Of a DNA stretch of 64,000 nt, positions 1 through 64,000 are shown in pieces. Where the stretch lies: contig NC_004113.1 in assembly GCF_000011345.1 (NCBI RefSeq), forward strand, positions 930,001 to 994,000, written 5' to 3'. This DNA comes from Thermosynechococcus vestitus BP-1. Lineage in GTDB: Bacteria; Cyanobacteriota; Cyanobacteriia; Thermosynechococcales; Thermosynechococcaceae. The first letter of the stretch is position 1. The number at the start of each line of letters is the position of its first letter. The notes beneath the pieces were generated by a model. That model worked only from the letters and a program-made list of their open reading frames with translations, ran no database searches and had not been told where the DNA came from. Made by a program: the position numbers and the translations under genes.

Positions 1-2850
1 CTATTTATGATCGCCGATAGTGAGGGACGGCTGCGGCGGGTGAATCACCATTGGCAAACCTGCCTAGGCTATGACCTGAATCGGGTGATGGGGGCAAAGT
101 TTGAGGAATTTCTGCATCCGGGCGATCGCCCCCGCCATCGACAAATGCAGCAACGTCTCCTTGCCGGCGAGCAAATCACGAACCACACAATTCGCCTGCG
201 CACCCAAGGGGGAGACTACCGCTGGTATGAATGGCAAGGACTACTGAGCCAGGGGCAAATTTACGCAGCGGCGCGGGATGTCACTGAGCAGCGGCAATTT
301 AGCGATCGCCTGCAAGCGGCCTACAACCAAGTGACCGACATTTTAGAGAGCATGTCCGATCACTTCTTTGAGGTCGATCATGATTTTACAGTTATTTATG
401 TCAATGGCAATCTCTGCCGCTTAGTGGGCAAATCCGCCTCACAAATGTTAGGAAAAAACCTCTGGGAGCTCTTCCCCGATGCCCGCAACTCGATTTTTGA
501 GGAGCAATGTCGGCGGGCAATGACACAGCAGACTCCCGTCCAATTTGAAGCCTTTTATGAGGGGCTCAACCAGTGGTTCGCAGTACGGGTCTTTCCCACC
601 AGCCGTGGTTTGGCCATTTTCTGCCAAAATATTACGCTGCAAGTGGACTCCAGTACCTCGTTGCAACGGCGGCAAACTCAAGCTGAACTCCTCCATCGCC
701 TCACCATTAAGATTCGCCGCTCACTAGATCTTGAAACCGTTCTCAAAACTGCCCTTGAGGAAATTCGCCAACTCTTGAACGTAGATCGCACCCTCATTTT
801 CCAGTTCTGCGCTGACGGCACAGGGGAAGTGGTGGCCGAATCTGTTGCGGCACCGCCGTTTTCTCTGATGCACCGCACCTTCCATGACCCGTGTTTCCAC
901 CGTGAGTCTGCTGAAGCTTATGTTCAGGGGCGGGTACTGGCGATTGCGGATATTAACACCGCCACCCTCGCTCAATGTCACCGCGATTTTCTCAGCCAAT
1001 TGCAGGTGCGTGCCCTATTAGCAGTACCGATTATTCAGGAGGAACGCCTCTGGGGATTATTTCTGTGTCACCACTGCTCTTCTGCGCGGCCTTGGGCCAA
1101 TGATGAGGTGGAACTGATCCGCCAACTGGGGGAACAACTGAGCTTTGGGATTCACCGCGCTGAATTAGTGAGTGCGCTACATCAGGAAAAAGAGCGCTAT
1201 CGGCGGGTTCTCGAGGCGCAGACAGAACTGCTCTACCGCTGCACACCGGAGGGACATCTGACCTTTGGCAATCCCGCCTTCTTTCGCTATCTAGCTGAAG
1301 CAGGGATGAATTGTGACTTTGGGGACGTGATCCGGCATCCCTTTGATCCTGTGACGCAGCAACGCTTTCAACAGCATCTGCAAGCCCTCAGCCCAGCACA
1401 GCCCATCAGCACTATTGAATGCGCTGTCACCCTCAGTGGCGGACAGCTTGCCTGGTTTGAATGGACCACGCGCGCCTTTTTTGATCACCATGGACGCTGT
1501 GTGGAGTATCAATGTGTGGGTCGCGATATTACCTGCCGCAAGCAAATGGAGGAGCAGCTTATTCACGATGCTCTCCACGATGCCCTGACGGGACTCCCGA
1601 ACCGTACACTGCTTCAAGAGCGCTTAAAACACTGCTGGCGCCAGTATCAACGCCGTCGCGATCGCCCCTTTGCTGTTGTTTTTATTGATATTGATCGCTT
1701 TAAGCGGGTTAATGATAGCTTGGGACACCAAGCCGGTGACCAGTTACTCATCACCCTTGCCCAGCGAATGCAGACTGTGGTGCGTCAGGGGGATACCTTG
1801 GCTCGCTTGAGTGGGGATGAATTTGTCGTCCTCTGTGAAGACCTTGATCCCCAGCAGATGGTGGCCCAGGTGCAAGCGCAGGTTACTGACCTAGAGCGGG
1901 TCATTCAGGAACCCCTGATCATTGATGGTCACTTGTTAAGCGTGAGTGCCAGTATTGGCGTCGCCTTTAGCGATCGCGAGGCCACCTCTGCCGCTACCCT
2001 TCTGCGGGATGCTGACATTGCCATGTACCAAGCAAAAAAACAAGGACTGGGGCAGTGGTGCATCTTTGACCCGCAAATGCACACCCAAGCCCAAAGTTGC
2101 TTTACCCTGGAGAGCCAATTGCATCAGGCGATCGCCAACAGTGAGTTACAGGTGTATTTTCAGCCCATTGTTGAGATGAAGACGGGGGCAATTGTAGGGC
2201 TGGAGGCCCTCAGCCGATGGTTTGACCCCGAAAAAGGTGAAATTTCTCCCAGTGAATTCATCACCCTGGCGGAGCAGGCAGGTCTCATTGTTAGCCTTGG
2301 CCGGCAGGTCCTTGAACGCGCGATCCAGGAATTCAGCCAGTGGCGGCAACAGGACAGCCGTCGCCAAACCATGACCTTGGGCATTAATATCTCGCCGCAG
2401 CAACTGGTGGATGCCAACTTTGTCAGTGATATTTTGGCGGCGCTGCGCCGTGCCCAATTGCCCCCCCATCTCCTCCATCTGGAGATTACTGAAACGACAA
2501 TGATCCGTAACCTTGAAGCCACATTGCAGGTGGCTGAGGAACTGCAACAATTGGGGGTTGCCCTCAACATTGATGATTTTGGTACGGGCTATTCCTCCCT
2601 GAGTCGGTTGCATCAGTTACCCATCCACGCCCTGAAAATTGATCGCTCCTTTGTCCAGAGCTTAGAGGAAAGTCAAGCAGCACAGGAAATTATTGGTGCT
2701 GTGATTGCCCTAGGCAAGAGTCTACGTTTAGATGTGGTTGCAGAAGGCGTGGAAACGGCGGTTCAAGCCGCCCAATTGATGGATCTCGGCTGTCTGTATG
2801 GCCAAGGGTACTTCTTCTATCCGCCGTTACCCATTGATCGCCTGCCTTAG
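1..2850 (+). CDS. sesC: Cyanobacteriochrome GGDEF/EAL protein, SesC-like (5' partial)
   Basis: Predicted light-regulated c-di-GMP synthase/phosphodiesterase. The frame is open to the window edge and the first PAS fold is already under way, so the start lies upstream. Counting from the Met codon at 7: PAS about 1-95, PAS 105-210, bilin-binding GAF 235-395, PAS 400-510, GGDEF 525-690, EAL 700-947. The GAF has both cysteines of the DXCF cyanobacteriochrome class: Cys296 in DPCF and Cys324 in QCHRD. The synthase motif is SGDEF (602-606) with an RxxD product-inhibition site (593-596). The phosphodiesterase motif is an intact EAL (733-735). Domain order and cysteines match Thermosynechococcus SesC, known as a bifunctional blue/green-responsive enzyme; identity with that protein is inference. 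Its stop overlaps the stop of the convergent neighbour. Confidence 0.9.
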   Translation, partial: LFMIADSEGRLRRVNHHWQTCLGYDLNRVMGAKFEEFLHPGDRPRHRQMQQRLLAGEQITNHTIRLRTQGGDYRWYEWQGLLSQGQIYAAARDVTEQRQFSDRLQAAYNQVTDILESMSDHFFEVDHDFTVIYVNGNLCRLVGKSASQMLGKNLWELFPDARNSIFEEQCRRAMTQQTPVQFEAFYEGLNQWFAVRVFPTSRGLAIFCQNITLQVDSSTSLQRRQTQAELLHRLTIKIRRSLDLETVLKTALEEIRQLLNVDRTLIFQFCADGTGEVVAESVAAPPFSLMHRTFHDPCFHRESAEAYVQGRVLAIADINTATLAQCHRDFLSQLQVRALLAVPIIQEERLWGLFLCHHCSSARPWANDEVELIRQLGEQLSFGIHRAELVSALHQEKERYRRVLEAQTELLYRCTPEGHLTFGNPAFFRYLAEAGMNCDFGDVIRHPFDPVTQQRFQQHLQALSPAQPISTIECAVTLSGGQLAWFEWTTRAFFDHHGRCVEYQCVGRDITCRKQMEEQLIHDALHDALTGLPNRTLLQERLKHCWRQYQRRRDRPFAVVFIDIDRFKRVNDSLGHQAGDQLLITLAQRMQTVVRQGDTLARLSGDEFVVLCEDLDPQQMVAQVQAQVTDLERVIQEPLIIDGHLLSVSASIGVAFSDREATSAATLLRDADIAMYQAKKQGLGQWCIFDPQMHTQAQSCFTLESQLHQAIANSELQVYFQPIVEMKTGAIVGLEALSRWFDPEKGEISPSEFITLAEQAGLIVSLGRQVLERAIQEFSQWRQQDSRRQTMTLGINISPQQLVDANFVSDILAALRRAQLPPHLLHLEITETTMIRNLEATLQVAEELQQLGVALNIDDFGTGYSSLSRLHQLPIHALKIDRSFVQSLEESQAAQEIIGAVIALGKSLRLDVVAEGVETAVQAAQLMDLGCLYGQGYFFYPPLPIDRLP

Positions 2851-3296
2851 GATTTGCTGCTGGCATCCTCATGGGGAAGAAAGGGGAGGCTTTCCCACCA
2901 ACTTTGATAGTTTTTGCTGATTTCCTGCCACAAATCGGCGGGCTGTTGCAGTGTCTGCTGCAGGCGATCGCGCTCCTGTTCGAGGCGTTGCAGATTCATC
3001 TCCAGTTGGTGATAGGTGGCTTCTAGGGTGGTGAGTTGATCACTGAGGCTTTGATGCTGCTGTTGCCAGTAATCACGCTCTGCTCGTAATTGTTGATTTT
3101 CCGCAGTGATTGCCTGAAGTTGCTGCTGGAGTTGAATGCAGTCATTTTGTCGCTGTGCCAATTCGGCTTCAAGGGTGGCTTTTGGGGACAGCTGCCGTCG
3201 CGATCGCAGAATCGTCCACAGCAGAACCAGTGTGGCCACCACACCGTAGCTCGCCAGTGCCCAAGTTCCCTGTGCAGATAACGCCGCCCACACCAT
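2847..3296 (-). CDS. Small membrane-anchored coiled-coil protein
   Basis: 149 residues of unknown function. One transmembrane segment (about residues 8-28, ALASYGVVATLVLLW region) is followed by a long Gln/Glu/Leu-rich stretch (about 38-125) with heptad character and a short tail containing WESLPF. The ATG at 3296 is chosen because TAGGAGG lies seven bases upstream; a longer frame reaching 3377 has no ribosome site and runs into the cysteine desulfurase gene. It follows that gene on the same strand, with the ribosome site overlapping the upstream stop region, so the two are probably co-transcribed. No family is recognised. A septum or envelope scaffold would fit, but this is not supported beyond topology. 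Confidence 0.7.
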   Translation of the reverse strand: MVWAALSAQGTWALASYGVVATLVLLWTILRSRRQLSPKATLEAELAQRQNDCIQLQQQLQAITAENQQLRAERDYWQQQHQSLSDQLTTLEATYHQLEMNLQRLEQERDRLQQTLQQPADLWQEISKNYQSWWESLPFLPHEDASSKS

Positions 3297-3304
3297 GATG
3301 CCTC

Positions 3305-4474
3305 CTAAGGAATGGATACCACTAAGGGGGGAGCGATCGCCTCTGCAAGATATTGCCGCAGCACCATGGCTAGCCAATCCACATCGGCAGCGGTGGTCTC
3401 TCGCCCCAAGGTAATACGAATCCCTGCTTTGGCGGTTTCAGGATCGTAGCCCATGGCCAAGAGGGTTGGACTCGGTTGGGTTTGGCCACTTTGACAGGCA
3501 GATCCCGCACTAATGCCAATGCCTGCAAGGTTGAGTTGCCGGACAACGGTTTTGCCATTCAAGGGCTGGCCGTGGCGATCGCGCACAATCAAACTCAGGT
3601 GATGGGGCAGTCGCTGCCAGGGGTGCCCCGTTTGTTCCACTTGGGGATGATCCTGTAACTGCTGCCACAGGCGATCGCGCAATTGAGCAAGGCGCATGGG
3701 TTCTGTTGCCAGTTCAGTGGCTGCCCACTCCGCCGCCACTCCAAAACCCACCAGGGTCGGCACCGCCTGCGTTCCTGACCTCAGGCCAAGTTCCTGTCCA
3801 CCGCCGCGCAAAAGCGGTTCTAAGGCCACCCCTGATCGCACATAGAGCGCCCCCGCCCCCTGAGGGCCGTAAATTTTATGACTAGACAGAGAGAGTAAAT
3901 CCACCCCCAAGCGTCGCACATCCAAGGGAACTCGTCCCGCCACTTGAACCGCATCTGTATGGAAAAGCACCCCTACCTCTTGGCAAATGGCGGCGAGTTC
4001 AGTAATGGGTTGGAGGGTGCCCACCTCACTTTGGCCGTAGATAATGGAGACCAAGACCGTATTCGGTTGCAGGGCCTGCCGCAGTTGAGCAGGTTCCACC
4101 TGTCCCCAGTGGTTGACCGGCAAGCGTGTCACCTGCCAGCCTTGGGCTTCAAGGGCAGCCGCCGGTTTAGCCACCGCCGAATGCTCAACCGCTGAAATAA
4201 TGAAATGCTGAGGTTGGCGGTAACGCTGGCAAACTCCCCACAGGGCAAGATTATCGGCTTCTGTACCCCCAGAGGTAAAGATGATCTCATCGGCTTGGGC
4301 ATGAATCAGTGCCGCCACCTGCATCCGTGCCTGTTCCAAGGCGATCGCTGCCCGTTGTCCCCACTCGTGAGTACTGGATGGATTGCCCCACTGCTGCTCA
4401 TAGGCCGCCGCCATGGCCGCAAGGGCCTCCGCTCGACAGGGGGTTGTCGCACCATAGTCAAAATACAGTTGCAT
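3305..4474 (-). CDS. Cysteine desulfurase (NifS/IscS family)
   Basis: PLP enzyme of 389 residues that removes sulfur from L-cysteine as a persulfide for Fe-S cluster assembly and other thio-cofactors. Visible signatures are the N-terminal YFDYGATTP motif, TSGGTEADNLAL, EHSAV, HTDAVQ and the SSHKIYGPQG segment holding the PLP lysine. The active-site cysteine lies in the SAGSACQSG loop near residue 325. Length is normal for IscS/NifS-type enzymes. No Fe-S scaffold gene is adjacent; its partner downstream is the small coiled-coil protein. Function in general cyanobacterial Fe-S biogenesis is inferred from family. Other cyanobacterial desulfurase paralogues (SufS type) have a different, shorter cysteine loop. 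Confidence 0.93.
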   Translation of the reverse strand: MQLYFDYGATTPCRAEALAAMAAAYEQQWGNPSSTHEWGQRAAIALEQARMQVAALIHAQADEIIFTSGGTEADNLALWGVCQRYRQPQHFIISAVEHSAVAKPAAALEAQGWQVTRLPVNHWGQVEPAQLRQALQPNTVLVSIIYGQSEVGTLQPITELAAICQEVGVLFHTDAVQVAGRVPLDVRRLGVDLLSLSSHKIYGPQGAGALYVRSGVALEPLLRGGGQELGLRSGTQAVPTLVGFGVAAEWAATELATEPMRLAQLRDRLWQQLQDHPQVEQTGHPWQRLPHHLSLIVRDRHGQPLNGKTVVRQLNLAGIGISAGSACQSGQTQPSPTLLAMGYDPETAKAGIRITLGRETTAADVDWLAMVLRQYLAEAIAPPLVVSIP

Positions 4475-4520
4475 GGGCAGGAGCAGCTTCCAGAGACCAA
4501 CGGTGGAACTATCTTAAAAC

Positions 4521-5233
4521 TCAGTCCCTTAAGCCCATTGTAGCTGATGGTTCCCTCGGTCCTTTGTGCTGCCAAAGGGCTGATTTTAGGAAATATCCCT
4601 CAGCAGCCGCCTGTAGAAACCTCTGCAGGGTTGCCTTAGACCCTATCATGGGCTTGCAGGTTTCAGATCCCTTTTCCGAGATCTCCCAGGCGCCATCGGG
4701 GCTGTCGCTCTTGAGAAGACCCGCTTTGGCCATGGAGTTCCTTGCCCATTGAGCGAAATTTTGCCAACGCGGCTGCTTGTTGGAAAGTAGGGGCTAAGGT
4801 CCACCTCTCGCAGGATGCCGTTCATCTCCTTGTACACTTCCTTAAGCACCTCTGCAACCTTGCCAGAACCGCCACGCCGAGCGAGGACGGGCAGGATCGG
4901 CAGGTAGGATGCATCCTCCGGTGGGCGGCGACCACGGGGCAGCCGACCTCGATGGCGACGGCTCACCTTTATTGCGGCTGTGTTGGCCGCCTCTGTCTCT
5001 TTGTCTTCCAGTAGAGCGAGATGGTCCCATTCACGCTGCAAGGCGACCGCTTTCTCACGAGATGCAGTGAGTTTCTCTGCCTGTTTAAGGGCTTTCTTAG
5101 CACCGTTGTGGTCGTGAGCCTTAAGGGCACAGACGGCAACCTGATTGCTAGAGTCGATCGCCATCTCAATTGTCTCTAAAAGAAGGTCCAAGGCAGCGGT
5201 CACAGGGGTTAGATGGTTCTGTATCACCTCCAT
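4521..5233 (-). pseudogene. Frameshifted Mrr-N-like winged-helix protein
   Basis: Two overlapping minus-strand frames together read as one protein. The first (from 5233) gives a helical N-terminal half rich in Lys/Glu and then the start of a winged-helix domain (ASYLPILPVLARRGGSGKVA, then ILREVDLSPYFP). At about 4766-4768 the frame is lost. The continuation is in the next frame: WQNFAQWARNSMAKAGLL, KSDSPDGAWEISEKG, ending at 4521. This order (YLPIL..LGG.GK...RW.N...WAR..L...GLL.S...G.WEIT.KG) is that of the Mrr N-terminal winged-helix family. Two extra bases, or one missing base, at the junction explain the break. Without correction the 195-residue product ends in Arg/Pro-rich sequence. A sequencing error or programmed shift cannot be excluded. 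Target DNA and role unknown. Confidence 0.6.
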
Positions 5234-5277
5234 ATGCTCCTAGGGGTTCCAGGGAGAAGCCGCCTCACTATCGGTCT

Positions 5278-6501
5278 TTAGAAGAGGACATTGAGGGCTG
5301 ACCAATCCACTTGGGGGTAGAGGCGTTCAAGTTCCCCGAGGCAGGTAAACTTTTGCTGTCGCCGCCGCTCTAAAATTGCATTGGCTGTGGTGGCGTCAAT
5401 TCCTAGTTTTTGTTGCATCTGTTGGCGAGTAGCACGGTTGATGGCGATCGCCGGCGCATTTTTTGCATCCGCAGCAACGGTTTGCGCCTCAAGTGGCTCT
5501 AGGGTTGCCTCCAAAGTGTCTATATTAGCTGCAGCAGGACTGTCGCTAGGGGGCATTTCCGCGCAGATCTGACCATCGCGGGGAATCGCGTAGTGGAGAA
5601 AATCCTGCGCCAAGCGGGTATTTGGGAAAATGGCTTGGGCTTCTGCCAAAAGATCTTCCACCTGCACAGGGTTACCGGGAGCGTAGCGGGCGCTAAAGTG
5701 GGTGAGAAAAAGCAATTTCACTTGGGCAAAAGCGGCTACCTGCGCCGCCATAGTGGATGTGGAGTGGAGGCGGGCAAAGGCCAGATTCGCCTCCTGATGG
5801 GAAAAGGTGGCTTCGTGAATGAGGACATCCGCCTGCTGGGCCAGTTCCACAGCACTATCACAAAAGACGGTATCGGTGCAATAGACCATACTGCGTCCTC
5901 GCTGCGGTGGATCGCAGAAGTCACGACCATCAAAGGTGCGGCCATCCTCTAAAGTGATAGTTTTTCCCTGCTTGAGTTGACCATACAGGGGTCCAAAGGG
6001 AATCCCCAGGGCTTGGGCTTTTTCCACATGAAACCGACCGGGGCGATCGCCCTCCGTCACCCGGTAGCCAAAGGCGGGAACGCGATGATGCAGCAGCCGA
6101 CAGGTCACGGTAAACTCGCCATCGCTAAAGACTTCCCCAGGCTCCACCGTATGTACTTGCAACTTGTAGGGAAGTCGCATCACGGACCAGCGCAAACAAC
6201 TGGCAATGTAGCGATCCAAGGTCGGTGGGCCATAGACATCAATTTGACTCACAGTTCCCGCAAGGCCACAACTGGCCAGCAAGCCCATTAGGCCAAAGAT
6301 GTGATCGCCGTGCATGTGGGTAATGAAAATCCGGCGAATCTGACTGGTTCGCAGGTCGCTGCGCAGCAATTGGTGCTGGGTGGCTTCACCGCAGTCAAAG
6401 AGCCAAATTTCCTTGCGCTGGGGCAGCCGCAGAGCCACACTGGAAACATTGCGTGTGCGGGTGGGCACCCCAGAACTAGTGCCTAGAAATGTGATTTCCA
6501 C
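5278..6501 (-). CDS. rnz: Ribonuclease Z with C-terminal helix-hairpin-helix extension
   Basis: tRNA 3'-processing endonuclease of the metallo-beta-lactamase fold. The zinc-binding HMHGDH motif is at residues 62-67 (H62, H64, D66, H67); other ligands are in CTDTVFCDS and LTHFSARY. The catalytic core ends near residue 310, the usual length of the family. The remaining about 95 residues are a linker followed by a helix-hairpin-helix-like segment (AINRATRQQMQQKLGI, then TANAILERRRQQKFTCLGEL), the type found in ComEA-like and PsbU-like proteins. It starts two bases after the stop of the DUF3386 gene, which indicates an operon. The extension is unusual for RNase Z and could add RNA or DNA binding; that role is inference. 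Confidence 0.92.
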   Translation of the reverse strand: MEITFLGTSSGVPTRTRNVSSVALRLPQRKEIWLFDCGEATQHQLLRSDLRTSQIRRIFITHMHGDHIFGLMGLLASCGLAGTVSQIDVYGPPTLDRYIASCLRWSVMRLPYKLQVHTVEPGEVFSDGEFTVTCRLLHHRVPAFGYRVTEGDRPGRFHVEKAQALGIPFGPLYGQLKQGKTITLEDGRTFDGRDFCDPPQRGRSMVYCTDTVFCDSAVELAQQADVLIHEATFSHQEANLAFARLHSTSTMAAQVAAFAQVKLLFLTHFSARYAPGNPVQVEDLLAEAQAIFPNTRLAQDFLHYAIPRDGQICAEMPPSDSPAAANIDTLEATLEPLEAQTVAADAKNAPAIAINRATRQQMQQKLGIDATTANAILERRRQQKFTCLGELERLYPQVDWSALNVLF

Positions 6502-6503
6502 GC

Positions 6504-7151
6504 TTAGTCGTCTAGGAGTTGCAGATCATCAAAACGGATTTCCACAGTGCTGGTTTGGCCATTTTCATGGGTGTGCACCACCTGCCGACTCATGAGATAG
6601 TAGTTGCCCACGGGCACATAGGTATCCTCAAACTCCATTTGCCGCACCACTTCGTTAGTCTGGGGATTGCGGAAGACGGCCACATAGTTGGTGGAAATGT
6701 AACCTGAGCCAGTGTCAAGGGCTTCACGGTGGGTAATGGCAAAGGCGACACGGCCCATGACACGGCTAACATAGACAATTTGATTGTCCCTGACTTTGTA
6801 GTTGGAGCCCATAGCATCGCCACTGACTAGGATCTCCACGGCACCGCTGGCATCGGTTTGGCCAATTTGAAACGTGTTTTTGCCGTGGGCCGCCTCAAAA
6901 CTGTTGCGCTTGCGGTGGACAATCACATCCCGCAGTTGATTGTAGAGGGATTCGCGGACATGTTCATCTTCGATCCCGCTCACCTCAACGCTGTAGTCGC
7001 GGCTAACTTTGACCTGCCCTTGATAGGTGCGATCGCCCTCAATGAGTGTCACCTTTGCCGTAAACCCGGGAAAATTTTCATCCCATGTGTAACGATTTTC
7101 GTAGGCAGCGCGAAAGAGCGCCTGTGCATCAAGGGTCTGTGTTGCTGGCAT
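6504..7151 (-). CDS. DUF3386 family protein
   Basis: Soluble protein of 215 residues with no signal peptide or membrane segment. The sequence (ALFRAAYENRYTWDENFPGF, DVIVHRKRNSFEAAHGK, FEDTYVPVGNYYLMSRQVV) matches my memory of the cyanobacterial and plastid family DUF3386, whose biochemical function is not established. It is the first gene of a two-gene operon with rnz, with only two bases between them. Transcription must begin in the 7152-7313 region, which carries two inverted repeats and is shared with the divergent CobA-like gene. Confidence 0.85.
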   Translation of the reverse strand: MPATQTLDAQALFRAAYENRYTWDENFPGFTAKVTLIEGDRTYQGQVKVSRDYSVEVSGIEDEHVRESLYNQLRDVIVHRKRNSFEAAHGKNTFQIGQTDASGAVEILVSGDAMGSNYKVRDNQIVYVSRVMGRVAFAITHREALDTGSGYISTNYVAVFRNPQTNEVVRQMEFEDTYVPVGNYYLMSRQVVHTHENGQTSTVEIRFDDLQLLDD

Positions 7152-7223
7152 CGGTACATCCTCGGTAACAGTTACTGTGTTTTAAGATAACTGATTCTTA
7201 CTCCCCTTGACGGCCACGTATAT

Positions 7224-7284
7224 CTAGTGTTCACTAGGGTTAAATCACAGCGTACTACACTAGATGTATGATCCCTAGGGGATC
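7224..7284. promoter_or_regulatory. Two inverted repeats in a divergent promoter region
   Basis: CTAGTG-TT-CACTAG (7224-7237) and GATCCC-TAG-GGGATC (7270-7284) are perfect-arm inverted repeats with very short centres. They lie between the divergent DUF3386-rnz operon and the CobA-like gene. Arms of six bases with 2-3 base centres are typical of dimeric repressor operators. No known cyanobacterial consensus is recognised. Confidence 0.4.
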
Positions 7285-7313
7285 GTTGTTCATTTTGACT
7301 GGACAGAAACACT

Positions 7314-7847
7314 ATGGTGGCACAACTCTCGGTTTCCGCGTCTGAGGCAAGCTTGCCCCTAACCTATGGTATTGAGGGAGTGGTGCAGGTGTTTACCTGT
7401 CCGCAGCGGCACTTTTTCACCACAGTCATCGCCCAGGCGTTGCGGGTTGCTGCCCAGGGCAGTGGCGTTATGATTGTTCAATTCCTCAAGGGCGGCATTC
7501 AAATGGGGGTTGAGCACCCAATTCAGTTGGGGCAGCATCTCACGTGGTGGCGACCGGCGCTGCAACGCTGTTTAGGCCAAGGAGATTCGATCACTCCCCA
7601 AGAAAAGGCAGCAGTGCGTGAGCTGTGGCAGCATTTGCAAACCAAAGTGCAGGAGGGACAGCACCGTTTGGTGGTTTTAGATGAGGTCAGTGTGGCCATG
7701 CAACTGGGGGTGCTAACGGAAGGGGAGGTACTGGACTTTCTCAAGAATCGCCCCCGCACCCTCGATGTCATGTTGACGGGGCCTGAAATGCCAGAATCGC
7801 TGCTGGCGATCGCTGACCAAATTACGGAGTTACGTCGTTTGATTTAG
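7314..7847 (+). CDS. CobA/BtuR-like protein lacking a functional P-loop
   Basis: 177 residues resembling ATP:cob(I)alamin adenosyltransferase (CobA/BtuR type) along most of its length: GVMIVQFLKGG, VVLDEVSVAMQLGVLTEGEV, RTLDVMLTGPEMPESLLAIA, DQITELR. The Walker A site expected at the N-terminus (TGNGKGKTTAA in the family) is replaced by TCPQRHFFTTVIAQ, so the glycines and the lysine are missing while two threonines remain. The Walker B aspartate region is kept. It is therefore probably not an ATP-dependent adenosyltransferase; a regulatory or structural role is possible. It is convergent with the hydrolase gene, two bases apart. No cobalamin genes are nearby. Confidence 0.75.
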   Translation: MVAQLSVSASEASLPLTYGIEGVVQVFTCPQRHFFTTVIAQALRVAAQGSGVMIVQFLKGGIQMGVEHPIQLGQHLTWWRPALQRCLGQGDSITPQEKAAVRELWQHLQTKVQEGQHRLVVLDEVSVAMQLGVLTEGEVLDFLKNRPRTLDVMLTGPEMPESLLAIADQITELRRLI

Positions 7848-7849
7848 GT

Positions 7850-8737
7850 TTAATTGAGGGGGGCAGAAACGGTTTCTAACCACTCGAGTAGATACTCATT
7901 CACCAAGTCGGGTTGCTCCTGCTGCACAAAGTGCCCACAGTAGTCCAAGTATTGAATTTTCAGTTCCTTAACGTAGGCTTCGGTGCCGTAGGTGAGTTCA
8001 ATGCCCAAGGTAGGGTCTTGGCGCCCCCAGAGCATCAGCGTTGGTACGTCGAGTACGCCCCACTCGCGACTGTAAAGACTTTGTAACCCCGCACGGTAGT
8101 AGTTGAGCATTCCCGATAGGGCACCCCGCTGAGCGGCGGCATCCTGATAGCGGGCAATGTCCAGGGGGCGGATGGCCTGCTGGTTCACAGCTGCCCAGCG
8201 AAAGATTTGGGCGATCGCCCCATAGCCTCCCCACTCCAAGAGAATCTCTGGTAGCCACGGCAGCTGAAAGAGCAGCATATAACTACTGCGCAACCATTGC
8301 TCAAAATTCAACTGTTGAAACTTGGCAGGATGGGGACAAGCCAGCACACTCAGGGTTTGCATCCGCTCAGGTACGGCATAGGCGACTCCCCAAGCCACCA
8401 TTCCCCCCCAATCGTGCCCCACCAAGTGACATCGCCGATAGCCAAGGCCGTCAATGACACCGACAATGTCAAGAATTAACTCATCGAGAACATAGCTAGC
8501 GGTATCCTGGGGTTTATCACTGAGATGATAGCCCCGCAAATCTAGGGCAACGACTTTGTGCTTTTGCGCCAATACCGGAATTTGATGTCGCCAAGAATAC
8601 CAAAACTCTGGAAAACCATGGAGCAGCAGCACCAACTCCCCTTCTCCTTGGGTGACATAGTGGAGACGGATACCATTGGAAACAATAAACTTATGGATCC
8701 ACGGGCCTTCAATCATATGCACCTTGGGGGCTGGCAC
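7850..8737 (-). CDS. Alpha/beta hydrolase, epoxide-hydrolase-like
   Basis: Alpha/beta-fold hydrolase of up to 295 residues. The oxyanion motif HGFPEFWYSW and nucleophile elbow VGHDWGG, with Asp as nucleophile, are diagnostic of the epoxide hydrolase/haloalkane dehalogenase branch. The conserved C-terminal histidine is in YCGHFVQQEQP, and the acid is probably Asp in WGRQDPTLG. A second Met codon seven residues in (MIEGPW) is an alternative start. Substrate unknown. The gene appears to be transcribed alone: nothing on its strand abuts it upstream, where a 165-base gap holds a terminator of the next gene. Confidence 0.87.
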   Translation of the reverse strand: MPAPKVHMIEGPWIHKFIVSNGIRLHYVTQGEGELVLLLHGFPEFWYSWRHQIPVLAQKHKVVALDLRGYHLSDKPQDTASYVLDELILDIVGVIDGLGYRRCHLVGHDWGGMVAWGVAYAVPERMQTLSVLACPHPAKFQQLNFEQWLRSSYMLLFQLPWLPEILLEWGGYGAIAQIFRWAAVNQQAIRPLDIARYQDAAAQRGALSGMLNYYRAGLQSLYSREWGVLDVPTLMLWGRQDPTLGIELTYGTEAYVKELKIQYLDYCGHFVQQEQPDLVNEYLLEWLETVSAPLN

Positions 8738-8795
8738 TTTTCACTATAGCCAAGGAAACCCTGAAGGAGGGTATTGCCGCAGCCTCAAGAATAAA

Positions 8796-8823
8796 ACCCC
8801 CAGATAGAATGCGCCGTGGGGGT
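8796..8823 (-). terminator. Rho-independent terminator candidate
   Basis: On the minus strand ACCCCC and GGGGGT arms (8818-8823 and 8796-8801) enclose a 16-base loop and are followed by TTTATTCTT. It lies downstream of the 65-residue gene and before the hydrolase gene, so it would separate these two transcripts. Confidence 0.5.
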
Positions 8824-8854
8824 AATTATGTGAACTAAGGAGTCGGGATGCTCT

Positions 8855-8876
8855 TAGTATAGGGGTAGTATAGGGG
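8855..8876. repeat. Tandem 11-bp repeat (TAGTATAGGGG x2)
   Basis: Two perfect adjacent copies of TAGTATAGGGG (8855-8865, 8866-8876) lie between the small 65-residue gene and its terminator. Role unknown. Confidence 0.7.
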
Positions 8877-8901
8877 CAAAGCTGACAATGCCTACTCGGT
8901 T

Positions 8902-9099
8902 TTAATAGGCAAGGGTTTCGAGGGCCTGACGCAGGTAAGCGGTAACGCAAGCATCCAAATCCGTGGGCTGCTCAATAACAACACTCGCCTGCTTTTCGCT
9001 CAGCCAGCGCTGAAAACCCGAGCTGTGGGCGATCGCTTGCTTTAGGGAGTTCCAAACCTCGGCGGAGGCTTGCGGGTTGGGAACCGTAACGCTTTCCAT
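8902..9099 (-). CDS. Small conserved-looking protein, function unknown
   Basis: 65 residues, acidic and soluble, starting MESVTVPNPQASAEVWNSL and ending AYLRQALETLAY. There is no signal peptide, metal motif or membrane segment. The start is supported by AGGAG (in ACTAGGAGAGTATCT) upstream of the ATG at 9099. Composition and codon use look like those of the neighbours, and a terminator follows at 8796-8823, so it is likely a real monocistronic gene. Similar short proteins occur in cyanobacteria as I recall them, but I cannot name a family. Confidence 0.6.
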   Translation of the reverse strand: MESVTVPNPQASAEVWNSLKQAIAHSSGFQRWLSEKQASVVIEQPTDLDACVTAYLRQALETLAY

Positions 9100-9219
9100 A
9101 GATACTCTCCTAGTCGGTTTGGAGTTAGGGGAAGGATTCAGCTATGGTTCTACGATAGCGTAGGAAACTCTCCCCGTTTGTATGGGATGTTACGATTTAT
9201 TTCACAATTGGGCCAAGAA

Positions 9220-10032
9220 TCAGAAAAAGACGCGGTGTTGCAGGCAAGGCATCTGTTGACGCACTTGCTCAAGGCGGCTGGGTTCAATGGCCGCAATCGC
9301 GAGGCCAGGGCGATCGCCCGCATCTGCGAGGATGGTTCCCCAAGGATCCACAATCAGTGCATGGCCGTGGGTTTGCCGCCGTGCATAGTGAACCCCCGTC
9401 TGGGCCGGCGCAATGACATAACAGGTATTTTCGATGGCCCGAGCTTGCAGTAGAACCTGCCAGTGATCCTTACCCGTGAAGGCGGTAAAGGCAGCGGGCA
9501 CAAACAGGACCGTTGCCCCCGCCTGGGAGAGGGCACGGTAAAGTTCTGGAAAGCGGACATCGTAGCACACCGACAAGCCAATATTGCCGAGTTCCTTACT
9601 GGGATAGACCGAGGGCAACTGCTGTCCGGCGAGCACTGTGCCCGATTCGTGGTAAATATTGCCATCGGGCAAATCGACATCAAATAAATGCACCTTTTGG
9701 TAGCGGCTCAATTCTTCCCCCGTCGGGCCGATCAATACCGCTGTGTTATAGACCTTGCCTTCCGTTGCCGGCACCGGATAGCCACCCCCCACCAGCGTAA
9801 TCTGGAATCGCTGGGCCATCCGTTTCAAAAAGGCCTCAGTCCGCTCAGCGATCGTTGCTGCCTGGGCAACTTTCTCGCGATCGTCACCGAGAAAAGAAAA
9901 ATTTTCTGGCAACCCAATGAGTTCTGCCCCTCGTCTCACCGCCAATTCAATGAGTTCTTCTGCCTGAGCCAAATTTGCTTCAAGATTGGGTTGGCTCGTC
10001 ATTTGGACTGCGGCAGCGAGATAGGATTTCAT
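9220..10032 (-). CDS. Carbon-nitrogen hydrolase (Nit/omega-amidase-like)
   Basis: Nitrilase-superfamily amidase of 270 residues. The Glu-Lys-Cys triad is visible: Glu in IGLPENFSF, Lys in [11 protein letters not shown], Cys in [12 protein letters not shown]. The sequence is closest to the Nit1/Nit2 branch (deaminated glutathione amidase or omega-amidase), which repairs or salvages deaminated glutathione or alpha-keto acid amides; the exact substrate cannot be decided here. The motif [16 protein letters not shown] is typical of the superfamily. The gene seems to stand alone, facing away from a regulatory region at 10033-10092. Confidence 0.9.
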
Positions 10033-10092
10033 GTCTGTTGCAAAAAAGACAGCAACCCGTTATTCTAGCGCTGCAATCTGCCTAGGGCAAGT

Positions 10093-10278
10093 CTAGGGAG
10101 AACGTAGGTTCCGCAAGATCGGATTGCGTTGGGTAGGGAGCTGATGCTCATGGGCGGTGCGATAGGCCCAAAAGACATAGCCGGCAATAAAGAGGTTCAA
10201 CAGCACAACCAGCAGTAGCTTGGTACGACTAATGGGATGTAAGCGCGGCGTTTTTTGGGGTAGAAATGGGACGGCCAT
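10093..10278 (-). CDS. Small single-pass membrane protein
   Basis: 61 residues with a basic N-terminus (RLHPISRTK), one strongly hydrophobic helix (about residues 20-42, LLLVVLLNLFIAGYVFW) and a polar tail. The ATG at 10278 is preceded by a purine-rich GAGAGCAG. Topology would be N-in with a short outside or lumenal tail. No family recognised; one of many small cyanobacterial membrane proteins. Confidence 0.55.
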   Translation of the reverse strand: MAVPFLPQKTPRLHPISRTKLLLVVLLNLFIAGYVFWAYRTAHEHQLPTQRNPILRNLRSP

Positions 10279-10477
10279 GGCTGCTCTCAGAATGCAACAG
10301 TTCCAGCGTCCACCATCATGAGTCGTTGTTCACTCTCAATTTGTTTTCTGTGGTCAACGATGGCGAAGTTCCGGTTGCCTCTACTATAGATCGCTGCCTC
10401 AGGGGCAACCCCGCATCTGAAATGTCTTTTAATGGTTGATCATAAAACTACATGATTGCTCAGACATGCCCAGGTAC

Positions 10478-10670
10478 CCCTCAAAAGCCATCCGCCCCCA
10501 AGGAAGGCCCCAGGGGCGGTCTGGTGGTTATCGTGGGTATCAACTGCTAGGAGAAGCGGCCTCCTAGATGCTGATTTCAAATCAACAGATGGAGAACAAC
10601 TCTTCCCTAGAGCTGAGTGACTCCAAAACGACGACCCAAGCGTTTACTACTATCTGCCATGGGCATCACC
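10478..10670 (-). other. Tiny ORF followed by two hairpins (possible structured small RNA)
   Basis: On the minus strand GGAGG lies eight bases before ATG 10660, which opens a 17-codon frame (MADSSKRLGRRFGVTQL) ending at 10607. After it come a perfect 7-bp hairpin CTAGGAG/CTCCTAG (10547-10553 with 10561-10567, seven-base loop) and a GC-rich hairpin CCGCCCC/GGGGCGG (10492-10498 with 10513-10519) followed by GGCTTTTG, terminator-like. The piece lies in a 440-base gap between queA and the small membrane protein. It could be a peptide-coding small RNA, a leader for the downstream gene, or the 3' region of the queA transcript. The rest of the gap (10279-10477) shows nothing further that I can assign. 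Confidence 0.35.
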
Positions 10671-10722
10671 TCCATCTCCCTGAACGGTAATTTGCAAAAC
10701 AACTGGCTTTAGAATAGCACAC

Positions 10723-11787
10723 TCAAAGGGTATTGTGGCAAGCGCTGGGCAAAATTAGCATGGCATCGCCAAAGGAATAGAAACGGTACTGGCGATCGAT
10801 GGCCTGTTGGTACAATTGCAGCAACCGTTCACGGCCAATAAAGGCACTGACGAGCATCATCAAGCTAGAGCGGGGGAGATGAAAGTTGGTAATGAACCCC
10901 TCGACAATCTTGGGCTGATACCCCGGATAAATATAGAGATCACTCTTGCCGCAAAAGGGTTGCAGGGTGCCTGAGTGGGCAGCTGTTTCTAGGGCGCGAA
11001 TAACGGTGGTGCCGACGGCAATGATCCGTCCTCCGGCGGCTTTGGCAGCCTGAATCCGTTCGACAGTGGCAGCCGATACCTCAAGCCATTCTTCGTGGAG
11101 ATGGTGGTGACGAATATCCTTGGCCTCCACAGGACGAAAGGTGCCAATGCCTACATGGAGCGTTAGAAAACAGTGATCAATGCCGCGATCGGCCAACTTG
11201 CTAAAGAGTTCGGGGGTAAAGTGCAAGCCAGCGGTTGGCGCAGCCACAGCACCAGGACGGCGGGCATAGACGGTTTGGTATTGCTCAGTATCCGCAAGGG
11301 GATGATCAATGTAGGGAGGTAAGGGCACTTCCCCTAGGTGATCTAGGTATGACCACAGGCGATCGCCCGGCGGCAGGTCGAATTCAATCACCCGTCCTCG
11401 GGTTTCCTCATCAATGGTCTGTACCGTTGCTTGCAGCGGGCCGATTTGAATCACTGCCCCAGGGCGCAATTTTCGACCGGGTTTGACCAAGGCCAACCAC
11501 TGGCGATCGCTCAACTCTTCAAGGAGAAACACCTCAACGGTGCGGCCGGCGGCGCCCACTTTTTGACCTATTAGCCGCGCTGGAATCACCCGCGTATCAT
11601 TGAGCACCAGCAGATCCCCTGGCGCCAACAGTTGCGGTAGCTCATAGAAGTAGTGATCGGCGGCGGTGTCGCGGGTCACCACCATCAGGCGGGAGCGATC
11701 GCGGGGGGAAACCGGCTGTTGGGCAATCCGCTCCGGGGGTAGCTGATAGTCGTAGGCGTCGAGGGAAAAATCGTCAGGATGAGGCAT
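10723..11787 (-). CDS. queA: tRNA ribosyltransferase-isomerase QueA
   Basis: S-adenosylmethionine:tRNA ribosyltransferase-isomerase, the step that makes epoxyqueuosine in the queuosine pathway. 354 residues, normal length. Characteristic stretches are YDYQLPPERIAQQP, LVLNDTRVIPARL, YARRPGAVAAPTAGLHFT and FITNFHLPRSSLMMLVSAF. The ATG at 11787 (MPHPDDF) overlaps the stop of the upstream PP2C gene in a TAATG arrangement, so translational coupling is likely. A longer frame upstream only re-reads the end of the PP2C gene. No other queuosine genes are in the window. Confidence 0.95.
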   Translation of the reverse strand: MPHPDDFSLDAYDYQLPPERIAQQPVSPRDRSRLMVVTRDTAADHYFYELPQLLAPGDLLVLNDTRVIPARLIGQKVGAAGRTVEVFLLEELSDRQWLALVKPGRKLRPGAVIQIGPLQATVQTIDEETRGRVIEFDLPPGDRLWSYLDHLGEVPLPPYIDHPLADTEQYQTVYARRPGAVAAPTAGLHFTPELFSKLADRGIDHCFLTLHVGIGTFRPVEAKDIRHHHLHEEWLEVSAATVERIQAAKAAGGRIIAVGTTVIRALETAAHSGTLQPFCGKSDLYIYPGYQPKIVEGFITNFHLPRSSLMMLVSAFIGRERLLQLYQQAIDRQYRFYSFGDAMLILPSACHNTL

Positions 11788-13652
11788 TATTGCGGTGGGG
11801 TCAACGGTGAGGGGGATGACTCTACCACAGAGCGATTCATAGAACTCATCACAGCCAGAAAGCCCAGGGCAGCAGCGGCAATGCCCACAGCAATCAGCAG
11901 GAGTAGCCACGCTTGGGAACGAGGCCTTGGGGTTGGCTGCAGTTGGGGTTGAGGGGATTCCAGAACTTGGGAAACCGTCAGATCGAGTTCTGATGGCTCG
12001 GGTGGGGGGACGTAGCCCATTGTAATGTCTGTCACCTCCGGCAGCTCCCCTTGGCAGACCATGTCGCTGTAATCGAAGTCAAGGACACCGGCTCTATTCT
12101 TGACCCGACAGTGAATGAGCACGACTGTTACATTGTCATGGCCATTGAGGCGATTGGCCAGATCAATCAGTTGTTCAGCAGCAGCACTGAGGGAAAGCCC
12201 ACCTTGGAGTACAGGCAGGAGGTACTGTCGCCAGTAGGTTTCGACACGGTTAAAGTCGCTGAGACCATCGGAACACAGCAGAAGAACTCCCTCTTCATCC
12301 AGCAAAAAGCGTTCGACCGTGGGATGGAGATGCTGGGAGGGTGCCATCCCCAAAGCTTGCACCAAGGAACCACCATAGGGCAACTCCAAGGCTTGATGGT
12401 AGGTACTCATCCCCAAGCGCACATCGCGGCTGGCCACATCGTCATCGAGGGTGAGTTGGTAGCAGCCCCAGCGGTTGATCCAGTAAGCGCGGCTATCCCC
12501 AATGTGGGCAAGGTAAAGATAGGCCTGTTCAATCAGGGCACCGACGACCGTGGTTCCCATGCGCTGGCGCTCGTGGCGCTGCTCCGTATCATTGCGTTCA
12601 TTGATTGCATCATTAGTGGCCTGAATGGCCGTTTGAATGGCTTCCTCAACTGTGGCGGGAGGGGTCTCTAGAAGATTCAGGGGCTTGAGGCTTTCCGCCA
12701 GCATGTTAATGGCTAAGCCTGAGGCCACATCGCCACCTTCGTGGCCACCCACACCATCACACACCAAAGCCAAAACCCATGACTGATTGGCGAGGTCAGT
12801 CTGGGGCAAGCATTTATCCTCATTGCGACTACGACTGGGCCCTTGATCGGAGCGGCTGGCAATATCGTAGTGGTACTCATAACCGAGGTCATCGAGAGCC
12901 TGTTGAAAGAGGGTCTCTAGGGTTTGGCGCACGGATTCAGGGGTGGTTTCCTGAGTCTCCTGCATTTGTTGGCACAGAATTGTGAAGGCCTGCTGAAAGT
13001 TTTCCCCTTGATCGCTAAAGCTGAAATGGGTTTGCCAGAATTGGCCAAGGTCAGCCAAGGTAGGATGATGGCCTGCTTGCAGTTGCAGCAGCCGCACAAG
13101 GGAACCCTCGGCTCGCAAAAGCTGGGGATTGAGGAGTGTAGGAGCGACATTTTCTGCCACCAGCGCTGGCCAAAGGGAGATGATTTGCCATAACCAGTTG
13201 AGGCGGCGCACTAAATTGGCTTTGTTCCAGATGGTGGTGAGGGGAGCGGCATGGGTAAGGCCGGGGACAACTTTGGCATCGGCAATGTCAATGCAACTGA
13301 CGGGGGCATGCTCAAGGAGCAACAGGTCTCCTTCTGGGAGAGAAAGCGCGCCAAACAGTTCTGGAACATGGGGACGCTTGGGAAATAGGCGCAGGTAGGG
13401 ACGGTAGAGTTGGGCAGTATTGTCCACACTGGGGGCTGGCTCCCCCGGCATTAGGTCTAAGAGTAAGTGTTTGCCTTGCACCAAATAGCGATCGCCCATC
13501 AGCTCGCCGAGGCTGTAGTGATCTAAAGCGGAGCCAATGGCCCACAAATAGCGTTTTAGGAGTGGCACCTGACAGTGGCAACATTCAACTTCGTGAATGG
13601 AATTGGCGGTGCCACACTCTGGGCAAATAAGATTAGGGGCAGGGGGATTCAT
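11787..13652 (-). CDS. PP2C-type protein phosphatase with N-terminal zinc ribbon
   Basis: Membrane-anchored serine/threonine phosphatase of 621 residues. It begins with a zinc ribbon (CPECGTAN then CCHC). A region of about 200 residues follows that resembles a protein kinase fold without the catalytic Lys or HRD motifs (LLLLEHAPVSCID, LADLGQFWQTHF). The PP2C domain (about 270-510) has RSRNEDK, CDGVGGHEGGD, AHIGDSRAY, LLLCSDGLSD and GHDNVTVVL, which supply the metal-binding aspartates. A C-terminal transmembrane helix (WLLLLIAVGIAAAALGFL) sits near the end. The start at 13652 (MNPPAPN) is chosen because it immediately precedes the zinc ribbon. It is coupled to queA by stop/start overlap. Substrate unknown. 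Confidence 0.88.
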   Translation of the reverse strand: MNPPAPNLICPECGTANSIHEVECCHCQVPLLKRYLWAIGSALDHYSLGELMGDRYLVQGKHLLLDLMPGEPAPSVDNTAQLYRPYLRLFPKRPHVPELFGALSLPEGDLLLLEHAPVSCIDIADAKVVPGLTHAAPLTTIWNKANLVRRLNWLWQIISLWPALVAENVAPTLLNPQLLRAEGSLVRLLQLQAGHHPTLADLGQFWQTHFSFSDQGENFQQAFTILCQQMQETQETTPESVRQTLETLFQQALDDLGYEYHYDIASRSDQGPSRSRNEDKCLPQTDLANQSWVLALVCDGVGGHEGGDVASGLAINMLAESLKPLNLLETPPATVEEAIQTAIQATNDAINERNDTEQRHERQRMGTTVVGALIEQAYLYLAHIGDSRAYWINRWGCYQLTLDDDVASRDVRLGMSTYHQALELPYGGSLVQALGMAPSQHLHPTVERFLLDEEGVLLLCSDGLSDFNRVETYWRQYLLPVLQGGLSLSAAAEQLIDLANRLNGHDNVTVVLIHCRVKNRAGVLDFDYSDMVCQGELPEVTDITMGYVPPPEPSELDLTVSQVLESPQPQLQPTPRPRSQAWLLLLIAVGIAAAALGFLAVMSSMNRSVVESSPSPLTPPQ

Positions 13653-13835
13653 CGCTTCAATCCTGAGATGGCCGCCGCAGTCATCATCACCCGCAGCAGG
13701 TACGCATAAAGTCGCTGAGCCAGTCATTCGCTAGTCCATAGCAGCGGCGAACAGCATACATTCAATCCCTATCCTAGCTTTTCTGCGGCAACAGCGGCAT
13801 TGTGGGGTAAGCCGATAGATGGCTACGGCAGCCCC

Positions 13836-13875
13836 CAAGATAGAATTGAATAAATCAAGATAGAATTGAATAAAT
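13836..13875. repeat. Perfect 20-bp tandem repeat upstream of sesA
   Basis: CAAGATAGAATTGAATAAAT occurs twice head to tail (13836-13855 and 13856-13875), and its ATAAATAAAGTC-like tail recurs at about 13969. The repeats lie in the 358-base gap between the divergent PP2C and sesA genes, about 140 bases before the sesA start. The rest of the gap is AT-rich and presumably holds both promoters. Confidence 0.8.
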
Positions 13876-14010
13876 AAAGTCAATCTTTAGGCAAGAGCAT
13901 CAAAACCAGGGGTGCAAATTTTTGTGAATTTTAATGTTATTTGCTACAGCGCTTATCAATAAACGCATAAATAAAGTCTTAAGGAATCATCGAGGTGAGA
14001 GGGAGAGACT

Positions 14011-16332
14011 GTGGAGCAGTTGAGTTCAGACTTAAATTTGCAAGCCTTAGTGCAAACACCCTTGGTTTCAATTGCTCCAGGGGATTCCTTCAATAACATT
14101 CTCCAAGGCTTACAGAAAAATCAGGGTGCTGGCCTGGTTGTAGAGGAGCAGGGGCAGTTTCGGGGATTGATTACCCAACGGGAAGTGATCCGCGCCCTGG
14201 GCAAGGGCTACTCTCCCCAGGAGATAACTGCTGAGCGGATCATGCTGCCATCGGACTACTGTTTGAGCCTTAAGGATCTTGATGATCTCCTGGGGGTTCT
14301 AGGGCGTTTTCGTCACTTGGGCGTGGATGCCCTGGCAGTGGTCAATGAATCTCAAGGGGTTGAGGGACTGCTGACCCGCCCAGCTCTGCGTGAGCGCTTG
14401 CGCCCTGCGGATCTGCTGCGGATCAAGCGGGTAGCGGAGGTGATGGTCTGTGATGTGGCCACCATTGCGGCTGAGGCTTCGTTACAGGAGGCGGTTGTTC
14501 TGATGAGCGAACGGGGTGTCACCAGTTTGGTGGTTCCTGAAGAAACATCCTCTGGTGTGCTGCCGCGCGGCATTGTGACGGAAAAGGATATCTTTGAGGC
14601 ACTGCATCGCCAAGGGGGAGTGCTCACAGGAACCGTCGGCAGTATAATGTCTCAGCCTGTGCTGACCGTGAAGCCCGATCAAAGTTTGTGGCAGGTGAAT
14701 CATTTGCTCAAGGAGCATCAAGTGCGTCGCGTCGTGGTCGTGGACGATGATGGCCAGATGGTGGGAATTGTCACCCAGAGCAATCTTTTGGCGGCCATTG
14801 ACATCACTGAGGCTCAAGGGGTGATTCAGGTGCTCACCCAGGAACTCAGCAAGGCAACGGCGGAACTGCACTGGCAACTGTCGCGGCAACAGGCCATTAC
14901 GGCAGCAATTACGGAGAGTGAACAGCGCTATAACACCCTCATTAGTCACTTACCGGTTGCCCTCTATCGGCGCGATCGCGCTCGCCTGTGGCACTTCAAC
15001 TATGTCAGCGACCAAATTTACCAGCTCACGGGTTACTTTCCCCAAGATTTACCCGACTGGCGGCAAATTGTCCCACCGCCGGATCTGACCCTGGCTGAAC
15101 GGGAGATTGAGCAGGCCATTCAGCAACAGCGGGCCTACAGTACCACCTACCGCATTCGACATCGGGATGGCTGTTTCCGGTACTTGAGCGATCGCGGGCA
15201 GTTTGACCCCTACAGTCAAATGCTCCATGGCGTCCTTGTGGATGTATCGGATCAAAAGCGCACAGAGGAGCGACTGAAAACTTCCCTAGAGCGGGAAATG
15301 ATTGTCAGCACCATTATTCAGGACATTCGCCAGTCCATTCGCCTAGAGGAGATTTTGCAGCGGGCGGTAAATAGCATCCAACAACTGCTGCTGAGCGATC
15401 GCGTGCTGATTTACCGCTTTTTAGGGGATGGCAGTGGCATAGTTGCCGTGGAGGCCACCACCTTACCCCAGTACTCGATTTTGGGTCAAGTGATCCACGA
15501 TCCGTGTTTTACCAAAGAAACAGCGCGGCGGTTTTTGGAGGGACGCACGCTGAGTATTAGCGATGTCAACCAAGCGCAACTCCAGGATTGCTATCGTGAG
15601 TTACTGACTCGCTTGCAGGTGCAGGCCAATCTGGTGGTGCCCCTGCTGCAGGGCCAGCACCTGTGGGGACTCCTCATTGCTCACCATTGTCGCAGCCCTC
15701 GCCTGTGGCAGCGGGAGGAGTTGTTCCTGCTCCAGCGGATTGCCGAACCCTTGACGGTGGCCCTACAACAGGCGGAGATGTACGAAGCCCTAGAGCAGGC
15801 CAATACCAATCTCCAGGAAATGGTGTATATCGACAGTCTCACAGATATTGGCAATCGCCGCTGTTTTGATGAATTATTCCTAAAGGAATGGCGACGCTGC
15901 CAGCGGGAGCAAAAACCCTTAAGTTTAATCATGCTGGATATTGATTGCTTTAAGGCCTACAACGACCACTACGGTCATTTGCAGGGGGATGAGATTCTTA
16001 AGCAGGTGGCACGAATTTTGGAAAGCCATTTGCAGCGGGCAGGGGATTTGGCCACCCGCTTTGGCGGGGAAGAGTTTGCCCTGATCCTACCCGATACCGA
16101 TCAAAGGGGAGCCATTCATATTGTTGAGAAGATCCAAGGAGCACTCGCTGAAGCCAATATCACCCATGCAAAAAGTACAGTGGGGCCAAAACTAACGGCC
16201 AGTTTTGGGATTGCAACAACCATCCCTACCCTTGACCATACCCCAGAAATGCTGTTGCATCTCGCGGATCAGTGCCTCTATGAAGCAAAAACCCACGGCC
16301 GCGATCGCTGGGTCGCTAGGGAGCTATCGTGA
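14011..16332 (+). CDS. sesA: Blue-light cyanobacteriochrome diguanylate cyclase SesA
   Basis: Photoreceptor diguanylate cyclase of 773 residues. Tandem CBS domain pairs (about 1-285) are followed by PAS (310-420), bilin-binding GAF (430-600) and GGDEF (610-773). The GAF has the DXCF cysteine at residue 499 (IHDPC) and the canonical cysteine at 527 (DCYREL). These are the residue numbers known for T. elongatus SesA (Tlr0924), which supports the GTG start at 14011 (preceded by GAGGGAGAG). The synthase motif is GGEEF, with an RAGD inhibition site five residues earlier. In Thermosynechococcus this protein makes c-di-GMP under blue light and drives cell aggregation and cellulose output. Its end overlaps the convergent kinase gene by 17 bases. 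Confidence 0.95.
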   Translation: MEQLSSDLNLQALVQTPLVSIAPGDSFNNILQGLQKNQGAGLVVEEQGQFRGLITQREVIRALGKGYSPQEITAERIMLPSDYCLSLKDLDDLLGVLGRFRHLGVDALAVVNESQGVEGLLTRPALRERLRPADLLRIKRVAEVMVCDVATIAAEASLQEAVVLMSERGVTSLVVPEETSSGVLPRGIVTEKDIFEALHRQGGVLTGTVGSIMSQPVLTVKPDQSLWQVNHLLKEHQVRRVVVVDDDGQMVGIVTQSNLLAAIDITEAQGVIQVLTQELSKATAELHWQLSRQQAITAAITESEQRYNTLISHLPVALYRRDRARLWHFNYVSDQIYQLTGYFPQDLPDWRQIVPPPDLTLAEREIEQAIQQQRAYSTTYRIRHRDGCFRYLSDRGQFDPYSQMLHGVLVDVSDQKRTEERLKTSLEREMIVSTIIQDIRQSIRLEEILQRAVNSIQQLLLSDRVLIYRFLGDGSGIVAVEATTLPQYSILGQVIHDPCFTKETARRFLEGRTLSISDVNQAQLQDCYRELLTRLQVQANLVVPLLQGQHLWGLLIAHHCRSPRLWQREELFLLQRIAEPLTVALQQAEMYEALEQANTNLQEMVYIDSLTDIGNRRCFDELFLKEWRRCQREQKPLSLIMLDIDCFKAYNDHYGHLQGDEILKQVARILESHLQRAGDLATRFGGEEFALILPDTDQRGAIHIVEKIQGALAEANITHAKSTVGPKLTASFGIATTIPTLDHTPEMLLHLADQCLYEAKTHGRDRWVARELS

Positions 16333-17587
16333 AGGTGAGGGGTAGGTAAATTCGCAGCCATGCTCCCCCATAATCAGGATGATTGGCGGCTTCGATATAG
16401 CCCCCATGGCACTCAACAATTTGGCGGGCAATGGCTAATCCTAAGCCGCTGCCACTGCCCACGGGAAGCAGCCGCCCTTCATGATCCGTGGGAATGACAA
16501 AGCGCTGCCGCCGTACCTGTGCCCGATAAAACCGCTCAAAGACATAGGGCAAGTCCTTAGGGGGAAAACCACTGCCCGTATCAATGACTTCGAGACAGAG
16601 ATACCCCCCCTCGCGATCGCTCCGCAGCCGCGTCAGGACCTGACCGCCGCCAGGGCCGTGTTTAATGGCGTTGTCGTAAAGATTCACCAGCAGGCGCAGC
16701 AGTTGCGATTCATTCCCGCAGTAGGGAAACTGCTCTGGGCCAGTGTACTCGTGGTGAATGTCTTTGGTCGCAGCAAGGGGGGCGAGGGATTGCCACGCCG
16801 TTTCAATGAGTTGGACAAGGTCGAGGGGGTGCCGCTCTAGGCCATCGGCGGGGGTGTGACTGAGGCGGTTTAACTCTAGGAGTTCTTGGACGAGGAGACT
16901 GAGGCGAATAATTTCCTCAAGGAGGCGATCGACCCAGTCCCGTAACGACTGCGGCACCCGTTGTTGCAGGGTTTCAGTGACTAGACGCAGGGAAGTCAAG
17001 GGGGTTTTCAGTTCATGGGCCACATCTGCTGCCCAGCGATCGCGCTCATCCCGCAGCCGCACCACCTCTTCGCAGTCCTCAATAAATACACCCACATGTC
17101 CTTCCTCAAGGAAGAGTCCCCGGGCCCGCAGGGGTTTGCGCTTGGTTTGCCCCGTTGGTGTGAGGTAAGCGTAAAGCCATTCCTGCTCGGTTATCGTTTG
17201 CGCTTGGCGCACCTCCTCAATGAGACAGTCCAGTTCATAGGAGCGCACCAGTTCTAGAAAAAGGCGGCCTTCAGGCGACCTGAAGCCAAACAGCGATCGC
17301 GCCGCCGCGTTACAGCAGACCACACAGTTGGCCTCATCCACCTCCAAATAGGCAATGGGGGCATATTCAAGGATCCTTTGAGAGCGCAGCATTTGCTGAC
17401 GGCAGCGTTCCTGTTCCTGAAGCTGTTGGCTGAGGAGGGTCTGTAGGCGGTGCCACGGTGAGGATTTGAAGGGACGGGCAGCGTAGGGCTCAAGGAGCGT
17501 CTGCAAAGCATATCGTACTTGTCGCCACTGCCAGAACCAAAGGATTAGCCCCAACAGCAGTCCAGCCCCAAAAAAGATCAACTCCAT
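16316..17587 (-). CDS. PAS-containing sensor histidine kinase, SphS-like
   Basis: Sensor kinase of 423 residues. One N-terminal membrane segment (about 4-22), a PAS domain (65-175), HisKA with phospho-acceptor His191 in HELKTP, and a full HATPase domain (NLYDNAIKHGPGGG, DTGSGFPPKDLPYVFERFYR, GSGLGLAIARQIV). The single hydrophobic N-terminus without a periplasmic loop, then PAS, is the architecture of PhoR/SphS phosphate sensors in cyanobacteria, so SphS is my best guess. No response-regulator gene is adjacent, which leaves the assignment unproved. Confidence 0.85.
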   Translation of the reverse strand: MELIFFGAGLLLGLILWFWQWRQVRYALQTLLEPYAARPFKSSPWHRLQTLLSQQLQEQERCRQQMLRSQRILEYAPIAYLEVDEANCVVCCNAAARSLFGFRSPEGRLFLELVRSYELDCLIEEVRQAQTITEQEWLYAYLTPTGQTKRKPLRARGLFLEEGHVGVFIEDCEEVVRLRDERDRWAADVAHELKTPLTSLRLVTETLQQRVPQSLRDWVDRLLEEIIRLSLLVQELLELNRLSHTPADGLERHPLDLVQLIETAWQSLAPLAATKDIHHEYTGPEQFPYCGNESQLLRLLVNLYDNAIKHGPGGGQVLTRLRSDREGGYLCLEVIDTGSGFPPKDLPYVFERFYRAQVRRQRFVIPTDHEGRLLPVGSGSGLGLAIARQIVECHGGYIEAANHPDYGGAWLRIYLPLTFTIAP

Positions 17588-17644
17588 GCTTGAATGCCAG
17601 AATCGCCTCTATTCTATGGTTATTCCGAGTTGGTTTGCTCTGCG

Positions 17645-19375
17645 ATGTCATCACCCCTTTTGCGTGTCGAGGCCCTCACCGTTGACTTTCCCCAAGCCAA
17701 TCAAACCCTACGGGCAGTGGATGGGATTTCCTTTTACTTGGAGCGTGGCCAGACCCTTGGCCTTGTTGGTGAGTCGGGTTCAGGGAAATCGGTGACCTGT
17801 TTGGCGCTGTTGCAGTTGCTCTTGCCGCCGGCACAGATCAGCCATGGCCAAGCGTGGTTTCAGCCAGAACCCGAGGGGACAGCCATTGATTTGCTGCGCT
17901 GCCCCCCCCGCCAAATGCAGCAGATTCGGGGTCGCCAAATCGGTATGGTCTTCCAAGAGCCGATGAGTTCCCTCAATCCGGTCTACTCCATTGGCTTTCA
18001 ACTGGCAGAGGCCATTGATCCGCAGCAACGACTTTCCCAAGGGCAATGTCAACAGCGGGCGATCGCCCTCCTTGAGCAGGTGCATCTCCTCAAACCGGAA
18101 GACCCCCTTGAGGAGAAAAAGCGGTTTCTCGGTCGCTATCCCCATCAACTCTCCGGGGGGCAAATTCAGCGACTGATGATTGCCATGGCTATGGCGGCTT
18201 CGCCAGCGCTCTTGATTGCTGATGAGCCCACTACTGCCCTCGATGTTACTGTGCAGGCGGCGATCCTGCGGCTATTGCGAGAATTACAGCAGCAGTATCA
18301 TCTGTCATTGATTTTTGTGACCCATGATTTGAATCTGATTGCGGAATTGGCGGATCAGGTCGTTGTCATGTACCAAGGGCAGATTGTTGAATCGGGGACG
18401 GTGCAGCAGGTTTTTCGCCACCCCCAACATCCCTATACCAAGGGGCTACTGGCCTGTCGTCCCCGCTTGGATCAGCGCCTGGCGATTCTGCCAACAGTGG
18501 CGGATTTTCTAGGGGACACCCCCCCGCGATTAGAAGTGATTTCCCCAGGGCAGCAGCAGGAACGCCTAGGGCATTTGGCCAGCCAACCCCCCTTGGTGCG
18601 GGTGGAGCACCTCTGGGTTAAGTATCCGATTGCGGGGGGGCAGCGCTCGGTAACCGCCCTCAGGGATATCTCATTTACGATTCGCACAGGGGAGACCTTG
18701 GGCCTTGTGGGGGAATCGGGCTGTGGCAAAACCACCTTAGCACGCACCCTCTTGCGCCTCCTAGAACCGACCCAAGGCCAGATTTTTTTTGGCGATCGCG
18801 ACATTAGCCATCTATCGCCTCGCCAATTGCGTCCCCTGCGGCAACGCATGCAACTGATTTTCCAGGACCCCTACAGTTCCTTGAACCCACGCATGACCAT
18901 TGGCGAGTTGGTGGCCGAACCGCTGCGGATTCACCGCCCTCAGCAATCGCAACGGGAACACCGAGAGCGGGTGGCCTATCTCCTTGAGCGGGTGGGCATT
19001 GACCCCCAAGCTCAAAATCGCTATCCCCATGAATTTTCGGGGGGGCAGCGGCAGCGGATTTGCATTGCCCGTGCCTTGGCCTTGAATCCCGAGTTTGTCG
19101 TCTGCGATGAGTCGGTGTCCGCCTTGGATGTGTCGGTTCAGGCGCAGGTGCTGAATTTACTCAAGGAACTGCAGCGGGAATTTCAACTCACCTACCTCTT
19201 TATTTCCCACGACCTCAGTGTTGTTAAATTCATGAGCGATCGCCTGATGGTTATGTACAATGGCGAAATTGTGGAAATGGGTGAGGCGGAAGCCGTTTAC
19301 CAACAGCCACAGCACGAGTACACTCGCACATTAATTGCCGCGATTCCCCGTGGTCTTTCCCTTGAGGCAGCCTAG
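17645..19375 (+). CDS. Dual-domain ABC transporter ATPase (oligopeptide/GsiA-YejF type)
   Basis: Two complete nucleotide-binding domains in one 576-residue chain: Walker A GESGSGKS with LSGGQ and DEPTTALD in the first half, GESGCGKT with FSGGQ and DESVSALD in the second. Each is followed by the oligopeptide-family tail ([11 protein letters not shown] and [11 protein letters not shown]). The family (DppD-DppF fused, as in GsiA or YejF) energises import of peptides, glutathione or similar solutes. The ATG at 17645 ([11 protein letters not shown]) is preferred; an upstream frame to 17594 adds 17 residues without a ribosome site. No permease or binding-protein gene is adjacent. The next gene starts directly after its stop. 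Confidence 0.92.
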
Positions 19376-20236
19376 ATGTTCTCCTCCCTTGATCTTAAGA
19401 AGACCCTTGCCACCCTGCGCCCCATTCTTTGGCAGGCCCTTGAGCAACTGCGCCAGTTTTACCGCCAGGTGAAGGATCTAACGGTGCAGGATAAAGGCGG
19501 TGATCCCGTCACCCTAGCGGATCAGCAAATTGATGCCTTTTTGCGCCATGCCCTCCAAGAGCATTTTCCGGCCTCGGAGTTTGGCTATCTCACAGAAGAA
19601 ACCTACACAGCCGGTCAGTCCCTATCGCAGCCCTATGTGTGGATCATTGATCCTTTGGACGGCACCTCCGACTTTCTGCAACAGACGGGGGAGTACGCAA
19701 TTCACGTTGCCCTTGTCCGTGAACACCGCCCCTGTTTAGCTGCTGTGGTCTGGCCCGAACAGGAGGTGATCTACACCGCCATTGCCGGTGGTGGCACCTA
19801 TCGAGAAACCCGCCACCGTTCAACACGCCTGCAAGTTCAGCCCCCCACCCCTGACCAGCCCCTGCGGGTGGTGATGAGCCGTAGCCATGGGGGCGATCGC
19901 CTCGAGGCCTTTTTAAGCAGCTTAGGATCAGTACAGCTAATGCCGATGGGGAGTATGGGCTGTAAAACGGCTAGCATTTGCCAAGGGGATGCCCATCTGT
20001 ACGTTAGCCTTGCAGGGCGCACTGCCCCAAAAGACTGGGACTTGGCAGCACCGGATTTGATCATGCAGGAGGCAGGGGGCGCCTTTACCTATGCCAATGG
20101 CAAGTTACCCCACTACAATCGCACTGATGTGCAGCACTGGGAACCGTTGGTGGTGTGTCATCCTGCCTTGAGTCGCAGGGTGGGCGATCGCCTGCAAGCC
20201 TTTTTACAGGAAAATCAAGGCTATTCTGGAAAATAG
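19376..20236 (+). CDS. Inositol-monophosphatase family phosphatase (CysQ-like)
   Basis: Mg-dependent, lithium-sensitive-type phosphatase of 286 residues. Metal and substrate motifs are visible: DPVTLADQQID, GYLTEET, WIIDPLDGTSDF and KDWDLAAPDLIMQEAGG. The closest family is 3'(2'),5'-bisphosphate nucleotidase (CysQ), which removes PAP formed in sulfate assimilation; inositol or fructose bisphosphate substrates cannot be excluded. The ATG follows the ABC ATPase stop with no gap, so it is likely translated from the same message. Confidence 0.9.
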   Translation: MFSSLDLKKTLATLRPILWQALEQLRQFYRQVKDLTVQDKGGDPVTLADQQIDAFLRHALQEHFPASEFGYLTEETYTAGQSLSQPYVWIIDPLDGTSDFLQQTGEYAIHVALVREHRPCLAAVVWPEQEVIYTAIAGGGTYRETRHRSTRLQVQPPTPDQPLRVVMSRSHGGDRLEAFLSSLGSVQLMPMGSMGCKTASICQGDAHLYVSLAGRTAPKDWDLAAPDLIMQEAGGAFTYANGKLPHYNRTDVQHWEPLVVCHPALSRRVGDRLQAFLQENQGYSGK

Positions 20237-20264
20237 GCAAGTTCAGTCGGATAAAGGACAGGGC

Positions 20265-21641
20265 ATGGTTTTTAATTGGTTTCGACGCAAGTTTGGCGGC
20301 AGTGGTGAGGAGCCATCGCCCGCTGCAGAAAGCCCAACGGAAGTGCCACCGGCAGAATCCACCGCATCGACTGCTTCCCCCGGCATCCTCAACTGGGCCA
20401 AAACGGCACTCCAGTCCATTCAAGCGCGACAGCAATCGCAGCGTCCTACAACCGTTGAAACCACCGAAGAAACTCAGGAGACACCGACTGCTGAACCAGT
20501 GGCGGCTGATGCCTCTTTTCCCGTCTCTACAGAGTCTACCGAGACCGCTGTTGCTGAACCTGCTCCTATCCAGCCCCTTGTTGAAGCGGAGCCTAGGGAA
20601 CCAGACCCCCCCCTTCTTCTTGATGAGGGCTTTTTGTGGTCGGCGGCGGTGCTTGCCGCCCAAGGCCGGCGCCCAGAGGAGGTGGATCTTGAGGAAATTA
20701 CTTGGTTGCAACGCCTGCGCCAGGGTCTGGGCAAAACCCGTCGCGGACTGGTGCACCAATTGCGGGCGATCGTCGGCCAAGGCCCCTTAAGTCGGGATGC
20801 CGTCGAAGCAATTGAGATGTTGCTGTTGCAGGCGGATGTGGGGGTCAAGGCCACAGAGCAAATTATTGCGGCGCTGCAAACAAAAATTCGCCAAGAAACA
20901 CTCCCTGCCGATCAGGCGATCGCCTACCTGAAGGAGATTCTGCGGGACATTCTTGATCGCCCCTTTCAACAGGGCTACCGCCGCAACTGTGCCCCGAAAA
21001 AGGGCACGCTGAATATTTGGTTGATTGCCGGTGTCAACGGTGTCGGCAAAACCACCACCATTGGCAAGCTTGCCCACATTGCTACCCAGTCGGGCTATCG
21101 CTGTTTGATTGCAGCAGCAGATACCTTTCGGGCAGCCGCCACCGAACAGGTGAAAATTTGGGGACAGCGCTCCAATGTTGAGGTGATTGCCAACCCCGGC
21201 AAAAATACCGATCCCGCTGCCGTGGTCTTTGATGCCATTGGTGCTGCCCAAGCCCGGGGCACAGAATTGCTCCTGGTGGATACCGCTGGCCGCCTGCAAA
21301 ACAAGGCCAACCTGATGGAGGAACTCAAGAAAATCCGCCGCATCATTGATAAAAGGGCGGGCGATGCCCAAATTGAATCGCTCCTGGTGCTCGATGCGAC
21401 CCTCGGCCAAAATGGCTTGCGTCAAGCACAGGTGTTTGCAGAAGCAGCGCAACTCACTGGGGTGATCCTGACCAAGTTGGACGGGACGGCAAAAGGGGGG
21501 GTGGCCTTGGCGGTGGTGCAGGAATTGGGGCTACCCATCCGCTTTATTGGTGCTGGCGAAGGAATTAAGGACTTGCGTCCCTTTTCCAGTTTTGAATTTG
21601 TTGAGGCACTCCTCTCCAGTGATGCGGAGGTTGCAGCATGA
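20265..21641 (+). CDS. ftsY: Signal recognition particle receptor FtsY
   Basis: GTPase receptor that docks SRP-ribosome complexes at the membrane; 458 residues. A long acidic Glu/Pro/Thr-rich A region (about 1-130, with [20 protein letters not shown]) is followed by the N domain and the G domain: [15 protein letters not shown] (P-loop), [30 protein letters not shown] and the closing [10 protein letters not shown]. Length is normal for a cyanobacterial FtsY. The TGA stop overlaps the ATG of the following aminotransferase gene (ATGA), so the two were coupled before an insertion sequence disrupted the latter. Confidence 0.96.
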
Positions 21642-21824
21642 GGCTGGCCGATCGCCTGCGGTACTTCCAAGGCAATGTTTTTGATGCGATGGATCGGGCA
21701 AAGGCAGCCGTGGCGGCTACTGGGCGGCCGATTGTGGATCTCTCCCTTGGTTCTGCGGATTTGCCCGTCGCCGATCACATTCTTGCGGCCATAGAAGCGT
21801 CGGTGCGCGATGCCAGCACCTATG

Positions 21825-21830
21825 GCTATC
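21825..21830. repeat. Target site duplication GCTATC (left copy)
   Basis: GCTATC directly precedes the left terminus of the IS481 element and is repeated at 22932-22937 right after its other end. Deleting the element plus one copy restores the aminotransferase frame exactly. Confidence 0.93.
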
Positions 21831-22818
21831 TGTCAAGACCCGTGACATTATCTACCCTTGAAACGAAGAGGTCTGGTCGCTCAGTTTGCCACCATCGCAG
21901 TTTCTCAATGGGAGTCATGTGGCCCAAAACGCGTTGGGGAATGCGGTGATTGTACGCCCAAAGGTATCGCGTGAGCGTCTCTTGCAAGTCGGCTGCCGAG
22001 ACAAAGCGTTCAGCGCGCAGAATCTCCGCAATGCGGCCGTTGAAGCGTTCCACCATCCCGTTGGTTTGCGGATGGCGGGGTTGGATGAGCCGATGGGTGA
22101 TGCGCTTTTCACGACAGAGCTGATCAAACGGATGGTGTCCCGTGGGTTGGCGTTCGCCTGCGGAGGAGAAACGGTCGGTAAACTCCTTGCCGTTATCAGT
22201 CAGCACCGTACGCACCACGAAAGGAGCGTTGGCAAGGACATTTGCAAGAAAGCGCGTTGCCGATTCTGCGCTCTTCTCCTCGTGGATTGCCAAATAGACC
22301 CAGCGCGTTGCCCGATCAATCGCGACAAAGAGGTAGCGGCGCTGCTCCTCATCCGGCATTTGTGGCAGGTATTTGACGTCGATGTGGATGAACCCAGGTG
22401 CGTACGCTTTGAACTGCCGCGTGGTGCTTTTGGGACTGCCTTCGAGGCTTTCGCGTTCCTTTTGCAGTATCCTGAGGTTCGAGACTCCGTGGCGACGCAG
22501 GCAGCGATCCAGCGCTGAGCGGCTCAGATTGGGGTTGAGGAACGTCCGGGCAAGAACGAGAAGGTCATCAAGAGGCAGCAAAAGGAGCTTACGCACCTCA
22601 ACGATCACAAGCTCTTGCGCTTCCGTAAGCGTCGTTTGCAGGCGGTGCGGGCGGGTGCTTTTGTCTTCAACGGTTGCGCGCTTACGCCATTTCGCTACCG
22701 TGTGCCGGTGGATCCCGTAACGTCTGGCAAGCTCGCGATGACTGATCGAAGCCGGTGCTTGTTGGATTTCACGGCGAATTCGGGGTGTCGTTCGGGCGTT
22801 GGCATGAATACGTGGCAT
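21826..22818 (-). CDS. IS481-family DDE transposase
   Basis: 330-residue transposase. An N-terminal helix-turn-helix (ISHRELARRYGIHRHTVAKW) and second HTH-like region precede an integrase core with the DDE residues in HIDVKYLP, VLTDNGKEF and NGMVERFNGR. The ATG at 22818 (MPRIHAN) has GGAG at a good distance; a longer frame to 22863 runs towards the element edge. The stop codon is not inside the element: the frame passes the left terminus and ends at TAG within the duplicated target GCTATC (bases 21826-21828, read on the minus strand). The protein looks complete and is presumably active. Confidence 0.95.
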   Translation of the reverse strand: MPRIHANARTTPRIRREIQQAPASISHRELARRYGIHRHTVAKWRKRATVEDKSTRPHRLQTTLTEAQELVIVEVRKLLLLPLDDLLVLARTFLNPNLSRSALDRCLRRHGVSNLRILQKERESLEGSPKSTTRQFKAYAPGFIHIDVKYLPQMPDEEQRRYLFVAIDRATRWVYLAIHEEKSAESATRFLANVLANAPFVVRTVLTDNGKEFTDRFSSAGERQPTGHHPFDQLCREKRITHRLIQPRHPQTNGMVERFNGRIAEILRAERFVSAADLQETLTRYLWAYNHRIPQRVLGHMTPIEKLRWWQTERPDLFVSRVDNVTGLDR

Positions 22819-22931
22819 GGTGATACTCCATCGTTGAACGCTTTCCGACCTTGGAACAAGCACTCAAGGAGCCGGTACGCTTCGAAGAGTTTAGCACGAC
22901 TTCTGGGAATATAATGATGCGGGACCTGACA
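21831..22931 (-). mobile_element. Complete IS481-family insertion sequence (1101 bp)
   Basis: The termini are imperfect inverted repeats: TGTCAAGACCCGTGACATTA at the left and, read inward from the right, TGTCAGGTCCCGCATCATTA. TGTCA at the tips, about 1.1 kb length and a single DDE transposase are typical of IS481. It is flanked by a 6-bp duplication, GCTATC. It carries no HIP1 octamer, unlike the surrounding genes. All these features indicate a recent, intact insertion. Confidence 0.95.
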
Positions 22932-22937
22932 GCTATC
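22932..22937. repeat. Target site duplication GCTATC (right copy)
   Basis: Second copy of the 6-bp duplication flanking the IS481 element, directly after its right terminus at 22931. Confidence 0.93.
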
Positions 22938-23930
22938 AACTCTTTGCCAGTACAGCGGCCTTTCGCCAAGCCGTAGCCATTTGGTTTGAACGCCGCTTTG
23001 GCCTCAGGGTAGATCCCGAGCGGGAGGTGCTGATGCTCATTGGCTCTCAAGAGGGAACGGCACACTTGCCCCTTGCGGTGATGAATCCCCAAGAGTATGC
23101 ACTGGTGCTCGATCCGGGGTATCCCTCCCATGTGGGTGGGGTCTATCTTGCGGGTGGACAAGTGTATCCACTACCCCTGCGCTCAGAGGATCACTTTTTG
23201 CCAGATTTGGCGGCGATTCCCCTGGCGGTACGGGAGCAGGCCAAACTTTTGATCCTCAGCTATCCCCACAATCCCACCACGGCGGTGGCGCCCTTGGACT
23301 TTTTCAAGACGGCGGTTGAGTTTTGCGATCGCCACGGCATTTTACTGGTGCATGATTTTCCCTACCTTGATCTGGTGTTTGACGGGGAGCGGGCACCCTC
23401 GATCTTTGAAGTGGATCGCGATCGCCAAGTGGGGATTGAATTCTATAGCCTCTCCAAGTCCTACAATATGGGCGGGTTTCGCATTGGCTTTGCCATTGGC
23501 CGTGCTGACATCATTGCCGCCCTGCGTCAAATCAAATCGGTGATTGACTTTAACCAATACGCCGGCATTCTACGGGGGGCCATTGCCGCCCTCACGGGGG
23601 ATCAAACCTGTGTCCAGCAGACGCGGGAAATTTTTCGGCAGCGGCGCGATGTCTTTGTCCAAGCCCTCGGCGATCATGGCTGGCCGGTGCCCCTCCCGCC
23701 AGCGACAATGTATGTGTGGGCGCAACTGCCGGCGCCTTGGCAGCGGGATTCCCTTGGCTTTTGTCAAGCCCTTGTTCAGGCAACGGGGATTGCAGCGGCT
23801 CCCGGATCGGGTTTTGGTCAGGGGGGAGAGGGCTATGTGCGCTTTGCCCTAGTGCGCGATCGCCCCTGTTTAGAGGTGGCCGCTGCCCAAATTGCCGCAT
23901 TTAGCCAAACGGTCCCTAAGGTGTAGCGTC

Positions 23931-24092
23931 CTAGTCTCCCATGATCCACGCCAAGAGCAGAATTAGACTGCCCCAAAGGACGATGGCAGGAATATGAATG
24001 GCGCGCACCACTTCTAGGGGAGTTAAAACTAGCACCTTGGTCAAGAGATTGGTAATTGTACAAAGAAAAATCAGCAAAATGATAAAGAACAT
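23931..24092 (-). CDS. 53-residue two-helix membrane protein
   Basis: A short gene reading MFFIILLIFLCTITNLL to LLLAWIMGD. Two hydrophobic segments (about residues 2-25 and 34-51) are separated by TPLEVVRAIHIP, a hairpin topology. It starts 11 bases after the stop of the SDR gene on the same strand, so it is the last gene of a VanY-SDR-small protein operon. It ends five bases from the convergent aminotransferase pseudogene. No family is recognised; codon use is like its neighbours. Confidence 0.6.
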   Translation of the reverse strand: MFFIILLIFLCTITNLLTKVLVLTPLEVVRAIHIPAIVLWGSLILLLAWIMGD

Positions 24093-24103
24093 GGCAACTC
24101 GCC

Positions 24104-24820
24104 CTAGGCATTGCCATAGATGGGAATCACGGCGCCACTAATGGCCGCCGCTCCCTCGGAAATGAGGTAGGCAATCAGCTCAGCGATCGCCGCAGGACTC
24201 ACCCAATGTGCTGCTTGTGCTTCCCCCATTGCCGCCCGATTGGCGGGGGTATCAATAATGCTAGGAAGGATCACATTGGCAGTGATATTTTTGCCTTTGG
24301 TTTCGGCAGCGATCGCCCGCGTGAAGGCCACGACTGCTGCTTTGGCAGCACAATAGGCAGCCAGCTCCGCTGCCGGTTCGACGGCACCGCGGGACCCAAT
24401 GGTGACAATGCGTCCGTATTGCTGTGCTTGCATGCGTTTAAGGGCGTGCTTACAGACTAAGAAGGTCGTCTCAACATTGAGGCGAAAACTCTGCTGCCAA
24501 TCGCTGAGGGCAAATTGTGCCGTTGCCCCCATACTAAAGCCACCCACGAGGTGAACCACAGCATCTAATTGCGGCATTCGCTCCACAAGCGCTGCTACTT
24601 CACTTTCATTGTTCAAGTCCGCTGCCACAAACCGCACATTGGCCAATTCCGCCGCCGCCAATTGCTTTTCGAGAGCAACACGGGCAGTCCCATCAATGTA
24701 GGGAATTGTCAGGGTATAGCCGTGGCTCAAGAGAACAGGCACCACCCCTTGGCCCAGCCCCCCTGTGCCACCGGTCACTAAAACTGCACGATGTTGGAAT
24801 CCTGAGGGAAATCCTGTCAT
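24104..24820 (-). CDS. Short-chain dehydrogenase/reductase
   Basis: NAD(P)-binding oxidoreductase of 238 residues. The glycine motif is VTGGTGGLGQGVV. The catalytic Ser lies in IVTIGSRGAV and the Tyr/Lys pair in AAYCAAKAAVVAF (YxxxK). Asp in VAADLNNESEV favours NAD(H)-type adenine contacts. The ATG at 24820 (MTGFPSG) overlaps the TGA of the VanY-type gene by four bases (ATGA), which indicates coupling. Substrate unknown. Confidence 0.9.
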   Translation of the reverse strand: MTGFPSGFQHRAVLVTGGTGGLGQGVVPVLLSHGYTLTIPYIDGTARVALEKQLAAAELANVRFVAADLNNESEVAALVERMPQLDAVVHLVGGFSMGATAQFALSDWQQSFRLNVETTFLVCKHALKRMQAQQYGRIVTIGSRGAVEPAAELAAYCAAKAAVVAFTRAIAAETKGKNITANVILPSIIDTPANRAAMGEAQAAHWVSPAAIAELIAYLISEGAAAISGAVIPIYGNA

Positions 24821-25539
24821 GGGGCATTCCTCAATCGGAGTTGTCGGGCTCTGTAGAAGGTTTGCAAACTGTGGCGATCGCCAACAAATCGCCAGTGCCA
24901 CGGTTCATAACTCACTCCCTGGGGGTTATTGCGAGGAAAGGACAGCTCAAAACTAAAACGAGCCGCATTCTTTGCCAACCAGCGAAAGGCAGGAGTATCC
25001 TCAAAGGTTTCCTTGAGATGGGTTTGGGGCTGGGCGCCATCGCCAATATCAACGGCATAGCCGGTGTGGTGTTCACTATAGCCAGGGGGCGCACTCACCA
25101 ATGCCCGCTCACTTGCCCGCTGTGCCCGATGCTCCTTGACCTCAAAAAAAAGATAGTCCTGATCCTGTGTGGAGCGAAATCCAGAAAGGGGGATCAACAC
25201 CACCCCCTCTTGCTGCGCGGCTGCTACCATTGCCCGAAACCGCTCTGCTGCCGCTCGCCGTAACTTGATTTGGCCATCGGCGCTTACCGGTTCCAGTTCT
25301 GAGAGGGGAGCCTCTTCATAGGGCAGATGTCCCAGCAGATTTTCAGTTGGCGTTACCGTTGACGCCCTTCCCGTGGCTGTGGGGGATGTCGCGGGACGAC
25401 TGAGGAACCATGCTGCTCCTACCCCCATAAAACCCACGAGCACAATGGCGCTGGCGATCGCCCATCCCCCTTGCCGAGGTTTCTCCTTCCCCTGGGGGAT
25501 AGGTTGTAGCCGCTCCGCAACAGGAATATCTTGATCCAT
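24817..25539 (-). CDS. VanY-type D-alanyl-D-alanine carboxypeptidase
   Basis: Membrane-anchored zinc peptidase of 240 residues that trims D-Ala from peptidoglycan stem peptides. A cytoplasmic tail and one transmembrane helix (about 27-48, WAIASAIVLVGFMGVGAAWF) precede a Thr/Ala linker and the VanY domain. Zinc ligands are visible in SEHHTGYAVDIGDG (His, Asp) and EPWHWRF (His), with SGFRSTQDQ as the substrate motif. It heads a three-gene operon. It is followed upstream, 40 bases away, by the lytic transglycosylase gene on the same strand, consistent with a cell-wall theme. Confidence 0.92.
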   Translation of the reverse strand: MDQDIPVAERLQPIPQGKEKPRQGGWAIASAIVLVGFMGVGAAWFLSRPATSPTATGRASTVTPTENLLGHLPYEEAPLSELEPVSADGQIKLRRAAAERFRAMVAAAQQEGVVLIPLSGFRSTQDQDYLFFEVKEHRAQRASERALVSAPPGYSEHHTGYAVDIGDGAQPQTHLKETFEDTPAFRWLAKNAARFSFELSFPRNNPQGVSYEPWHWRFVGDRHSLQTFYRARQLRLRNAP

Positions 25540-25579
25540 GATTCAACCCTGTTCTTTTGTAGAGAATAGACGATTTTTC

Positions 25580-27694
25580 CTAAGGCTGGGCATAGAGTTG
25601 CCAGTAGTTCCAGTAGTTTTCCAAAACACTCTTGACATAGCCATAGGTCTCAGGAAAAGGAATCGATTCCACAAAGCGATCGCTATCGCCAATATCGAAC
25701 CGCTCTAACCACTGGCTGACATTGCCGGGGCCGGCATTGTAACTGGCCAAGGCTAAGAGCGTGTTTTGATTGTACTGATTGTGGGTGTAGTCAAAGTACC
25801 ACGTGCCCAAGCGGATATTGTGCTCCGGATCCACAAGGGAATAGTCCTCTAGGTTCAACTGCTGGGCAATCCAAGCGGCCGTCTCTGGCATCAACTGCAT
25901 TAACCCCGTTGCCCCCACCACTGAGCGGATATCCTTTTCAAAGCGAGATTCTTGGCGAATCAGGGCCATTACCAATAGGGGATTTAAGTTGTGGGCCAGT
26001 GACCACTTTTTGACCAATTCCCAGTAGGGCAAGGGGTAAAGGGCATACCAGAAGCGCAGATCACGGCGAATGGGCGCAAAGAATGTGGCCACCTGCGGTT
26101 CCCGGGCGGCCCGCGTAAACAAGTTTTGCAGCATAAAGATGCCATCGAGATATTCCCCCACACCAAGGCGAATCAGGCCATCCGTGAGTTGCTCTGCCGC
26201 TGTTGGTGTCACTCGGTTCTGGAATTCCCACTGCCAGCGCTGCCAAGCCTCCTGAAATTGCCGCAGGAGATACAGTTCTTGCAGTGTTGGGCTGCCCGTT
26301 GCTAGAGGGAGTAGGGGTTGGCGATCGCCCGCCACTGAGGGACGCTGCTGTCGCAGGGTTGTAAAGGTGCCCACGGGTTTCTGAAGCAGACTGGCAGCTC
26401 GCCAAGCATAGTAGGTGTGGGGATAGCGCTCCGTCACAAGTTGCCAGGTTTGGCGTTGCGCTTGGGGTTGTCCTGCTTCCCCTTGCCATTTTCCTTGCCA
26501 AAAGGCGGCTCGGGCAGCAAGCTCACTCTCAGGGTTGAACTTGAGAATCTCCCTAACCCACTGTTGTGCCTGAGACCACTGCCGTTTTTGGGCAGCCCCT
26601 TGGGCCAGTTGCCAGCGCAGTTCGGCGGCGGCGCTGCTTTGGGGATAGGTCTTGAAGAGTTGTTGCTGGCTTTGTTGTGCCCCTTTGGTATTCCCCAGTT
26701 CCCTATAGGCTTGGTACTGTTCCAGAAGGGCATCGGCAGCGATCGCTGGCGCTTGATTTTCAGTGGCTAACTGAAGGCACTTCGCCAGCAAAGGGAGACG
26801 CTCCGCTGCGGTTTTGGCTAAGCGGGCCAGGCGCAATTGGGCAAGGGCGGCTTCTGAACTGTTGGGAAAGCGTTGGATCAGGGCTTGATAGGCAGCGATC
26901 GCCCCAGTTCTCTCGCCGCTCAGCTGCCGTCCTCGGCCCACACGATAGAGATTCAAAGGCGTTGGTCGTGCCTTGGCGTAGGCCTCTGCTGCCGGGGCAT
27001 ACTGCATTTTTTCCCAATAGCCAAAGGCGATCGCTTCCCAATCGGCTGGCGTGAGTTGATCGGCGTAGCGCTGACGCAAAATTTCGAGGTAGGTGCCGTA
27101 CCCTTGAAGAAAAAGACCGTAGCGTGCCACCAACTTCAGGTAAGGGACTTGATCGGGATTTTTCTCTAACTGTTGTGCCACATAGTGGACGACGGCAGGA
27201 TGTTGCGGAAAGCGAGCGATCGCCCGTTGGGGTTGATTTAAGCTCAGTAGAGCAATTGCCGCCTCAGGTTCGCTGCCATAATCCCGCAGCAACTGTTCCC
27301 ACGTTTCCTGGGCTCTGCGGCTGTCCCCCTGTTGGCGATAGGCCTCAGCCCGCAGTAGGAGAATAGGTGCTGCCATCGGCCGGTAGGTCTGTTCAAGGTT
27401 TTGGAGCCATTGCAGCGCTACTTGGGGTTGCCGTTGACTCAGGCTTTCTACGGCCAAAAGATAGCGGGCGCGATCGCGCTTAAGGAGATCCGCAGACTGT
27501 GCCCATTGCTCCAGTTCTGGCAAAGTTTGGGGGGGTGCCTCAACGGTGAGGGTGTAAAGGGGCTTCAATGAGGGCGATCGCCAGTGGTACCAACTGAACA
27601 GCCCACCGCCAACAAGCAGTGCCGCTAGCACCAGCGACCCCAGCCAAAGCCGTATTCGTTGTCGATGCTTTCCCTTTGGGAATGATTTAACCAT
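25580..27694 (-). CDS. Soluble lytic murein transglycosylase with TPR superhelix
   Basis: 704-residue Slt70-like enzyme that cleaves peptidoglycan glycan strands to 1,6-anhydro ends. An N-terminal signal anchor (about 13-35, LWLGSLVLAALLVGGGLFSW) is followed by a long alpha-helical TPR-type region (about 60-480). The C-terminal lysozyme-like domain has the catalytic Glu in LVMALIRQESRFE and the motifs VGATGLMQLMPETA, LALASYNAGPGNV and ESIPFPETYGYV. The usual Slt architecture and length are met. Likely periplasmic or membrane-tethered. Upstream is a gene-poor 0.8-kb stretch. Confidence 0.93.
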   Translation of the reverse strand: MVKSFPKGKHRQRIRLWLGSLVLAALLVGGGLFSWYHWRSPSLKPLYTLTVEAPPQTLPELEQWAQSADLLKRDRARYLLAVESLSQRQPQVALQWLQNLEQTYRPMAAPILLLRAEAYRQQGDSRRAQETWEQLLRDYGSEPEAAIALLSLNQPQRAIARFPQHPAVVHYVAQQLEKNPDQVPYLKLVARYGLFLQGYGTYLEILRQRYADQLTPADWEAIAFGYWEKMQYAPAAEAYAKARPTPLNLYRVGRGRQLSGERTGAIAAYQALIQRFPNSSEAALAQLRLARLAKTAAERLPLLAKCLQLATENQAPAIAADALLEQYQAYRELGNTKGAQQSQQQLFKTYPQSSAAAELRWQLAQGAAQKRQWSQAQQWVREILKFNPESELAARAAFWQGKWQGEAGQPQAQRQTWQLVTERYPHTYYAWRAASLLQKPVGTFTTLRQQRPSVAGDRQPLLPLATGSPTLQELYLLRQFQEAWQRWQWEFQNRVTPTAAEQLTDGLIRLGVGEYLDGIFMLQNLFTRAAREPQVATFFAPIRRDLRFWYALYPLPYWELVKKWSLAHNLNPLLVMALIRQESRFEKDIRSVVGATGLMQLMPETAAWIAQQLNLEDYSLVDPEHNIRLGTWYFDYTHNQYNQNTLLALASYNAGPGNVSQWLERFDIGDSDRFVESIPFPETYGYVKSVLENYWNYWQLYAQP

Positions 27695-28481
27695 AATTTA
27701 GAATTCCAGCCAGCAACCCCGTTCTCCAACCTCTAGAGGGAAACACAACCCCATTCTTACTTTAAGTATTCTTATTTTTTAGTAACTGATGATTGACTAA
27801 GTAGGGGGCCGTCTTCGATGCAGCGGTGGCAGGGGGACCTTAAAAAGACCGACCAAGGGGCGATCGCTCTTAAGGAAATTGGAGACCAGCACTTCAGTGG
27901 CCAAACGGTTTACTATTTACCACAGCTAGGGCAAAGGGTTGATGACTCCCTCCAACATCGGGTTGAGCGCTCATGAAGTGTCATTGATTTTAATCTGAAT
28001 GACTTTAAGAAGGTCGGTGGCTGGGTGAGTCAAGACAGGAGTAACCTGAGGAGGCCGAAATCCTCGCCAAACTAACGCCAAACTAACGCCAAACTAAGTG
28101 TTATTGAATCTGTGGTTAGTCCTATCGCCCACCCCAGCAGCCGATGCCCACCATAGCAGAGATAGATGGCATCATCGTCACCGATCCCCCTACCCTGAAG
28201 ACTCAAACCTCAGTCACGGCGCAAAATCACAGTAGCAAAACCGGTAGGACTCATTTTGGGGAACGCTGGCAGGCACCACAGGTCCAGATTGCCAGCAACC
28301 GGTGGTTCAGCAGTTGCACCCCCAGGGCAACCATGGGGCGATCGCTGTTCGCTGGTTGTTGATTCTGGTTTTCATTCCCCTGTTTGTTCAAGGGATCCCG
28401 CGTAACCTTACCTTTGAGGCACTGCGGCAGGAAGACTGGCATCGCTTTCCCAATCCGGTGGCGCTACAGAAAAATTCAGAA
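27695..28481. other. Gene-poor stretch with short tandem repeats
   Basis: About 790 bases between the divergent transglycosylase and the membrane-protein gene. It contains an AT-rich segment (27750-27800) likely holding the minus-strand promoter, and a 53-codon plus-strand open stretch from about 27818 (MQRWQGDLKKTDQG, ending ERS) that resembles nothing certain. Next come three 11-bp tandem repeats at 28065-28097, and frames at 28144-28480 without ribosome sites. No RNA gene is recognised. Remnants of a decayed mobile gene are possible but unproved. Confidence 0.4.
28065..28097. repeat. Three tandem copies of CGCCAAACTAA
   Basis: Perfect 11-bp direct repeats at 28065-28075, 28076-28086 and 28087-28097. 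They lie in a non-coding gap, about 385 bases before the membrane-protein start; function unknown. Confidence 0.8.
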
Positions 28482-28892
28482 ATGAGTGCTGACTTTAACT
28501 ATCTCCCCCCCATCTTCCCCGCCGCTGTGGCACCCTATGAAAAGATGAATCAGTCGCTGCGAACGCCAATGTCCCCTATGCCACGAATGGTCTGGATTGT
28601 GATTGGCTGCAATTGCCTGATTGCGCTGATTGCATTATGGTTGGCGTGGCAGTTAGTCAAGCTACGGCAGATTCTGCGGGGGGTCTCCCGGGCGCTACTG
28701 GATGCGGAGCGGAGTACCCACGGCGTCTTAGGTGGTGCTCCTGAGGTGATTATGATTGGCCAGCGGGGCGTGTCAGGCCTGCGATCGCAATTGCCCAAAT
28801 GGCGTCGGCAACAGCGCAATGTCCGTCTGTTTTTAACCTTGATAAGCTGGATAGGGCGGTACGGTGTCCGCCTACGAAGGAGAAAGCGATGA
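28482..28892 (+). CDS. Small membrane protein upstream of YtxH gene
   Basis: About 136 residues from the ATG at 28482. One transmembrane helix (MVWIVIGCNCLIALIALWLAW) is followed by a basic amphipathic domain (LRQILRGVSRALLDAERSTH, GVSGLRSQLPKWRRQQRN) and a second hydrophobic patch before an Arg-rich end. The start is uncertain: an ATG at 28545 (MNQSLRTP) and a GTG at 28302 are in frame, and none has a strong ribosome site. The stop overlaps the start of the YtxH gene by four bases (ATGA), so the two work as a unit. Function unknown; conserved gene pairs of this sort occur in cyanobacteria. Confidence 0.65.
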   Translation: MSADFNYLPPIFPAAVAPYEKMNQSLRTPMSPMPRMVWIVIGCNCLIALIALWLAWQLVKLRQILRGVSRALLDAERSTHGVLGGAPEVIMIGQRGVSGLRSQLPKWRRQQRNVRLFLTLISWIGRYGVRLRRRKR

Positions 28893-29248
28893 GTCAGCAA
28901 CAGGGTGGCGGTGGTGCTTTTTTAGGAGGTTTGCTCCTAGGGAGTGCGATTGGCACCGTTGTGGGGCTATTGATTGCTCCGCGCTCCGGTAAAGAAACCC
29001 GACAACTGCTACGCAAATCCGCTGATGCCCTACCCGAACTGCTCGAAGACATTACCACCAGTTTTGAGCAGCATCGCGATCGCCTCTCAGAGGCTACCCA
29101 AGAGCGCTGGCAGGCCACCTTAGAACGGCTCAAGGAAGCGATCGCCGTCGGTATTGAAGTCACCCAGCAGCAGCGGCAAACCTTTCAGCGTGAAGCCAAC
29201 GGCAGGGCCTTGAGCGACCCTGATGAGGAGGATGCTGTCAATCAATAG
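28889..29248 (+). CDS. YtxH-domain protein
   Basis: 119 residues. The N-terminal half is the YtxH/gas-vesicle-like signature: a Gly-rich hydrophobic helix (GGLLLGSAIGTVVGLLIAPRSGKETR, about residues 11-36) followed by a long charged helix (LRKSADALPELLEDITTSFE, HRDRLSEATQERWQATLERL). The family is associated with envelope or stress proteins, without a defined reaction. The ATG at 28889 has AGGAG eight bases upstream and overlaps the TGA of the preceding membrane protein. Confidence 0.85.
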   Translation: MSQQQGGGGAFLGGLLLGSAIGTVVGLLIAPRSGKETRQLLRKSADALPELLEDITTSFEQHRDRLSEATQERWQATLERLKEAIAVGIEVTQQQRQTFQREANGRALSDPDEEDAVNQ

Positions 29249-29436
29249 GCTGCTTTTGGGTCACCAGCCCAGGAAGATGAGCCAGGAAATGTAGGAATCA
29301 TCCCCTTAGCCAACACTCTCGCCAGAGGGAGAATCCGCCGAGATTTTCCAAAGAAAACGTAATACAATCTTGCCATCATGTTTTTTGGTAACAACACTGT
29401 TACGACCAACAGGATTCAAAGAAGGGGTACACCATC

Positions 29437-30477
29437 GTGGGACTATTTAGTCGGCTATCACGAGATATCGGCATTGACTTGGGCACAGCTAACACACTGA
29501 TTTATATGTCCGGACGGGGTGTGGTTTTAGAGGAACCCTCCGTTGTTGCCATTGACCAAAACACCAAACAACCCCTTGCCGTTGGCGCTGAAGCGAAGCG
29601 AATGCTGGGGCGGACACCGGGGAATGTGGTGGCCGTACGTCCACTGCGGGATGGTGTGATTGCCGATTTTGAGCGTGCCGAACTGATGCTGAAGCACTTT
29701 ATGCGCCAAGTGCACGGCGGTAAGAATTTGTTTGCCCCCCGGGTGGTGATTGGTATTCCCAGTGGCGTTACCGGTGTCGAACGCCGGGCCATTGAGGATG
29801 CTGCTCGAGGTGCTGGAGCGCGGGAAGTGTACTTAATTGATGAACCCGTAGCCGCCGCCTTTGGGGCGGGTTTACCCGTCGAAGAACCGACGGGCAACAT
29901 GATTGTCGACATTGGTGGTGGCACGACCGAGGTGGCGGTTCTCAGTTTGCAGGGCACCGTTTTAAGTGAATCGGTCCGGGTGGCTGGGGATGAAATCTCT
30001 GAGGCGATTGTCCAATATTTGAAAAAAGTGCACAACCTGATTATTGGCGAACGTACGGCTGAGGAGATCAAGATTCGCATTGGCTCTGCCTACCCCAATG
30101 ACAGCTATGACTCCGAATCCATCGAAGTGCGGGGCCTGCACCAACTCTCTGGTCTACCACGCACAGTTGTGGTCAAAGCAGAGGAGATTCGCGAAAGCAT
30201 GGCTGAACCCCTCTCGGCCATTATTGAAGCAATTAAGCGTACCCTTGAGCGAACTCCGCCGGAACTAGCTGCAGATATTGTTGATCGCGGGATTATGTTG
30301 GCCGGCGGCGGTGCGCTGCTACGGGGTCTGGATACCCTCATTAGCCATGAAACGGGCATTGTCGTCCATGTGGCAGCGGATCCCCTGCGGTGTGTGGTCA
30401 TGGGTACTGGTCGTGTCCTGGAAAACTTCAAAGACTTGGCTCGTGTCTTTTCCACACAGCCGGCAGTGATTGGCTAA
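29437..30477 (+). CDS. mreB: Rod-shape actin homologue MreB
   Basis: Bacterial actin of 346 residues that organises the peptidoglycan elongation machinery. Motifs: GIDLGTANTLIY (phosphate 1), VIGIPSGVTGVERRAIEDAA, LIDEPVAAAFGAGLP, MIVDIGGGTTEVAVLS (phosphate 2) and GIMLAGGGALLRGLD (adenosine). The GTG start at 29437 is preceded by GAAGG. A TACAAT -10-like element stands at about 29362 in the 188-base gap, and a GTAAC/GTTAC inverted repeat at 29388-29403. First gene of mreBCD. Confidence 0.97.
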   Translation: MGLFSRLSRDIGIDLGTANTLIYMSGRGVVLEEPSVVAIDQNTKQPLAVGAEAKRMLGRTPGNVVAVRPLRDGVIADFERAELMLKHFMRQVHGGKNLFAPRVVIGIPSGVTGVERRAIEDAARGAGAREVYLIDEPVAAAFGAGLPVEEPTGNMIVDIGGGTTEVAVLSLQGTVLSESVRVAGDEISEAIVQYLKKVHNLIIGERTAEEIKIRIGSAYPNDSYDSESIEVRGLHQLSGLPRTVVVKAEEIRESMAEPLSAIIEAIKRTLERTPPELAADIVDRGIMLAGGGALLRGLDTLISHETGIVVHVAADPLRCVVMGTGRVLENFKDLARVFSTQPAVIG

Positions 30478-30490
30478 GGATTCAGTAGCT

Positions 30491-31255
30491 ATGGCTTTTT
30501 TACTGCGCTGGTGGGGGCGCTATGCAGGTGGCCTAGTCCTTGGCGCTTTGGTGCTCACCAGTGCTTGGATTGTGCGCCAAACCAATGGGGCAGCGATTCG
30601 TGAACTCTACCGCCTGCTCAGTTTGCCCTTTCAAGGCGCGGTGGATGATCAGCAAGCCTTGATTCAAGCCCGCACATGGCAACTGGAGCAGCAACTGGCG
30701 GCCGTCCAAGCGGAAAACCAACGGTTGCGGCAAATGCTACATGCACCAATGCTCCCCAATTGGAATGGCCTCATTGTTCCGGTGATTGGGCGCAGTTCCG
30801 ATCAGTGGTGGCGATCGCTCCTCTTGGGGGCAGGCAGTCGCCAGGGTCTCACCATTGGTTCAGTTGTGGTGGGCAACGGTGGCCTTGTGGGTCGCATTAC
30901 AAGCATTACCCCCAATACCAGCCGGGTGACGTTGCTCACGGATCCCGCCAGTCGCGTCGGGGTTGTGGTCGGTCGGACGCGGCAGATGGGGATTCTGCGG
31001 GGACAACTGAACCAGCAGGTCATTGTCGAGTTTTTAGAGAAGGACCCCAAGGTGCAGCCCAAGGATGTTCTTTATACCTCAGCCCTGAGTAGTCTTTATC
31101 CAGCAGGCATTCCCATTGGTGAGGTGCAATCGGTGGAACTGAGCGATCCCACCCGTCCCCATGCCACCGTTATTCTTGGCGCACCGCTTGATCGCCTTGA
31201 GTGGGTCACCGTCATTCCCTATGCTGAACCGACAGACACGTTTATACCAAACTAG
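30491..31255 (+). CDS. mreC: Rod-shape-determining protein MreC
   Basis: Bitopic periplasmic partner of MreB, 254 residues. An N-terminal membrane helix (GGLVLGALVLTSAWIV) is followed by a coiled coil (QARTWQLEQQLAAVQAENQRL) and a beta-rich domain (VPVIGRSSDQWWRSLLLGAG, NGGLVGRITSITPNTSRVTLL). The ATG at 30491 (MAFLLRWWG) is favoured because AAGGA lies ten bases upstream; a TTG at 30470, which would overlap mreB, is less likely. Normal length for cyanobacterial MreC. Confidence 0.94.
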   Translation: MAFLLRWWGRYAGGLVLGALVLTSAWIVRQTNGAAIRELYRLLSLPFQGAVDDQQALIQARTWQLEQQLAAVQAENQRLRQMLHAPMLPNWNGLIVPVIGRSSDQWWRSLLLGAGSRQGLTIGSVVVGNGGLVGRITSITPNTSRVTLLTDPASRVGVVVGRTRQMGILRGQLNQQVIVEFLEKDPKVQPKDVLYTSALSSLYPAGIPIGEVQSVELSDPTRPHATVILGAPLDRLEWVTVIPYAEPTDTFIPN

Positions 31256-31748
31256 CCTCAACTGGCTAATTACCATTGGCTCTGTAGGGTTCTGTGCCCT
31301 GCTGAGCTTTATTCACTTACCTAACTTGCCTCTTTTGGTGCCGGACTGGTTTTTAATCTGGGTGGTGGCGTGGAGTGTCAAGCGCTCCTGGAGTCAAGGG
31401 GTCCTGGCGGGCATTGCCCTCGGCTGGATTCAAGATGGGTTGGTCAGTGCTCATCCTAGCCACGCCGTCAGCTTAGCTTTCGTGGGGGGGCTGACCGGCC
31501 TGATGCAAAAGCAGCGCTTTGTTTCTGAGGATTTTATTTCCGTTGCTCTGATTACCTTTGCAATGGCCATCCTGCAGCAAACCGTTATCGCACTCCAAAT
31601 GACCCTTGGCAGTGGCTTTCCCCTAAAAGAGATTTGGCAGCACTATCAGCAAGTAGCGCTTAGCTCAGCTATTATGAGTAGTCTTTGGGCACCCTTGCTC
31701 TATGCCCCCTTGAATCGTTGGTGGACAGGGTTGCGAGAGCAGGAGTAG
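31221..31748 (+). CDS. mreD: Rod-shape-determining membrane protein MreD
   Basis: Polytopic membrane protein of 175 residues with about five hydrophobic segments (ITIGSVGFCALLSFIHL, LVPDWFLIWVVAW, LAGIALGWIQDG, VALITFAMAILQQTVIAL, SSAIMSSLWAPLLYAPL). The DWFLIWVVAW and IALGWIQDGL stretches and the position after mreC fit MreD. The ATG at 31221 lies inside the 3' end of mreC, overlapping by 35 bases, so translation is probably coupled. Confidence 0.9.
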   Translation: MLNRQTRLYQTSLNWLITIGSVGFCALLSFIHLPNLPLLVPDWFLIWVVAWSVKRSWSQGVLAGIALGWIQDGLVSAHPSHAVSLAFVGGLTGLMQKQRFVSEDFISVALITFAMAILQQTVIALQMTLGSGFPLKEIWQHYQQVALSSAIMSSLWAPLLYAPLNRWWTGLREQE

Positions 31749-31808
31749 CTGATGAAAAAATGCAGGCGTCTCTTTACCCCTGCACCGAAATTATTAATTT
31801 TACATCTC

Positions 31809-32074
31809 ATTGACATCCTTCCTACCCTCAAGGCCAAAGATTCCTTCCGCGCTCAAGCGTGACATTGAACCGCTTCTGAGTCGCTTCGGTGGATTCCTGG
31901 GCCGAGGGCGTAACCGCTGCTCGTATCTGCCCAGGCGCTGCTTCCGACGTGTCCTGCCGTCGATCAGCGTGGTTGTTACTGACAAATCCATTGTAGCAAG
32001 GCACCCCGTCGGCGCTATCCTTGCCTGCCCTCAACGGTGGGGATTGTCGCGCGTCTTGGTCAATATGTTTCGCG
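31809..32074 (-). mobile_element. Probable decayed IS605-type remnant (right end)
   Basis: Read on the minus strand the segment ends with GGAATC, then about 20 bases, then GGATGTCAAT (31809-31818). The intact TnpB element at 57226 has the same GGAATC ... GGATGTCAAT arrangement at its right end. A minus-strand frame of about 80 codons precedes it (ADGVPCYNGFVSNNHADRRQ, RFNVTLERGRNLWP) with no start of its own and composition unlike the neighbours. No TnpB catalytic motif survives. The piece directly abuts the stop of the DUF1400 gene. The remainder of the gap to mreD holds only a TGCAGG/CCTGCA hairpin (31761-31784). Confidence 0.45.
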
Positions 32075-32599
32075 CTATGGGCGCAATTTCCCAAGCATGC
32101 CCATAATCCCATCTTGTTTGGTGAGCATTTCCCTGAGCTTGCGCAAATCCAAGTTAATGGTTTCACCAGGATAGTTTTTCAAAAACGACATCATACTCAA
32201 GCCTTCTGGGGAGGCAGCGGCAGTGATCATGGCACCGCGAAGGGCAACTTCCCCAGCTTGATCACGGCGAATTGTCACCTGAGAAAATTGTTTGAGCAAA
32301 TCTTTACCAATGGGGCTGGCAAGAATTTGATCGGTTTGTACAACGTTAAAGGGCAACCGCATACCCAAAAATTCAAGAAGCTTAGCTTGGTCGTCTTTGG
32401 AAACCAGTCGCATCAATCCTCGCAATTGTCCCGTGGCTTCTTTGGTGGACACAAATTCTTCTAGCTCCGACAGGGGGAAGGAGCGCTGAAAAGGACCATA
32501 GGTGAGGGAGACAAAGTTAGCTGCTTTGGCAGGGGAGGTGAAAAGGGTACCTACGGGTAGTGCCAGTGCCAGTAACCAAGGTGAAAGACGCTTCAGCAT
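32075..32599 (-). CDS. DUF1400-domain secreted protein
   Basis: 174 residues with a clear signal peptide (about 1-27, LLALALPVGTLFTSPAKA then ANF). The remainder (LTYGPFQRSFPLSELEEFV, GQLRGLMRLVSKDDQAKLL, LGMRLPFNVVQTDQIL) is the DUF1400 module, a cyanobacterial domain usually found in front of a dienelactone-hydrolase-like alpha/beta hydrolase. Here it stands alone: the protein ends after LGKLRP and no hydrolase follows. It could be a natural single-domain version or a truncation caused by the mobile remnant that begins right after its stop. Confidence 0.8.
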   Translation of the reverse strand: MLKRLSPWLLALALPVGTLFTSPAKAANFVSLTYGPFQRSFPLSELEEFVSTKEATGQLRGLMRLVSKDDQAKLLEFLGMRLPFNVVQTDQILASPIGKDLLKQFSQVTIRRDQAGEVALRGAMITAAASPEGLSMMSFLKNYPGETINLDLRKLREMLTKQDGIMGMLGKLRP

Positions 32600-32728
32600 A
32601 GGGGATCGACTCCAAAATCACTTTAGTGCAGACGTCCGATTGCACCGCTAGCAGTATAGCAGCGAAAATAGAGCTTGCTGGTTTTCCTTAACTTATTCCT
32701 AACGTTTAGTAATTTTAGACGTCAATTG

Positions 32729-34078
32729 ATGAGCGTTTGGCAGCAGGGCGCCACTATTGAGCTAAGGATTGACTCCTTAAGCCACACGGGGGAGGGGGTA
32801 GGACGCTGGCAGGATCGGGTGGTCTTTGTGGCCGATACGGTTCCGGGCGATCGCCTGCGGGTGCGACTGACCCATGTCAAGCGACAATATGCCCACGGCA
32901 AAGTCTTGGAGGTGGTACAGCCCTCAGGACAGCGGGTGCGCCCAAATTGTATTGTGGCCGATAAGTGTGGCGGCTGTCAGTGGCAGCGGGTGGCCTATGC
33001 AACTCAACTGGCAGCCAAAGAACAACTGGTGAAGGACGCGATCGCCCGCATTGGCCATCTTGAACCCCAAGCGTTTCTACCGATTTTGGCTGCCCCTAAC
33101 CCCTTTGGCTATCGCAATAAAGTAACGTATCCCCTCGGTCGCCGCCACGGTGCCGTGGTTGCCGGCTATTACCAAAAAGGCTCCCATCACTTGGTGAACC
33201 TCAATCAATGTCCAGTGCAGGATCCCCGCCTCAATCCCCTCTTGGCTGCCCTGAAGCAGGCATTACAACCTTGGCCGATCTACCGTGAACAGACCCATGA
33301 ACCGGGGTTTCGCCACCTTGGCTTGCGCATCGGTCAGCGCACAGGGGAGCAGCTCATTACCCTCGTGCTTGCCGGGCCATTACCCGCTGGTTTGGCGGCA
33401 GAAGCAGAAGGTTGGTTACAGCGGTTTCAAGGGGTGATAGGGGTCTGTGTCAACTTCAATCATCACGTGGGAAATCGCATCTTTGGCGACGAGACACAGG
33501 TGCTGGCCGGGCGGCCCTACCTTTGGGAGGAAATGGCAGGGGTGAGGTTTCAGATTGCCTCAACCACCTTTTTTCAAGTCAACACAGCCCAAGCGGAGCA
33601 ACTGGTCACCACCCTGCGAGACTGGATTGCCCCAACGGGTCAGGAACGACTGGTGGATCTCTACTGTGGCGTGGGGACCCTCAGCCTACCCCTTGCGGGC
33701 GCCGTGGCTGAAGTCATTGGTGTTGAAGTGCATTCTGCCTCGGTACAGCAGGCGATCGCCAACGCCCAACACAACGGTATTAACAATGCTCACTTTGTCT
33801 GTGCCAAGGCAGAGGAGTGGCTGCCCCGCTACGATCAGGCCGTGGATGTGCTGATTCTTGATCCACCACGTAAAGGGTGCGATCGCGCCGTTCTTGACGC
33901 CATTCTCCACAACTGTCCGCCACGCCTTCTCTATGTCAGTTGTCACCCTGCCACCTTGGCCCGGGATCTGGCTCACCTCTGCAGTACCGGTACCTATCAA
34001 CTAGCAAAAATTCAGCCCCTCGATATGTTTCCCCAAACAGCTCATGTGGAAACCATTGCATTACTGACTACTTCCTAG
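32729..34078 (+). CDS. RNA m5U methyltransferase (RlmD/RumA-TrmA family)
   Basis: SAM-dependent 23S rRNA uracil-5 methyltransferase family, 449 residues. An N-terminal TRAM domain (SLSHTGEGVGRWQDRVVFV) is followed by Fe-S cluster cysteines (CIVADKCGGCQW and LNQCPV). The SAM site is LVDLYCGVGTLSLPLAG and GVEVHSASVQQA, with DPPRKGC, and the catalytic cysteine in YVSCHPATLARDL. The start at 32729 (MSVWQQG) precedes TRAM directly. The exact target (U747 or U1939 type) cannot be told. Its 3' end overlaps the convergent ccmN gene by 18 bases. Confidence 0.92.
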   Translation: MSVWQQGATIELRIDSLSHTGEGVGRWQDRVVFVADTVPGDRLRVRLTHVKRQYAHGKVLEVVQPSGQRVRPNCIVADKCGGCQWQRVAYATQLAAKEQLVKDAIARIGHLEPQAFLPILAAPNPFGYRNKVTYPLGRRHGAVVAGYYQKGSHHLVNLNQCPVQDPRLNPLLAALKQALQPWPIYREQTHEPGFRHLGLRIGQRTGEQLITLVLAGPLPAGLAAEAEGWLQRFQGVIGVCVNFNHHVGNRIFGDETQVLAGRPYLWEEMAGVRFQIASTTFFQVNTAQAEQLVTTLRDWIAPTGQERLVDLYCGVGTLSLPLAGAVAEVIGVEVHSASVQQAIANAQHNGINNAHFVCAKAEEWLPRYDQAVDVLILDPPRKGCDRAVLDAILHNCPPRLLYVSCHPATLARDLAHLCSTGTYQLAKIQPLDMFPQTAHVETIALLTTS

Positions 34079-34723
34079 GGCAGAATTATCCCCCGTGGGT
34101 GGGATGGGCGCTACGCGAAACATCTTAGCAAACATCTTACTAACGTAGGCTTGACCATAGACCACGCTTGCCTTAGGCCTTGTGGCAGTGCTTGTCTCTG
34201 GTGGTGCGGCGGCTGGACTTTCCTGATGGTTAGGGGGAGAGTCGGTAGCCTCCTGCTCCTGTTGTGGGGAATTCTCTGAAGTATGGGCAGTTGTTGCTGG
34301 CTCTTGCCAAGGATCTTCAGGAAAGACAGTCCTCTGTTGGGGATGACTCGTTTCTGCGGCAGGGGGCCAACGACGACTCCGATCCCCCACAAGAGAACCG
34401 GCGGCCACCACCGCCCCAGCGGGAATCGTTGTTTGCATCACCGTGGTACTGGCACCAATACAGGCATGGGGTTCAACCGTCACCGCCCCAATTAGCAGCA
34501 CTCCCGCACCAATGTTGACCCCTTCGCCAATTGCGATGGTGCCGCCGTGGGCGTGAATGATGCAACCCATGCCAATGCAGACACCTGAGGCAATCCGAAT
34601 GGCAGCCCCTGCTTCTGCCCAAAGCAACACCCCCGGTGCCAAAACGGCTTGGGGATCTACCACCACATCACCAACAATGCGAACCGCAGGTGAAGGGGGC
34701 AGGGCTAAGGGCGGCAGGGGCAT
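34061..34723 (-). CDS. ccmN: Carboxysome adaptor CcmN
   Basis: 220 residues. The N-terminal two thirds form a left-handed beta-helix of hexapeptide repeats (VVVDPQAVLAPGVLLWAEAG, GVNIGAGVLLIGAVTVEPHA). A Pro/Thr/Gln-rich linker leads to a C-terminal amphipathic encapsulation-type peptide (VYGQAYVSKMFAKMFRV, about 190-206). In beta-carboxysomes CcmN binds CcmM through the hexapeptide domain and CcmK2 through the peptide. Here about 14 residues follow the peptide, so it is not at the extreme end. Last gene of the ccm operon, 21 bases after ccmM. Confidence 0.93.
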   Translation of the reverse strand: MPLPPLALPPSPAVRIVGDVVVDPQAVLAPGVLLWAEAGAAIRIASGVCIGMGCIIHAHGGTIAIGEGVNIGAGVLLIGAVTVEPHACIGASTTVMQTTIPAGAVVAAGSLVGDRSRRWPPAAETSHPQQRTVFPEDPWQEPATTAHTSENSPQQEQEATDSPPNHQESPAAAPPETSTATRPKASVVYGQAYVSKMFAKMFRVAPIPPTGDNSALGSSQ

Positions 34724-34744
34724 GGGGGCACCTCGCCGGGAGGG

Positions 34745-36721
<1,977 letters not shown>

Positions 36722-37021
36722 CTAATACTGGGTACGTTTGCTGTAGAGCAAATAATTATCCCGACTTACGGTGTCAATAATGGCGACAACGGCTGCGTCA
36801 ATGGGTTTGTCGGTGCCATTGATAATATGGCGGGCGGCACTGCCTCGGCTTACCAATACCCACTCATCCTGTCCTGCACCAACCGTATCCGCAGCCACTT
36901 CGTAGTCGGGTAAAAATTCGCCGTCCTCACCCAAATATTGCAAGACGAGAAACTTGACTCCCGTTAAGGTGTCTTCTTTTTGAGTACTGGTAACGGTGCC
37001 GCACACTCGCGCGATTTTCAC
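36722..37021 (-). CDS. ccmL: Carboxysome vertex protein CcmL
   Basis: Pentameric shell vertex protein of the EutN/CcmL family, 99 residues. Typical motifs: KIARVCGTVTSTQKEDTL, DEWVLVSRGSAARHI and DAAVVAIIDTVS. It starts with GTG at 37021, whose G is shared with the TAG stop of ccmK1 (TAGTG), so the two genes are translationally coupled. It caps the twelve vertices of the icosahedral shell. Confidence 0.95.
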   Translation of the reverse strand: MKIARVCGTVTSTQKEDTLTGVKFLVLQYLGEDGEFLPDYEVAADTVGAGQDEWVLVSRGSAARHIINGTDKPIDAAVVAIIDTVSRDNYLLYSKRTQY

Positions 37022-37362
37022 TATGGGCGACCCATCGGACGGATACCACTAACGCTTTCGCGGAATTGTTCCACCGCTTCGGTGTAGCGAATGGGCAATA
37101 CGTACTCAAGGTTTTCGTGGGGACGAGCAATGATGTGGGTGGAGAGCACCTGACCCCCATTCACCCGTTTCACATTTTCGACCCCCGCCGCAACCGAAGC
37201 CTGCACTTCAGAAACATCGCCACGGACAATCACGGTGACCCGACCGCTCCCAATTTTCTCGTAGCCTACCAGGGTAACGCGAGCAGCTTTCACCATTGCG
37301 TCTGCGGCTTCCACCACTGCGGGGAAACCAAGGGTTTCAATCATACCGACGGCAATTGCCAT
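37021..37362 (-). CDS. ccmK1: Carboxysome shell protein CcmK1
   Basis: BMC-domain hexamer-forming shell protein, 113 residues: [57 protein letters not shown] and [16 protein letters not shown]. It is nearly identical to the neighbouring ccmK2 product but has an extra C-terminal tail ([12 protein letters not shown]), the hallmark distinguishing CcmK1 from CcmK2. Tail length and position fit Synechocystis CcmK1. Stop overlaps the ccmL start. Confidence 0.93.
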
Positions 37363-37459
37363 TGTAGTAACTCCTAAACGTCAAACCAGTCAAGGACTAA
37401 AAGAACAAGAGGTATCGATCAGCGAGGCAACTGAAAACTCCACCAAACTGCCAAATCCC

Positions 37460-37768
37460 TTAGTTTCGGAATTGCTCCACTGCCTCGGTATAGCGAATGG
37501 GCAATACGTACTCAAGGTTTTCGTGGGGACGGGCAATAATGTGCGTGGACAGCACCTCTCCGCCATTGACACGCTTGGCAGAATCGACCCCGGCAGCTAC
37601 TGACGCTTGCACTTCGGAGACATCACCCCGCACAATCACGGTGACCCGCCCACTCCCAATTTTTTCGTAGCCCACCAGGGTAACCCGAGCGGCTTTGACC
37701 ATTGCATCTGCTGCTTCGACGACGGCGGGAAATCCGCGCGTTTCAATCATTCCCACAGCAATTGGCAT
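37460..37768 (-). CDS. ccmK2: Carboxysome shell protein CcmK2
   Basis: Major hexameric facet protein, 102 residues, BMC domain throughout ([20 protein letters not shown], then [20 protein letters not shown]) ending EAVEQFRN. First gene of the operon; a 97-base gap separates it from ccmK1. The start at 37768 has AGGAGAG upstream. The high identity to ccmK1, including long stretches of the DNA, indicates a recent duplication or gene conversion. Confidence 0.95.
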
Positions 37769-37906
37769 GAGTAAGCTCTCCTAATTAGAATAAGGGTAAG
37801 CAGGACAAAAGCTAGAGTTGCAATCAGAGCGATCGCTACAGAAAATAATGACGGGATAGCCGATTGTTATCGTAACGTTAATCACCGTCTTTCTATCTCT
37901 AAAACA

Positions 37907-37935
37907 AGCATAGGGTGAGGGGTTTCTTTTGACAA
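37907..37935 (-). promoter_or_regulatory. Sigma-70-like promoter for the ccm operon
   Basis: Minus-strand TTGTCA (37930-37935), a 17-base spacer and TATGCT (37907-37912) form a good -35/-10 pair. Transcription from about 37900 would give a 130-base leader before ccmK2. The leader holds the palindrome TAACGTTA (37873-37880) within a GATT...AATC inverted context, a possible operator. The rest of 37769-38179 is AT-rich non-coding DNA with the end of the Argonaute transcript. Confidence 0.5.
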
Positions 37936-38179
37936 TATAACGATTGATAATCTTTTCTACTTTCTCGTATTATCAGATCTAATTTTAAGCACCTGATGCC
38001 GCTTTCAACTCAAGACAGGCCAATACAAATCGCGTAACTCATAGAATTTTATCTAAAGACAATCATCTTCATCATCGGCTAATTGCCCGATTTAAGAGGC
38101 TTCTGCCTATACTTGGGTAAGTTGCATAGGTTATTTCAATTTTGTTCTCTACTTTGATAGATTAAAGTCTATTTTCTCG

Positions 38180-40372
38180 TCAAACAGCAATTAACTTTTC
38201 TCGATCAACATTCTGCAAAAGGCTGATCTGACCTATCCGCTGAAACTCCTTACTACTCCGATCAGCCAAGTGCAGTACCCAAGGCAGCCGGCAGGAGCGA
38301 AATCCGCTGGCAGGATGCAATTGAGTCAAGTGATAGGTCTGCAAAGCCAGTAGCTCTAAAGGTGTATTGCCGTAGTGACGCACAACCCGCAGAGGTCTAG
38401 CACTACCAAGGGGGCCAGTTTTCGTCTTGATGACCTCAGTGGTTTGTAATATAAATGAGTCAGTTGCAGAATAAAAAATTACAGTGCCCACTTCAGCATC
38501 ATCATAGGTTATTGCGGTATTGCCTGAAGTCAATTCACGTCCCATCCTCCCCGAGCCACTCTTACGGACACTTAAGATATCGACATCGATACCCTGGTGA
38601 GTTAGTTCTCTGATTGTTTGTTCAAACTCCCCGTCTTGAACAAGCCCGTCCCGCATCAGTAGGATCTTCTTAGGGTAAGAATCATAGTTGTCTTGGAATT
38701 TCAGCACTAGCTTAGACACAACTTGCCAAATGGATTGACCAGAGAAAGTTTCGCCCCGTTGTATATCTGGCAACTCCCAACCCAAGCTTTGACCATTGGC
38801 TAAAATTGCAAAAGCAGACGTACCATAGTACAGCCTTCGGTTTGTACTGGTGTCAAAACCGATAATTAAGTCAGCAGCCTGAGGATCATCTAATGGTTTT
38901 AGATAGACAGGCTGCCACTTAGCTTTACACAACAGTCCCAAGGCAACATTGAGAGCTTTGTAGGGATTATCCTGGGGTGTGGGTATCATGAACTGAGTAG
39001 CGATTCCCGCCTTTAATGCCTGAATTCGTAGCCTTGTTTTCTCCTCATGGGGGGACCAAGGCATCACTACTAAAACAGTTTTAATTCCTTGAGCAGCCCA
39101 TTGTTGCCAAAATCGTTGTTGAGCTAAATCATCTTTTGGATAGTCACTTCCTGTAAAGTAGGAGTCTATTTTTATCTGTACCCCACTACTTCTTGCTATT
39201 GCCAGTAAACATTTGTGTACTTCCTCTGGATACTCGGGTTTATTATCAAATAAATTTAGGCAGCCGAATTTTGTTTCGCCAATCTTGGCACAGCCAAAGG
39301 ATTTAATTCTAGCTGTTTGATTGACTTCTTTATTGTTTCGAGCTAATAGTTTTGCACGAGGCATGACAAAACCATTAACTTTCATTATCTCTGGCTGACT
39401 ACTGAGATTATAAACGTTTTTGAAAATGACCTGAGCTATTTTTTGTGATTCTTGCAAACGTGTACCAATGTTTTTCCTGATGTAGTCAAAAACACCTTGA
39501 ATTTCCTTTTTTTCTCTTCCTTGTTCAGCAATTTGCGCTAACGTTTCCATTGTGAGAATTGGTGATAGTCTTTGAGACAAATGATATACTGGCTTAGCCT
39601 TGTAGTCGCTGATTTTCTTAACAATTACAACTCGGGACTCATCTATTTCTTGTTGAGTTGCTCCCTCTTGACGGTGATACTCTGCTAGGCTTATTCCTAG
39701 GGCTTCTATTTGTATTTCATTTGGACTTTTGTCCGCAAAATTTTCAAGGATCCACTTTTTCTTATCTTTGTAGGTATTCCTCACGTACTTGATTTGGATA
39801 TTAGGATATTCACTGAGCCACCACTCAAGTTTGAATGGAGTATAAAATCGATGATGAATATCAATTTCTAAGTATAATTTTTCATCTGTTTCTATTTTGA
39901 GATCAATTTGTCTGCCTCTATGTACTTCCCAGCCATGACCTGTTTTTTCTAACCCTTCTTCGCCAGAAATCCACCAAATCAACCCTAATTCATAGTCTTT
40001 TTCAATTATAGTTTTCTTAAATGTTTCTTTTAACTTTTCCTCTAGAATTTTTCTTTCAAAGGTTTCCAGAGCCTGCCTTTCACGATAATTTTGACAGCTC
40101 AGTTCTCTACATCCTATTAGCTGTAACTGCCAATCCTTAGTTCGCATTCTCTCAGGGTCAATAGGCTCCCTTGTAATAATGCAGCTCCCTAGTCGAACAG
40201 CAGTGACTCCTAGTTTGTAGCAAACACTGGAAATAGCTTTTTGCTCGCTACCTTGTTCTGGCACTTGAGTAAATTGGCATTGGTATTCATGAAATGTAAG
40301 ATCAGGTCGACTCAATTTTTTTACAAAAAAACGATTGAGTATAACTTCAACTTCTTGGAATTGGGTGGGCAT
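38180..40372 (-). CDS. Prokaryotic Argonaute nuclease (long, catalytic DEDD)
   Basis: Guide-dependent nuclease of 730 residues with the long-Argonaute layout: N, PAZ (about 150-260), MID (about 400-505) and PIWI. The catalytic tetrad is complete: Asp507 (IGFDTS), Glu541 (QRGETFSG), Asp575 (LMRDG) and Asp704 (HLADRS). The 34-residue spacings between the first three are the same as in Thermus Argonaute. The MID region (SPHEEKTRLRIQALKAG, TQFM, CKAKWQP) has Lys/Gln/Lys in the order of the 5'-phosphate pocket. The start at 40372 (MPTQFQE) is preferred; 26 extra codons upstream lack a ribosome site. The gene is AT-richer than its neighbours and has no HIP1 octamer. No partner nuclease or helicase is adjacent. 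Expected to act on DNA with small DNA guides; inferred. Confidence 0.95.
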   Translation of the reverse strand: MPTQFQEVEVILNRFFVKKLSRPDLTFHEYQCQFTQVPEQGSEQKAISSVCYKLGVTAVRLGSCIITREPIDPERMRTKDWQLQLIGCRELSCQNYRERQALETFERKILEEKLKETFKKTIIEKDYELGLIWWISGEEGLEKTGHGWEVHRGRQIDLKIETDEKLYLEIDIHHRFYTPFKLEWWLSEYPNIQIKYVRNTYKDKKKWILENFADKSPNEIQIEALGISLAEYHRQEGATQQEIDESRVVIVKKISDYKAKPVYHLSQRLSPILTMETLAQIAEQGREKKEIQGVFDYIRKNIGTRLQESQKIAQVIFKNVYNLSSQPEIMKVNGFVMPRAKLLARNNKEVNQTARIKSFGCAKIGETKFGCLNLFDNKPEYPEEVHKCLLAIARSSGVQIKIDSYFTGSDYPKDDLAQQRFWQQWAAQGIKTVLVVMPWSPHEEKTRLRIQALKAGIATQFMIPTPQDNPYKALNVALGLLCKAKWQPVYLKPLDDPQAADLIIGFDTSTNRRLYYGTSAFAILANGQSLGWELPDIQRGETFSGQSIWQVVSKLVLKFQDNYDSYPKKILLMRDGLVQDGEFEQTIRELTHQGIDVDILSVRKSGSGRMGRELTSGNTAITYDDAEVGTVIFYSATDSFILQTTEVIKTKTGPLGSARPLRVVRHYGNTPLELLALQTYHLTQLHPASGFRSCRLPWVLHLADRSSKEFQRIGQISLLQNVDREKLIAV

Positions 40373-40508
40373 CACTGATAGGGAGTCTATTGGCAGCCAG
40401 CCATATTGGGATGGCGTTGTTCGTTTATCGTAGCAAGTTTCCCTTGGCATTAGGAATCATTAGCCAAGATAGAATCGTCATGGATATTCACGGGTGTGGA
40501 GTGCTTGT

Positions 40509-41612
40509 ATGCTGCGGTTACCCATTCAACCAATCTGGCAGAGGCTTTCTCAATGGCCAGTGTGGGAGCCAAACCGGCTGGCGATCGCCAGTTCAATTCT
40601 TTTGCACGCCGTTATCCTTTCCTTTGTGCGTGTCCCCGAACCCACCCCCCCAGAGTTGGCCAGTGATCAACTGGTGCCCTTGGTCAGTCTTTCTCCAGAA
40701 CTAGAAGCGGATCTGCCATCTATCCAACCCCTCTTGCCTACAGAACTACCACCCCTGGCCACCACCACACCACCGCCGCTGCCGTTTACAGGCATTGAGC
40801 CACCCCCCCTTTCCTTTGCCCCCTTGGCGCCGCTGCCCCCCTTATCGCCCCCACTCCTTCCCAATCCAGTGCCGGTGCAGCCTTTGCCCCCCCTGTGGCA
40901 ATTGCCCCCGCCCACCCGCCCCTTACCGGTTGTGCCCACAGGACCCAACGAAGAGGTTGCCGTTGCTCCAGAACTGGTCTCACCAACTCCCGCATCTCCA
41001 GCGAATGAGCCGATCGCCCGTACCGCAGGGGAAGCAGCAGCAGCTTTGTCCCGTTGGTTTAATCAAACGCGGTCAACACTGAATACAACAGATATTCAAG
41101 TGAATTTTGCTCAGCGCATTACGGACTTTTATCCTCAGGAGGCCTGTGGCGATCGCCTACAGGGGGAAACAATGGTTGCGGTGGTCGTCACTCCCCAAGG
41201 TGAATTGCTCCCTGCAAATGCGGCCCCAGAAACGGGCTTGCTCACCCGCAATCCCCAAATTATTCGCAGCAGTGGCTCTGCGCTCTTGGATCAGGCAGCT
41301 TTAGAACAAGTACAAAAGCAAGCTTTTGAGGCCACCGGCAAATATCAAGCCCTAGCGATCACCTTTGCCTTTGAGTATCGTCCTGAGAGGTGCCTGCCCC
41401 CTGCTGCAACCCCCCGCCAAGAACCCACTGCGCCAGCCCCTAGCCCCTCTGGGGCTGATCAGGCTTCACCCCTAGCCCCTGAGGAAGTGACCCCTGCACC
41501 AAGCTCTCCCGCTCCGGAGGTGGCACCACCGGCTGTCTCCCCAGACCCTAGCGAGGCAGACTCGTCGTCTGTAGCGCCGGCTGCGAGTCCGCCAGCAACA
41601 TCTCCCGAATAA
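40509..41612 (+). CDS. TonB-like proline-rich envelope protein
   Basis: 367 residues from the ATG at 40509 (GGAG seven bases upstream). A short N-terminus and one membrane helix (LAIASSILLHAVILSFV) are followed by a long Pro-rich spacer (PPPLPFTGIEPPPLSF region) and a C-terminal domain resembling TonB (ETMVAVVVTPQGELLP, SGSALLDQAALEQVQKQAF). A Pro/Ala/Ser-rich tail follows. This is the layout of energy transducers that span the periplasm, so transfer of proton-motive energy to outer-membrane receptors is plausible. No ExbBD genes are adjacent. The last 65 bases overlap the convergent ABC1 kinase gene. Confidence 0.75.
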   Translation: MLRLPIQPIWQRLSQWPVWEPNRLAIASSILLHAVILSFVRVPEPTPPELASDQLVPLVSLSPELEADLPSIQPLLPTELPPLATTTPPPLPFTGIEPPPLSFAPLAPLPPLSPPLLPNPVPVQPLPPLWQLPPPTRPLPVVPTGPNEEVAVAPELVSPTPASPANEPIARTAGEAAAALSRWFNQTRSTLNTTDIQVNFAQRITDFYPQEACGDRLQGETMVAVVVTPQGELLPANAAPETGLLTRNPQIIRSSGSALLDQAALEQVQKQAFEATGKYQALAITFAFEYRPERCLPPAATPRQEPTAPAPSPSGADQASPLAPEEVTPAPSSPAPEVAPPAVSPDPSEADSSSVAPAASPPATSPE

Positions 41613-43494
41613 AGCGAGCGATCGCCCGCTGCAGGAGGCCATTGACAATGCGCTGACCCATTTGCTGCACCTCTGGGCGGGCAATCATCCGCACAATTGC
41701 AGGGATCACCTTGCCCCAATCAAAACCGGGGGTATCCTGCAAAATGCTGAAAATGCGGCGCAAATGCTCTAGGGCATTGGCTTCACTGAGGATGTTGGCA
41801 CTGGCCGTTGCGGGTACTGGACGGCTGAGTAGGGGTAAGAGTTGCCCAAGGTTCCATTGCCCCATTGTTGTCCGTGCCCAAGTGTCGAGGCTCTTGACAA
41901 TCTCATCCGCCAGACGATCGCGATACTCAGCACCCCGCTCCGAAAAGAGAAAATCCAAAGCCTGCTCTAGCACCACATTAAAGTCATAGTCACGGCTCTC
42001 GCGGGCATTACGCAGCAGATTTTCTAGGCGCGTCCAGCGAAATTGACCATCCTTGAGGAGCAGGCTTGCAAGACTCGTGCGCAGCTCCGGGGCAGGATCC
42101 GTGAGTAGCCGCTTGGCAATGTAGGGATAGGCGGCACTGAGTACCTTAAAGTTGGGGTCAACGCCCATGGCAATCCCCTCCATGGTCAGGAGCGATCGCA
42201 CAATCAAGGCATAATAGGCGGGCACTTGAAAGGGATACTCATACATCACCTCTGACAGGCGATCGAAAATGCGTTGGATATTCAGTTCCGAAACACTCGC
42301 CCCCAAAGCATCCTCAAAGACCAAGGCCAAGGCTGGAATAATGGGTTTCACATCCGTATCGGGGGTTAAAAACCCTAAACGAACATAGTCATAGGCAAGG
42401 CTTTCGTACTCACGGTTAACAATGTGGACAATGGCATTCAGTAAGCCATAGCGCTGCTCTGGAGCAATCTCACTCATCATGCCAAAGTCGAGATAGGCCA
42501 ATTTGCCGCTGGGCATGGCCAACAGATTCCCCGGATGGGGATCCGCATGGAAAAACCCATGTTCAAGCAACTGCCGTAGGGAGCACTGCACCCCCACATA
42601 CACCATATAGCGCGGATCAATCCCCAAGGCCTGAATTTGCTGCGGTTGGTTGAGTTTGACCCCCGTCACCCACTCCATCGTCAGCACCCGCCGCCGTGTG
42701 TACTTCCAGTAAATTTTGGGAATATAGACATCGGTAAGGTGACCATAGAGACGGGCGAAGCGTTCGGCATTGCGTCCCTCTTGGGTATAGTCCATTTCCT
42801 CAAAGAGGCGGCTGGCAAATTCATCGAGAATGGCCACTAAATCACTGCGAATCTCCTTGATCAGGCGTTTTGCCCAATAGGCCACCCCCCGCAGAATGTA
42901 AATGTCCAAGGTGATACTTTCTGCCAAACCGGGGCGTTGCACCTTAACGGCTACCTCTTCGCCGCTGTGGAGTTTGCCGCGATACACCTGTCCCAACGAG
43001 GCAGCGGCAATGGGATGATCACTCAGTTCAGCAAAGAGTTCGTTGGGGGGGGCGCCCAGTTCCTCCTCAATAAACTGAAAGGCCACTTCATTAGGAAAGG
43101 GGGGTAGCTGATCTTGGAGTTTTGTCAATTCTTCCAAATACACCGCTGGCAACAGGTCCGGACGGGTGGAGAGGGCCTGTCCCACTTTGATATAGGCAGG
43201 GCCAAGGCGGGTTAGGGTTTCCCGCAGGGCGATCGCTCGTTGCCGTTGATTTTGTTTACTTTGGCCTGTGACTTTGTCCCACCAACGATTAAAAAGGAGC
43301 CAAAACACTGGCCAGAGAATCCGCAACCAGCGACTCAAGACCAGGAGAGGTCGCTGCCGATAGTAGGCATCGATGGCCACTGGATCGTAGGGTTGAAAGC
43401 TCTCTAGATCATTGGGAAGGGTTTCAGCCGCGATCGCAATCTCTTGGGGGGCGGAGTCGCTGGGGACAATGGCCGTATTCATGGGCAGTGGCAC
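41548..43494 (-). CDS. ABC1/UbiB-family atypical kinase
   Basis: 648 residues (a Met four codons on, MNTAIVPS, is an alternative start). The ABC1/UbiB core is clear: LGPAYIKVGQALSTRPDLLP (KxGQ motif), EELGAPPNELFAEL, AAASLGQVYRGKL (Ala-rich loop), EVAVKVQRPG, FFHADPHPGNLLAM and YLDFGMMSEI. The family is needed for isoprenoid quinone metabolism in bacteria and for plastoglobule or thylakoid prenyl-lipid homeostasis in plants and cyanobacteria. The C-terminal region has extra helices. Divergent from rfbD. Confidence 0.93.
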   Translation of the reverse strand: MPLPMNTAIVPSDSAPQEIAIAAETLPNDLESFQPYDPVAIDAYYRQRPLLVLSRWLRILWPVFWLLFNRWWDKVTGQSKQNQRQRAIALRETLTRLGPAYIKVGQALSTRPDLLPAVYLEELTKLQDQLPPFPNEVAFQFIEEELGAPPNELFAELSDHPIAAASLGQVYRGKLHSGEEVAVKVQRPGLAESITLDIYILRGVAYWAKRLIKEIRSDLVAILDEFASRLFEEMDYTQEGRNAERFARLYGHLTDVYIPKIYWKYTRRRVLTMEWVTGVKLNQPQQIQALGIDPRYMVYVGVQCSLRQLLEHGFFHADPHPGNLLAMPSGKLAYLDFGMMSEIAPEQRYGLLNAIVHIVNREYESLAYDYVRLGFLTPDTDVKPIIPALALVFEDALGASVSELNIQRIFDRLSEVMYEYPFQVPAYYALIVRSLLTMEGIAMGVDPNFKVLSAAYPYIAKRLLTDPAPELRTSLASLLLKDGQFRWTRLENLLRNARESRDYDFNVVLEQALDFLFSERGAEYRDRLADEIVKSLDTWARTTMGQWNLGQLLPLLSRPVPATASANILSEANALEHLRRIFSILQDTPGFDWGKVIPAIVRMIARPEVQQMGQRIVNGLLQRAIARFIREMLLADSQPALQTTSLPR

Positions 43495-43545
43495 AAACTC
43501 TTAAAGTATTTTAACAATCAGTTTGTGAATCAAGGAGGGCAAAAG

Positions 43546-44439
43546 ATGCGCCTACTCATTTTGGGGGCAACGGGACAGGTGGGCTGGCAATTGGTGCAGC
43601 AGGCACCCCCTAGGGTTGAAGTGATTCCCGTTGCTCGCCAAGGCACCGCCGTCACCCTGGACCTGGAAGATTTAGATGCTATTTCTCCCTTGCTGAAAAC
43701 CCTTCGCCCCGATGTGGTCATCAATGCGGCAGCCTATACTGCGGTGGATCAGGCGGAACAGGAAACCGAGCGGGCACAACGGATTAATAGCACCGCCGTT
43801 GGCCTCTTGGCAGCAACCATGGCTGAGCTAGGAGGGTTGCTGATTCACTACTCCACAGACTATGTCTTTGCGGGCAATCAATCCCTGCCCTATCGCGAAA
43901 CCGATGCCCCTGCCCCCCTCAATGCCTATGGCTACACTAAGTGGCTAGGGGAGCAGGCGATCGCCCGCCATCACCCCGCCCACCTGATTTTGCGCACCAG
44001 TTGGGTTTATGACCTGCGGGGGAAGAACTTTCTGCGGACAATGGTTCGCCTTGCCCAAACCCGTCCTTTGGTGCGGGTGGTTGCCGATCAAATCGGTACG
44101 CCCACGGCTGCTCCCTTCATTGCCCAAGTCACCTATCAACTGCTGGAACACTGGCAGGCGACTCCCTCCCTCAGTGGCCTCTATCACCTGACACCCCGAG
44201 GCAGCACGAGTTGGTATGGCTTCGCAGCAAAAATTTTCGATCACCTGCGGGCCAAGGGCTATGCCGCCGCCACCCTGGAGGCGATTCCCAGCAGTGAGTA
44301 TCCCACACGGGCCAAGCGACCCGCCTTTTCCACCCTCAACTGCGAGAAGTTGGAGACCGTTCTTGGGACTCCCCTCCCCCCTTGGGAAGCGGTCCTTGAA
44401 CCACTTTTGCAGCAATTGGATCCTCAATCCGTTCTTTAG
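43546..44439 (+). CDS. rfbD: dTDP-4-dehydrorhamnose reductase
   Basis: NAD(P)H-dependent reductase of 297 residues making dTDP-L-rhamnose, a cell-surface polysaccharide precursor. Motifs: [13 protein letters not shown] (Rossmann), [27 protein letters not shown] and [11 protein letters not shown] (YxxxK). The start has AAGGAGGG ten bases upstream. No rmlABC genes are in the window. Its stop overlaps that of the convergent mfd gene by four bases. Confidence 0.92.
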
Positions 44440-47400
44440 GGAGCTGTAGCAACGGTTGTTTTCATTTGGCTGAACCAGTCAATGAGCTGCTCCAGTTGTT
44501 TTTCTACGGGTTGTGTCCCTAGACCCCGCACAGTGATTTTGCCCTGACTATAGACAAATCGACTTTGGAGATGGGTGGGCAGTTGCTCCAGCAGCAGTTT
44601 CCAAGCTGGTTCCGCCATGGAAGTTTCCAAGATCACATGCTGCTTCCCTTCCGGGCGAATGCGACTAATGCCACACTGACGCGCCAGTTGCTTGAGTTCA
44701 ACAACCCGCAGCAGTTGCTGAACTGATTTGGGCAATGCGCCATAGCGATCGCTCCACTCTGCGGCCAATTGCATCAAGTCTTCTTTGGTTGTGGCAGCGG
44801 AAACGGCGCGGTAGGCGGCCATCTTTTGCGCCAAGTCGGGCATATAGTCAGCGGGAATAAAGGCAGTGACATTGAGATCGATTTGGGTATCGTCAACGGT
44901 GGGAATCTCCTGACCACGAATTTCAGCGATCGCCTCCTCTAGCAGTTCCACGTACAAATCAAAGCCAACACTGTCCAGTTGACCGTGCTGCTGTGCCCCT
45001 AGGAGATTGCCCACACCGCGAATTTCCATGTCTCGTATCGCCAGTTGGTAACCCGATCCCAGTTGCGTAAATTCCTGAATTGCCCGCAGCCGTTGACGGG
45101 CGGCATCGGTGAGCACCTCTTGACGCGGGTAAAACAACCAGGCATGGGCCTGAATTCCCGCTCGGCCAACGCGACCCCGCAGTTGATAAAGCTGTGCCAA
45201 CCCAAACCGCTGGGCATCCTCCACCAAAATCGTATTGACGCGGGGAATATCTAAGCCGGACTCAATGATAGTCGTACAAACCAGAATATCGGCCTCGCCA
45301 TTGCTAAAGCCAAGCATCGTCGATTCCAGTTCCCCCTCTGCCATCTGGCCGTGGGCAATCAGAATACGGGCACCGACCACCATTCCTTGGAGCTTGGCCG
45401 CCACCGCCTCAATGCCCTCAACGCGGGGGACAACATAGAAAACTTGACCCCCCCGATCCAATTCTTGGCGAATTGCACTGCGGACTGTTTCTGGGTCATA
45501 GGGGGCAAGATGGGTTTGAATCGGGCGCCGCGAGGGCGGAGGTGTGGTAATCAGGCTCATTTCTCGCACCCCCGACAGGGCCATATAGAGGGTGCGCGGA
45601 ATCGGTGTGGCACTGAGGGTGAGGACATCCACTTGGGTTTTGAGGGCTTTGATTTTCTCCTTTTGGTTGACACCAAAACGTTGTTCCTCATCCACCACCA
45701 GCAGTCCTAAGTCCCGGAATTTGACGCTGTTGCTGAGGAGTTGATGGGTGCCAACCACCACATCAATTTCGCCGATCTTTAGCTTTTGCAGGAGGTCTTG
45801 GCGCTCCCGCTCACTGCGAAAGCGGTTGAGTAGCCCCACTTGAATTGGATAGGGGGCAAAGCGTTCCTTGAGGGTATGGTAATGCTGCTGCGTCAGGATG
45901 GTGGTGGGGGCAAGAACGGCCACCTGCTTGCCCGCCATTACCGCCTTAAAGATGGCGCGAATGGCCACCTCAGTTTTACCAAAGCCAACATCCCCGCACA
46001 CTAGCCGATCCATGGGGCGATCGCTCTCCATATCCGCCTTAACCTCTTGGATGGCCTTGAGTTGATCGGGGGTGGGTTGATAGGGAAATGAGTCCTCCAT
46101 CTCCCGCTGCCAGGGCGTATCTGGCGGGAAGGCAAACCCCCGTTGTTGGGCGCGTTGGGCATAGAGTTGTAGCAGATCCACCGCCACTTTTTTGATGGCC
46201 TTGCGCACCCGGGCTTTGGTCCGTTCCCAAGTGTTGCCCGTTAATTTGTTGAGTTGGGGGGCCCTGTCTTCCTGGGTGCGGTAGCGCGAAAGACTGTTGA
46301 GTTGATCCGCAGCAACGCGGAGAATGCCATCGGCGTACTGCAAAACTAAGTACTCGCGGGTTTCATTGTTAATGGTGAGCGTTTCTAGGCGGAGAAACTG
46401 ACCAATGCCGTGTTGGCGATGGACGACGTAGTCCCCCGGTTGCAGCTTGTTGAGATCCACCTGTTTAGCAGCAGCGCGGCGGCGTTTGCGCACATAGCCA
46501 AGGTTGACCAAGTTATGCTGGCCAAAGAACTCGCGATCGCTCACCAGCACCGTGCGGAACGTGGGCAAGATAAAGCCACTGATTTCCGCTAGACCGCTGG
46601 CCTTCAGGGCAATGGGCAGTCGCTGCTGTTGCAGCTTATCAATGGCCGGAAAATCCTTGGGATTGGGCACAAATTGGGCGGGGCAATCGTGCTCCTGCAA
46701 AAGCGCGACAGAGCGACTCGGCTGGGCAGAGACCAACCATACGGTATAGCCCTTGTCCCGCTCCTCCCGCAGCGTTGCCGCCAAGCGACCAAATTGGTGA
46801 GGAATCGCTGGAACCGCCCGTGCTGACAAATTGAGACCTAACCCCTCACTGGCCAGTTCATAGAGGTGCAGCCGTTGGAACCGCTCGAGGGCTTGGGCAC
46901 TGGCGGACCAGGGGCGATGGATGGGGGGCGGGGGTGTTTCAAGGCTTTGCCAGTAGGTGTGGGTGTGTTCATACCAGCGATCCCCATGGGCAACACACAG
47001 GGGGGGCTCATCCACGGCAATGAGGGTTTGGGCAGGCAAATAATCCAAGAGGGAAGCGGGCTCCGGAAAAGCCAACCCAAGATAGCGCCGCAGTCCCTCC
47101 TGATCCTCGGGAATCAGATGGGCGTGATCCGCTGCCCGCAGGGCTTGGGCAATCAGGGGAGTAAAACTAATGGGCGTCAGGGTCACCTGCTCAAGGACAT
47201 CCAGGCGATCCCCCTCGGTGTGTAGGGAGCGTTGACTGGCCGGATCAAACTCACGAATCGACTCAATCTCATCGCCGAACCACTGCAGGCGCACTGGTAG
47301 TTCCGCCGAGACGGGGAAAATATCAACAATGTCACCGCGCCGACTCCACTGACCCTCCGTTTCCACTAAGGAAACCCGCTCATAACCCAGGGCTGCCAGG

Positions 47401-47864
47401 GTGGTGGCCACCTCCCCTAGGGAGTACGCCTGACCCACCTGCAAGGTTAAACAGGCGGCACGAAACTGCTCTGGTGGCGGCAAATGGGGTTGCAGTGCCC
47501 GTTCCGTGGTGACAATTGCAATATTGGGGCGATCGCTCTCGACGAGGACTTGCAGTTGCCCCCAGACCATCTCCCCCTCCAAGTCAAAGAGGTCATAGGG
47601 AGAAGCCTCCGATGTTGGGTAAAAGAAAACCGCATCCCAACCCATGAGTTCCAATTGCGCCGCCCAGCGTCCCCCCTCCTCTAGGGTGGAAGTAATCACA
47701 CACAGCGATTGCCGACTCTCCTGGGCCAAGGTGGTGGCCACCAAGCCCTTGACAAGGCGGGGCATCCCTGTGAGGACGAGTTCCCGTTGGTGTTGTAATT
47801 TGCTGAGCAGTTCAGCCGTCAGCGGCAGCTTACCCCAACTGCGGGGAATTGCCATTAAGGACAT
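44436..47864 (-). CDS. mfd: Transcription-repair coupling factor Mfd
   Basis: 1142-residue helicase-translocase that removes RNA polymerase stalled at DNA lesions and recruits UvrA. An N-terminal UvrB-like region is followed by the RNA-polymerase interaction domain ([20 protein letters not shown]), the translocase with Walker [25 protein letters not shown] (DEEQ box), [35 protein letters not shown] and [10 protein letters not shown]. The C-terminal TRCF domain ([12 protein letters not shown]) is complete. Normal length. Confidence 0.97.
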
Positions 47865-48043
47865 AGACAGTGTCAGCGCTAGAACTTTAGACTTCGATCT
47901 CCATCCCTTGGGGGAGCATTAGCAAATTAGCAAATAATAACGTCTCACACGCCATCCCCTCTCTAAAATATGGGATACATCAAGGGGATGCAATCTAGAA
48001 ACTTCGTTCATAATGATTGAAGAGGTAGACTTCCTGACATTTG

Positions 48044-48865
48044 ATGACGCGATCGCCCGATATTCCAGATATTGAGAGTCCCTCTCCTAACTCCTCAGCC
48101 ATTGCTGACAGGTCCTTGGAGGAAAACATCCCCCTTGACCCGGAGGATGAATTGCCCAACGAAGTGGAAATGTCCCTCTGGGATCACCTTGAGGAGTTGC
48201 GGCAGCGGCTCTTTGTTGTCCTCGGCACCGTTGCTGTTACTATTGGGCTCTGCTTTAGCCAAGTCCGCTGGATCATTGAGTTCCTTGAAAAACCAGCCCA
48301 AGGCGCCAAGTTCCTGCAACTGAGTCCGGGGGAATACTTTTTTGTCTCCTGTAAAGCGGCGGCCTACAGCGGCATTCTGCTGGCCACCCCAATGATTCTC
48401 TACCAGGCCATCCGTTTTATCCTGCCGGGATTGACACGGCGTGAGCAACGCTTGCTGGCACCGGTGGTTTTCGGTTCATCCCTTCTCTTTATTGCTGGTT
48501 TGGTGTTTGCCTATACCCTCTTGGCTCCCGCTGCCCTCGGCTTTTTCATTAGCTATGGGGCAGAGGTGGTTGAGCAACTGTGGTCGATCGATCGCTATGT
48601 GGACTTTATTTTGCTGTTGCTCCTTGCCACTGGCCTTGCCTTTCAAGTCCCCATTCTCCAGATGGTTCTCATTGCCCTAGGCATTGTCTCAATTGCGCAA
48701 CTCCTTAGCCAATGGCGCTACGTGGTGATGATTGCCGTGGCCGTGGCAGCGGTCTTGACCCCCTCCATCGACCCGATTACTCAGGGACTGTTGGCGGCTG
48801 CGCTGCTTGCCCTCTACTTTACGGGGATTGGCTTGGCGAAGCTAATGGGGATGGGGCGTCCTTAA
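48044..48865 (+). CDS. tatC: Twin-arginine translocase subunit TatC
   Basis: Polytopic receptor of the Tat pathway, 273 residues with six expected membrane helices. The family hallmark MSLWDHLEELRQRLF begins about residue 45; FVSCKAAAYSGILLATPMIL, PGLTRREQRLL and the later helices follow. An acidic Ser/Pro-rich N-terminal extension of about 42 residues precedes it, longer than in E. coli. In cyanobacteria it serves thylakoid and plasma membranes; the Rieske protein encoded at 51587 is a classical Tat substrate. ATG at 48044. Confidence 0.95.
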   Translation: MTRSPDIPDIESPSPNSSAIADRSLEENIPLDPEDELPNEVEMSLWDHLEELRQRLFVVLGTVAVTIGLCFSQVRWIIEFLEKPAQGAKFLQLSPGEYFFVSCKAAAYSGILLATPMILYQAIRFILPGLTRREQRLLAPVVFGSSLLFIAGLVFAYTLLAPAALGFFISYGAEVVEQLWSIDRYVDFILLLLLATGLAFQVPILQMVLIALGIVSIAQLLSQWRYVVMIAVAVAAVLTPSIDPITQGLLAAALLALYFTGIGLAKLMGMGRP

Positions 48866-49059
48866 AATAGCCCCAAAAAAGACTCAATTAGAAAAGATGA
48901 TTTTGGCGATAAAAATCAATTATTGCGATCGCCCCTCGAACTTATCAAGGCTCTCAATAGAGATGATATGCTGATGTTGCCAAATCAGTGCGTCCCTTCG
49001 CGATCGCAAGAATGGCACTATTCTAACAAATTTTTGTGTTTATTTTAGGAGCAGTCTTC

Positions 49060-49395
49060 ATGCCCATTGCCCTTGGGATGGTAGAGGTACTGGGTCATCC
49101 CCCTGCCTTAGCGGTTGCTGATGTCATGGTGAAAGCGGCGCGTGTTACCCTTGTGGGCTATGAAGTGGTCAGTGGTGCTCGCCTGACAATTATTGTGCGC
49201 GGTGATGTTTCTGAAGTGCAAATTGCCGTTGCAGCGGGTGTCGAAGCCGCTAAGAAAATTCCAGCTCAGAGTCCCAAGGAAAAAACCCTCTATTTGTCGT
49301 CAACGGTGATCCCGCGCCCCCACGAGAACTTAGAGGCCGTTTTCCCGAAAATGCGGTTCCAATATGGCGATGGCTGGGAGCGTTTTCTCGTTTAG
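49060..49395 (+). CDS. Extra CcmK-type carboxysome shell protein
   Basis: BMC-domain shell protein of 111 residues outside the ccm operon. It keeps [33 protein letters not shown] and VIPRPHENLEAVFP, but has an unusual basic insertion (KKIPAQSPKEKTLYLSS) where CcmK1/K2 have a short loop, and a divergent C-terminus (YGDGWERFLV). In other cyanobacteria separately located paralogues are CcmK3/CcmK4, which change shell permeability; here only one is present. AGGAG precedes the ATG. The gap 48866-49059 looks regulatory. Confidence 0.9.
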   Translation: MPIALGMVEVLGHPPALAVADVMVKAARVTLVGYEVVSGARLTIIVRGDVSEVQIAVAAGVEAAKKIPAQSPKEKTLYLSSTVIPRPHENLEAVFPKMRFQYGDGWERFLV

Positions 49396-49540
49396 CAGCC
49401 TTCAAAGGGCTTGGTCAAAGTTGCCCTCATGAGCAAAGCTTCACCGTCAAGATAATTGTCTCAGTAGGAAATAACCCAGCCGATCAGCTATCTCAACAGT
49501 GAAGCCTCAAAATCGCTAGGAAACAGCTTTAGAGGGGTAC

Positions 49541-49744
49541 CTAGGCCAGACCAGTATTGACCCCGGGCTTACCCGTAAACAGTTCCACCTTCACAATTTT
49601 ACCACCCATTTTTTGGATGCGTTGTTGCTCGCGGAACCAGTTTTCGTAGGGCACCAGTTTCGTGAAATAGGTGTTTTGCAGTTCGCGCTGGGTGCGAATA
49701 CGGGTTTGACTCGGCACACAGGCGGTAATTTTGAACATGCGCAT
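49541..49744 (-). CDS. apcC: Phycobilisome core small linker ApcC
   Basis: 67-residue allophycocyanin-associated linker (about 7.8 kDa) that fits in the allophycocyanin trimer at the ends of core cylinders. The sequence (MRMFKITACVPSQTRI, QNTYFTKLVPYENWF) is the highly conserved cyanobacterial ApcC. The ATG at 49744 is chosen because the mature family begins MRMFKIT; a Met five codons earlier is not expected. Last gene of apcABC, with a 142-base gap after apcB that holds an inverted repeat. Confidence 0.97.
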   Translation of the reverse strand: MRMFKITACVPSQTRIRTQRELQNTYFTKLVPYENWFREQQRIQKMGGKIVKVELFTGKPGVNTGLA

Positions 49745-49780
49745 GGGATGGGACTCCAAATCTGTGTGGGGTGATTACAC

Positions 49781-49862
49781 GTCTGGGAGCTAAAGGCCAG
49801 ATTCAGACTGTTTAAGCACAATTGCCATGACAGGCTGACACTCTAACCCCTAACTCCCAGAC
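49781..49862 (-). promoter_or_regulatory. Inverted repeat between apcB and apcC
   Basis: GTCTGGGAG (49781-49789) and CTCCCAGAC (49854-49862) are perfect 9-bp arms separated by 64 bases. In the transcript a stem would form between apcB and apcC. In other cyanobacteria apcAB messages are more abundant than apcABC, so a partial terminator or processing hairpin fits here. Confidence 0.5.
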
Positions 49863-49886
49863 AGATGTGCCACTGGAGAGCTGTAC

Positions 49887-50372
49887 TTAGCTTAAGCCAG
49901 AGCAGATGTAGTCAAAGTAGATGCCCATTTCTTTGCCGGCATCTGCACCCACCAAGCTGGCGGTGACTTCTTTCATGGCTTGGATGGCTTGGACAGTGGC
50001 AGCGATGGGCACACCCAAGGAGTTGTAGGTTTCTTTCAACCCATTGAGCACCCGCTCATCGAGGATAGAAGGATCTCCAGCCAACATGGCATAGGTGGCA
50101 TAGCGCAGGTAGTAGTCGAGGTCGCGGATACAGGCTGCATAGCGACGGGTGGTGTACATGTTGCCACCGGGACGGGTGATGTCAGAGTACAGCAGGGATT
50201 TGGCCACTGCTTCTTTGACAATGTTGGCGGCATTGGCACTGATGACGCTTGCAGCCCGCACCCGTAGTTCACCCGTTGCGAAGTAAGCTTTCAGCTTCTC
50301 CATGGCGGCGGTGTCGAGGTATTTGCCTTGCACGTCAGAGGCGTTGATGACAGCGGTAATCGCGTCTTGCAT
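49887..50372 (-). CDS. apcB: Allophycocyanin beta subunit
   Basis: 161-residue phycobilisome core subunit. The chromophore-binding cysteine is in [20 protein letters not shown]; the methylated Asn region is [20 protein letters not shown]. Standard length. Pairs with ApcA to form (alpha-beta)3 trimers that pass energy to photosystem II. 64 bases separate it from apcA. Confidence 0.98.
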
Positions 50373-50436
50373 AGTTCTTTTTCCTCAAAAACTATTTGGA
50401 TGATGGATCAATGTCAATGAAGGATGCTGAGGCGAC

Positions 50437-50922
50437 CTACTGCATGGCGCCAATCACAAAGTCAAAGTAAGAACCGGCTTCAGCGGCATCTTCCGCAGAC
50501 AGCAGCGAGCAAGCCACGTTCTTCATGGCGCGAATTCCTTCGGCCACGGCGGGAATGGGGGTGCCGAGGGAGTTGTACATTTCACGCACACCCACCAAAC
50601 CAATTTCTTCAATGGGGGTCACATCACCCGCAACGATACCGTAGGTCACAAGCCGCAGATAGTAGTCGAGGTCCCGCAGGCAGGTGGCGGTCATTTCTTC
50701 ACCGTAGGCATTGCCACCGGGGGAGACCACATCAGGCCGTTTTTGGAAGAGTTGATCGCCCGCTTGCTTGACAATCCGCTCACGGTTTTCTGTCAGGGTT
50801 TGGGCAATGCGCAGACGACGCTCGCCAGTGCTGACAAAGTTTTTAATGCGATCCAGTTCACCGGGGCTGAGGTAACGGGCCTCGGCATCTGCATTCACGA
50901 TCGATTTCGTGACGACGCTCAT
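50437..50922 (-). CDS. apcA: Allophycocyanin alpha subunit
   Basis: 161-residue core subunit with the bilin cysteine in [19 protein letters not shown] and the N-terminal [18 protein letters not shown] typical of ApcA. First gene of apcABC, with TTTGGAGGAACTCA ribosome site before the ATG. A promoter candidate lies about 170 bases upstream. Confidence 0.98.
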
Positions 50923-51094
50923 TGAGTTCCTCCAAAGTTGGAATTGTAAAACAAGGGTCTTGATAATGTGGCATCTGCCATTGGAATGTTACGACTCACC
51001 CACCTCCCAAAGGAGAGATAGGTAGGGCGATGGACCCGACGAGCTGACGTAACCTTCCGCAAACATTCTCAGGCATAGGGGGGACATCTCCCAC

Positions 51095-51123
51095 ATTATC
51101 GCAATCCTTTTTAACATTCTTAA
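51095..51123 (-). promoter_or_regulatory. Promoter candidate for apcABC
   Basis: Minus-strand TTAAGA (51118-51123), 17-base spacer and GATAAT (51095-51100), the latter with an upstream TG-like extension. It predicts a leader of about 165 bases before apcA, which fits the long leaders of phycobilisome operons. Confidence 0.4.
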
Positions 51124-51151
51124 CGTTTTTTCAAAAATCTGCTAGGGGCAG

Positions 51152-51472
51152 CTATTCCAGCCATTCAATAATACGGCTGCCAAGGTCGAGGGGAATATTC
51201 ACCGCCTTGCCGAGGCGGGGCTTTTCACGGGTGGTCTCAATATAGGTGCAGACCTGCTGGGCACAGCCCCAGTCGTTGAGGTGCTGCGCGATCGCCCCTA
51301 GGTGGGCAGCATAGTCTTCGGGGGTATCAGGATAAGAGGCCTGCTCCAGGTAGCGCCACATGACCTGCAAAAAGATGCGATTGCCAACGCGGCGAAACTG
51401 AAGGTCAAAGGAGCGCCCCCATTTGCGCAGGAGCAAGGCATGGAGTTCATCACCAGTAAGGGGCGTCAGCAT
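51152..51472 (-). CDS. DUF3067 family protein
   Basis: Soluble protein of 106 residues. The sequence (TGDELHALLLRKWGRSFDLQ, QVMWRYLEQASYPDTPEDY, IPLDLGSRIIEWLE) matches DUF3067, a family of cyanobacteria and plastids without an established reaction. It is transcribed divergently from petC-petA, with 114 bases between, a position that may reflect a shared promoter and a link to cytochrome b6f; that is inference. Confidence 0.8.
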   Translation of the reverse strand: MLTPLTGDELHALLLRKWGRSFDLQFRRVGNRIFLQVMWRYLEQASYPDTPEDYAAHLGAIAQHLNDWGCAQQVCTYIETTREKPRLGKAVNIPLDLGSRIIEWLE

Positions 51473-51586
51473 TGTCAGAATTTCAGCCCTTGGGGTTGGG
51501 ACGGCTCGGACGGTGTAATAATAGTTAATAAACGTAATTATTTTACGGCTGTCCGTTTCGATTCCTTAAGTAAATAAGCGTAAACC

Positions 51587-52129
51587 ATGGCTCAAGTTTC
51601 TGGAATGTCTGATGTGCCCGATATGGGGCGGCGACAGTTTATGAATCTGCTGACGTTTGGTACCATCACTGGTACAGCGTTGGGTGCCCTCTATCCTGTC
51701 GTCAAGTATTTTATTCCACCCGCCAGTGGCGGCACGGGGGGTGGTGCGGTTGCCAAGGATGCTTTGGGCAACGATATTAAGGTTTCCGAGTATCTCGCAA
51801 AGCATTTGCCGGGCGATCGCTCCCTCGCCCAAGGGATTAAAGGAGATCCCACCTACGTGATTGTTACTGAAGATCACCAAATTGCCAATTACGGCTTGAA
51901 TGCCGTCTGCACTCACCTGGGTTGTGTCGTACCTTGGAATGTGAGTGAAAACAAATTCATTTGTCCTTGCCACGGCTCCCAATACGATAGCACCGGTAAA
52001 GTAGTGCGTGGTCCTGCTCCCCTGTCCTTGGCACTGGTGAAGGCCACGGTTACAGAAGATGACAAACTGGTGTTTACCCCCTGGACGGAAATTGATTTCC
52101 GCACAGGCAAAGAACCTTGGTGGACGTAA
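51587..52129 (+). CDS. petC: Cytochrome b6f Rieske iron-sulfur protein
   Basis: 180-residue Rieske subunit. The N-terminal membrane anchor with a twin-arginine-like signal ([20 protein letters not shown]) is uncleaved in this family. The 2Fe-2S ligands are in [10 protein letters not shown] and CPCHGSQYD. It transfers electrons from plastoquinol to cytochrome f. Directly followed by petA; the petA ribosome region overlaps the petC end. Confidence 0.97.
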
Positions 52130-52149
52130 AAAGACATTTAGGGAGTGGT

Positions 52150-53085
52150 ATGAAACACTTTTTTAAATCCTTGACGCTGGCGATCGCCCTTGCCGCCAGT
52201 GTACTTTTTTGGTCACCGCAAGCGCAGGCCTATCCCTTCTATGCCCAGCAGGGATACGAGAGTCCTCGGGAAGCCACTGGTCGGATTGTCTGTGCCAACT
52301 GCCACTTAGCTGCTAAGCCTATCCAAGTTGAAGTGCCCCAGGCCGTTACCCCCGATTCCGTTTTTGAAGCGGTGGTAAAAATTCCCTACGATACTAGTGT
52401 GCAACAGGTGTTGGGGGATGGCTCTAAGGGGGGTCTGAATGTCGGTGCGGTGCTGATGCTGCCAGAGGGCTTCAAAATTGCTCCCCCCGATCGCCTCCCT
52501 GAGGAGCTGCAAGCCAAAACCAGCGGCATTTACTACCAACCCTACAGTGACGATCAGCAAAACATTATTCTCGTGGGTCCCCTGCCGGGTGAGCAGTATC
52601 AGGAAATTGTTTTCCCCATCCTCGCCCCCAACCCTGGGACGGATAAATCGATCCACTTCGGCAAATATGCTGTCCATGCCGGGGGCAACCGCGGTCGCGG
52701 CCAAGTCTATCCCAACGGCGAAAAGAGCAACAACAATGTCTTTACGGCACCGATCGCCGGCACCATTACTAGTATTACCCCTAACCCCGATGGCAGCACG
52801 GCGGTGGTGATTACCCCCGAGAATGGCGAAGCCGTGACGGAAACCGTTCCCGCTGGCCCTGAGCTCATTGTCCGTGAAGGCCAAACGGTGGTTGCTGGTG
52901 CAGCCCTGACCAACAATCCCAATGTGGGTGGTTTTGGCCAAAAAGACACGGAAATTGTCCTTCAGGACCCCAACCGCATTAAGTGGTTGCTGGTCTTCTT
53001 TGCCGCCATTACACTTTCCCAGATTCTCTTGGTTCTGAAGAAGAAACAGGTGGAGAAAGTGCAAGCAGCGGAGATGAGTTTTTAG
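52150..53085 (+). CDS. petA: Cytochrome f
   Basis: 311-residue precursor. The signal peptide ([20 protein letters not shown], then AQA) is cleaved before YPFYAQQ, where the mature N-terminal Tyr ligates the heme. The heme attachment site is CANCH. A C-terminal helix ([19 protein letters not shown]) anchors the protein in the thylakoid membrane. The ATG at 52150 has GGAG upstream. Second gene of petCA. Confidence 0.97.
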
Positions 53086-53106
53086 GGAGTTGTATCCCCA
53101 AGGGTT

Positions 53107-54516
53107 GTGCGACACTTCCATGACACGATTGCGGCGATCGCCACGGCTATTGTGCCCCAGCAAGGGAGTATCGGCATTGTCCGTCTCTCCGGCGCCAAAG
53201 CGGTAGCGATTGCCCAATCTTTATTTGAGGCCCCTGGCAAGCAGCCTTGGGAATCCCATCGTATTCTCTATGGCTATGTCCGAGACCCCCAAACCAAGGA
53301 ACGGGTCGATGAAGCGCTCCTGCTTTTAATGCTTGCTCCCCGTTCCTATACCCGTGAAGATGTGGTGGAATTTCACTGTCATGGTGGTCTCATCCCTGTT
53401 CAGCGCGTGCTGCAACTTTGTGTGGCCGCCGGGGCACGCCTCGCAGATCCGGGGGAATTTACACTCCGGGCTTTCCTCAACGGTCGCCTTGATCTCACCC
53501 AAGCTGAGAGTGTGGCTGAACTGGTGGCTGCCCAATCCACCACCGCCGCCCAAATAGCGCTGGCGGGTCTGACGGGCAAATTGGCTCGCCCTCTCCAGCA
53601 GATTCGGCAAACTTGCTTATCTCTGTTGGCAGAAATTGAAGCGCGACTAGATTTTACTGACGAGCTACCTCCCCTTGACCCCGCAGCCATTGCTGAGCAA
53701 ATTCGTCAGTTACAACATCAGGTAGAGGCATTTTTAGCCACGGCAGAGCGGGGAGCACTGATTCGCACCGGACTCAAAGTGGCAATTGTTGGTCGCCCTA
53801 ATGTCGGTAAGTCGAGTTTGCTCAATGCCTGGAGCCGGAGCGATCGCGCCATTGTCACCGATTTACCGGGCACCACCCGTGATATTGTTGAGTCTCAATT
53901 GGTTGTGGGTGGGATTCCAATCCAAGTGCTTGATACCGCAGGCATTCGCGAGACCGATAACCTTGTGGAACAAATTGGCGTCCAGCGATCGCGCCAAGCC
54001 GCCCTCAGCGCTGATCTCATTCTCCTGGTCATCGATGCTAGTCAAGGGTGGACCGCCGCCGATCAGGCGATTTACGACCAACTCCAGCTAAAACAGCGGC
54101 GGCAGCAAGCGCCTCAGTCAGTCTTAGTTGTTTTGAACAAAGCGGATCTCCTCAGTGAAACCACAGAGGTTAAAGATATTCCATTGCCCATTGCCCCCAT
54201 TCCCACCGTCCTGCTTTCGGCTCTCAGTCAAAGGGGAATTGAGCAGCTTGAGGACGCCATTTTGCACCTTGTCCAGGGTCAAGGGGTGAGCGCCGCCAAC
54301 CTAGACTTTGCGATCAACCAACGCCAAGCCGGGCTCTTGGAACAGGTCCACCAATCCCTCAATCATGTGCTTGCGGCCATTGATGCCCAACTGCCCCTGG
54401 ATTTTTGGACAATTGACCTGCATGCGGCTGCCCGGGCCCTTGGCACATTGACGGGGGAAGAGGTCACCGAGTCAGTCCTCACAGAAATCTTTAGCCGCTT
54501 TTGTATTGGTAAATAG
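53107..54516 (+). CDS. mnmE: tRNA modification GTPase MnmE
   Basis: 469 residues. The N-terminal folate-binding domain ([20 protein letters not shown]) is followed by helices and an inserted Ras-like G domain: [30 protein letters not shown] and NKADL. The protein ends in the FCIGK motif, whose cysteine is essential. With MnmG it makes the wobble-uridine 5-carboxymethylaminomethyl modification. GTG start at 53107, 21 bases after petA. Confidence 0.95.
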
Positions 54517-54519
54517 GCC

Positions 54520-56256
54520 ATGCTGGGCAAAACCAGTTATCGTTTTCTTCTTCCCTATGTATTGCGCTATTGGCGAACCCTCTCCCTAGCACTGCTGTGT
54601 ACGGTGGGCTTTGTGGGCACGGCCCCCTTGGCTGCTCAGTTAGTGGGTCAAACCTCGGAACTAGTGGGGACAGGCAATGTGAGGCAGTTATTACCGTGGG
54701 CAGGGGCTGCCATCCTGCTCTTTCTGGGGCGGGGGATCTGTCAATTTGGTCAAGATGTGTTGATGGCCGATGCTGCTTTTCGGGTGGTTTACGATATTCG
54801 TTTAATTTTGTATGCCCACCTGCATCGCCTTGGGGTGGATTTTTTTGAGCGCATGGGCAGTGGTGATCTCACCTACCGATTAACGGGGGATGTGGAGGCG
54901 ATCGCCATGGTCATCACTAGAGTATTTCAACAACTTTTGCCTGCTTTGTTAACAGCGATCGCCCTCATGGCCTATATGTTTTATCTCAACTGGCCACTCA
55001 CCCTAGCGGCTTTGATCATCACTCCCCTGATGGTGGCCGCAATCAGTTGGTTTGGTGAGCGCTTACGCACTGCTTCGCGGCGTAACCAAGATGCCCTTGG
55101 CGGACTGTCCTCCTACCTTACGGAAACCTTCGCGGGAATTCGCTTAATCAAGGCATTTGCCACGGAGGAGACCATCTTGCACCGCTTTCAGCAAGAGGCG
55201 GAAAAGAACCGCCGGGCCTATTTCCAAATTGCTCGGATTCAGTCAACGCAGTACCCTGTGGTGGGTTTCTTAGAAGCCTTGAGTATCATGAGCTTGTTTT
55301 TGCTGGGGACATGGCAAATTGGCGCCGGCAATCTCACACCCGCCCAATTGATTAGCTTTGGCGCCGCTGCCGCTTTACTCATCGATCCCGTCAATCAAAT
55401 CTCCAGCAGCTATAGCTCCCTCAAAGTTGCTGAAGCCTCTTTAGATCGGAGTTTTAGCCTATTGGCGATTGCACCGAATGTGCAGGAAGTCAGGGATGCC
55501 CAACCCCTACCCCCCATTACTGGCAAGGTGGAATACCGCCATGTGTGGTTTGCCTATGAGCTTGATCAACCCGTGCTGCAGGACTTCAATCTCCTGGTGC
55601 AGCCTGGGGAAGTGGTGGCGCTGGTTGGCCATTCCGGGGCAGGCAAGTCAACCCTCATTAACCTCCTGCTGCGGTTCTACGATCCCCAAGCGGGGCAAAT
55701 TCTCATTGATGGCATTGATATTAAAACCGTCACCCTCAAGAGTTTACGGCGGCAAATTGGGATTGTTCCTCAGGAAACGATTCTTTTCTCAGGGACCATT
55801 GCCCAAAATATTGCTTTTGGTGACTCCGAACCGGATTGGGAACGACTCATTGAGGCAGCCAAAATTGCCAATGCCCACGACTTCATTGACCGCTTTCCCG
55901 ATGGCTATCAGACATGGGTGGGAGAAAGGGGAATTAACCTTTCTGGGGGTCAGCGCCAACGCCTGGCGATCGCCCGCGCTGTTTATGCCGATCCACGGAT
56001 TTTAATTTTGGATGAGGCGACCTCCGCTTTGGACTCCGAATCAGAGACCTTAGTGCAAAATGCCTTGGAGAAGGCAATGAGGGGGCGCACTGTCTTTATG
56101 ATTGCCCACCGTTTGGCCACGGTTCGTCGGGCCGATCGCATTCTTGTTCTAGAGCAGGGGCGGATCATTGAAAGTGGCAGCCATCAAGAACTGCTGGCCC
56201 AGTCTGCCCGCTATGCCCAGTTCTACACCCAGCAGTATCTCCCAGACGGGAAATGA
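54520..56256 (+). CDS. ABC exporter (fused membrane and ATPase domains)
   Basis: 578-residue half-transporter of the MsbA/multidrug type. Six membrane helices (about 1-310) precede the ATPase domain with Walker A GHSGAGKSTLI, LSGGQRQRLAIARA, DEATSALDSESE and the switch His in IAHRLATVR. It probably homodimerises and exports a lipid or hydrophobic compound; the substrate is unknown. Starts three bases after mnmE and ends 118 bases before the MinD-like gene. Confidence 0.93.
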   Translation: MLGKTSYRFLLPYVLRYWRTLSLALLCTVGFVGTAPLAAQLVGQTSELVGTGNVRQLLPWAGAAILLFLGRGICQFGQDVLMADAAFRVVYDIRLILYAHLHRLGVDFFERMGSGDLTYRLTGDVEAIAMVITRVFQQLLPALLTAIALMAYMFYLNWPLTLAALIITPLMVAAISWFGERLRTASRRNQDALGGLSSYLTETFAGIRLIKAFATEETILHRFQQEAEKNRRAYFQIARIQSTQYPVVGFLEALSIMSLFLLGTWQIGAGNLTPAQLISFGAAAALLIDPVNQISSSYSSLKVAEASLDRSFSLLAIAPNVQEVRDAQPLPPITGKVEYRHVWFAYELDQPVLQDFNLLVQPGEVVALVGHSGAGKSTLINLLLRFYDPQAGQILIDGIDIKTVTLKSLRRQIGIVPQETILFSGTIAQNIAFGDSEPDWERLIEAAKIANAHDFIDRFPDGYQTWVGERGINLSGGQRQRLAIARAVYADPRILILDEATSALDSESETLVQNALEKAMRGRTVFMIAHRLATVRRADRILVLEQGRIIESGSHQELLAQSARYAQFYTQQYLPDGK

Positions 56257-56373
56257 CCTTTGTGCTGATGGAGTGGCCCTTTGGCTTCTATCTTCTGAAT
56301 TTGGGAGGGGATGTTTCCGCAATGGCCGGATGTGAAAATAGACGTTGAATTCTTAAGATCAGCGAGGACGGCT

Positions 56374-57138
56374 ATGGGGAGCATTATTTCTGTGCATTCT
56401 TTTCGTGGGGGCACAGGCAAATCCAATACAACCGCAAATCTGGGCTGTACCTTGGCGATATTGGGCTATCGGGTGGCGATCGTGGACACCGATATTCAAT
56501 CCCCCGGTATCCATGTGCTCTTTGGCCTTGAGTCGGAAGATACGGAACATGCCCTGAATGATTACCTCTGGGGACGCTGTGACATTACCGATGTAGCGCG
56601 GGATGTCAGCCATCTCATTACTGCCCACGGCCAACCAGCCAAAGGAGCCATCTATCTGATTCCCTCTAGCCTGAAAACGAGTGAAATTACCCGTGTGCTG
56701 CGGGAGGGCTACGATGTCGGTCTACTCAATGATGGTTTTCAGCAGTTGTTGCAAGGGCTGAATCTGGACTTTTTGCTGATTGATACCCACCCTGGACTGA
56801 ATGAGGAAACCCTGCTTTCGATTACAATTTCCGATGCCTTGGTACTCATTCTGCGGCCCGATCGCCAAGACTTTCAAGGAACAGCGGTCACAGTTGATGT
56901 GGCGCGGCAGCTTGATGTGCCGAAAATGCTGATGGTGGTTAACAAAGTCCCCAGTGCTTTTCATCAAGATTCCCTCAAGCAGCAGGTGGAGACGACCTAT
57001 GGGGTGCCGGTTGCGGGTATCCTGCCTGTTTGTGAAGAGATGTTTCAACTAGGGAGCAGCGATATTTTCTGTTTACGCTACCCTGAGCATCCCTACAGTC
57101 TGGTGGTCAGGAGGGTTGTGCAGCATTTGTTGGATTAG
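56374..57138 (+). CDS. MinD/ParA-family ATPase with Arg in place of signature Lys
   Basis: 254-residue deviant Walker A ATPase. The P-loop reads FRGGTGKSNTTANL, with Arg where MinD/ParA proteins have the signature Lys (KGGxGK), while the second Lys is kept. Other motifs: VDTDIQSPGIHVLFGL (A'), LDFLLIDTHPGLNEET (Walker B) and MLMVVNKVPS. The start (MGSIISV) has GAGG upstream. A winged-helix gene follows, now separated by a TnpB element. Position and pairing suggest a cyanobacterial regulatory or positioning module; the role is unknown. Confidence 0.88.
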   Translation: MGSIISVHSFRGGTGKSNTTANLGCTLAILGYRVAIVDTDIQSPGIHVLFGLESEDTEHALNDYLWGRCDITDVARDVSHLITAHGQPAKGAIYLIPSSLKTSEITRVLREGYDVGLLNDGFQQLLQGLNLDFLLIDTHPGLNEETLLSITISDALVLILRPDRQDFQGTAVTVDVARQLDVPKMLMVVNKVPSAFHQDSLKQQVETTYGVPVAGILPVCEEMFQLGSSDIFCLRYPEHPYSLVVRRVVQHLLD

Positions 57139-57225
57139 GATAGCCTAGGGGTAGGGACCGTTATTTTGATCCTTTCTGGGTGCCACTGCTGTGGAGGAAC
57201 AGGACCGATGATGAATAGTCAAATA

Positions 57226-57265
57226 TTGACATCCTCCCCCCGCTAAAGCAGGGGGATTCCCAAAA
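57226..57265 (-). ncRNA. Predicted 3' part of the TnpB guide RNA (omega RNA scaffold)
   Basis: In IS605 elements the RNA from the end of tnpB through the right end carries the TnpB-binding scaffold, and the flank supplies the guide. Here the region has the expected hairpin (57236-57255). The adjacent flank, read on the minus strand, begins TATTTGACTATTCATCATCG and would be the guide. Prediction from family knowledge; the 5' limit, probably inside tnpB, is not visible. Confidence 0.5.
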
Positions 57266-58438
57266 TCACTTTTGAGACTTTCTGCTTCTTCGCAGTTGCC
57301 CTTTAGACGTATGCCTATCAGGTCTTACACCCGCTCCACAGACTGTAACCGTGTGTCCCACGGCCAAAATATTCCCAGCGGCATTTACATCCCGATCATG
57401 GTGCGCCCCACACTTAGGACAGTCCCATTCTCGGACGCTCAATGGCAGCCGCTCAACAATGTGACCACACTGTCCACAGCGTTTAGAACTGGGAAACCAT
57501 TGGTCAATCTTCACCAGTGTCCGACCATACCACTGGGCCTTGTATTCCAATTGCCGTACCAGTTCACCCCATCCAGCATCACTGATGGATCGGGCAAGCT
57601 GACGGTTCTTGACCATATTCTTCACAGCCAACCACTCGATTACGATCGTTTGGTTTTCACGTATCAATCGAGTCGTCAACTGGTGCAAATGGTCTTTTCT
57701 GGAATCAGAGATTTTCTGGTGAATCTTGGCAACTTTCAACCGCGCCTTATGCCAATTGCGAGAGCCTTTTTGTTTGCGACTCAAAGACCGCTGCGCCTTA
57801 CGGAGTCGTTTGTAGTAGCGGTTAAAGTGCTTGGGGTTGGCAATCTTTTCCCCTGTGCTCAGGGTAATGAGGCTGCTAATCCCTACGTCCAAACCAACCG
57901 ACGGGTCGACGGGCTGCAGTGTCAACTCTCTGGGGTCATCAAACCTCAGACTGATGTACCACTGTCCAGCAGGGTTAAGCCTGATGGTCACCGTGGATGG
58001 TTCAACACCATCTGGAAGCCGTCTCGACCAGCGAATATTCAGCGGTTCGTTGCACTTTGCCAAGAATACTTTTCCGTCTTTCCACCTAAAAGCAGACTTG
58101 GTGAATTCTGCGCTACCGCCATTGCGTTTCTTTTTGAAGTTGGGATATTTTGCCCGACCTGCAAAGAAGTTACTGAAAGCAGATTGCAGATGTCTCAATG
58201 CCTGCTGCAAGGGGACAGAACTAACCTGATTCAAAAACTGAAGGTCATCTTGCTTCTTCCACTTAGTAAGCAAGGCAGAGGTTTGAACGTAGTCAAGCCT
58301 CTCTTTTCGTTCATACCAGGCTTCTGTTCTCGCTGCCAGTGCTCGGTTATAAACCAACCGAACACAGCCCAATGTTTTCCGAAGCAGGGATTCCTGCTCG
58401 GTCGTTGGGTAGAAGCGGTAACTGAAAGCCTTTTGCAT
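57266..58438 (-). CDS. tnpB: TnpB RNA-guided endonuclease
   Basis: 390-residue RuvC-type nuclease. N-terminal WED/REC part (MQKAFSYRFYPTTEQ, YNRALAARTEAWY), then the RuvC site: Asp184 (GLDVGISS), Glu268 (VIEWLAVKNM) and Asp350 (HDRDVNAAGNI). A zinc finger is formed by Cys321/324 (CGQC) and Cys340/343 (CPKC). All catalytic residues are present, so the protein may be active. Length is normal. The C-terminus ends in Arg/Lys-rich sequence. It has no HIP1 site. Confidence 0.95.
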   Translation of the reverse strand: MQKAFSYRFYPTTEQESLLRKTLGCVRLVYNRALAARTEAWYERKERLDYVQTSALLTKWKKQDDLQFLNQVSSVPLQQALRHLQSAFSNFFAGRAKYPNFKKKRNGGSAEFTKSAFRWKDGKVFLAKCNEPLNIRWSRRLPDGVEPSTVTIRLNPAGQWYISLRFDDPRELTLQPVDPSVGLDVGISSLITLSTGEKIANPKHFNRYYKRLRKAQRSLSRKQKGSRNWHKARLKVAKIHQKISDSRKDHLHQLTTRLIRENQTIVIEWLAVKNMVKNRQLARSISDAGWGELVRQLEYKAQWYGRTLVKIDQWFPSSKRCGQCGHIVERLPLSVREWDCPKCGAHHDRDVNAAGNILAVGHTVTVCGAGVRPDRHTSKGQLRRSRKSQK

Positions 58439-58548
58439 GCTTTAAATTATAGCGATTATTCTGTGAGTAGCACAACTATACTTGGCAGTCACAGACTGCC
58501 GCTCCTATCCCTCCCCTCCCTAAAGGAGGGGGTCTCTCGGAGGTAAAG

Positions 58549-58863
58549 ATGAATAGTCAAGACGCCAGCAGTGCTTCCGATGGGGGTCTCAATCCAGCAG
58601 ATTTACTGGTTTTGCCCGATCGCCAGCGCTCCCTTTTGACACTGATGATGCGCCAGCCGCTGCCCCGCACTGTGCCAGAATTGGCTGAGCAGTTGCAGTG
58701 GTCTGCCCAGGAGGTCAGCGCCATCCTCGCGGAGGTTCTTCAACTGGGCTATGTAACAGCTAACAATGACACCTACCAAGTCAAATTCGGACGGCGTACC
58801 CCGCGCCTCCAAGCCAAGGGTCCGTCGCCCCGTGTCGCGGCGGTTTGGGACAAGTTGGGCTAG
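58549..58863 (+). CDS. Small winged-helix protein, partner of the MinD-like ATPase
   Basis: 104 residues. Ser-rich N-terminus, then a winged-helix fold (RQRSLLTLMMRQPLPRTVPE, LAEQLQWSAQEVSAILAEVL, QLGYVTANNDTYQVKFG) and a basic tail (RRTPRLQAKGPSPR). The start is ATG 58549 with GGAGG (58539-58543) five bases upstream; this site is made by the end of the TnpB element plus one target base. Before insertion the gene most likely began at 57208, adding seven to eight codons. It may regulate or partner with the MinD/ParA-like ATPase; inferred from order only. Confidence 0.82.
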   Translation: MNSQDASSASDGGLNPADLLVLPDRQRSLLTLMMRQPLPRTVPELAEQLQWSAQEVSAILAEVLQLGYVTANNDTYQVKFGRRTPRLQAKGPSPRVAAVWDKLG

Positions 58864-58962
58864 GTCTCAAGCAGCGGTTTTTCCTCACGTCCTCTAATGA
58901 TCAGGGATAACCCGTGTGGTACGCTTGATCAGGTTAAGTTTCGCAGAGGAAAGTCAAGAGGA

Positions 58963-59694
58963 GTGCGCCCAAAAGTTCTTGCTGGCAACTGGAAAATGCA
59001 CAAAACGCAACAGGAGGCAGTGGCCTTCCTACAGGAGTTCTTAGGGGAATTGGTGGACACCCCCAGCGATCGCGAGGTGGTGCTGTGTGTTCCCTACACC
59101 TGTTTGAGTGTATTGTCTAAGAGTCTGCATGGAACACGGGTGAAGCTGGGGGCCCAAAATGTCCACTGGGCAGATCAGGGGGCGTTTACGGGGGAAATTT
59201 CCCCACCGATGTTGGTGGAGCTGGGGGTGCGCTACGTCATTATTGGCCACAGTGAGCGGCGGCAGTATTTTGGTGAAACGGATGCCACGGTTAACCAGCG
59301 GCTCAGGGCTGCCCAAAGCCACGGCCTGACACCGATTCTCTGTGTCGGTGAAACGAAAGCGCAACGGGCTGCCGGCGAAACAGAAAACCACATCTTTCAG
59401 CAGTTGGCCCTGGACTTGGTGGATGTGGATCAAACCAATTTGGTGATTGCCTACGAGCCTATTTGGGCGATCGGTACCGGTGATACCTGTGAAGAAACGG
59501 AAGCAAACCGCGTCATTGGTTTGATTCGCAGTCAGTTGCACAATCCCGATGTCCCCATTCAGTACGGTGGCTCAGTCAATGCAAACAATATTGATGCCAT
59601 CATGGCCCAGCCAGAAATTGATGGGGTGCTGGTGGGTGGCGCCAGTTTGCAGCCACAGAGTTTTGGGCGCATTGTTAATTACAAGCCCCTTTGA
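58963..59694 (+). CDS. tpiA: Triosephosphate isomerase
   Basis: 243 residues, TIM barrel, interconverting dihydroxyacetone phosphate and glyceraldehyde 3-phosphate. Catalytic residues are in LAGNWKMHK (Lys), [11 protein letters not shown] (His) and [10 protein letters not shown] (Glu). The GTG at 58963 ([10 protein letters not shown]) gives the usual length, with AGAGGA upstream. An ATG at 58897 would add 22 non-conserved residues. Confidence 0.95.
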
Positions 59695-59959
59695 ACATCC
59701 CCTGAAGTTCTGCGTCAGTGCCCTACATCACCCCTGATCCAAGAGATAGAGCACAGTCTTCTGCGCAGAAAAACCGCAAGATATCAACATACAGCCTTTT
59801 TGCCCAGGATTGAAACCCCCTACAGAGCGCCAGGCTGTGTGTGCCCCCAAAAGGGGTCGTAGCCAGCAATTTATTACAACTGTTATCGTTTGCTGGCGGA
59901 TGGCTTCATTTTCTTTTAGGATCGAAGTAAGGCTGAGCGATGCCGAAAGGAGGCCGACG

Positions 59960-60556
59960 ATGCGCCAACAACTCTTCAGTACTTTGACGGTTTTAGTTGC
60001 TTTGGTTGGTCTCAGCAGGGCGGTTGTGGCACAGCCGATGGCGATCGCTACCCTAACACCCCCTGAACTTCAGGAACTGCAACGCCTGGTGCCCCGCAGT
60101 GCCGAGGACTACTACAACCTGGGATTAATGCACCAAGGTAGGGGTGATCTGGCTGCTGCTATTGATGCCTTTAGCCAAGCGATCAAACTCAACCCCAGTG
60201 CAGACTACTACTTTGCTCGCGGCCTGGCCTACTATGACCAAGGGGATATGCAGCGGGCGATCGCTGACTTTACTACGGCACTGGGCGACGATCCACAGTT
60301 TATTGCTGCCTACTACAACCGAGGCATGGCCTATCTTGCCCTGCAAAACTACGATGCCGCAATTGCGGACTTTGATGCTGCCCTAGCACGGGATCCTCAA
60401 TTTGTTGCTGCCTACTATAGTCGGGGCATGGCCCACTTCGACAGGGGCAATGTGGAATTGGCACAACGGGACTATGAGCGGGCTCGCGCGCTCAACCCAG
60501 CCATGACAGCCCAGTACTACGATCGCGCCCCCCGTCCCCTCACCGGTGGTCCCTAG
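59960..60556 (+). CDS. Secreted TPR-repeat protein
   Basis: 198 residues. Signal peptide (about 1-23, STLTVLVALVGLSRAVVA) followed by three to four tetratricopeptide repeats (SAEDYYNLGLMHQGRGDLAA, FIAAYYNRGMAYLALQNYDA, FVAAYYSRGMAHFDRGNVEL) and a Pro-rich end. The start has AAAGGAGG upstream. TPR domains mediate protein contacts; partner unknown. The 265-base gap before it (59695-59959) holds nothing I can assign. Confidence 0.85.
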   Translation: MRQQLFSTLTVLVALVGLSRAVVAQPMAIATLTPPELQELQRLVPRSAEDYYNLGLMHQGRGDLAAAIDAFSQAIKLNPSADYYFARGLAYYDQGDMQRAIADFTTALGDDPQFIAAYYNRGMAYLALQNYDAAIADFDAALARDPQFVAAYYSRGMAHFDRGNVELAQRDYERARALNPAMTAQYYDRAPRPLTGGP

Positions 60557-60624
60557 TGCCTGAAGCCACCAATTACGGCGATAATAGAGGATAATGTGCA
60601 CGATAAGGATGAGCGATCGCGCCT

Positions 60625-60879
60625 ATGGCCAGAACCCCTTCTGAATTTGCAGTTCATTTATTTCTGGAGGGCGGTCACCGTGAGGAGGTGCGCTTCCCCA
60701 CGATTCAAGACTTCCAGAAGTGGTACAGCAACGAGCTAGCGGCCAAAGCAGATTCCAACGACTTTATTTCTGTTCCTATTAAAAATATTCAAGGGGAATA
60801 CATGGTGGTGCGCCCCTCAAAAGTCTTTGCGATTCGGGTAGAGCCTGTGTTTGCCTCCAGTGTGGATCGGTTTGCCTAG
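60625..60879 (+). CDS. Small conserved-looking soluble protein
   Basis: 84 residues (ARTPSEFAVHLFLEGGHREE, FQKWYSNELAAKADSNDFIS, EYMVVRPSKVFAIRVEPVF). No signal peptide or membrane helix; the beta-rich pattern suggests a small barrel or SH3-like fold. Five bases before the mltA start on the same strand, so it is probably co-transcribed with that gene. No family recognised. Confidence 0.72.
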   Translation: MARTPSEFAVHLFLEGGHREEVRFPTIQDFQKWYSNELAAKADSNDFISVPIKNIQGEYMVVRPSKVFAIRVEPVFASSVDRFA

Positions 60880-60884
60880 AATCT

Positions 60885-62057
60885 ATGGCGGGTTTATGGA
60901 CAGGAGGGCTTCAAGGGGTTGTCATCCTCGCAACGAGCGCGATCGCGACCGCACCAACCGTTGCCCCCTTGATGCGCCAAAGCCAACTCCCACCCACAGT
61001 TGCCCTAGATACTGCCCTCTGGGAATCCCGCGGTGAGCGAACACGACTCCTGCAAGCCATTGATCATAGTTTGCGGTACCTGCGTACTGAGAAGGCCCGC
61101 CGAGACTACGCCGCCTACACCGCTGCTGGCCAACCCGGCGCCACCCTTGGCCCCAATCTCCATCAGCGGGTCATCCGCTCCCTCGAACGCTTTCGTCATC
61201 TGGTACAAACCCGTCGCTCTGCGGCAGAACTGCAAGCCGCCGTCAAACGAGAATTTGTTTTTTATCAATCCATTGGCAGCGATGGCCAAGGGCGAGTGGA
61301 CTTCACAGGCTATTATGCACCGACCTATCGTGCCAGCTTAGTGCCCACAGCAGAATACCGCTATCCCCTATTTCGGCGTCCCCCTGATTTTGAGCAGTGG
61401 TCAGAGCCGCACCCCACCCGCTTGGAACTGGAAGGAGCGGATGGGCAGCAGTGGCGCAATGGCCCTTTGCGGGGTCTAGAACTGGTCTATTTGCGCGATC
61501 GCCTCGAGGCCTTTTTGGTTCACGTCCAGGGGTCGGCTGAGTTGCAACTGCCCGATGGTCGCCGCTTCACCGTTGGCTATGCCGGCAAAACGAATCACCC
61601 CTACACCAGTATTGGCCAAGAACTCATTCGCGATGGCAAGATTGCCCGGGAGGAACTGACACTGCCGCGCCTCATGGCTTACTTTGAGGCCAATCCCGCT
61701 GAGCTCGATCGCTATTTGCCCCGCAACGCCAACTTCGTCTTCTTCGAACACACCCAAGGGCGTCCTCCCACCGGCAGTCTCTCGACGCCGGTCACCCCAG
61801 AGCGCTCGATCGCCACCGATAAGTCTCTAATGCCACCGGGCGCCTTGGCGGTGATCACCACGCAGATTCCCCTCAAGGCCCAAGGCCAATGGCGGCAAAC
61901 TCCCGTGAGCCGTTTTGTTTTGGATCAGGATACGGGGAGTGCCATTCGGGGGCCAGGTCGGGTCGATATTTTCATGGGCACGGGAGATGTCGCCAAAGCG
62001 CGGGCGGGTCTCATCAATACGCCGGGGCAGTTGTACTACTTGCTGCTGCGGCAATAG
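60885..62057 (+). CDS. mltA: Membrane-bound lytic murein transglycosylase A
   Basis: 390 residues. An N-terminal hydrophobic segment serves as export signal. The MltA domain (FTGYYAPTYRASLVPTAEYR, AFLVHVQGSAELQLPDGRR, VGYAGKTNHPYTSIGQELI) and the following 3D domain (FVLDQDTGSAIRGPGRVDIF, with the three catalytic-type Asp residues) are complete. It cuts peptidoglycan to anhydro-muropeptides. It ends exactly where the convergent dehydrogenase gene stops; no bases separate them. Confidence 0.93.
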   Translation: MAGLWTGGLQGVVILATSAIATAPTVAPLMRQSQLPPTVALDTALWESRGERTRLLQAIDHSLRYLRTEKARRDYAAYTAAGQPGATLGPNLHQRVIRSLERFRHLVQTRRSAAELQAAVKREFVFYQSIGSDGQGRVDFTGYYAPTYRASLVPTAEYRYPLFRRPPDFEQWSEPHPTRLELEGADGQQWRNGPLRGLELVYLRDRLEAFLVHVQGSAELQLPDGRRFTVGYAGKTNHPYTSIGQELIRDGKIAREELTLPRLMAYFEANPAELDRYLPRNANFVFFEHTQGRPPTGSLSTPVTPERSIATDKSLMPPGALAVITTQIPLKAQGQWRQTPVSRFVLDQDTGSAIRGPGRVDIFMGTGDVAKARAGLINTPGQLYYLLLRQ

Positions 62058-63107
62058 CTAGGGTTGCAGGGCAACTTTGATGACTTGGCGCGCCTTCATG
62101 GCTTGGAGGACAGTTTCAATCTCCATGAGGGGGGCTTGACCACTAATGAGCTTCTCGAAGGGCAGTGTACCGCTGGCAATCAATTGCAGAGCCTGGCGGA
62201 CAAAGGAGGGGGTGTTGTGAAAGACCCCCTTGAGGGTGAGTTCTTCGTAGTGGAGGCGTTCTGTATCCACGCGGATAGTGGTTTCCCGAGGACAACCGCC
62301 AAAGAGGTTGATTGTGGCACCCGGCCGACCACAGGCGATCGCTGTTTCCCAGACTTCAGGAACCCCCGTGGCTTCAATGACAATGTCGGCCCCCCGTCCT
62401 TCCGTCCAGTCTTTGACGACGGCGGGAATATCCCCGCACTGGTGATGATTGATGGTTTGCTCTGCCCCAAAGGTGGTGGCGATCGCTAGCCGCTGATTGG
62501 AACCACCAAAGGCAAGCACCCGTGCCCCCTGCTGGGCCAGCACACCAACAAACATCAGACCAATGGCGCCATCCCCAAGGACAACGATTTGCGGTGGACT
62601 CGGCCACGTTGCCACCATCGCGGGGTCAAAGCCAGAGCGGGCCACACCGTGGAGGACACAGGCGAGGGGTTCGGTCAGCGCCGCCAAAGCAAAGGGGAGG
62701 GACTCTGGAATGGGCAAAAGGTTTTGGCGGACAATACTGGCGGGAAGTTTCAGATACTCGGCAAAGGTGCCATTGTTAAACTCCAGATGGGGACATAGGG
62801 AAAAGGCCTGGCGCTGACAATAAAAACACTGGCCACAGGGGGCAGAATTATTGGCCACCACGCGATCGCCCACCTGCCATCCAGTCACACCGGCTCCCAG
62901 GGCAACAATTTCGCCGGCGGCTTCATGGCCAAAGAGAATCGGCGGTGTCAGCATGCGGGCATGACCCCCCCGCCGCCATACCTTCAAGTCGGTGCCACAG
63001 GTGGTGGCAGCCCGTACCCGAATCACCACTTCCCCCGGCCCCGGCGTCGGATCGGGGACGGTTTCAATACGGACATCTTCTTTGCCGTAGAGCACTGCTG
63101 CTTTCAT
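62058..63107 (-). CDS. Zinc-dependent medium-chain alcohol dehydrogenase
   Basis: 349 residues. Catalytic zinc ligands in TTCGTDLKVWR and GHEAAGEIVALGAGV; structural zinc cysteines in CGQCFYCQRQAFSLC. The NAD(P) site is VVLGDGAIGLMFVGVLAQQG. Closest to sorbitol/threonine-type dehydrogenases; substrate unknown. The start at 63107 (MKAAVLYGKEDVRI) is the usual family start; upstream codons are not conserved. Confidence 0.9.
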   Translation of the reverse strand: MKAAVLYGKEDVRIETVPDPTPGPGEVVIRVRAATTCGTDLKVWRRGGHARMLTPPILFGHEAAGEIVALGAGVTGWQVGDRVVANNSAPCGQCFYCQRQAFSLCPHLEFNNGTFAEYLKLPASIVRQNLLPIPESLPFALAALTEPLACVLHGVARSGFDPAMVATWPSPPQIVVLGDGAIGLMFVGVLAQQGARVLAFGGSNQRLAIATTFGAEQTINHHQCGDIPAVVKDWTEGRGADIVIEATGVPEVWETAIACGRPGATINLFGGCPRETTIRVDTERLHYEELTLKGVFHNTPSFVRQALQLIASGTLPFEKLISGQAPLMEIETVLQAMKARQVIKVALQP

Positions 63108-63123
63108 TGCAGATCCCCATGGA

Positions 63124-64000
63124 TTAGGCCAACCATTGCAGGAGGACGCAGAGCAGTCCCAAGAGGGCCACGACCCCATAGAAGGTCCTCACTATCCGCA
63201 GTTCTGACCAGCCCCCCAGCTCAAAGTGATGGTGTAGAGGTGCCATGCGCAGCAGTCGCTTGCCCACGCCGTCGGGGCCTTTTGTTGCTTTGTAGTAGAG
63301 CACTTGGGCAATCACCGAGAGGGACTCCACAAAAAAAAGACCACTGACAATCAATAGTTCCCAGAGGTGGTGACTGGCCAAACCAATGCCCGCCAGCACT
63401 GCCCCAAGGGCCAGGGAACCTGTATCCCCCATAAACACCCGGGCCGGATGGTGATTGTGCCAAAGGAAGCCAAGGCAGGCGCCACTCATGACAACGGCCA
63501 GAATTTGCAAGTCGGGATAGGGGCTGAGAATGATGCCTAAAGTCAGTAGGGCGATCGCCCCAGTGCCACCGGCAAGACCATCGAGCCCATCGGTCAGATT
63601 CAGGGCATTCCCTTCCGCCATCGGCACAAAAATGGCTAAGGGGATGAAGGCCATCCCTAAGGGCCAGACCCAGCCCCAAGGAGCGGTCACAACCGTTGCC
63701 GTAGGATCACTAGCCACCAGCCAAGCACAAAACAGCGCCGCGCCAATGCCCTCAAGAAGCAGCCGCAGCCGTGCTGATAATCCTTTGTTGGATTGGCGCC
63801 GCAGAACTTGCCAGTCGTCCCACCAACCAATGGCGGCATACCACAGCACCAGGAGCGCGATCGCCCCCACAGTGGGCGACAGCTTCCCCTGAGCAAACCC
63901 CGTCCACAGGAACGCCAGCCCTAACCCCGTCGGCACAAAAAAGATTCCCCCCATTGTCGGCGTGCCCGATTTTTGCAGGTGAGATTGCGGGCCATCTTCG
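63124..64000 (-). CDS. mraY: Phospho-N-acetylmuramoyl-pentapeptide transferase MraY (5' partial)
   Basis: Polytopic enzyme that links UDP-MurNAc-pentapeptide to undecaprenyl phosphate, giving lipid I. The reading frame continues to the window edge: upstream of an internal Met the codons read EDGPQSHLQKSGTPTMGGI, the MraY signature. Further motifs: LNLTDGLDGLAGG (catalytic Asp region), VFMGDTGSLALG and LLRMAPLHHHFELGGW. About 292 residues are visible, and the N-terminal 60 or so are missing. The gene is downstream of the window end, followed by the alcohol dehydrogenase on the same strand. Confidence 0.95.
   Translation of the reverse strand, partial: EDGPQSHLQKSGTPTMGGIFFVPTGLGLAFLWTGFAQGKLSPTVGAIALLVLWYAAIGWWDDWQVLRRQSNKGLSARLRLLLEGIGAALFCAWLVASDPTATVVTAPWGWVWPLGMAFIPLAIFVPMAEGNALNLTDGLDGLAGGTGAIALLTLGIILSPYPDLQILAVVMSGACLGFLWHNHHPARVFMGDTGSLALGAVLAGIGLASHHLWELLIVSGLFFVESLSVIAQVLYYKATKGPDGVGKRLLRMAPLHHHFELGGWSELRIVRTFYGVVALLGLLCVLLQWLA

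What the first reader, a model, noticed from the sequence alone, without database searches (positions are those of the whole stretch)
38180..40372. Full-length catalytic Argonaute directly upstream of the carboxysome operon
The PIWI tetrad Asp507-Glu541-Asp575-Asp704 is complete, with the same 34-residue spacing of the first three residues as in Thermus Argonaute, and the protein has PAZ and MID. No helicase, nuclease or partner gene is adjacent. A thermophilic cyanobacterial host makes it an interesting DNA-guided nuclease candidate.
Basis: partly seen in the sequence, partly recalled or inferred. Interest (0 to 1): 0.8.

Follow-up and report, generated by a model that had tools for sequence, protein, structure and literature searches.

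The report
Solo Argonaute nuclease beside carboxysome genes
The gene is a complete, probably working DNA-cutting Argonaute of a known cyanobacterial type that has nothing to do with the carboxysome genes next to it; the surprise is elsewhere: close relatives of this gene move between hot-spring cyanobacteria as integron cassettes, and every Thermosynechococcus genome examined keeps an Argonaute even after losing the one at this site.

Summary
Window 40372..38180 (minus) encodes a full-length long-A prokaryotic Argonaute (730 aa). Its DEDD tetrad (D507, E541, D575, D704) aligns with Thermus TtAgo D478/E512/D546/D660, PAZ and MID are present, and the 5'-phosphate pocket is conserved. It is about 58% identical to an Argonaute that I infer to be SeAgo, and about 29% identical to TtAgo. 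No partner gene recurs among 24 related loci, and the carboxysome neighbour is incidental. Most likely it is a DNA-guided DNA nuclease acting alone against incoming DNA (inferred; activity not shown). As a protein it is a new member of a known kind, already mentioned in a 2023 survey.

Comparative work added two things. (1) The gene is vertical at this site in six species. It is deleted in two lineages (three genomes) that still carry 3' relics, yet each carries a different Argonaute elsewhere. All 11 genus genomes have one, against 27 of 379 other cyanobacterial genomes. (2) In Gloeomargaritales, a P. lividus-like genome, MAG UBA999 and one Thermosynechococcus MAG, the related Argonaute is an integron gene cassette with an attC site and matching cassette ends. 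I found no report of a cassette-borne Argonaute. The window copy has no attC.

The parts
38180..40372 (-). long-A Argonaute gene, 730 aa
39560..39823 (-). PAZ domain (Pfam PAZ_3, residues 184-271)
   Evidence: E 2e-37
38987..39295 (-). MID domain (residues 360-462); conserved K445, R449, Q460 here and K483 at 38924-38926, aligned with TtAgo R418, K422, Q433, K457 (5'-phosphate pocket)
   Evidence: below curated cut-off; all four columns invariant in 15 homologues
38852..38854 (-). catalytic D507
38750..38752 (-). catalytic E541
38648..38650 (-). catalytic D575
38261..38263 (-). catalytic D704 (H in the sister DEDH clade)
40373..40493 (.). divergent intergenic region between Ago and the TonB-like gene, with conserved blocks that run through the 26-codon upstream extension; likely Ago promoter region
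   Evidence: conservation only; no transcript data
37769..38179 (-). leader/promoter region of ccmK2; its ccm-proximal part is conserved in genomes without this Ago; in G006, G008 and G009 it holds relics of the Ago 3' end
37460..37768 (-). ccmK2-type shell protein, first gene of the carboxysome run (context, not a partner)
40494..41612 (+). TonB_C-domain protein, left border gene of the site (context)

Best explanation
The gene encodes a solo long-A Argonaute of the SeAgo type. Most likely it binds short 5'-phosphorylated DNA guides in the MID pocket, holds their 3' end in PAZ, and cuts complementary DNA with a DEDD/Mg2+ PIWI site, lowering natural transformation and plasmid maintenance as SeAgo does in S. 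elongatus. SHOWN here by sequence: full domain set, intact tetrad, intact 5'-phosphate pocket, whole-length TtAgo-like fold prediction, purifying selection, vertical descent at this locus in six species, deletion at this locus in two other lineages that carry another Argonaute elsewhere, no conserved partner gene, carboxysome adjacency incidental. INFERRED from relatives: guide and target chemistry and the anti-foreign-DNA role. The gene's wider family spreads by horizontal transfer, and in one clade as integron gene cassettes; the window copy itself is now a fixed chromosomal gene without an attC site.
For: TtAgo alignment and fold; tetrad and pocket conserved; 58% identity to the G058 Ago, G058 being inferred to be S. 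elongatus from chromosome size, whose SeAgo is a DNA-guided DNA nuclease and limits transformation and RSF1010 plasmids (PMC10653904; PMC10269773). dN/dS 0.16-0.41 between syntenic copies, with dS close to that of the flanking aarF. Synteny in six genomes and deletion relics in three. No shared neighbour among 24 loci beyond local synteny and one Uma2-like pair. All 11 genus genomes carry a pAgo, against 27 of 379 other cyanobacterial genomes.
Against: No biochemical or expression data. MID is below the Pfam curated cut-off and Pfam Piwi does not match. The PIWI active-site loop at residues 510-517 is predicted with low confidence. The near-universal presence in the genus could also point to a chromosomal housekeeping role rather than defence.
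Confidence: 0.75

Rival explanations
1. The protein's main job is chromosomal: like TtAgo it helps finish and separate replicated chromosomes, which is why every genome of the genus keeps an Argonaute even when the copy at this site is lost.
For: 11/11 genomes have one; the site-A gene is lost in two lineages (three genomes) but a different Ago is present elsewhere in each. SeAgo and LrAgo aid division of gyrase-inhibited E. coli and load guides from the terminus (PMC10269773).
Against: In its own host SeAgo gave no protection and its deletion had no growth effect. Rapid turnover, low-GC foreign composition (41% against 55-56% in flanks) and cassette mobility in relatives fit an accessory or defence role better.
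Confidence: 0.2
2. The gene is functionally tied to the carboxysome operon next to it (co-transcribed or co-regulated).
For: Same strand; the ccmK2 start lies 411 bp downstream; gene order conserved in six species.
Against: The ccm upstream region is conserved without this Ago in G003, G006, G008, G009 and G010. Other Agos sit next to recO, leuB, lpxB-like genes or attC arrays.
Confidence: 0.03
3. The window Ago itself arrived as an integron cassette and later lost its attC.
For: Relatives 62-64% identical are cassettes, and a DUF305 cassette with attC has landed at the end of the carboxysome operon in G001, about 3.5 kb from its Ago.
Against: No attC and no cassette-end pair at this site in any of the six species; DNA shared with Ago-less genomes resumes within about 10-15 bp of the stop codon. 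The Ago family tree does not place site A inside the cassette clade.
Confidence: 0.12
4. It is an inactive or decaying Argonaute.
For: Related copies do decay: three relics at this site, an insertion in the VI4D9 copy.
Against: Open frames, intact tetrad and purifying selection in all six site-A copies.
Confidence: 0.03

Closest known systems
SeAgo, Synechococcus elongatus PCC 7942 (long-A pAgo)
   Same: Domain layout, DEDD tetrad, same cyanobacterial clade, about 58% identity (to the Ago of G058, inferred to be S. elongatus from its size)
   Different: Thermophilic host; different genomic site; guide and target chemistry untested
TtAgo, Thermus thermophilus
   Same: Whole-length homology and fold, 34/34 tetrad spacing, 5'-phosphate pocket positions
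   Different: About 29% identity; TtAgo is plasmid-borne in Thermus, this one is chromosomal; 129 instead of 114 residues between third and fourth catalytic residue
Sedentary chromosomal integrons / attC-only arrays (CALIN)
   Same: Ago relatives in G003, G044, VI4D9, UBA999 and G008 carry attC sites with R and L arms, compensatory pairs and matching cassette ends
   Different: Cargo is a long-A Argonaute, which I did not find reported; the window copy lacks attC

Membership tests
long-A prokaryotic Argonaute | N-PAZ-MID-PIWI, full length | tested here: met
long-A prokaryotic Argonaute | DEDX catalytic tetrad | tested here: met
   DEDD at 507/541/575/704
long-A prokaryotic Argonaute | MID 5'-phosphate binding residues | tested here: met
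   K445, R449, Q460, K483 aligned with TtAgo R418, K422, Q433, K457, invariant in 15 homologues; MID Pfam score below cut-off
long-A prokaryotic Argonaute | guide-dependent target cleavage | not testable with these tools
   needs protein
SeAgo-type cyanobacterial clade | groups with SeAgo and other DEDX cyanobacterial pAgos | tested here: met
   tree; 58% to G058, whose naming as S. elongatus is an inference. TtAgo was not in the tree.
pAgo with co-encoded partner (Cas4, PLD, helicase, nuclease) | partner gene in the same operon, conserved across loci | tested here: not met
   no recurrent neighbour in 24 loci apart from one Uma2-like pair; Pfam Cas4 absent from own genome
integron gene cassette (window copy) | attC 3' of the gene and matching cassette 5' end | tested here: not met
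   (0 attC in whole genome)
integron gene cassette (relatives G003a, G044, G008a, UBA999, VI4D9) | attC 3' of the gene with paired R/L arms; cassette 5' end complementary to the outer arm | tested here: met
   99.6% cells paired, 4 pairs with compensatory change; E 1e-20 to 1e-21 at the 3' attC of G003a, G044, UBA999 and VI4D9; G008a keeps only the first arm of its 3' attC, its second copy G008b has the full attC but lacks the matching 5' end; 11-nt GTTATCTCTAC/GTAGAGATAAC, shuffles at most 0.003
integron gene cassette (relatives) | integron integrase in the genome | tested here: inconclusive
   intact only in G224 (467 bits, cut-off 265); fragments in G010, G044, G062, G086, G032; none in G003 or G008

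The most novel reading that the evidence does not exclude
Long-A Argonaute is a mobile integron cassette that circulates among hot-spring cyanobacteria of different orders, and Thermosynechococcus species effectively never go without an Argonaute: when the inherited carboxysome-side copy is deleted, another lineage (cassette or not) stands in for it. This would make the integron a named vehicle for Argonaute transfer and would imply strong selection for at least one Argonaute per genome.
Probability: 0.55. Interest if true: 0.68.

Novelty: new member of a known kind. Interest (0 to 1): 0.5.

Why it matters
More broadly, surveys agree that prokaryotic Argonautes spread horizontally but I found none naming the integron as a vehicle. 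The cassette architecture found in close relatives gives one, and the lost-but-replaced pattern in the genus makes the question of whether Argonaute is dispensable testable by genome sampling and knock-out.

Tried and rejected
Carboxysome link: rejected by conservation of the ccm leader in genomes without this Ago and by Agos at other sites. Longer 756-aa start: rejected by comparison. Partner genes: none recur; Cas4 family absent in own genome and scattered in relatives. DEDH-type Ago relics at the leuB and recO sites of site-A species: none found by tblastn. attC at the window site: none. Viral contigs: no relative. Plasmids: only Thermus and Hydrogenophilus homologues, best about 30%. The concatenated aarF + ccmM species tree leaves the order among G001, G005, G007 and the root only weakly resolved, so I rely on relics rather than on reconciliation. 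The repeated Ago in MAG G008 may be a true duplication (two copies 99.8% identical, different flanks) and was not resolved.

Full report
WHAT IS THERE. The window is bases 930001-994000 of a single 2,593,857-bp chromosome. From memory that is the size of Thermosynechococcus elongatus BP-1; this naming is an inference. It is backed by same-genus genomes whose contigs match records titled Thermosynechococcus (contig lengths 120228, 43921 and 9545). The minus-strand ORF 40450..38180 is 756 aa from its first ATG. The start at 40372 (730 aa) is better: the six syntenic species share only that ATG; G001 has no earlier ATG; G005 and G007 carry a TAA upstream; and conserved non-coding blocks run through the would-be extension.

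PROTEIN. phmmer finds T. thermophilus Argonaute end to end (E 2e-70); PADLOC pAgo scores 1024 bits; Pfam PAZ_3 E 2e-37. Pfam Ago_Mid (20.5 bits) is under its cut-off, and Pfam Piwi does not fire, so annotation by Pfam alone would miss the catalytic domain. D507, E541, D575 and D704 align with TtAgo D478, E512, D546 and D660. Homologues show DEDD, or DEDH in a Thermosynechococcus-only clade. K445, R449, Q460 and K483 align with the TtAgo 5'-phosphate pocket (R418, K422, Q433, K457; pocket roles from general knowledge) and are invariant in 15 homologues. AlphaFold with 15 sequences gives pLDDT 85.7 and pTM 0.83; Foldseek's best 33 hits are all TtAgo structures. Identity to the Argonaute of G058 is 58%. 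G058 (2,696,255 bp) is S. elongatus by size, again from memory, so this is probably SeAgo, a DNA-guided DNA nuclease that limits transformation and RSF1010 plasmids.

CONTEXT. The order TonB-like / Ago / ccmK2 / ccmK1 / ccmL / ccmM / ccmN is conserved in G000, G001, G002, G004, G005 and G007, although in G001 ccmN is broken. Ago GC is 41% (GC3 35%) against 55-56% in the flanks (aarF GC3 61%). Ago dS between species is close to that of the neighbouring aarF, and dN/dS is 0.16-0.41, so the gene has descended vertically here under purifying selection, looser than on aarF. The ccm leader is conserved in genomes that lack this Ago, so the carboxysome link is incidental. Among 24 Ago loci no neighbour recurs beyond local synteny and one Uma2-like pair.

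LOSS AND REPLACEMENT. In G008 the TonB-like gene and ccmK are adjacent with no Ago, but the spacer keeps 82-84 bp of the Ago 3' end (82-88% identical, E down to 4e-25). G009 keeps two collinear pieces (47 and 59 bp) and G006 30 bp, both next to a shared rearrangement. So the gene was present in the ancestor of these lineages and was lost at least twice. Each of the three has another Argonaute: G008 a 64%-identical DEDD copy next to attC sites, and G006 and G009 DEDH copies beside leuB. The deeper pair G003 and G010 have DEDH copies beside recO, and G003 also has a second, cassette-borne DEDD copy. All 11 genus genomes have an Argonaute, against 27 of 379 other Cyanobacteriia genomes, 38 of 390 in total. 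The sample is small and the genomes are related; the Ago of G006 is cut by a contig end. The order of events (gain of the second Argonaute before or after loss of the first) is not known.

INTEGRON CASSETTES. G003 and G044 (a Gloeomargaritales relative, same family as VI4D9) share 2.5 kb at 97% DNA identity: the Ago and little else. The block ends are direct repeats. They are attC sites: TAACAAATCACTGCACCCGACC...GGCGGGTGAGTTCAGCCGTTA, 19 copies aligned, a 13-pair stem 99.6% paired with compensatory changes at four pairs, far above slid controls. A covariance model finds attC flanking or following Ago in L026, L027, L029, L071 and L082, and weakly in Chlorogloea L070 and in G008a L028. The cassette 5' end GTTATCTCTAC is the exact reverse complement of GTAGAGATAAC at the 3' attC in five loci (shuffles at most 0.003), the signature of a cassette that once closed on itself. 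Whole-genome counts: 40, 23 and 10 attC in three genomes of the Gloeomargaritales family, 13 in UBA999/G224, 12 in G010, 8 in G003, 0 in the window's genome. An intact integron integrase is in G224 (467 bits, cut-off 265); broken pieces are in G010, G044, G062, G086 and G032. Integrons in cyanobacteria are known. I found no paper in the library on an Argonaute in a cassette, and the 2018 pAgo census never mentions integrons; subscription papers were not searchable.

MECHANISM. Most likely the window protein is a solo DNA-guided DNA nuclease acting on incoming DNA. The steps shown are fold prediction, active site, guide pocket, selection and solo context. Guide type, target type and in vivo role are inferred from SeAgo and TtAgo. 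The main rival is a chromosomal role as in TtAgo.

VERDICT. Observation confirmed; interpretation supported; protein a new member of a known kind. The added value is the turnover in the genus and the cassette vehicle in close relatives.

Noticed in passing
L027 6718-10917 (G003), L026 8021-10485 (G044), L082 4106-15826 (VI4D9), L071 12191-12284 (UBA999): Long-A Argonaute relatives lie as gene cassettes in integron attC arrays; G003 and G044, of different families, share the same cassette at 97% DNA identity with different neighbours.
   Followed up: yes
L024 14424-15292 (G001): A DUF305/CopM-like gene with its own attC has inserted between a broken ccmN and trmA, i.e. an integron-type cassette at the end of the carboxysome operon about 3.5 kb from the Ago.
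   Followed up: partly
L130 1501-2580 (G224/UBA999); L131, L139 (G010): Intact integron integrase in UBA999; a broken integron integrase (in-frame TAG) in G010, which also has 12 attC sites including a cluster at 1736102-1742184.
   Followed up: partly
L028 5471-6202 (G008): A Cmr2 N-terminal fragment (type III CRISPR) lies next to the Ago; the Ago is present twice on this MAG contig (99.8% identical).
   Followed up: no
L082 8752-9994 (VI4D9): The cassette Argonaute is split by an inserted opposite-strand gene (343 aa, perhaps a transposase; not searched).
   Followed up: no
L027 10996-11763 (G003): A NYN plus OST-HTH/LOTUS protein (putative RNase) lies directly downstream of the Ago cassette array.
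   Followed up: no
L036 and L037 (G009, G006): At the leuB site the two DEDH Argonautes are only about 60% identical while the adjacent leuB proteins are about 94% identical, suggesting allelic replacement or very fast evolution.
   Followed up: partly

Follow-up and report, generated by a model that had tools for sequence, protein, structure and literature searches.

The window analysed here, a stretch of 64,000 nucleotides, covers bases 930001-994000 of a single-contig genome of 2,593,857 bases, and in it an insertion sequence abuts the start codon of a gene. How can a gene be entered at its very start and still be read? On the + strand, positions 58539-58551 read GGAGG-TAAAG-ATG: a Shine-Dalgarno-like GGAGG (58539-58543) stands five bases ahead of the ATG at 58549, with the spacer TAAAG (58544-58548) between them, as the sequence-only reading of this DNA had it. 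The ATG opens a frame of 104 codons (58549-58863, + strand) with a weak MarR/winged-helix match (MarR_2 of Pfam, 27.7 bits against a cut-off of 27), and DNA orthologous to this gene is present in 10 of the 10 other genomes of the genus that we searched. The former gene start lies on the other side of the element and is reduced, again as that reading had noted, to a 12-codon frame (57208-57246, + strand; ATG ATG AAT AGT CAA ATA TTG ACA TCC TCC CCC CGC TAA) whose TAA lies in the right end of the element.

We next consider where the gene can begin. In each of the three frames that run from the element into the gene, the stretch after the last stop is free of ATG, GTG and TTG up to the junction; the gene therefore starts at or after the junction, as had been proposed, unless a rarer start codon is used. 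For these three codons the same check rules out fusion translation begun inside the element. Initiation at 58549 and the use of GGAGG by ribosomes both belong to the explanation that we favour below, and we consider them probable to the extent that this explanation as a whole is. A search for the anti-Shine-Dalgarno end of the 16S rRNA gave no match to an exact 14-base pattern and none that was convincing to a 20-base pattern with three mismatches; the host 16S rRNA presumably carries this tail. A promoter scan of the left end toward the gene found nothing convincing (two promoter-like sites, both on the opposite strand, versus 1.2 in shuffles); the left end may still hold a promoter.

The element itself is 1323 bp long (57226-58548, - strand), with its limits set by the ends common to 21 copies, and is a tnpB-only insertion sequence of the IS200/IS605 type. 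Its tnpB (57266-58438, - strand) encodes 390 amino acids with Pfam matches to OrfB_IS605, Cas12f1-like_TNB and HTH_OrfB_IS605, the OrfB_IS605 and zinc-ribbon (TNB) domains scoring over the Pfam cut-off. It also has the subterminal hairpins with a guide, the fixed target tetranucleotide and the absence of inverted terminal repeats that mark this family, which has known tnpB-only members. No Y1 transposase TnpA is encoded in the 1323-bp unit. TnpB had earlier been taken as the inserting enzyme, an assignment that finds no support: the element lacks TnpA, all 13 Y1 TnpA matches in the genome adjoin copies of a second insertion sequence family, and we rejected TnpB as an integrase on the general biology of the IS200/IS605 family. 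The second family shares the right-end TCAA with the tnpB-only element, which is presumably mobilised by TnpA in trans.

Very probably the element is ISEL1, judging from its IS200 type and its three intron-bearing copies. ISEL1 of Thermosynechococcus elongatus BP-1 is described as an IS200 family member with three F4 introns in its copies (PMC2882425), and three copies of the window element likewise carry group II introns (L021, L022 and L023). The insert lies near the tnpB start in all three, with Rfam group II matches in L021 and L023, the two copies scanned. Neither start codons nor a ribosome-binding motif appear in the text on ISEL1 in PMC2882425.

To which side of the junction does the motif belong? 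Searching the genome with the element gave 20 long and five shorter matches, making up 22 copies, 21 of them with both ends (L019 lacks a left end, and L020 and L023 are one and the same copy). Eighteen of the two-ended copies are 1321-1323 bp long; the other three (1127, 1127 and 2161 bp) carry an intron-like insert. All 21 open with TTGACATCC and finish in CGGAGGTAAAG, the whole of which is the left end of the element. The four bases that follow are ATGA in 20 copies and ATAA in one (L004). Because CGGAGGTAAAG is present in every two-ended copy, GGAGG and its spacer derive from the element, the spacer being its final five bases, and only ATGA (58549-58552, + strand; TCAT on the tnpB strand), which contains the start codon, is target. 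The sequence-only reading had assigned the last G of GGAGG to the target, which is wrong: GGAGGTAAAG occurs in 21 of 21 two-ended copies, and the sites that could be judged in relatives place the boundary before ATGA. Its more general point, that the left end places a Shine-Dalgarno-like sequence at a suitable distance ahead of a start codon, holds in all 21 copies and in relatives from other genera.

The choice of target can be understood by analogy to IS608 of Helicobacter pylori. In our element, folding as RNA and as a DNA strand predicts a left-end hairpin (58512-58532, - strand) with an 8-bp stem and, in the + strand RNA, a five-base loop; GAGA (58533-58536, - strand) lies ahead of the hairpin, at its foot, while the right end has TCAA (57226-57229; TTGA on the + strand) as its cleavage site and GAAT before its hairpin. 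IS608 has the same right-end TCAA and guide GAAT; there too the guide adjoins the left hairpin, guide pairing sets the target and a C follows the target, with guide bases 1 and 2 pairing with target bases -3 and -4 (PMC5934647). It differs in its target TTAC and guide AAAG, the complement of that target containing no start codon (PMC5934647), and in that our element is without tnpA. By this rule and by its position, GAGA would suit the target TCAT, and we infer that guide base 4 pairs with target base -1. Guides in related elements are GAAA or GAGA with TCAT, AAAA or AAGA with TTAT (except GAAA in L127) and GAAG with TCAC, so that guide and target mostly change together, in agreement with the IS608 guide-target pairs. 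The second family of this genome (L066-L076; 13 tnpB copies, each adjoining a Y1 tnpA) obeys the guide rule with its target TGAC and guide CAAG.

We then asked what the sites look like without the element. We joined the two flanks of each of the 21 copies, looked for them in five relatives of the genus and then compared them base by base with one relative, with flanks exchanged between copies (see below) taken into account and with L005, L023 and the site made of the left side of L018 and the right side of L012 outside judgement. Of the 18 sites that could be judged, ten are continuous in a relative and eight have more or fewer bases than the relative. We rejected target-site duplication as the normal result of insertion, since ten sites are continuous and only L001, the window copy, and L015 have more bases than the relatives (15 and 4, respectively). 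The window copy is preceded by ATGATGAATAGTCAA, with ATA directly before the element, and followed by ATGAATAGTCAA; the unit ATNATGAATAGTCAA occurs twice around it and once in each of the relatives G003 and G008. This looks like a 15-bp imperfect tandem duplication, which is no usual product of the IS200/IS605 family. It spans 57208-57225 (+ strand; copy 1 at 57208-57222, then ATA as the first three bases of copy 2) and 58549-58560, and is missing in relatives.

The other six divergent sites (L003, L008, L013, L014, L017 and L021) are shorter than in the relatives, by 4 to about 130 bases. In the relatives, their left breakpoints are followed by ATAA, ATGA, ATAA, ATTA, ATTG and ATGA, respectively. 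As these tetranucleotides are target-like, the lost stretch begins at one such site and extends to the ATGA that now borders the left end, and the six sites are perhaps left-end adjacent deletions between two target sites.

What lies behind the junctions? We counted open reading frames of at least 75 codons that start 0-12 nt past a junction, with the 399 ATGA sites of the window as a baseline. Such frames follow 14 of 21 copies versus 84 of 399 window sites (binomial p about 8e-6), and at the junction ATG itself they start in 11 of 21 versus 66 of 399 (p about 2e-4); one of the 14, behind L007, lacks any Pfam match and may not be genuine. By comparison with relatives, nine copies sit at a gene start or 4 nt before it (L001, L003, L006, L008, L009, L014, L015, L016 and L022). 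Three more (L002, L010 and L021) lie inside genes, in a frame that restarts the remaining part, and L023 is uncertain. According to Pfam, L003 precedes the gene for IspD and L015 that for HisB (IGPD), while the genes at L006, L009 and L016 encode, respectively, a short-chain dehydrogenase, a response regulator carrying a SpoIIE domain and a GtrA-like protein; the same search gave no match behind L014 and only matches below the cut-off behind L008 and L022.

A photoautotroph can probably not do without IspD (MEP pathway) or HisB (histidine pathway). The single PF00475 match in the genome is this hisB; for ispD there is a single full-length PF01128 match, the second being weak (35 bits, 125 of 221 positions, in a 500-codon frame). 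With one full-length match each and a junction 4 nt upstream, the new leader must work for both. The genes hit, two of them probably indispensable, thus probably remain readable.

A possible but doubtful alternative is that the element has no special tie to starts: insertions within genes would be lost, and start ATGAs would form a big share of the low-harm sites. A simple gene model of the window classes 22 ATGA sites as starts and 41 as intergenic, which makes about a third of the harmless sites starts. However, starts occupy 9 of the 21 sites, and the three clear in-gene insertions all fall in a restarting frame, as 51 of 342 such window sites do, with the caveat that L011 and the L012/L018 site may also fall in open reading frames near their ends. 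Moreover, filtering of this kind still requires that genes deprived of their leaders be expressed.

At two sites the target also serves the upstream gene. In L006 and L016, ATGA is at the same time the stop of the preceding gene (for a FAD-binding and a UbiA-type protein, respectively), and the element sits exactly in the overlap. The right-end TTGA rebuilds the upstream stop in both: CTT TGA replaces CTA TGA in L006, leaving the residue unchanged, and TTT TGA replaces TTA TGA in L016, changing Leu to Phe. The frames of the genes on both sides are preserved. A few kb separate these two copies, which occupy different ATGA overlaps of a single gene cluster (UbiA-type, GtrA-like, FAD-binding, short-chain dehydrogenase).

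The best explanation, which we consider probable, is that a tnpB-only insertion sequence landing beside TCAT swaps the leader of a gene for a portable ribosome-binding site while the frame is kept. The element, of IS200/IS605 type and presumably moved by TnpA in trans, would enter beside a TCAT of the strand that carries tnpB; the complementary ATGA often serves as a start codon or as the overlap of a stop and a start. Its left end has CCTCC two bases ahead of the guide and hence, on the opposite strand, GGAGG 5 nt before the ATG. A gene struck at its start would then trade its leader for the ribosome-binding site of the element with its frame intact, and where the target is an ATGA overlap the right-end TTGA would also remake the upstream stop. 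This reading draws on the end structure, the target, the empty sites of relatives, the excess of open reading frames behind junctions, the absence of a start inside the element and the two probably indispensable genes behind junctions, all of them features of the DNA sequence.

We also considered that GGAGG is only the outer helix of the left-end hairpin, kept for transposition and unused in translation, the genes being read by Shine-Dalgarno-independent initiation as at motif-less siblings. Folding predicts a partner for GGAG (58539-58542) in CTCC (58502-58505, + strand). Such pairing would mask the motif in the mRNA: over a 101-base stretch at 37-57 C, GGAG is unpaired with a probability of no more than 0.11, and the fifth base with one of 0.5-0.7. 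Of 19 left ends folded as DNA, 12 show the full set of four CTCC:GGAG pairs and two show three of them. CTCC is always separated from the guide by two bases, and from the target by 6 to 8. Motif-less elements are, within the power of the test, equally often found before open reading frames (below). On the other hand, five of the 19 ends have no helix, L180 (GGAA) and L060 (TTCC) weaken the pairing, and covariation gives the helix no support because the pairs hardly vary; furthermore, GGAG keeps a distance of 6-8 nt from the start in different genera, a spacing suitable for ribosomes. We judge a motif wholly unused in translation to be unlikely.

Since CTCC keeps a fixed distance to the guide and its pairing would cover the motif, we nevertheless read the motif as end structure. 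It is more likely a useful by-product of that structure than a proven adaptation: CTCC/GGAG would be retained mainly for left-end DNA structure rather than selected as a ribosome-binding site, and we think that, as part of the end, it happens to act, perhaps weakly, in the latter role.

How widespread is the motif? Elements from G007, a genome of the same genus (TnpB 88% identical), retain GGAGG-N5-ATGA. G001 has three partial elements: L040 also retains it, L060 has GGAAG and L082 has GGAGG before ATAA; the motif is thus coupled to a non-start target in L082 as in L004. Of 386 genomes in the phylum, 14 contain the pattern GGGAGGGATAGGAG, located where the left hairpin has its inner foot; the backward control of this pattern gave two hits, in two other genomes. 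Among 22 loci fetched from outside this genome, 14 (from six genomes) have a left end with CTCC, L201 has a hairpin without it and seven have no left end. The CTCC-bearing ends run from a TCAT or TCAC target (ACAC in L205) through 6-8 bases, CTCC, two bases and the guide to the hairpin, a TCAC target making the junction codon GTG, and other genera again have elements with GGAG or GGAGG ahead of ATG or GTG. Three relatives (L203, L180 and L212, from G108 and G198) combine target TCAC with guide GAAG, and L180 opens a 229-codon frame from its GTG.

The sequence-only reading had suggested comparing the left ends of related elements. GGAGG is in 21 of 21 copies of the element itself, but among named cyanobacterial relatives (the best 80 of the matches listed, with the left end parsed in 53 and unparsable in 27 by a parser that presupposes a guide-like tetranucleotide) GGAG stands at ribosome-binding distance in only 2 of 53 ends, which confines the motif to a subgroup.

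That reading had also held that the motif is what makes the insertion tolerable, which the counts do not show. By the criterion used above, motif-bearing ends are followed by an open reading frame in 8 of 20 cases outside this genome and in 22 of 41 including it, versus 11 of 30 for the same target without the motif (L060, with GGAAG, being counted here), which is no significant excess (Fisher p 0.23), and GGAG is predicted to be mostly paired. Control ends with target TTAT gave 0 of 21 (p 0.0014 for TCAT versus TTAT), a difference that is partly definitional because ATAA yields no ATG. The second family, with target TGAC, gave 0 of 11, with flanks of only 172-406 bases. L112 and L211 (short flanks), L124 (unparsed) and L082 (motif, target TTAT) were omitted from the comparison.

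A bolder proposal, which we regard as speculative and improbable at present, is that a class of cyanobacterial IS200/IS605 elements has its left end, guide and right end tuned for translation-seamless insertion at ATGA or GTGA, bringing a Shine-Dalgarno sequence to the start and rebuilding the upstream stop, and that the left hairpin may make the captured gene switchable.

Insertion sequences with outward promoters supply expression signals to a neighbouring gene. The window element resembles them in this, with the difference that its signal would be translational and positioned by the target itself. It also resembles IStrons in having a built-in limit to the damage done to the gene entered; IStrons restore the mRNA via splicing (PMC4227781), whereas our element would provide a new start and sometimes a stop. 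A literature search by titles and abstract openings did not find the effect described, and the idea may be in print elsewhere. It would explain in concrete terms how a small genome can accommodate the spread of a multicopy insertion sequence without having its genes killed: the target tolerates loss of the leader, and the element brings a substitute. It would also connect start codons and stop/start overlaps with the target of an element that carries TnpB, a link that is testable across many genomes, and the approximately nine natural swaps of a ribosome-binding region for one identical sequence offer a ready test of its weight in cyanobacteria.

Finally, the copies have left other traces in the genome. 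Compared with the relatives, flanks are swapped between L007 and L008 and between L012 and L018, so recombination between copies has rearranged the genome. L021 and L022, at two different places, have the same intron and tnpB deletion, and the insertion sequence therefore seems to have transposed while carrying its intron.
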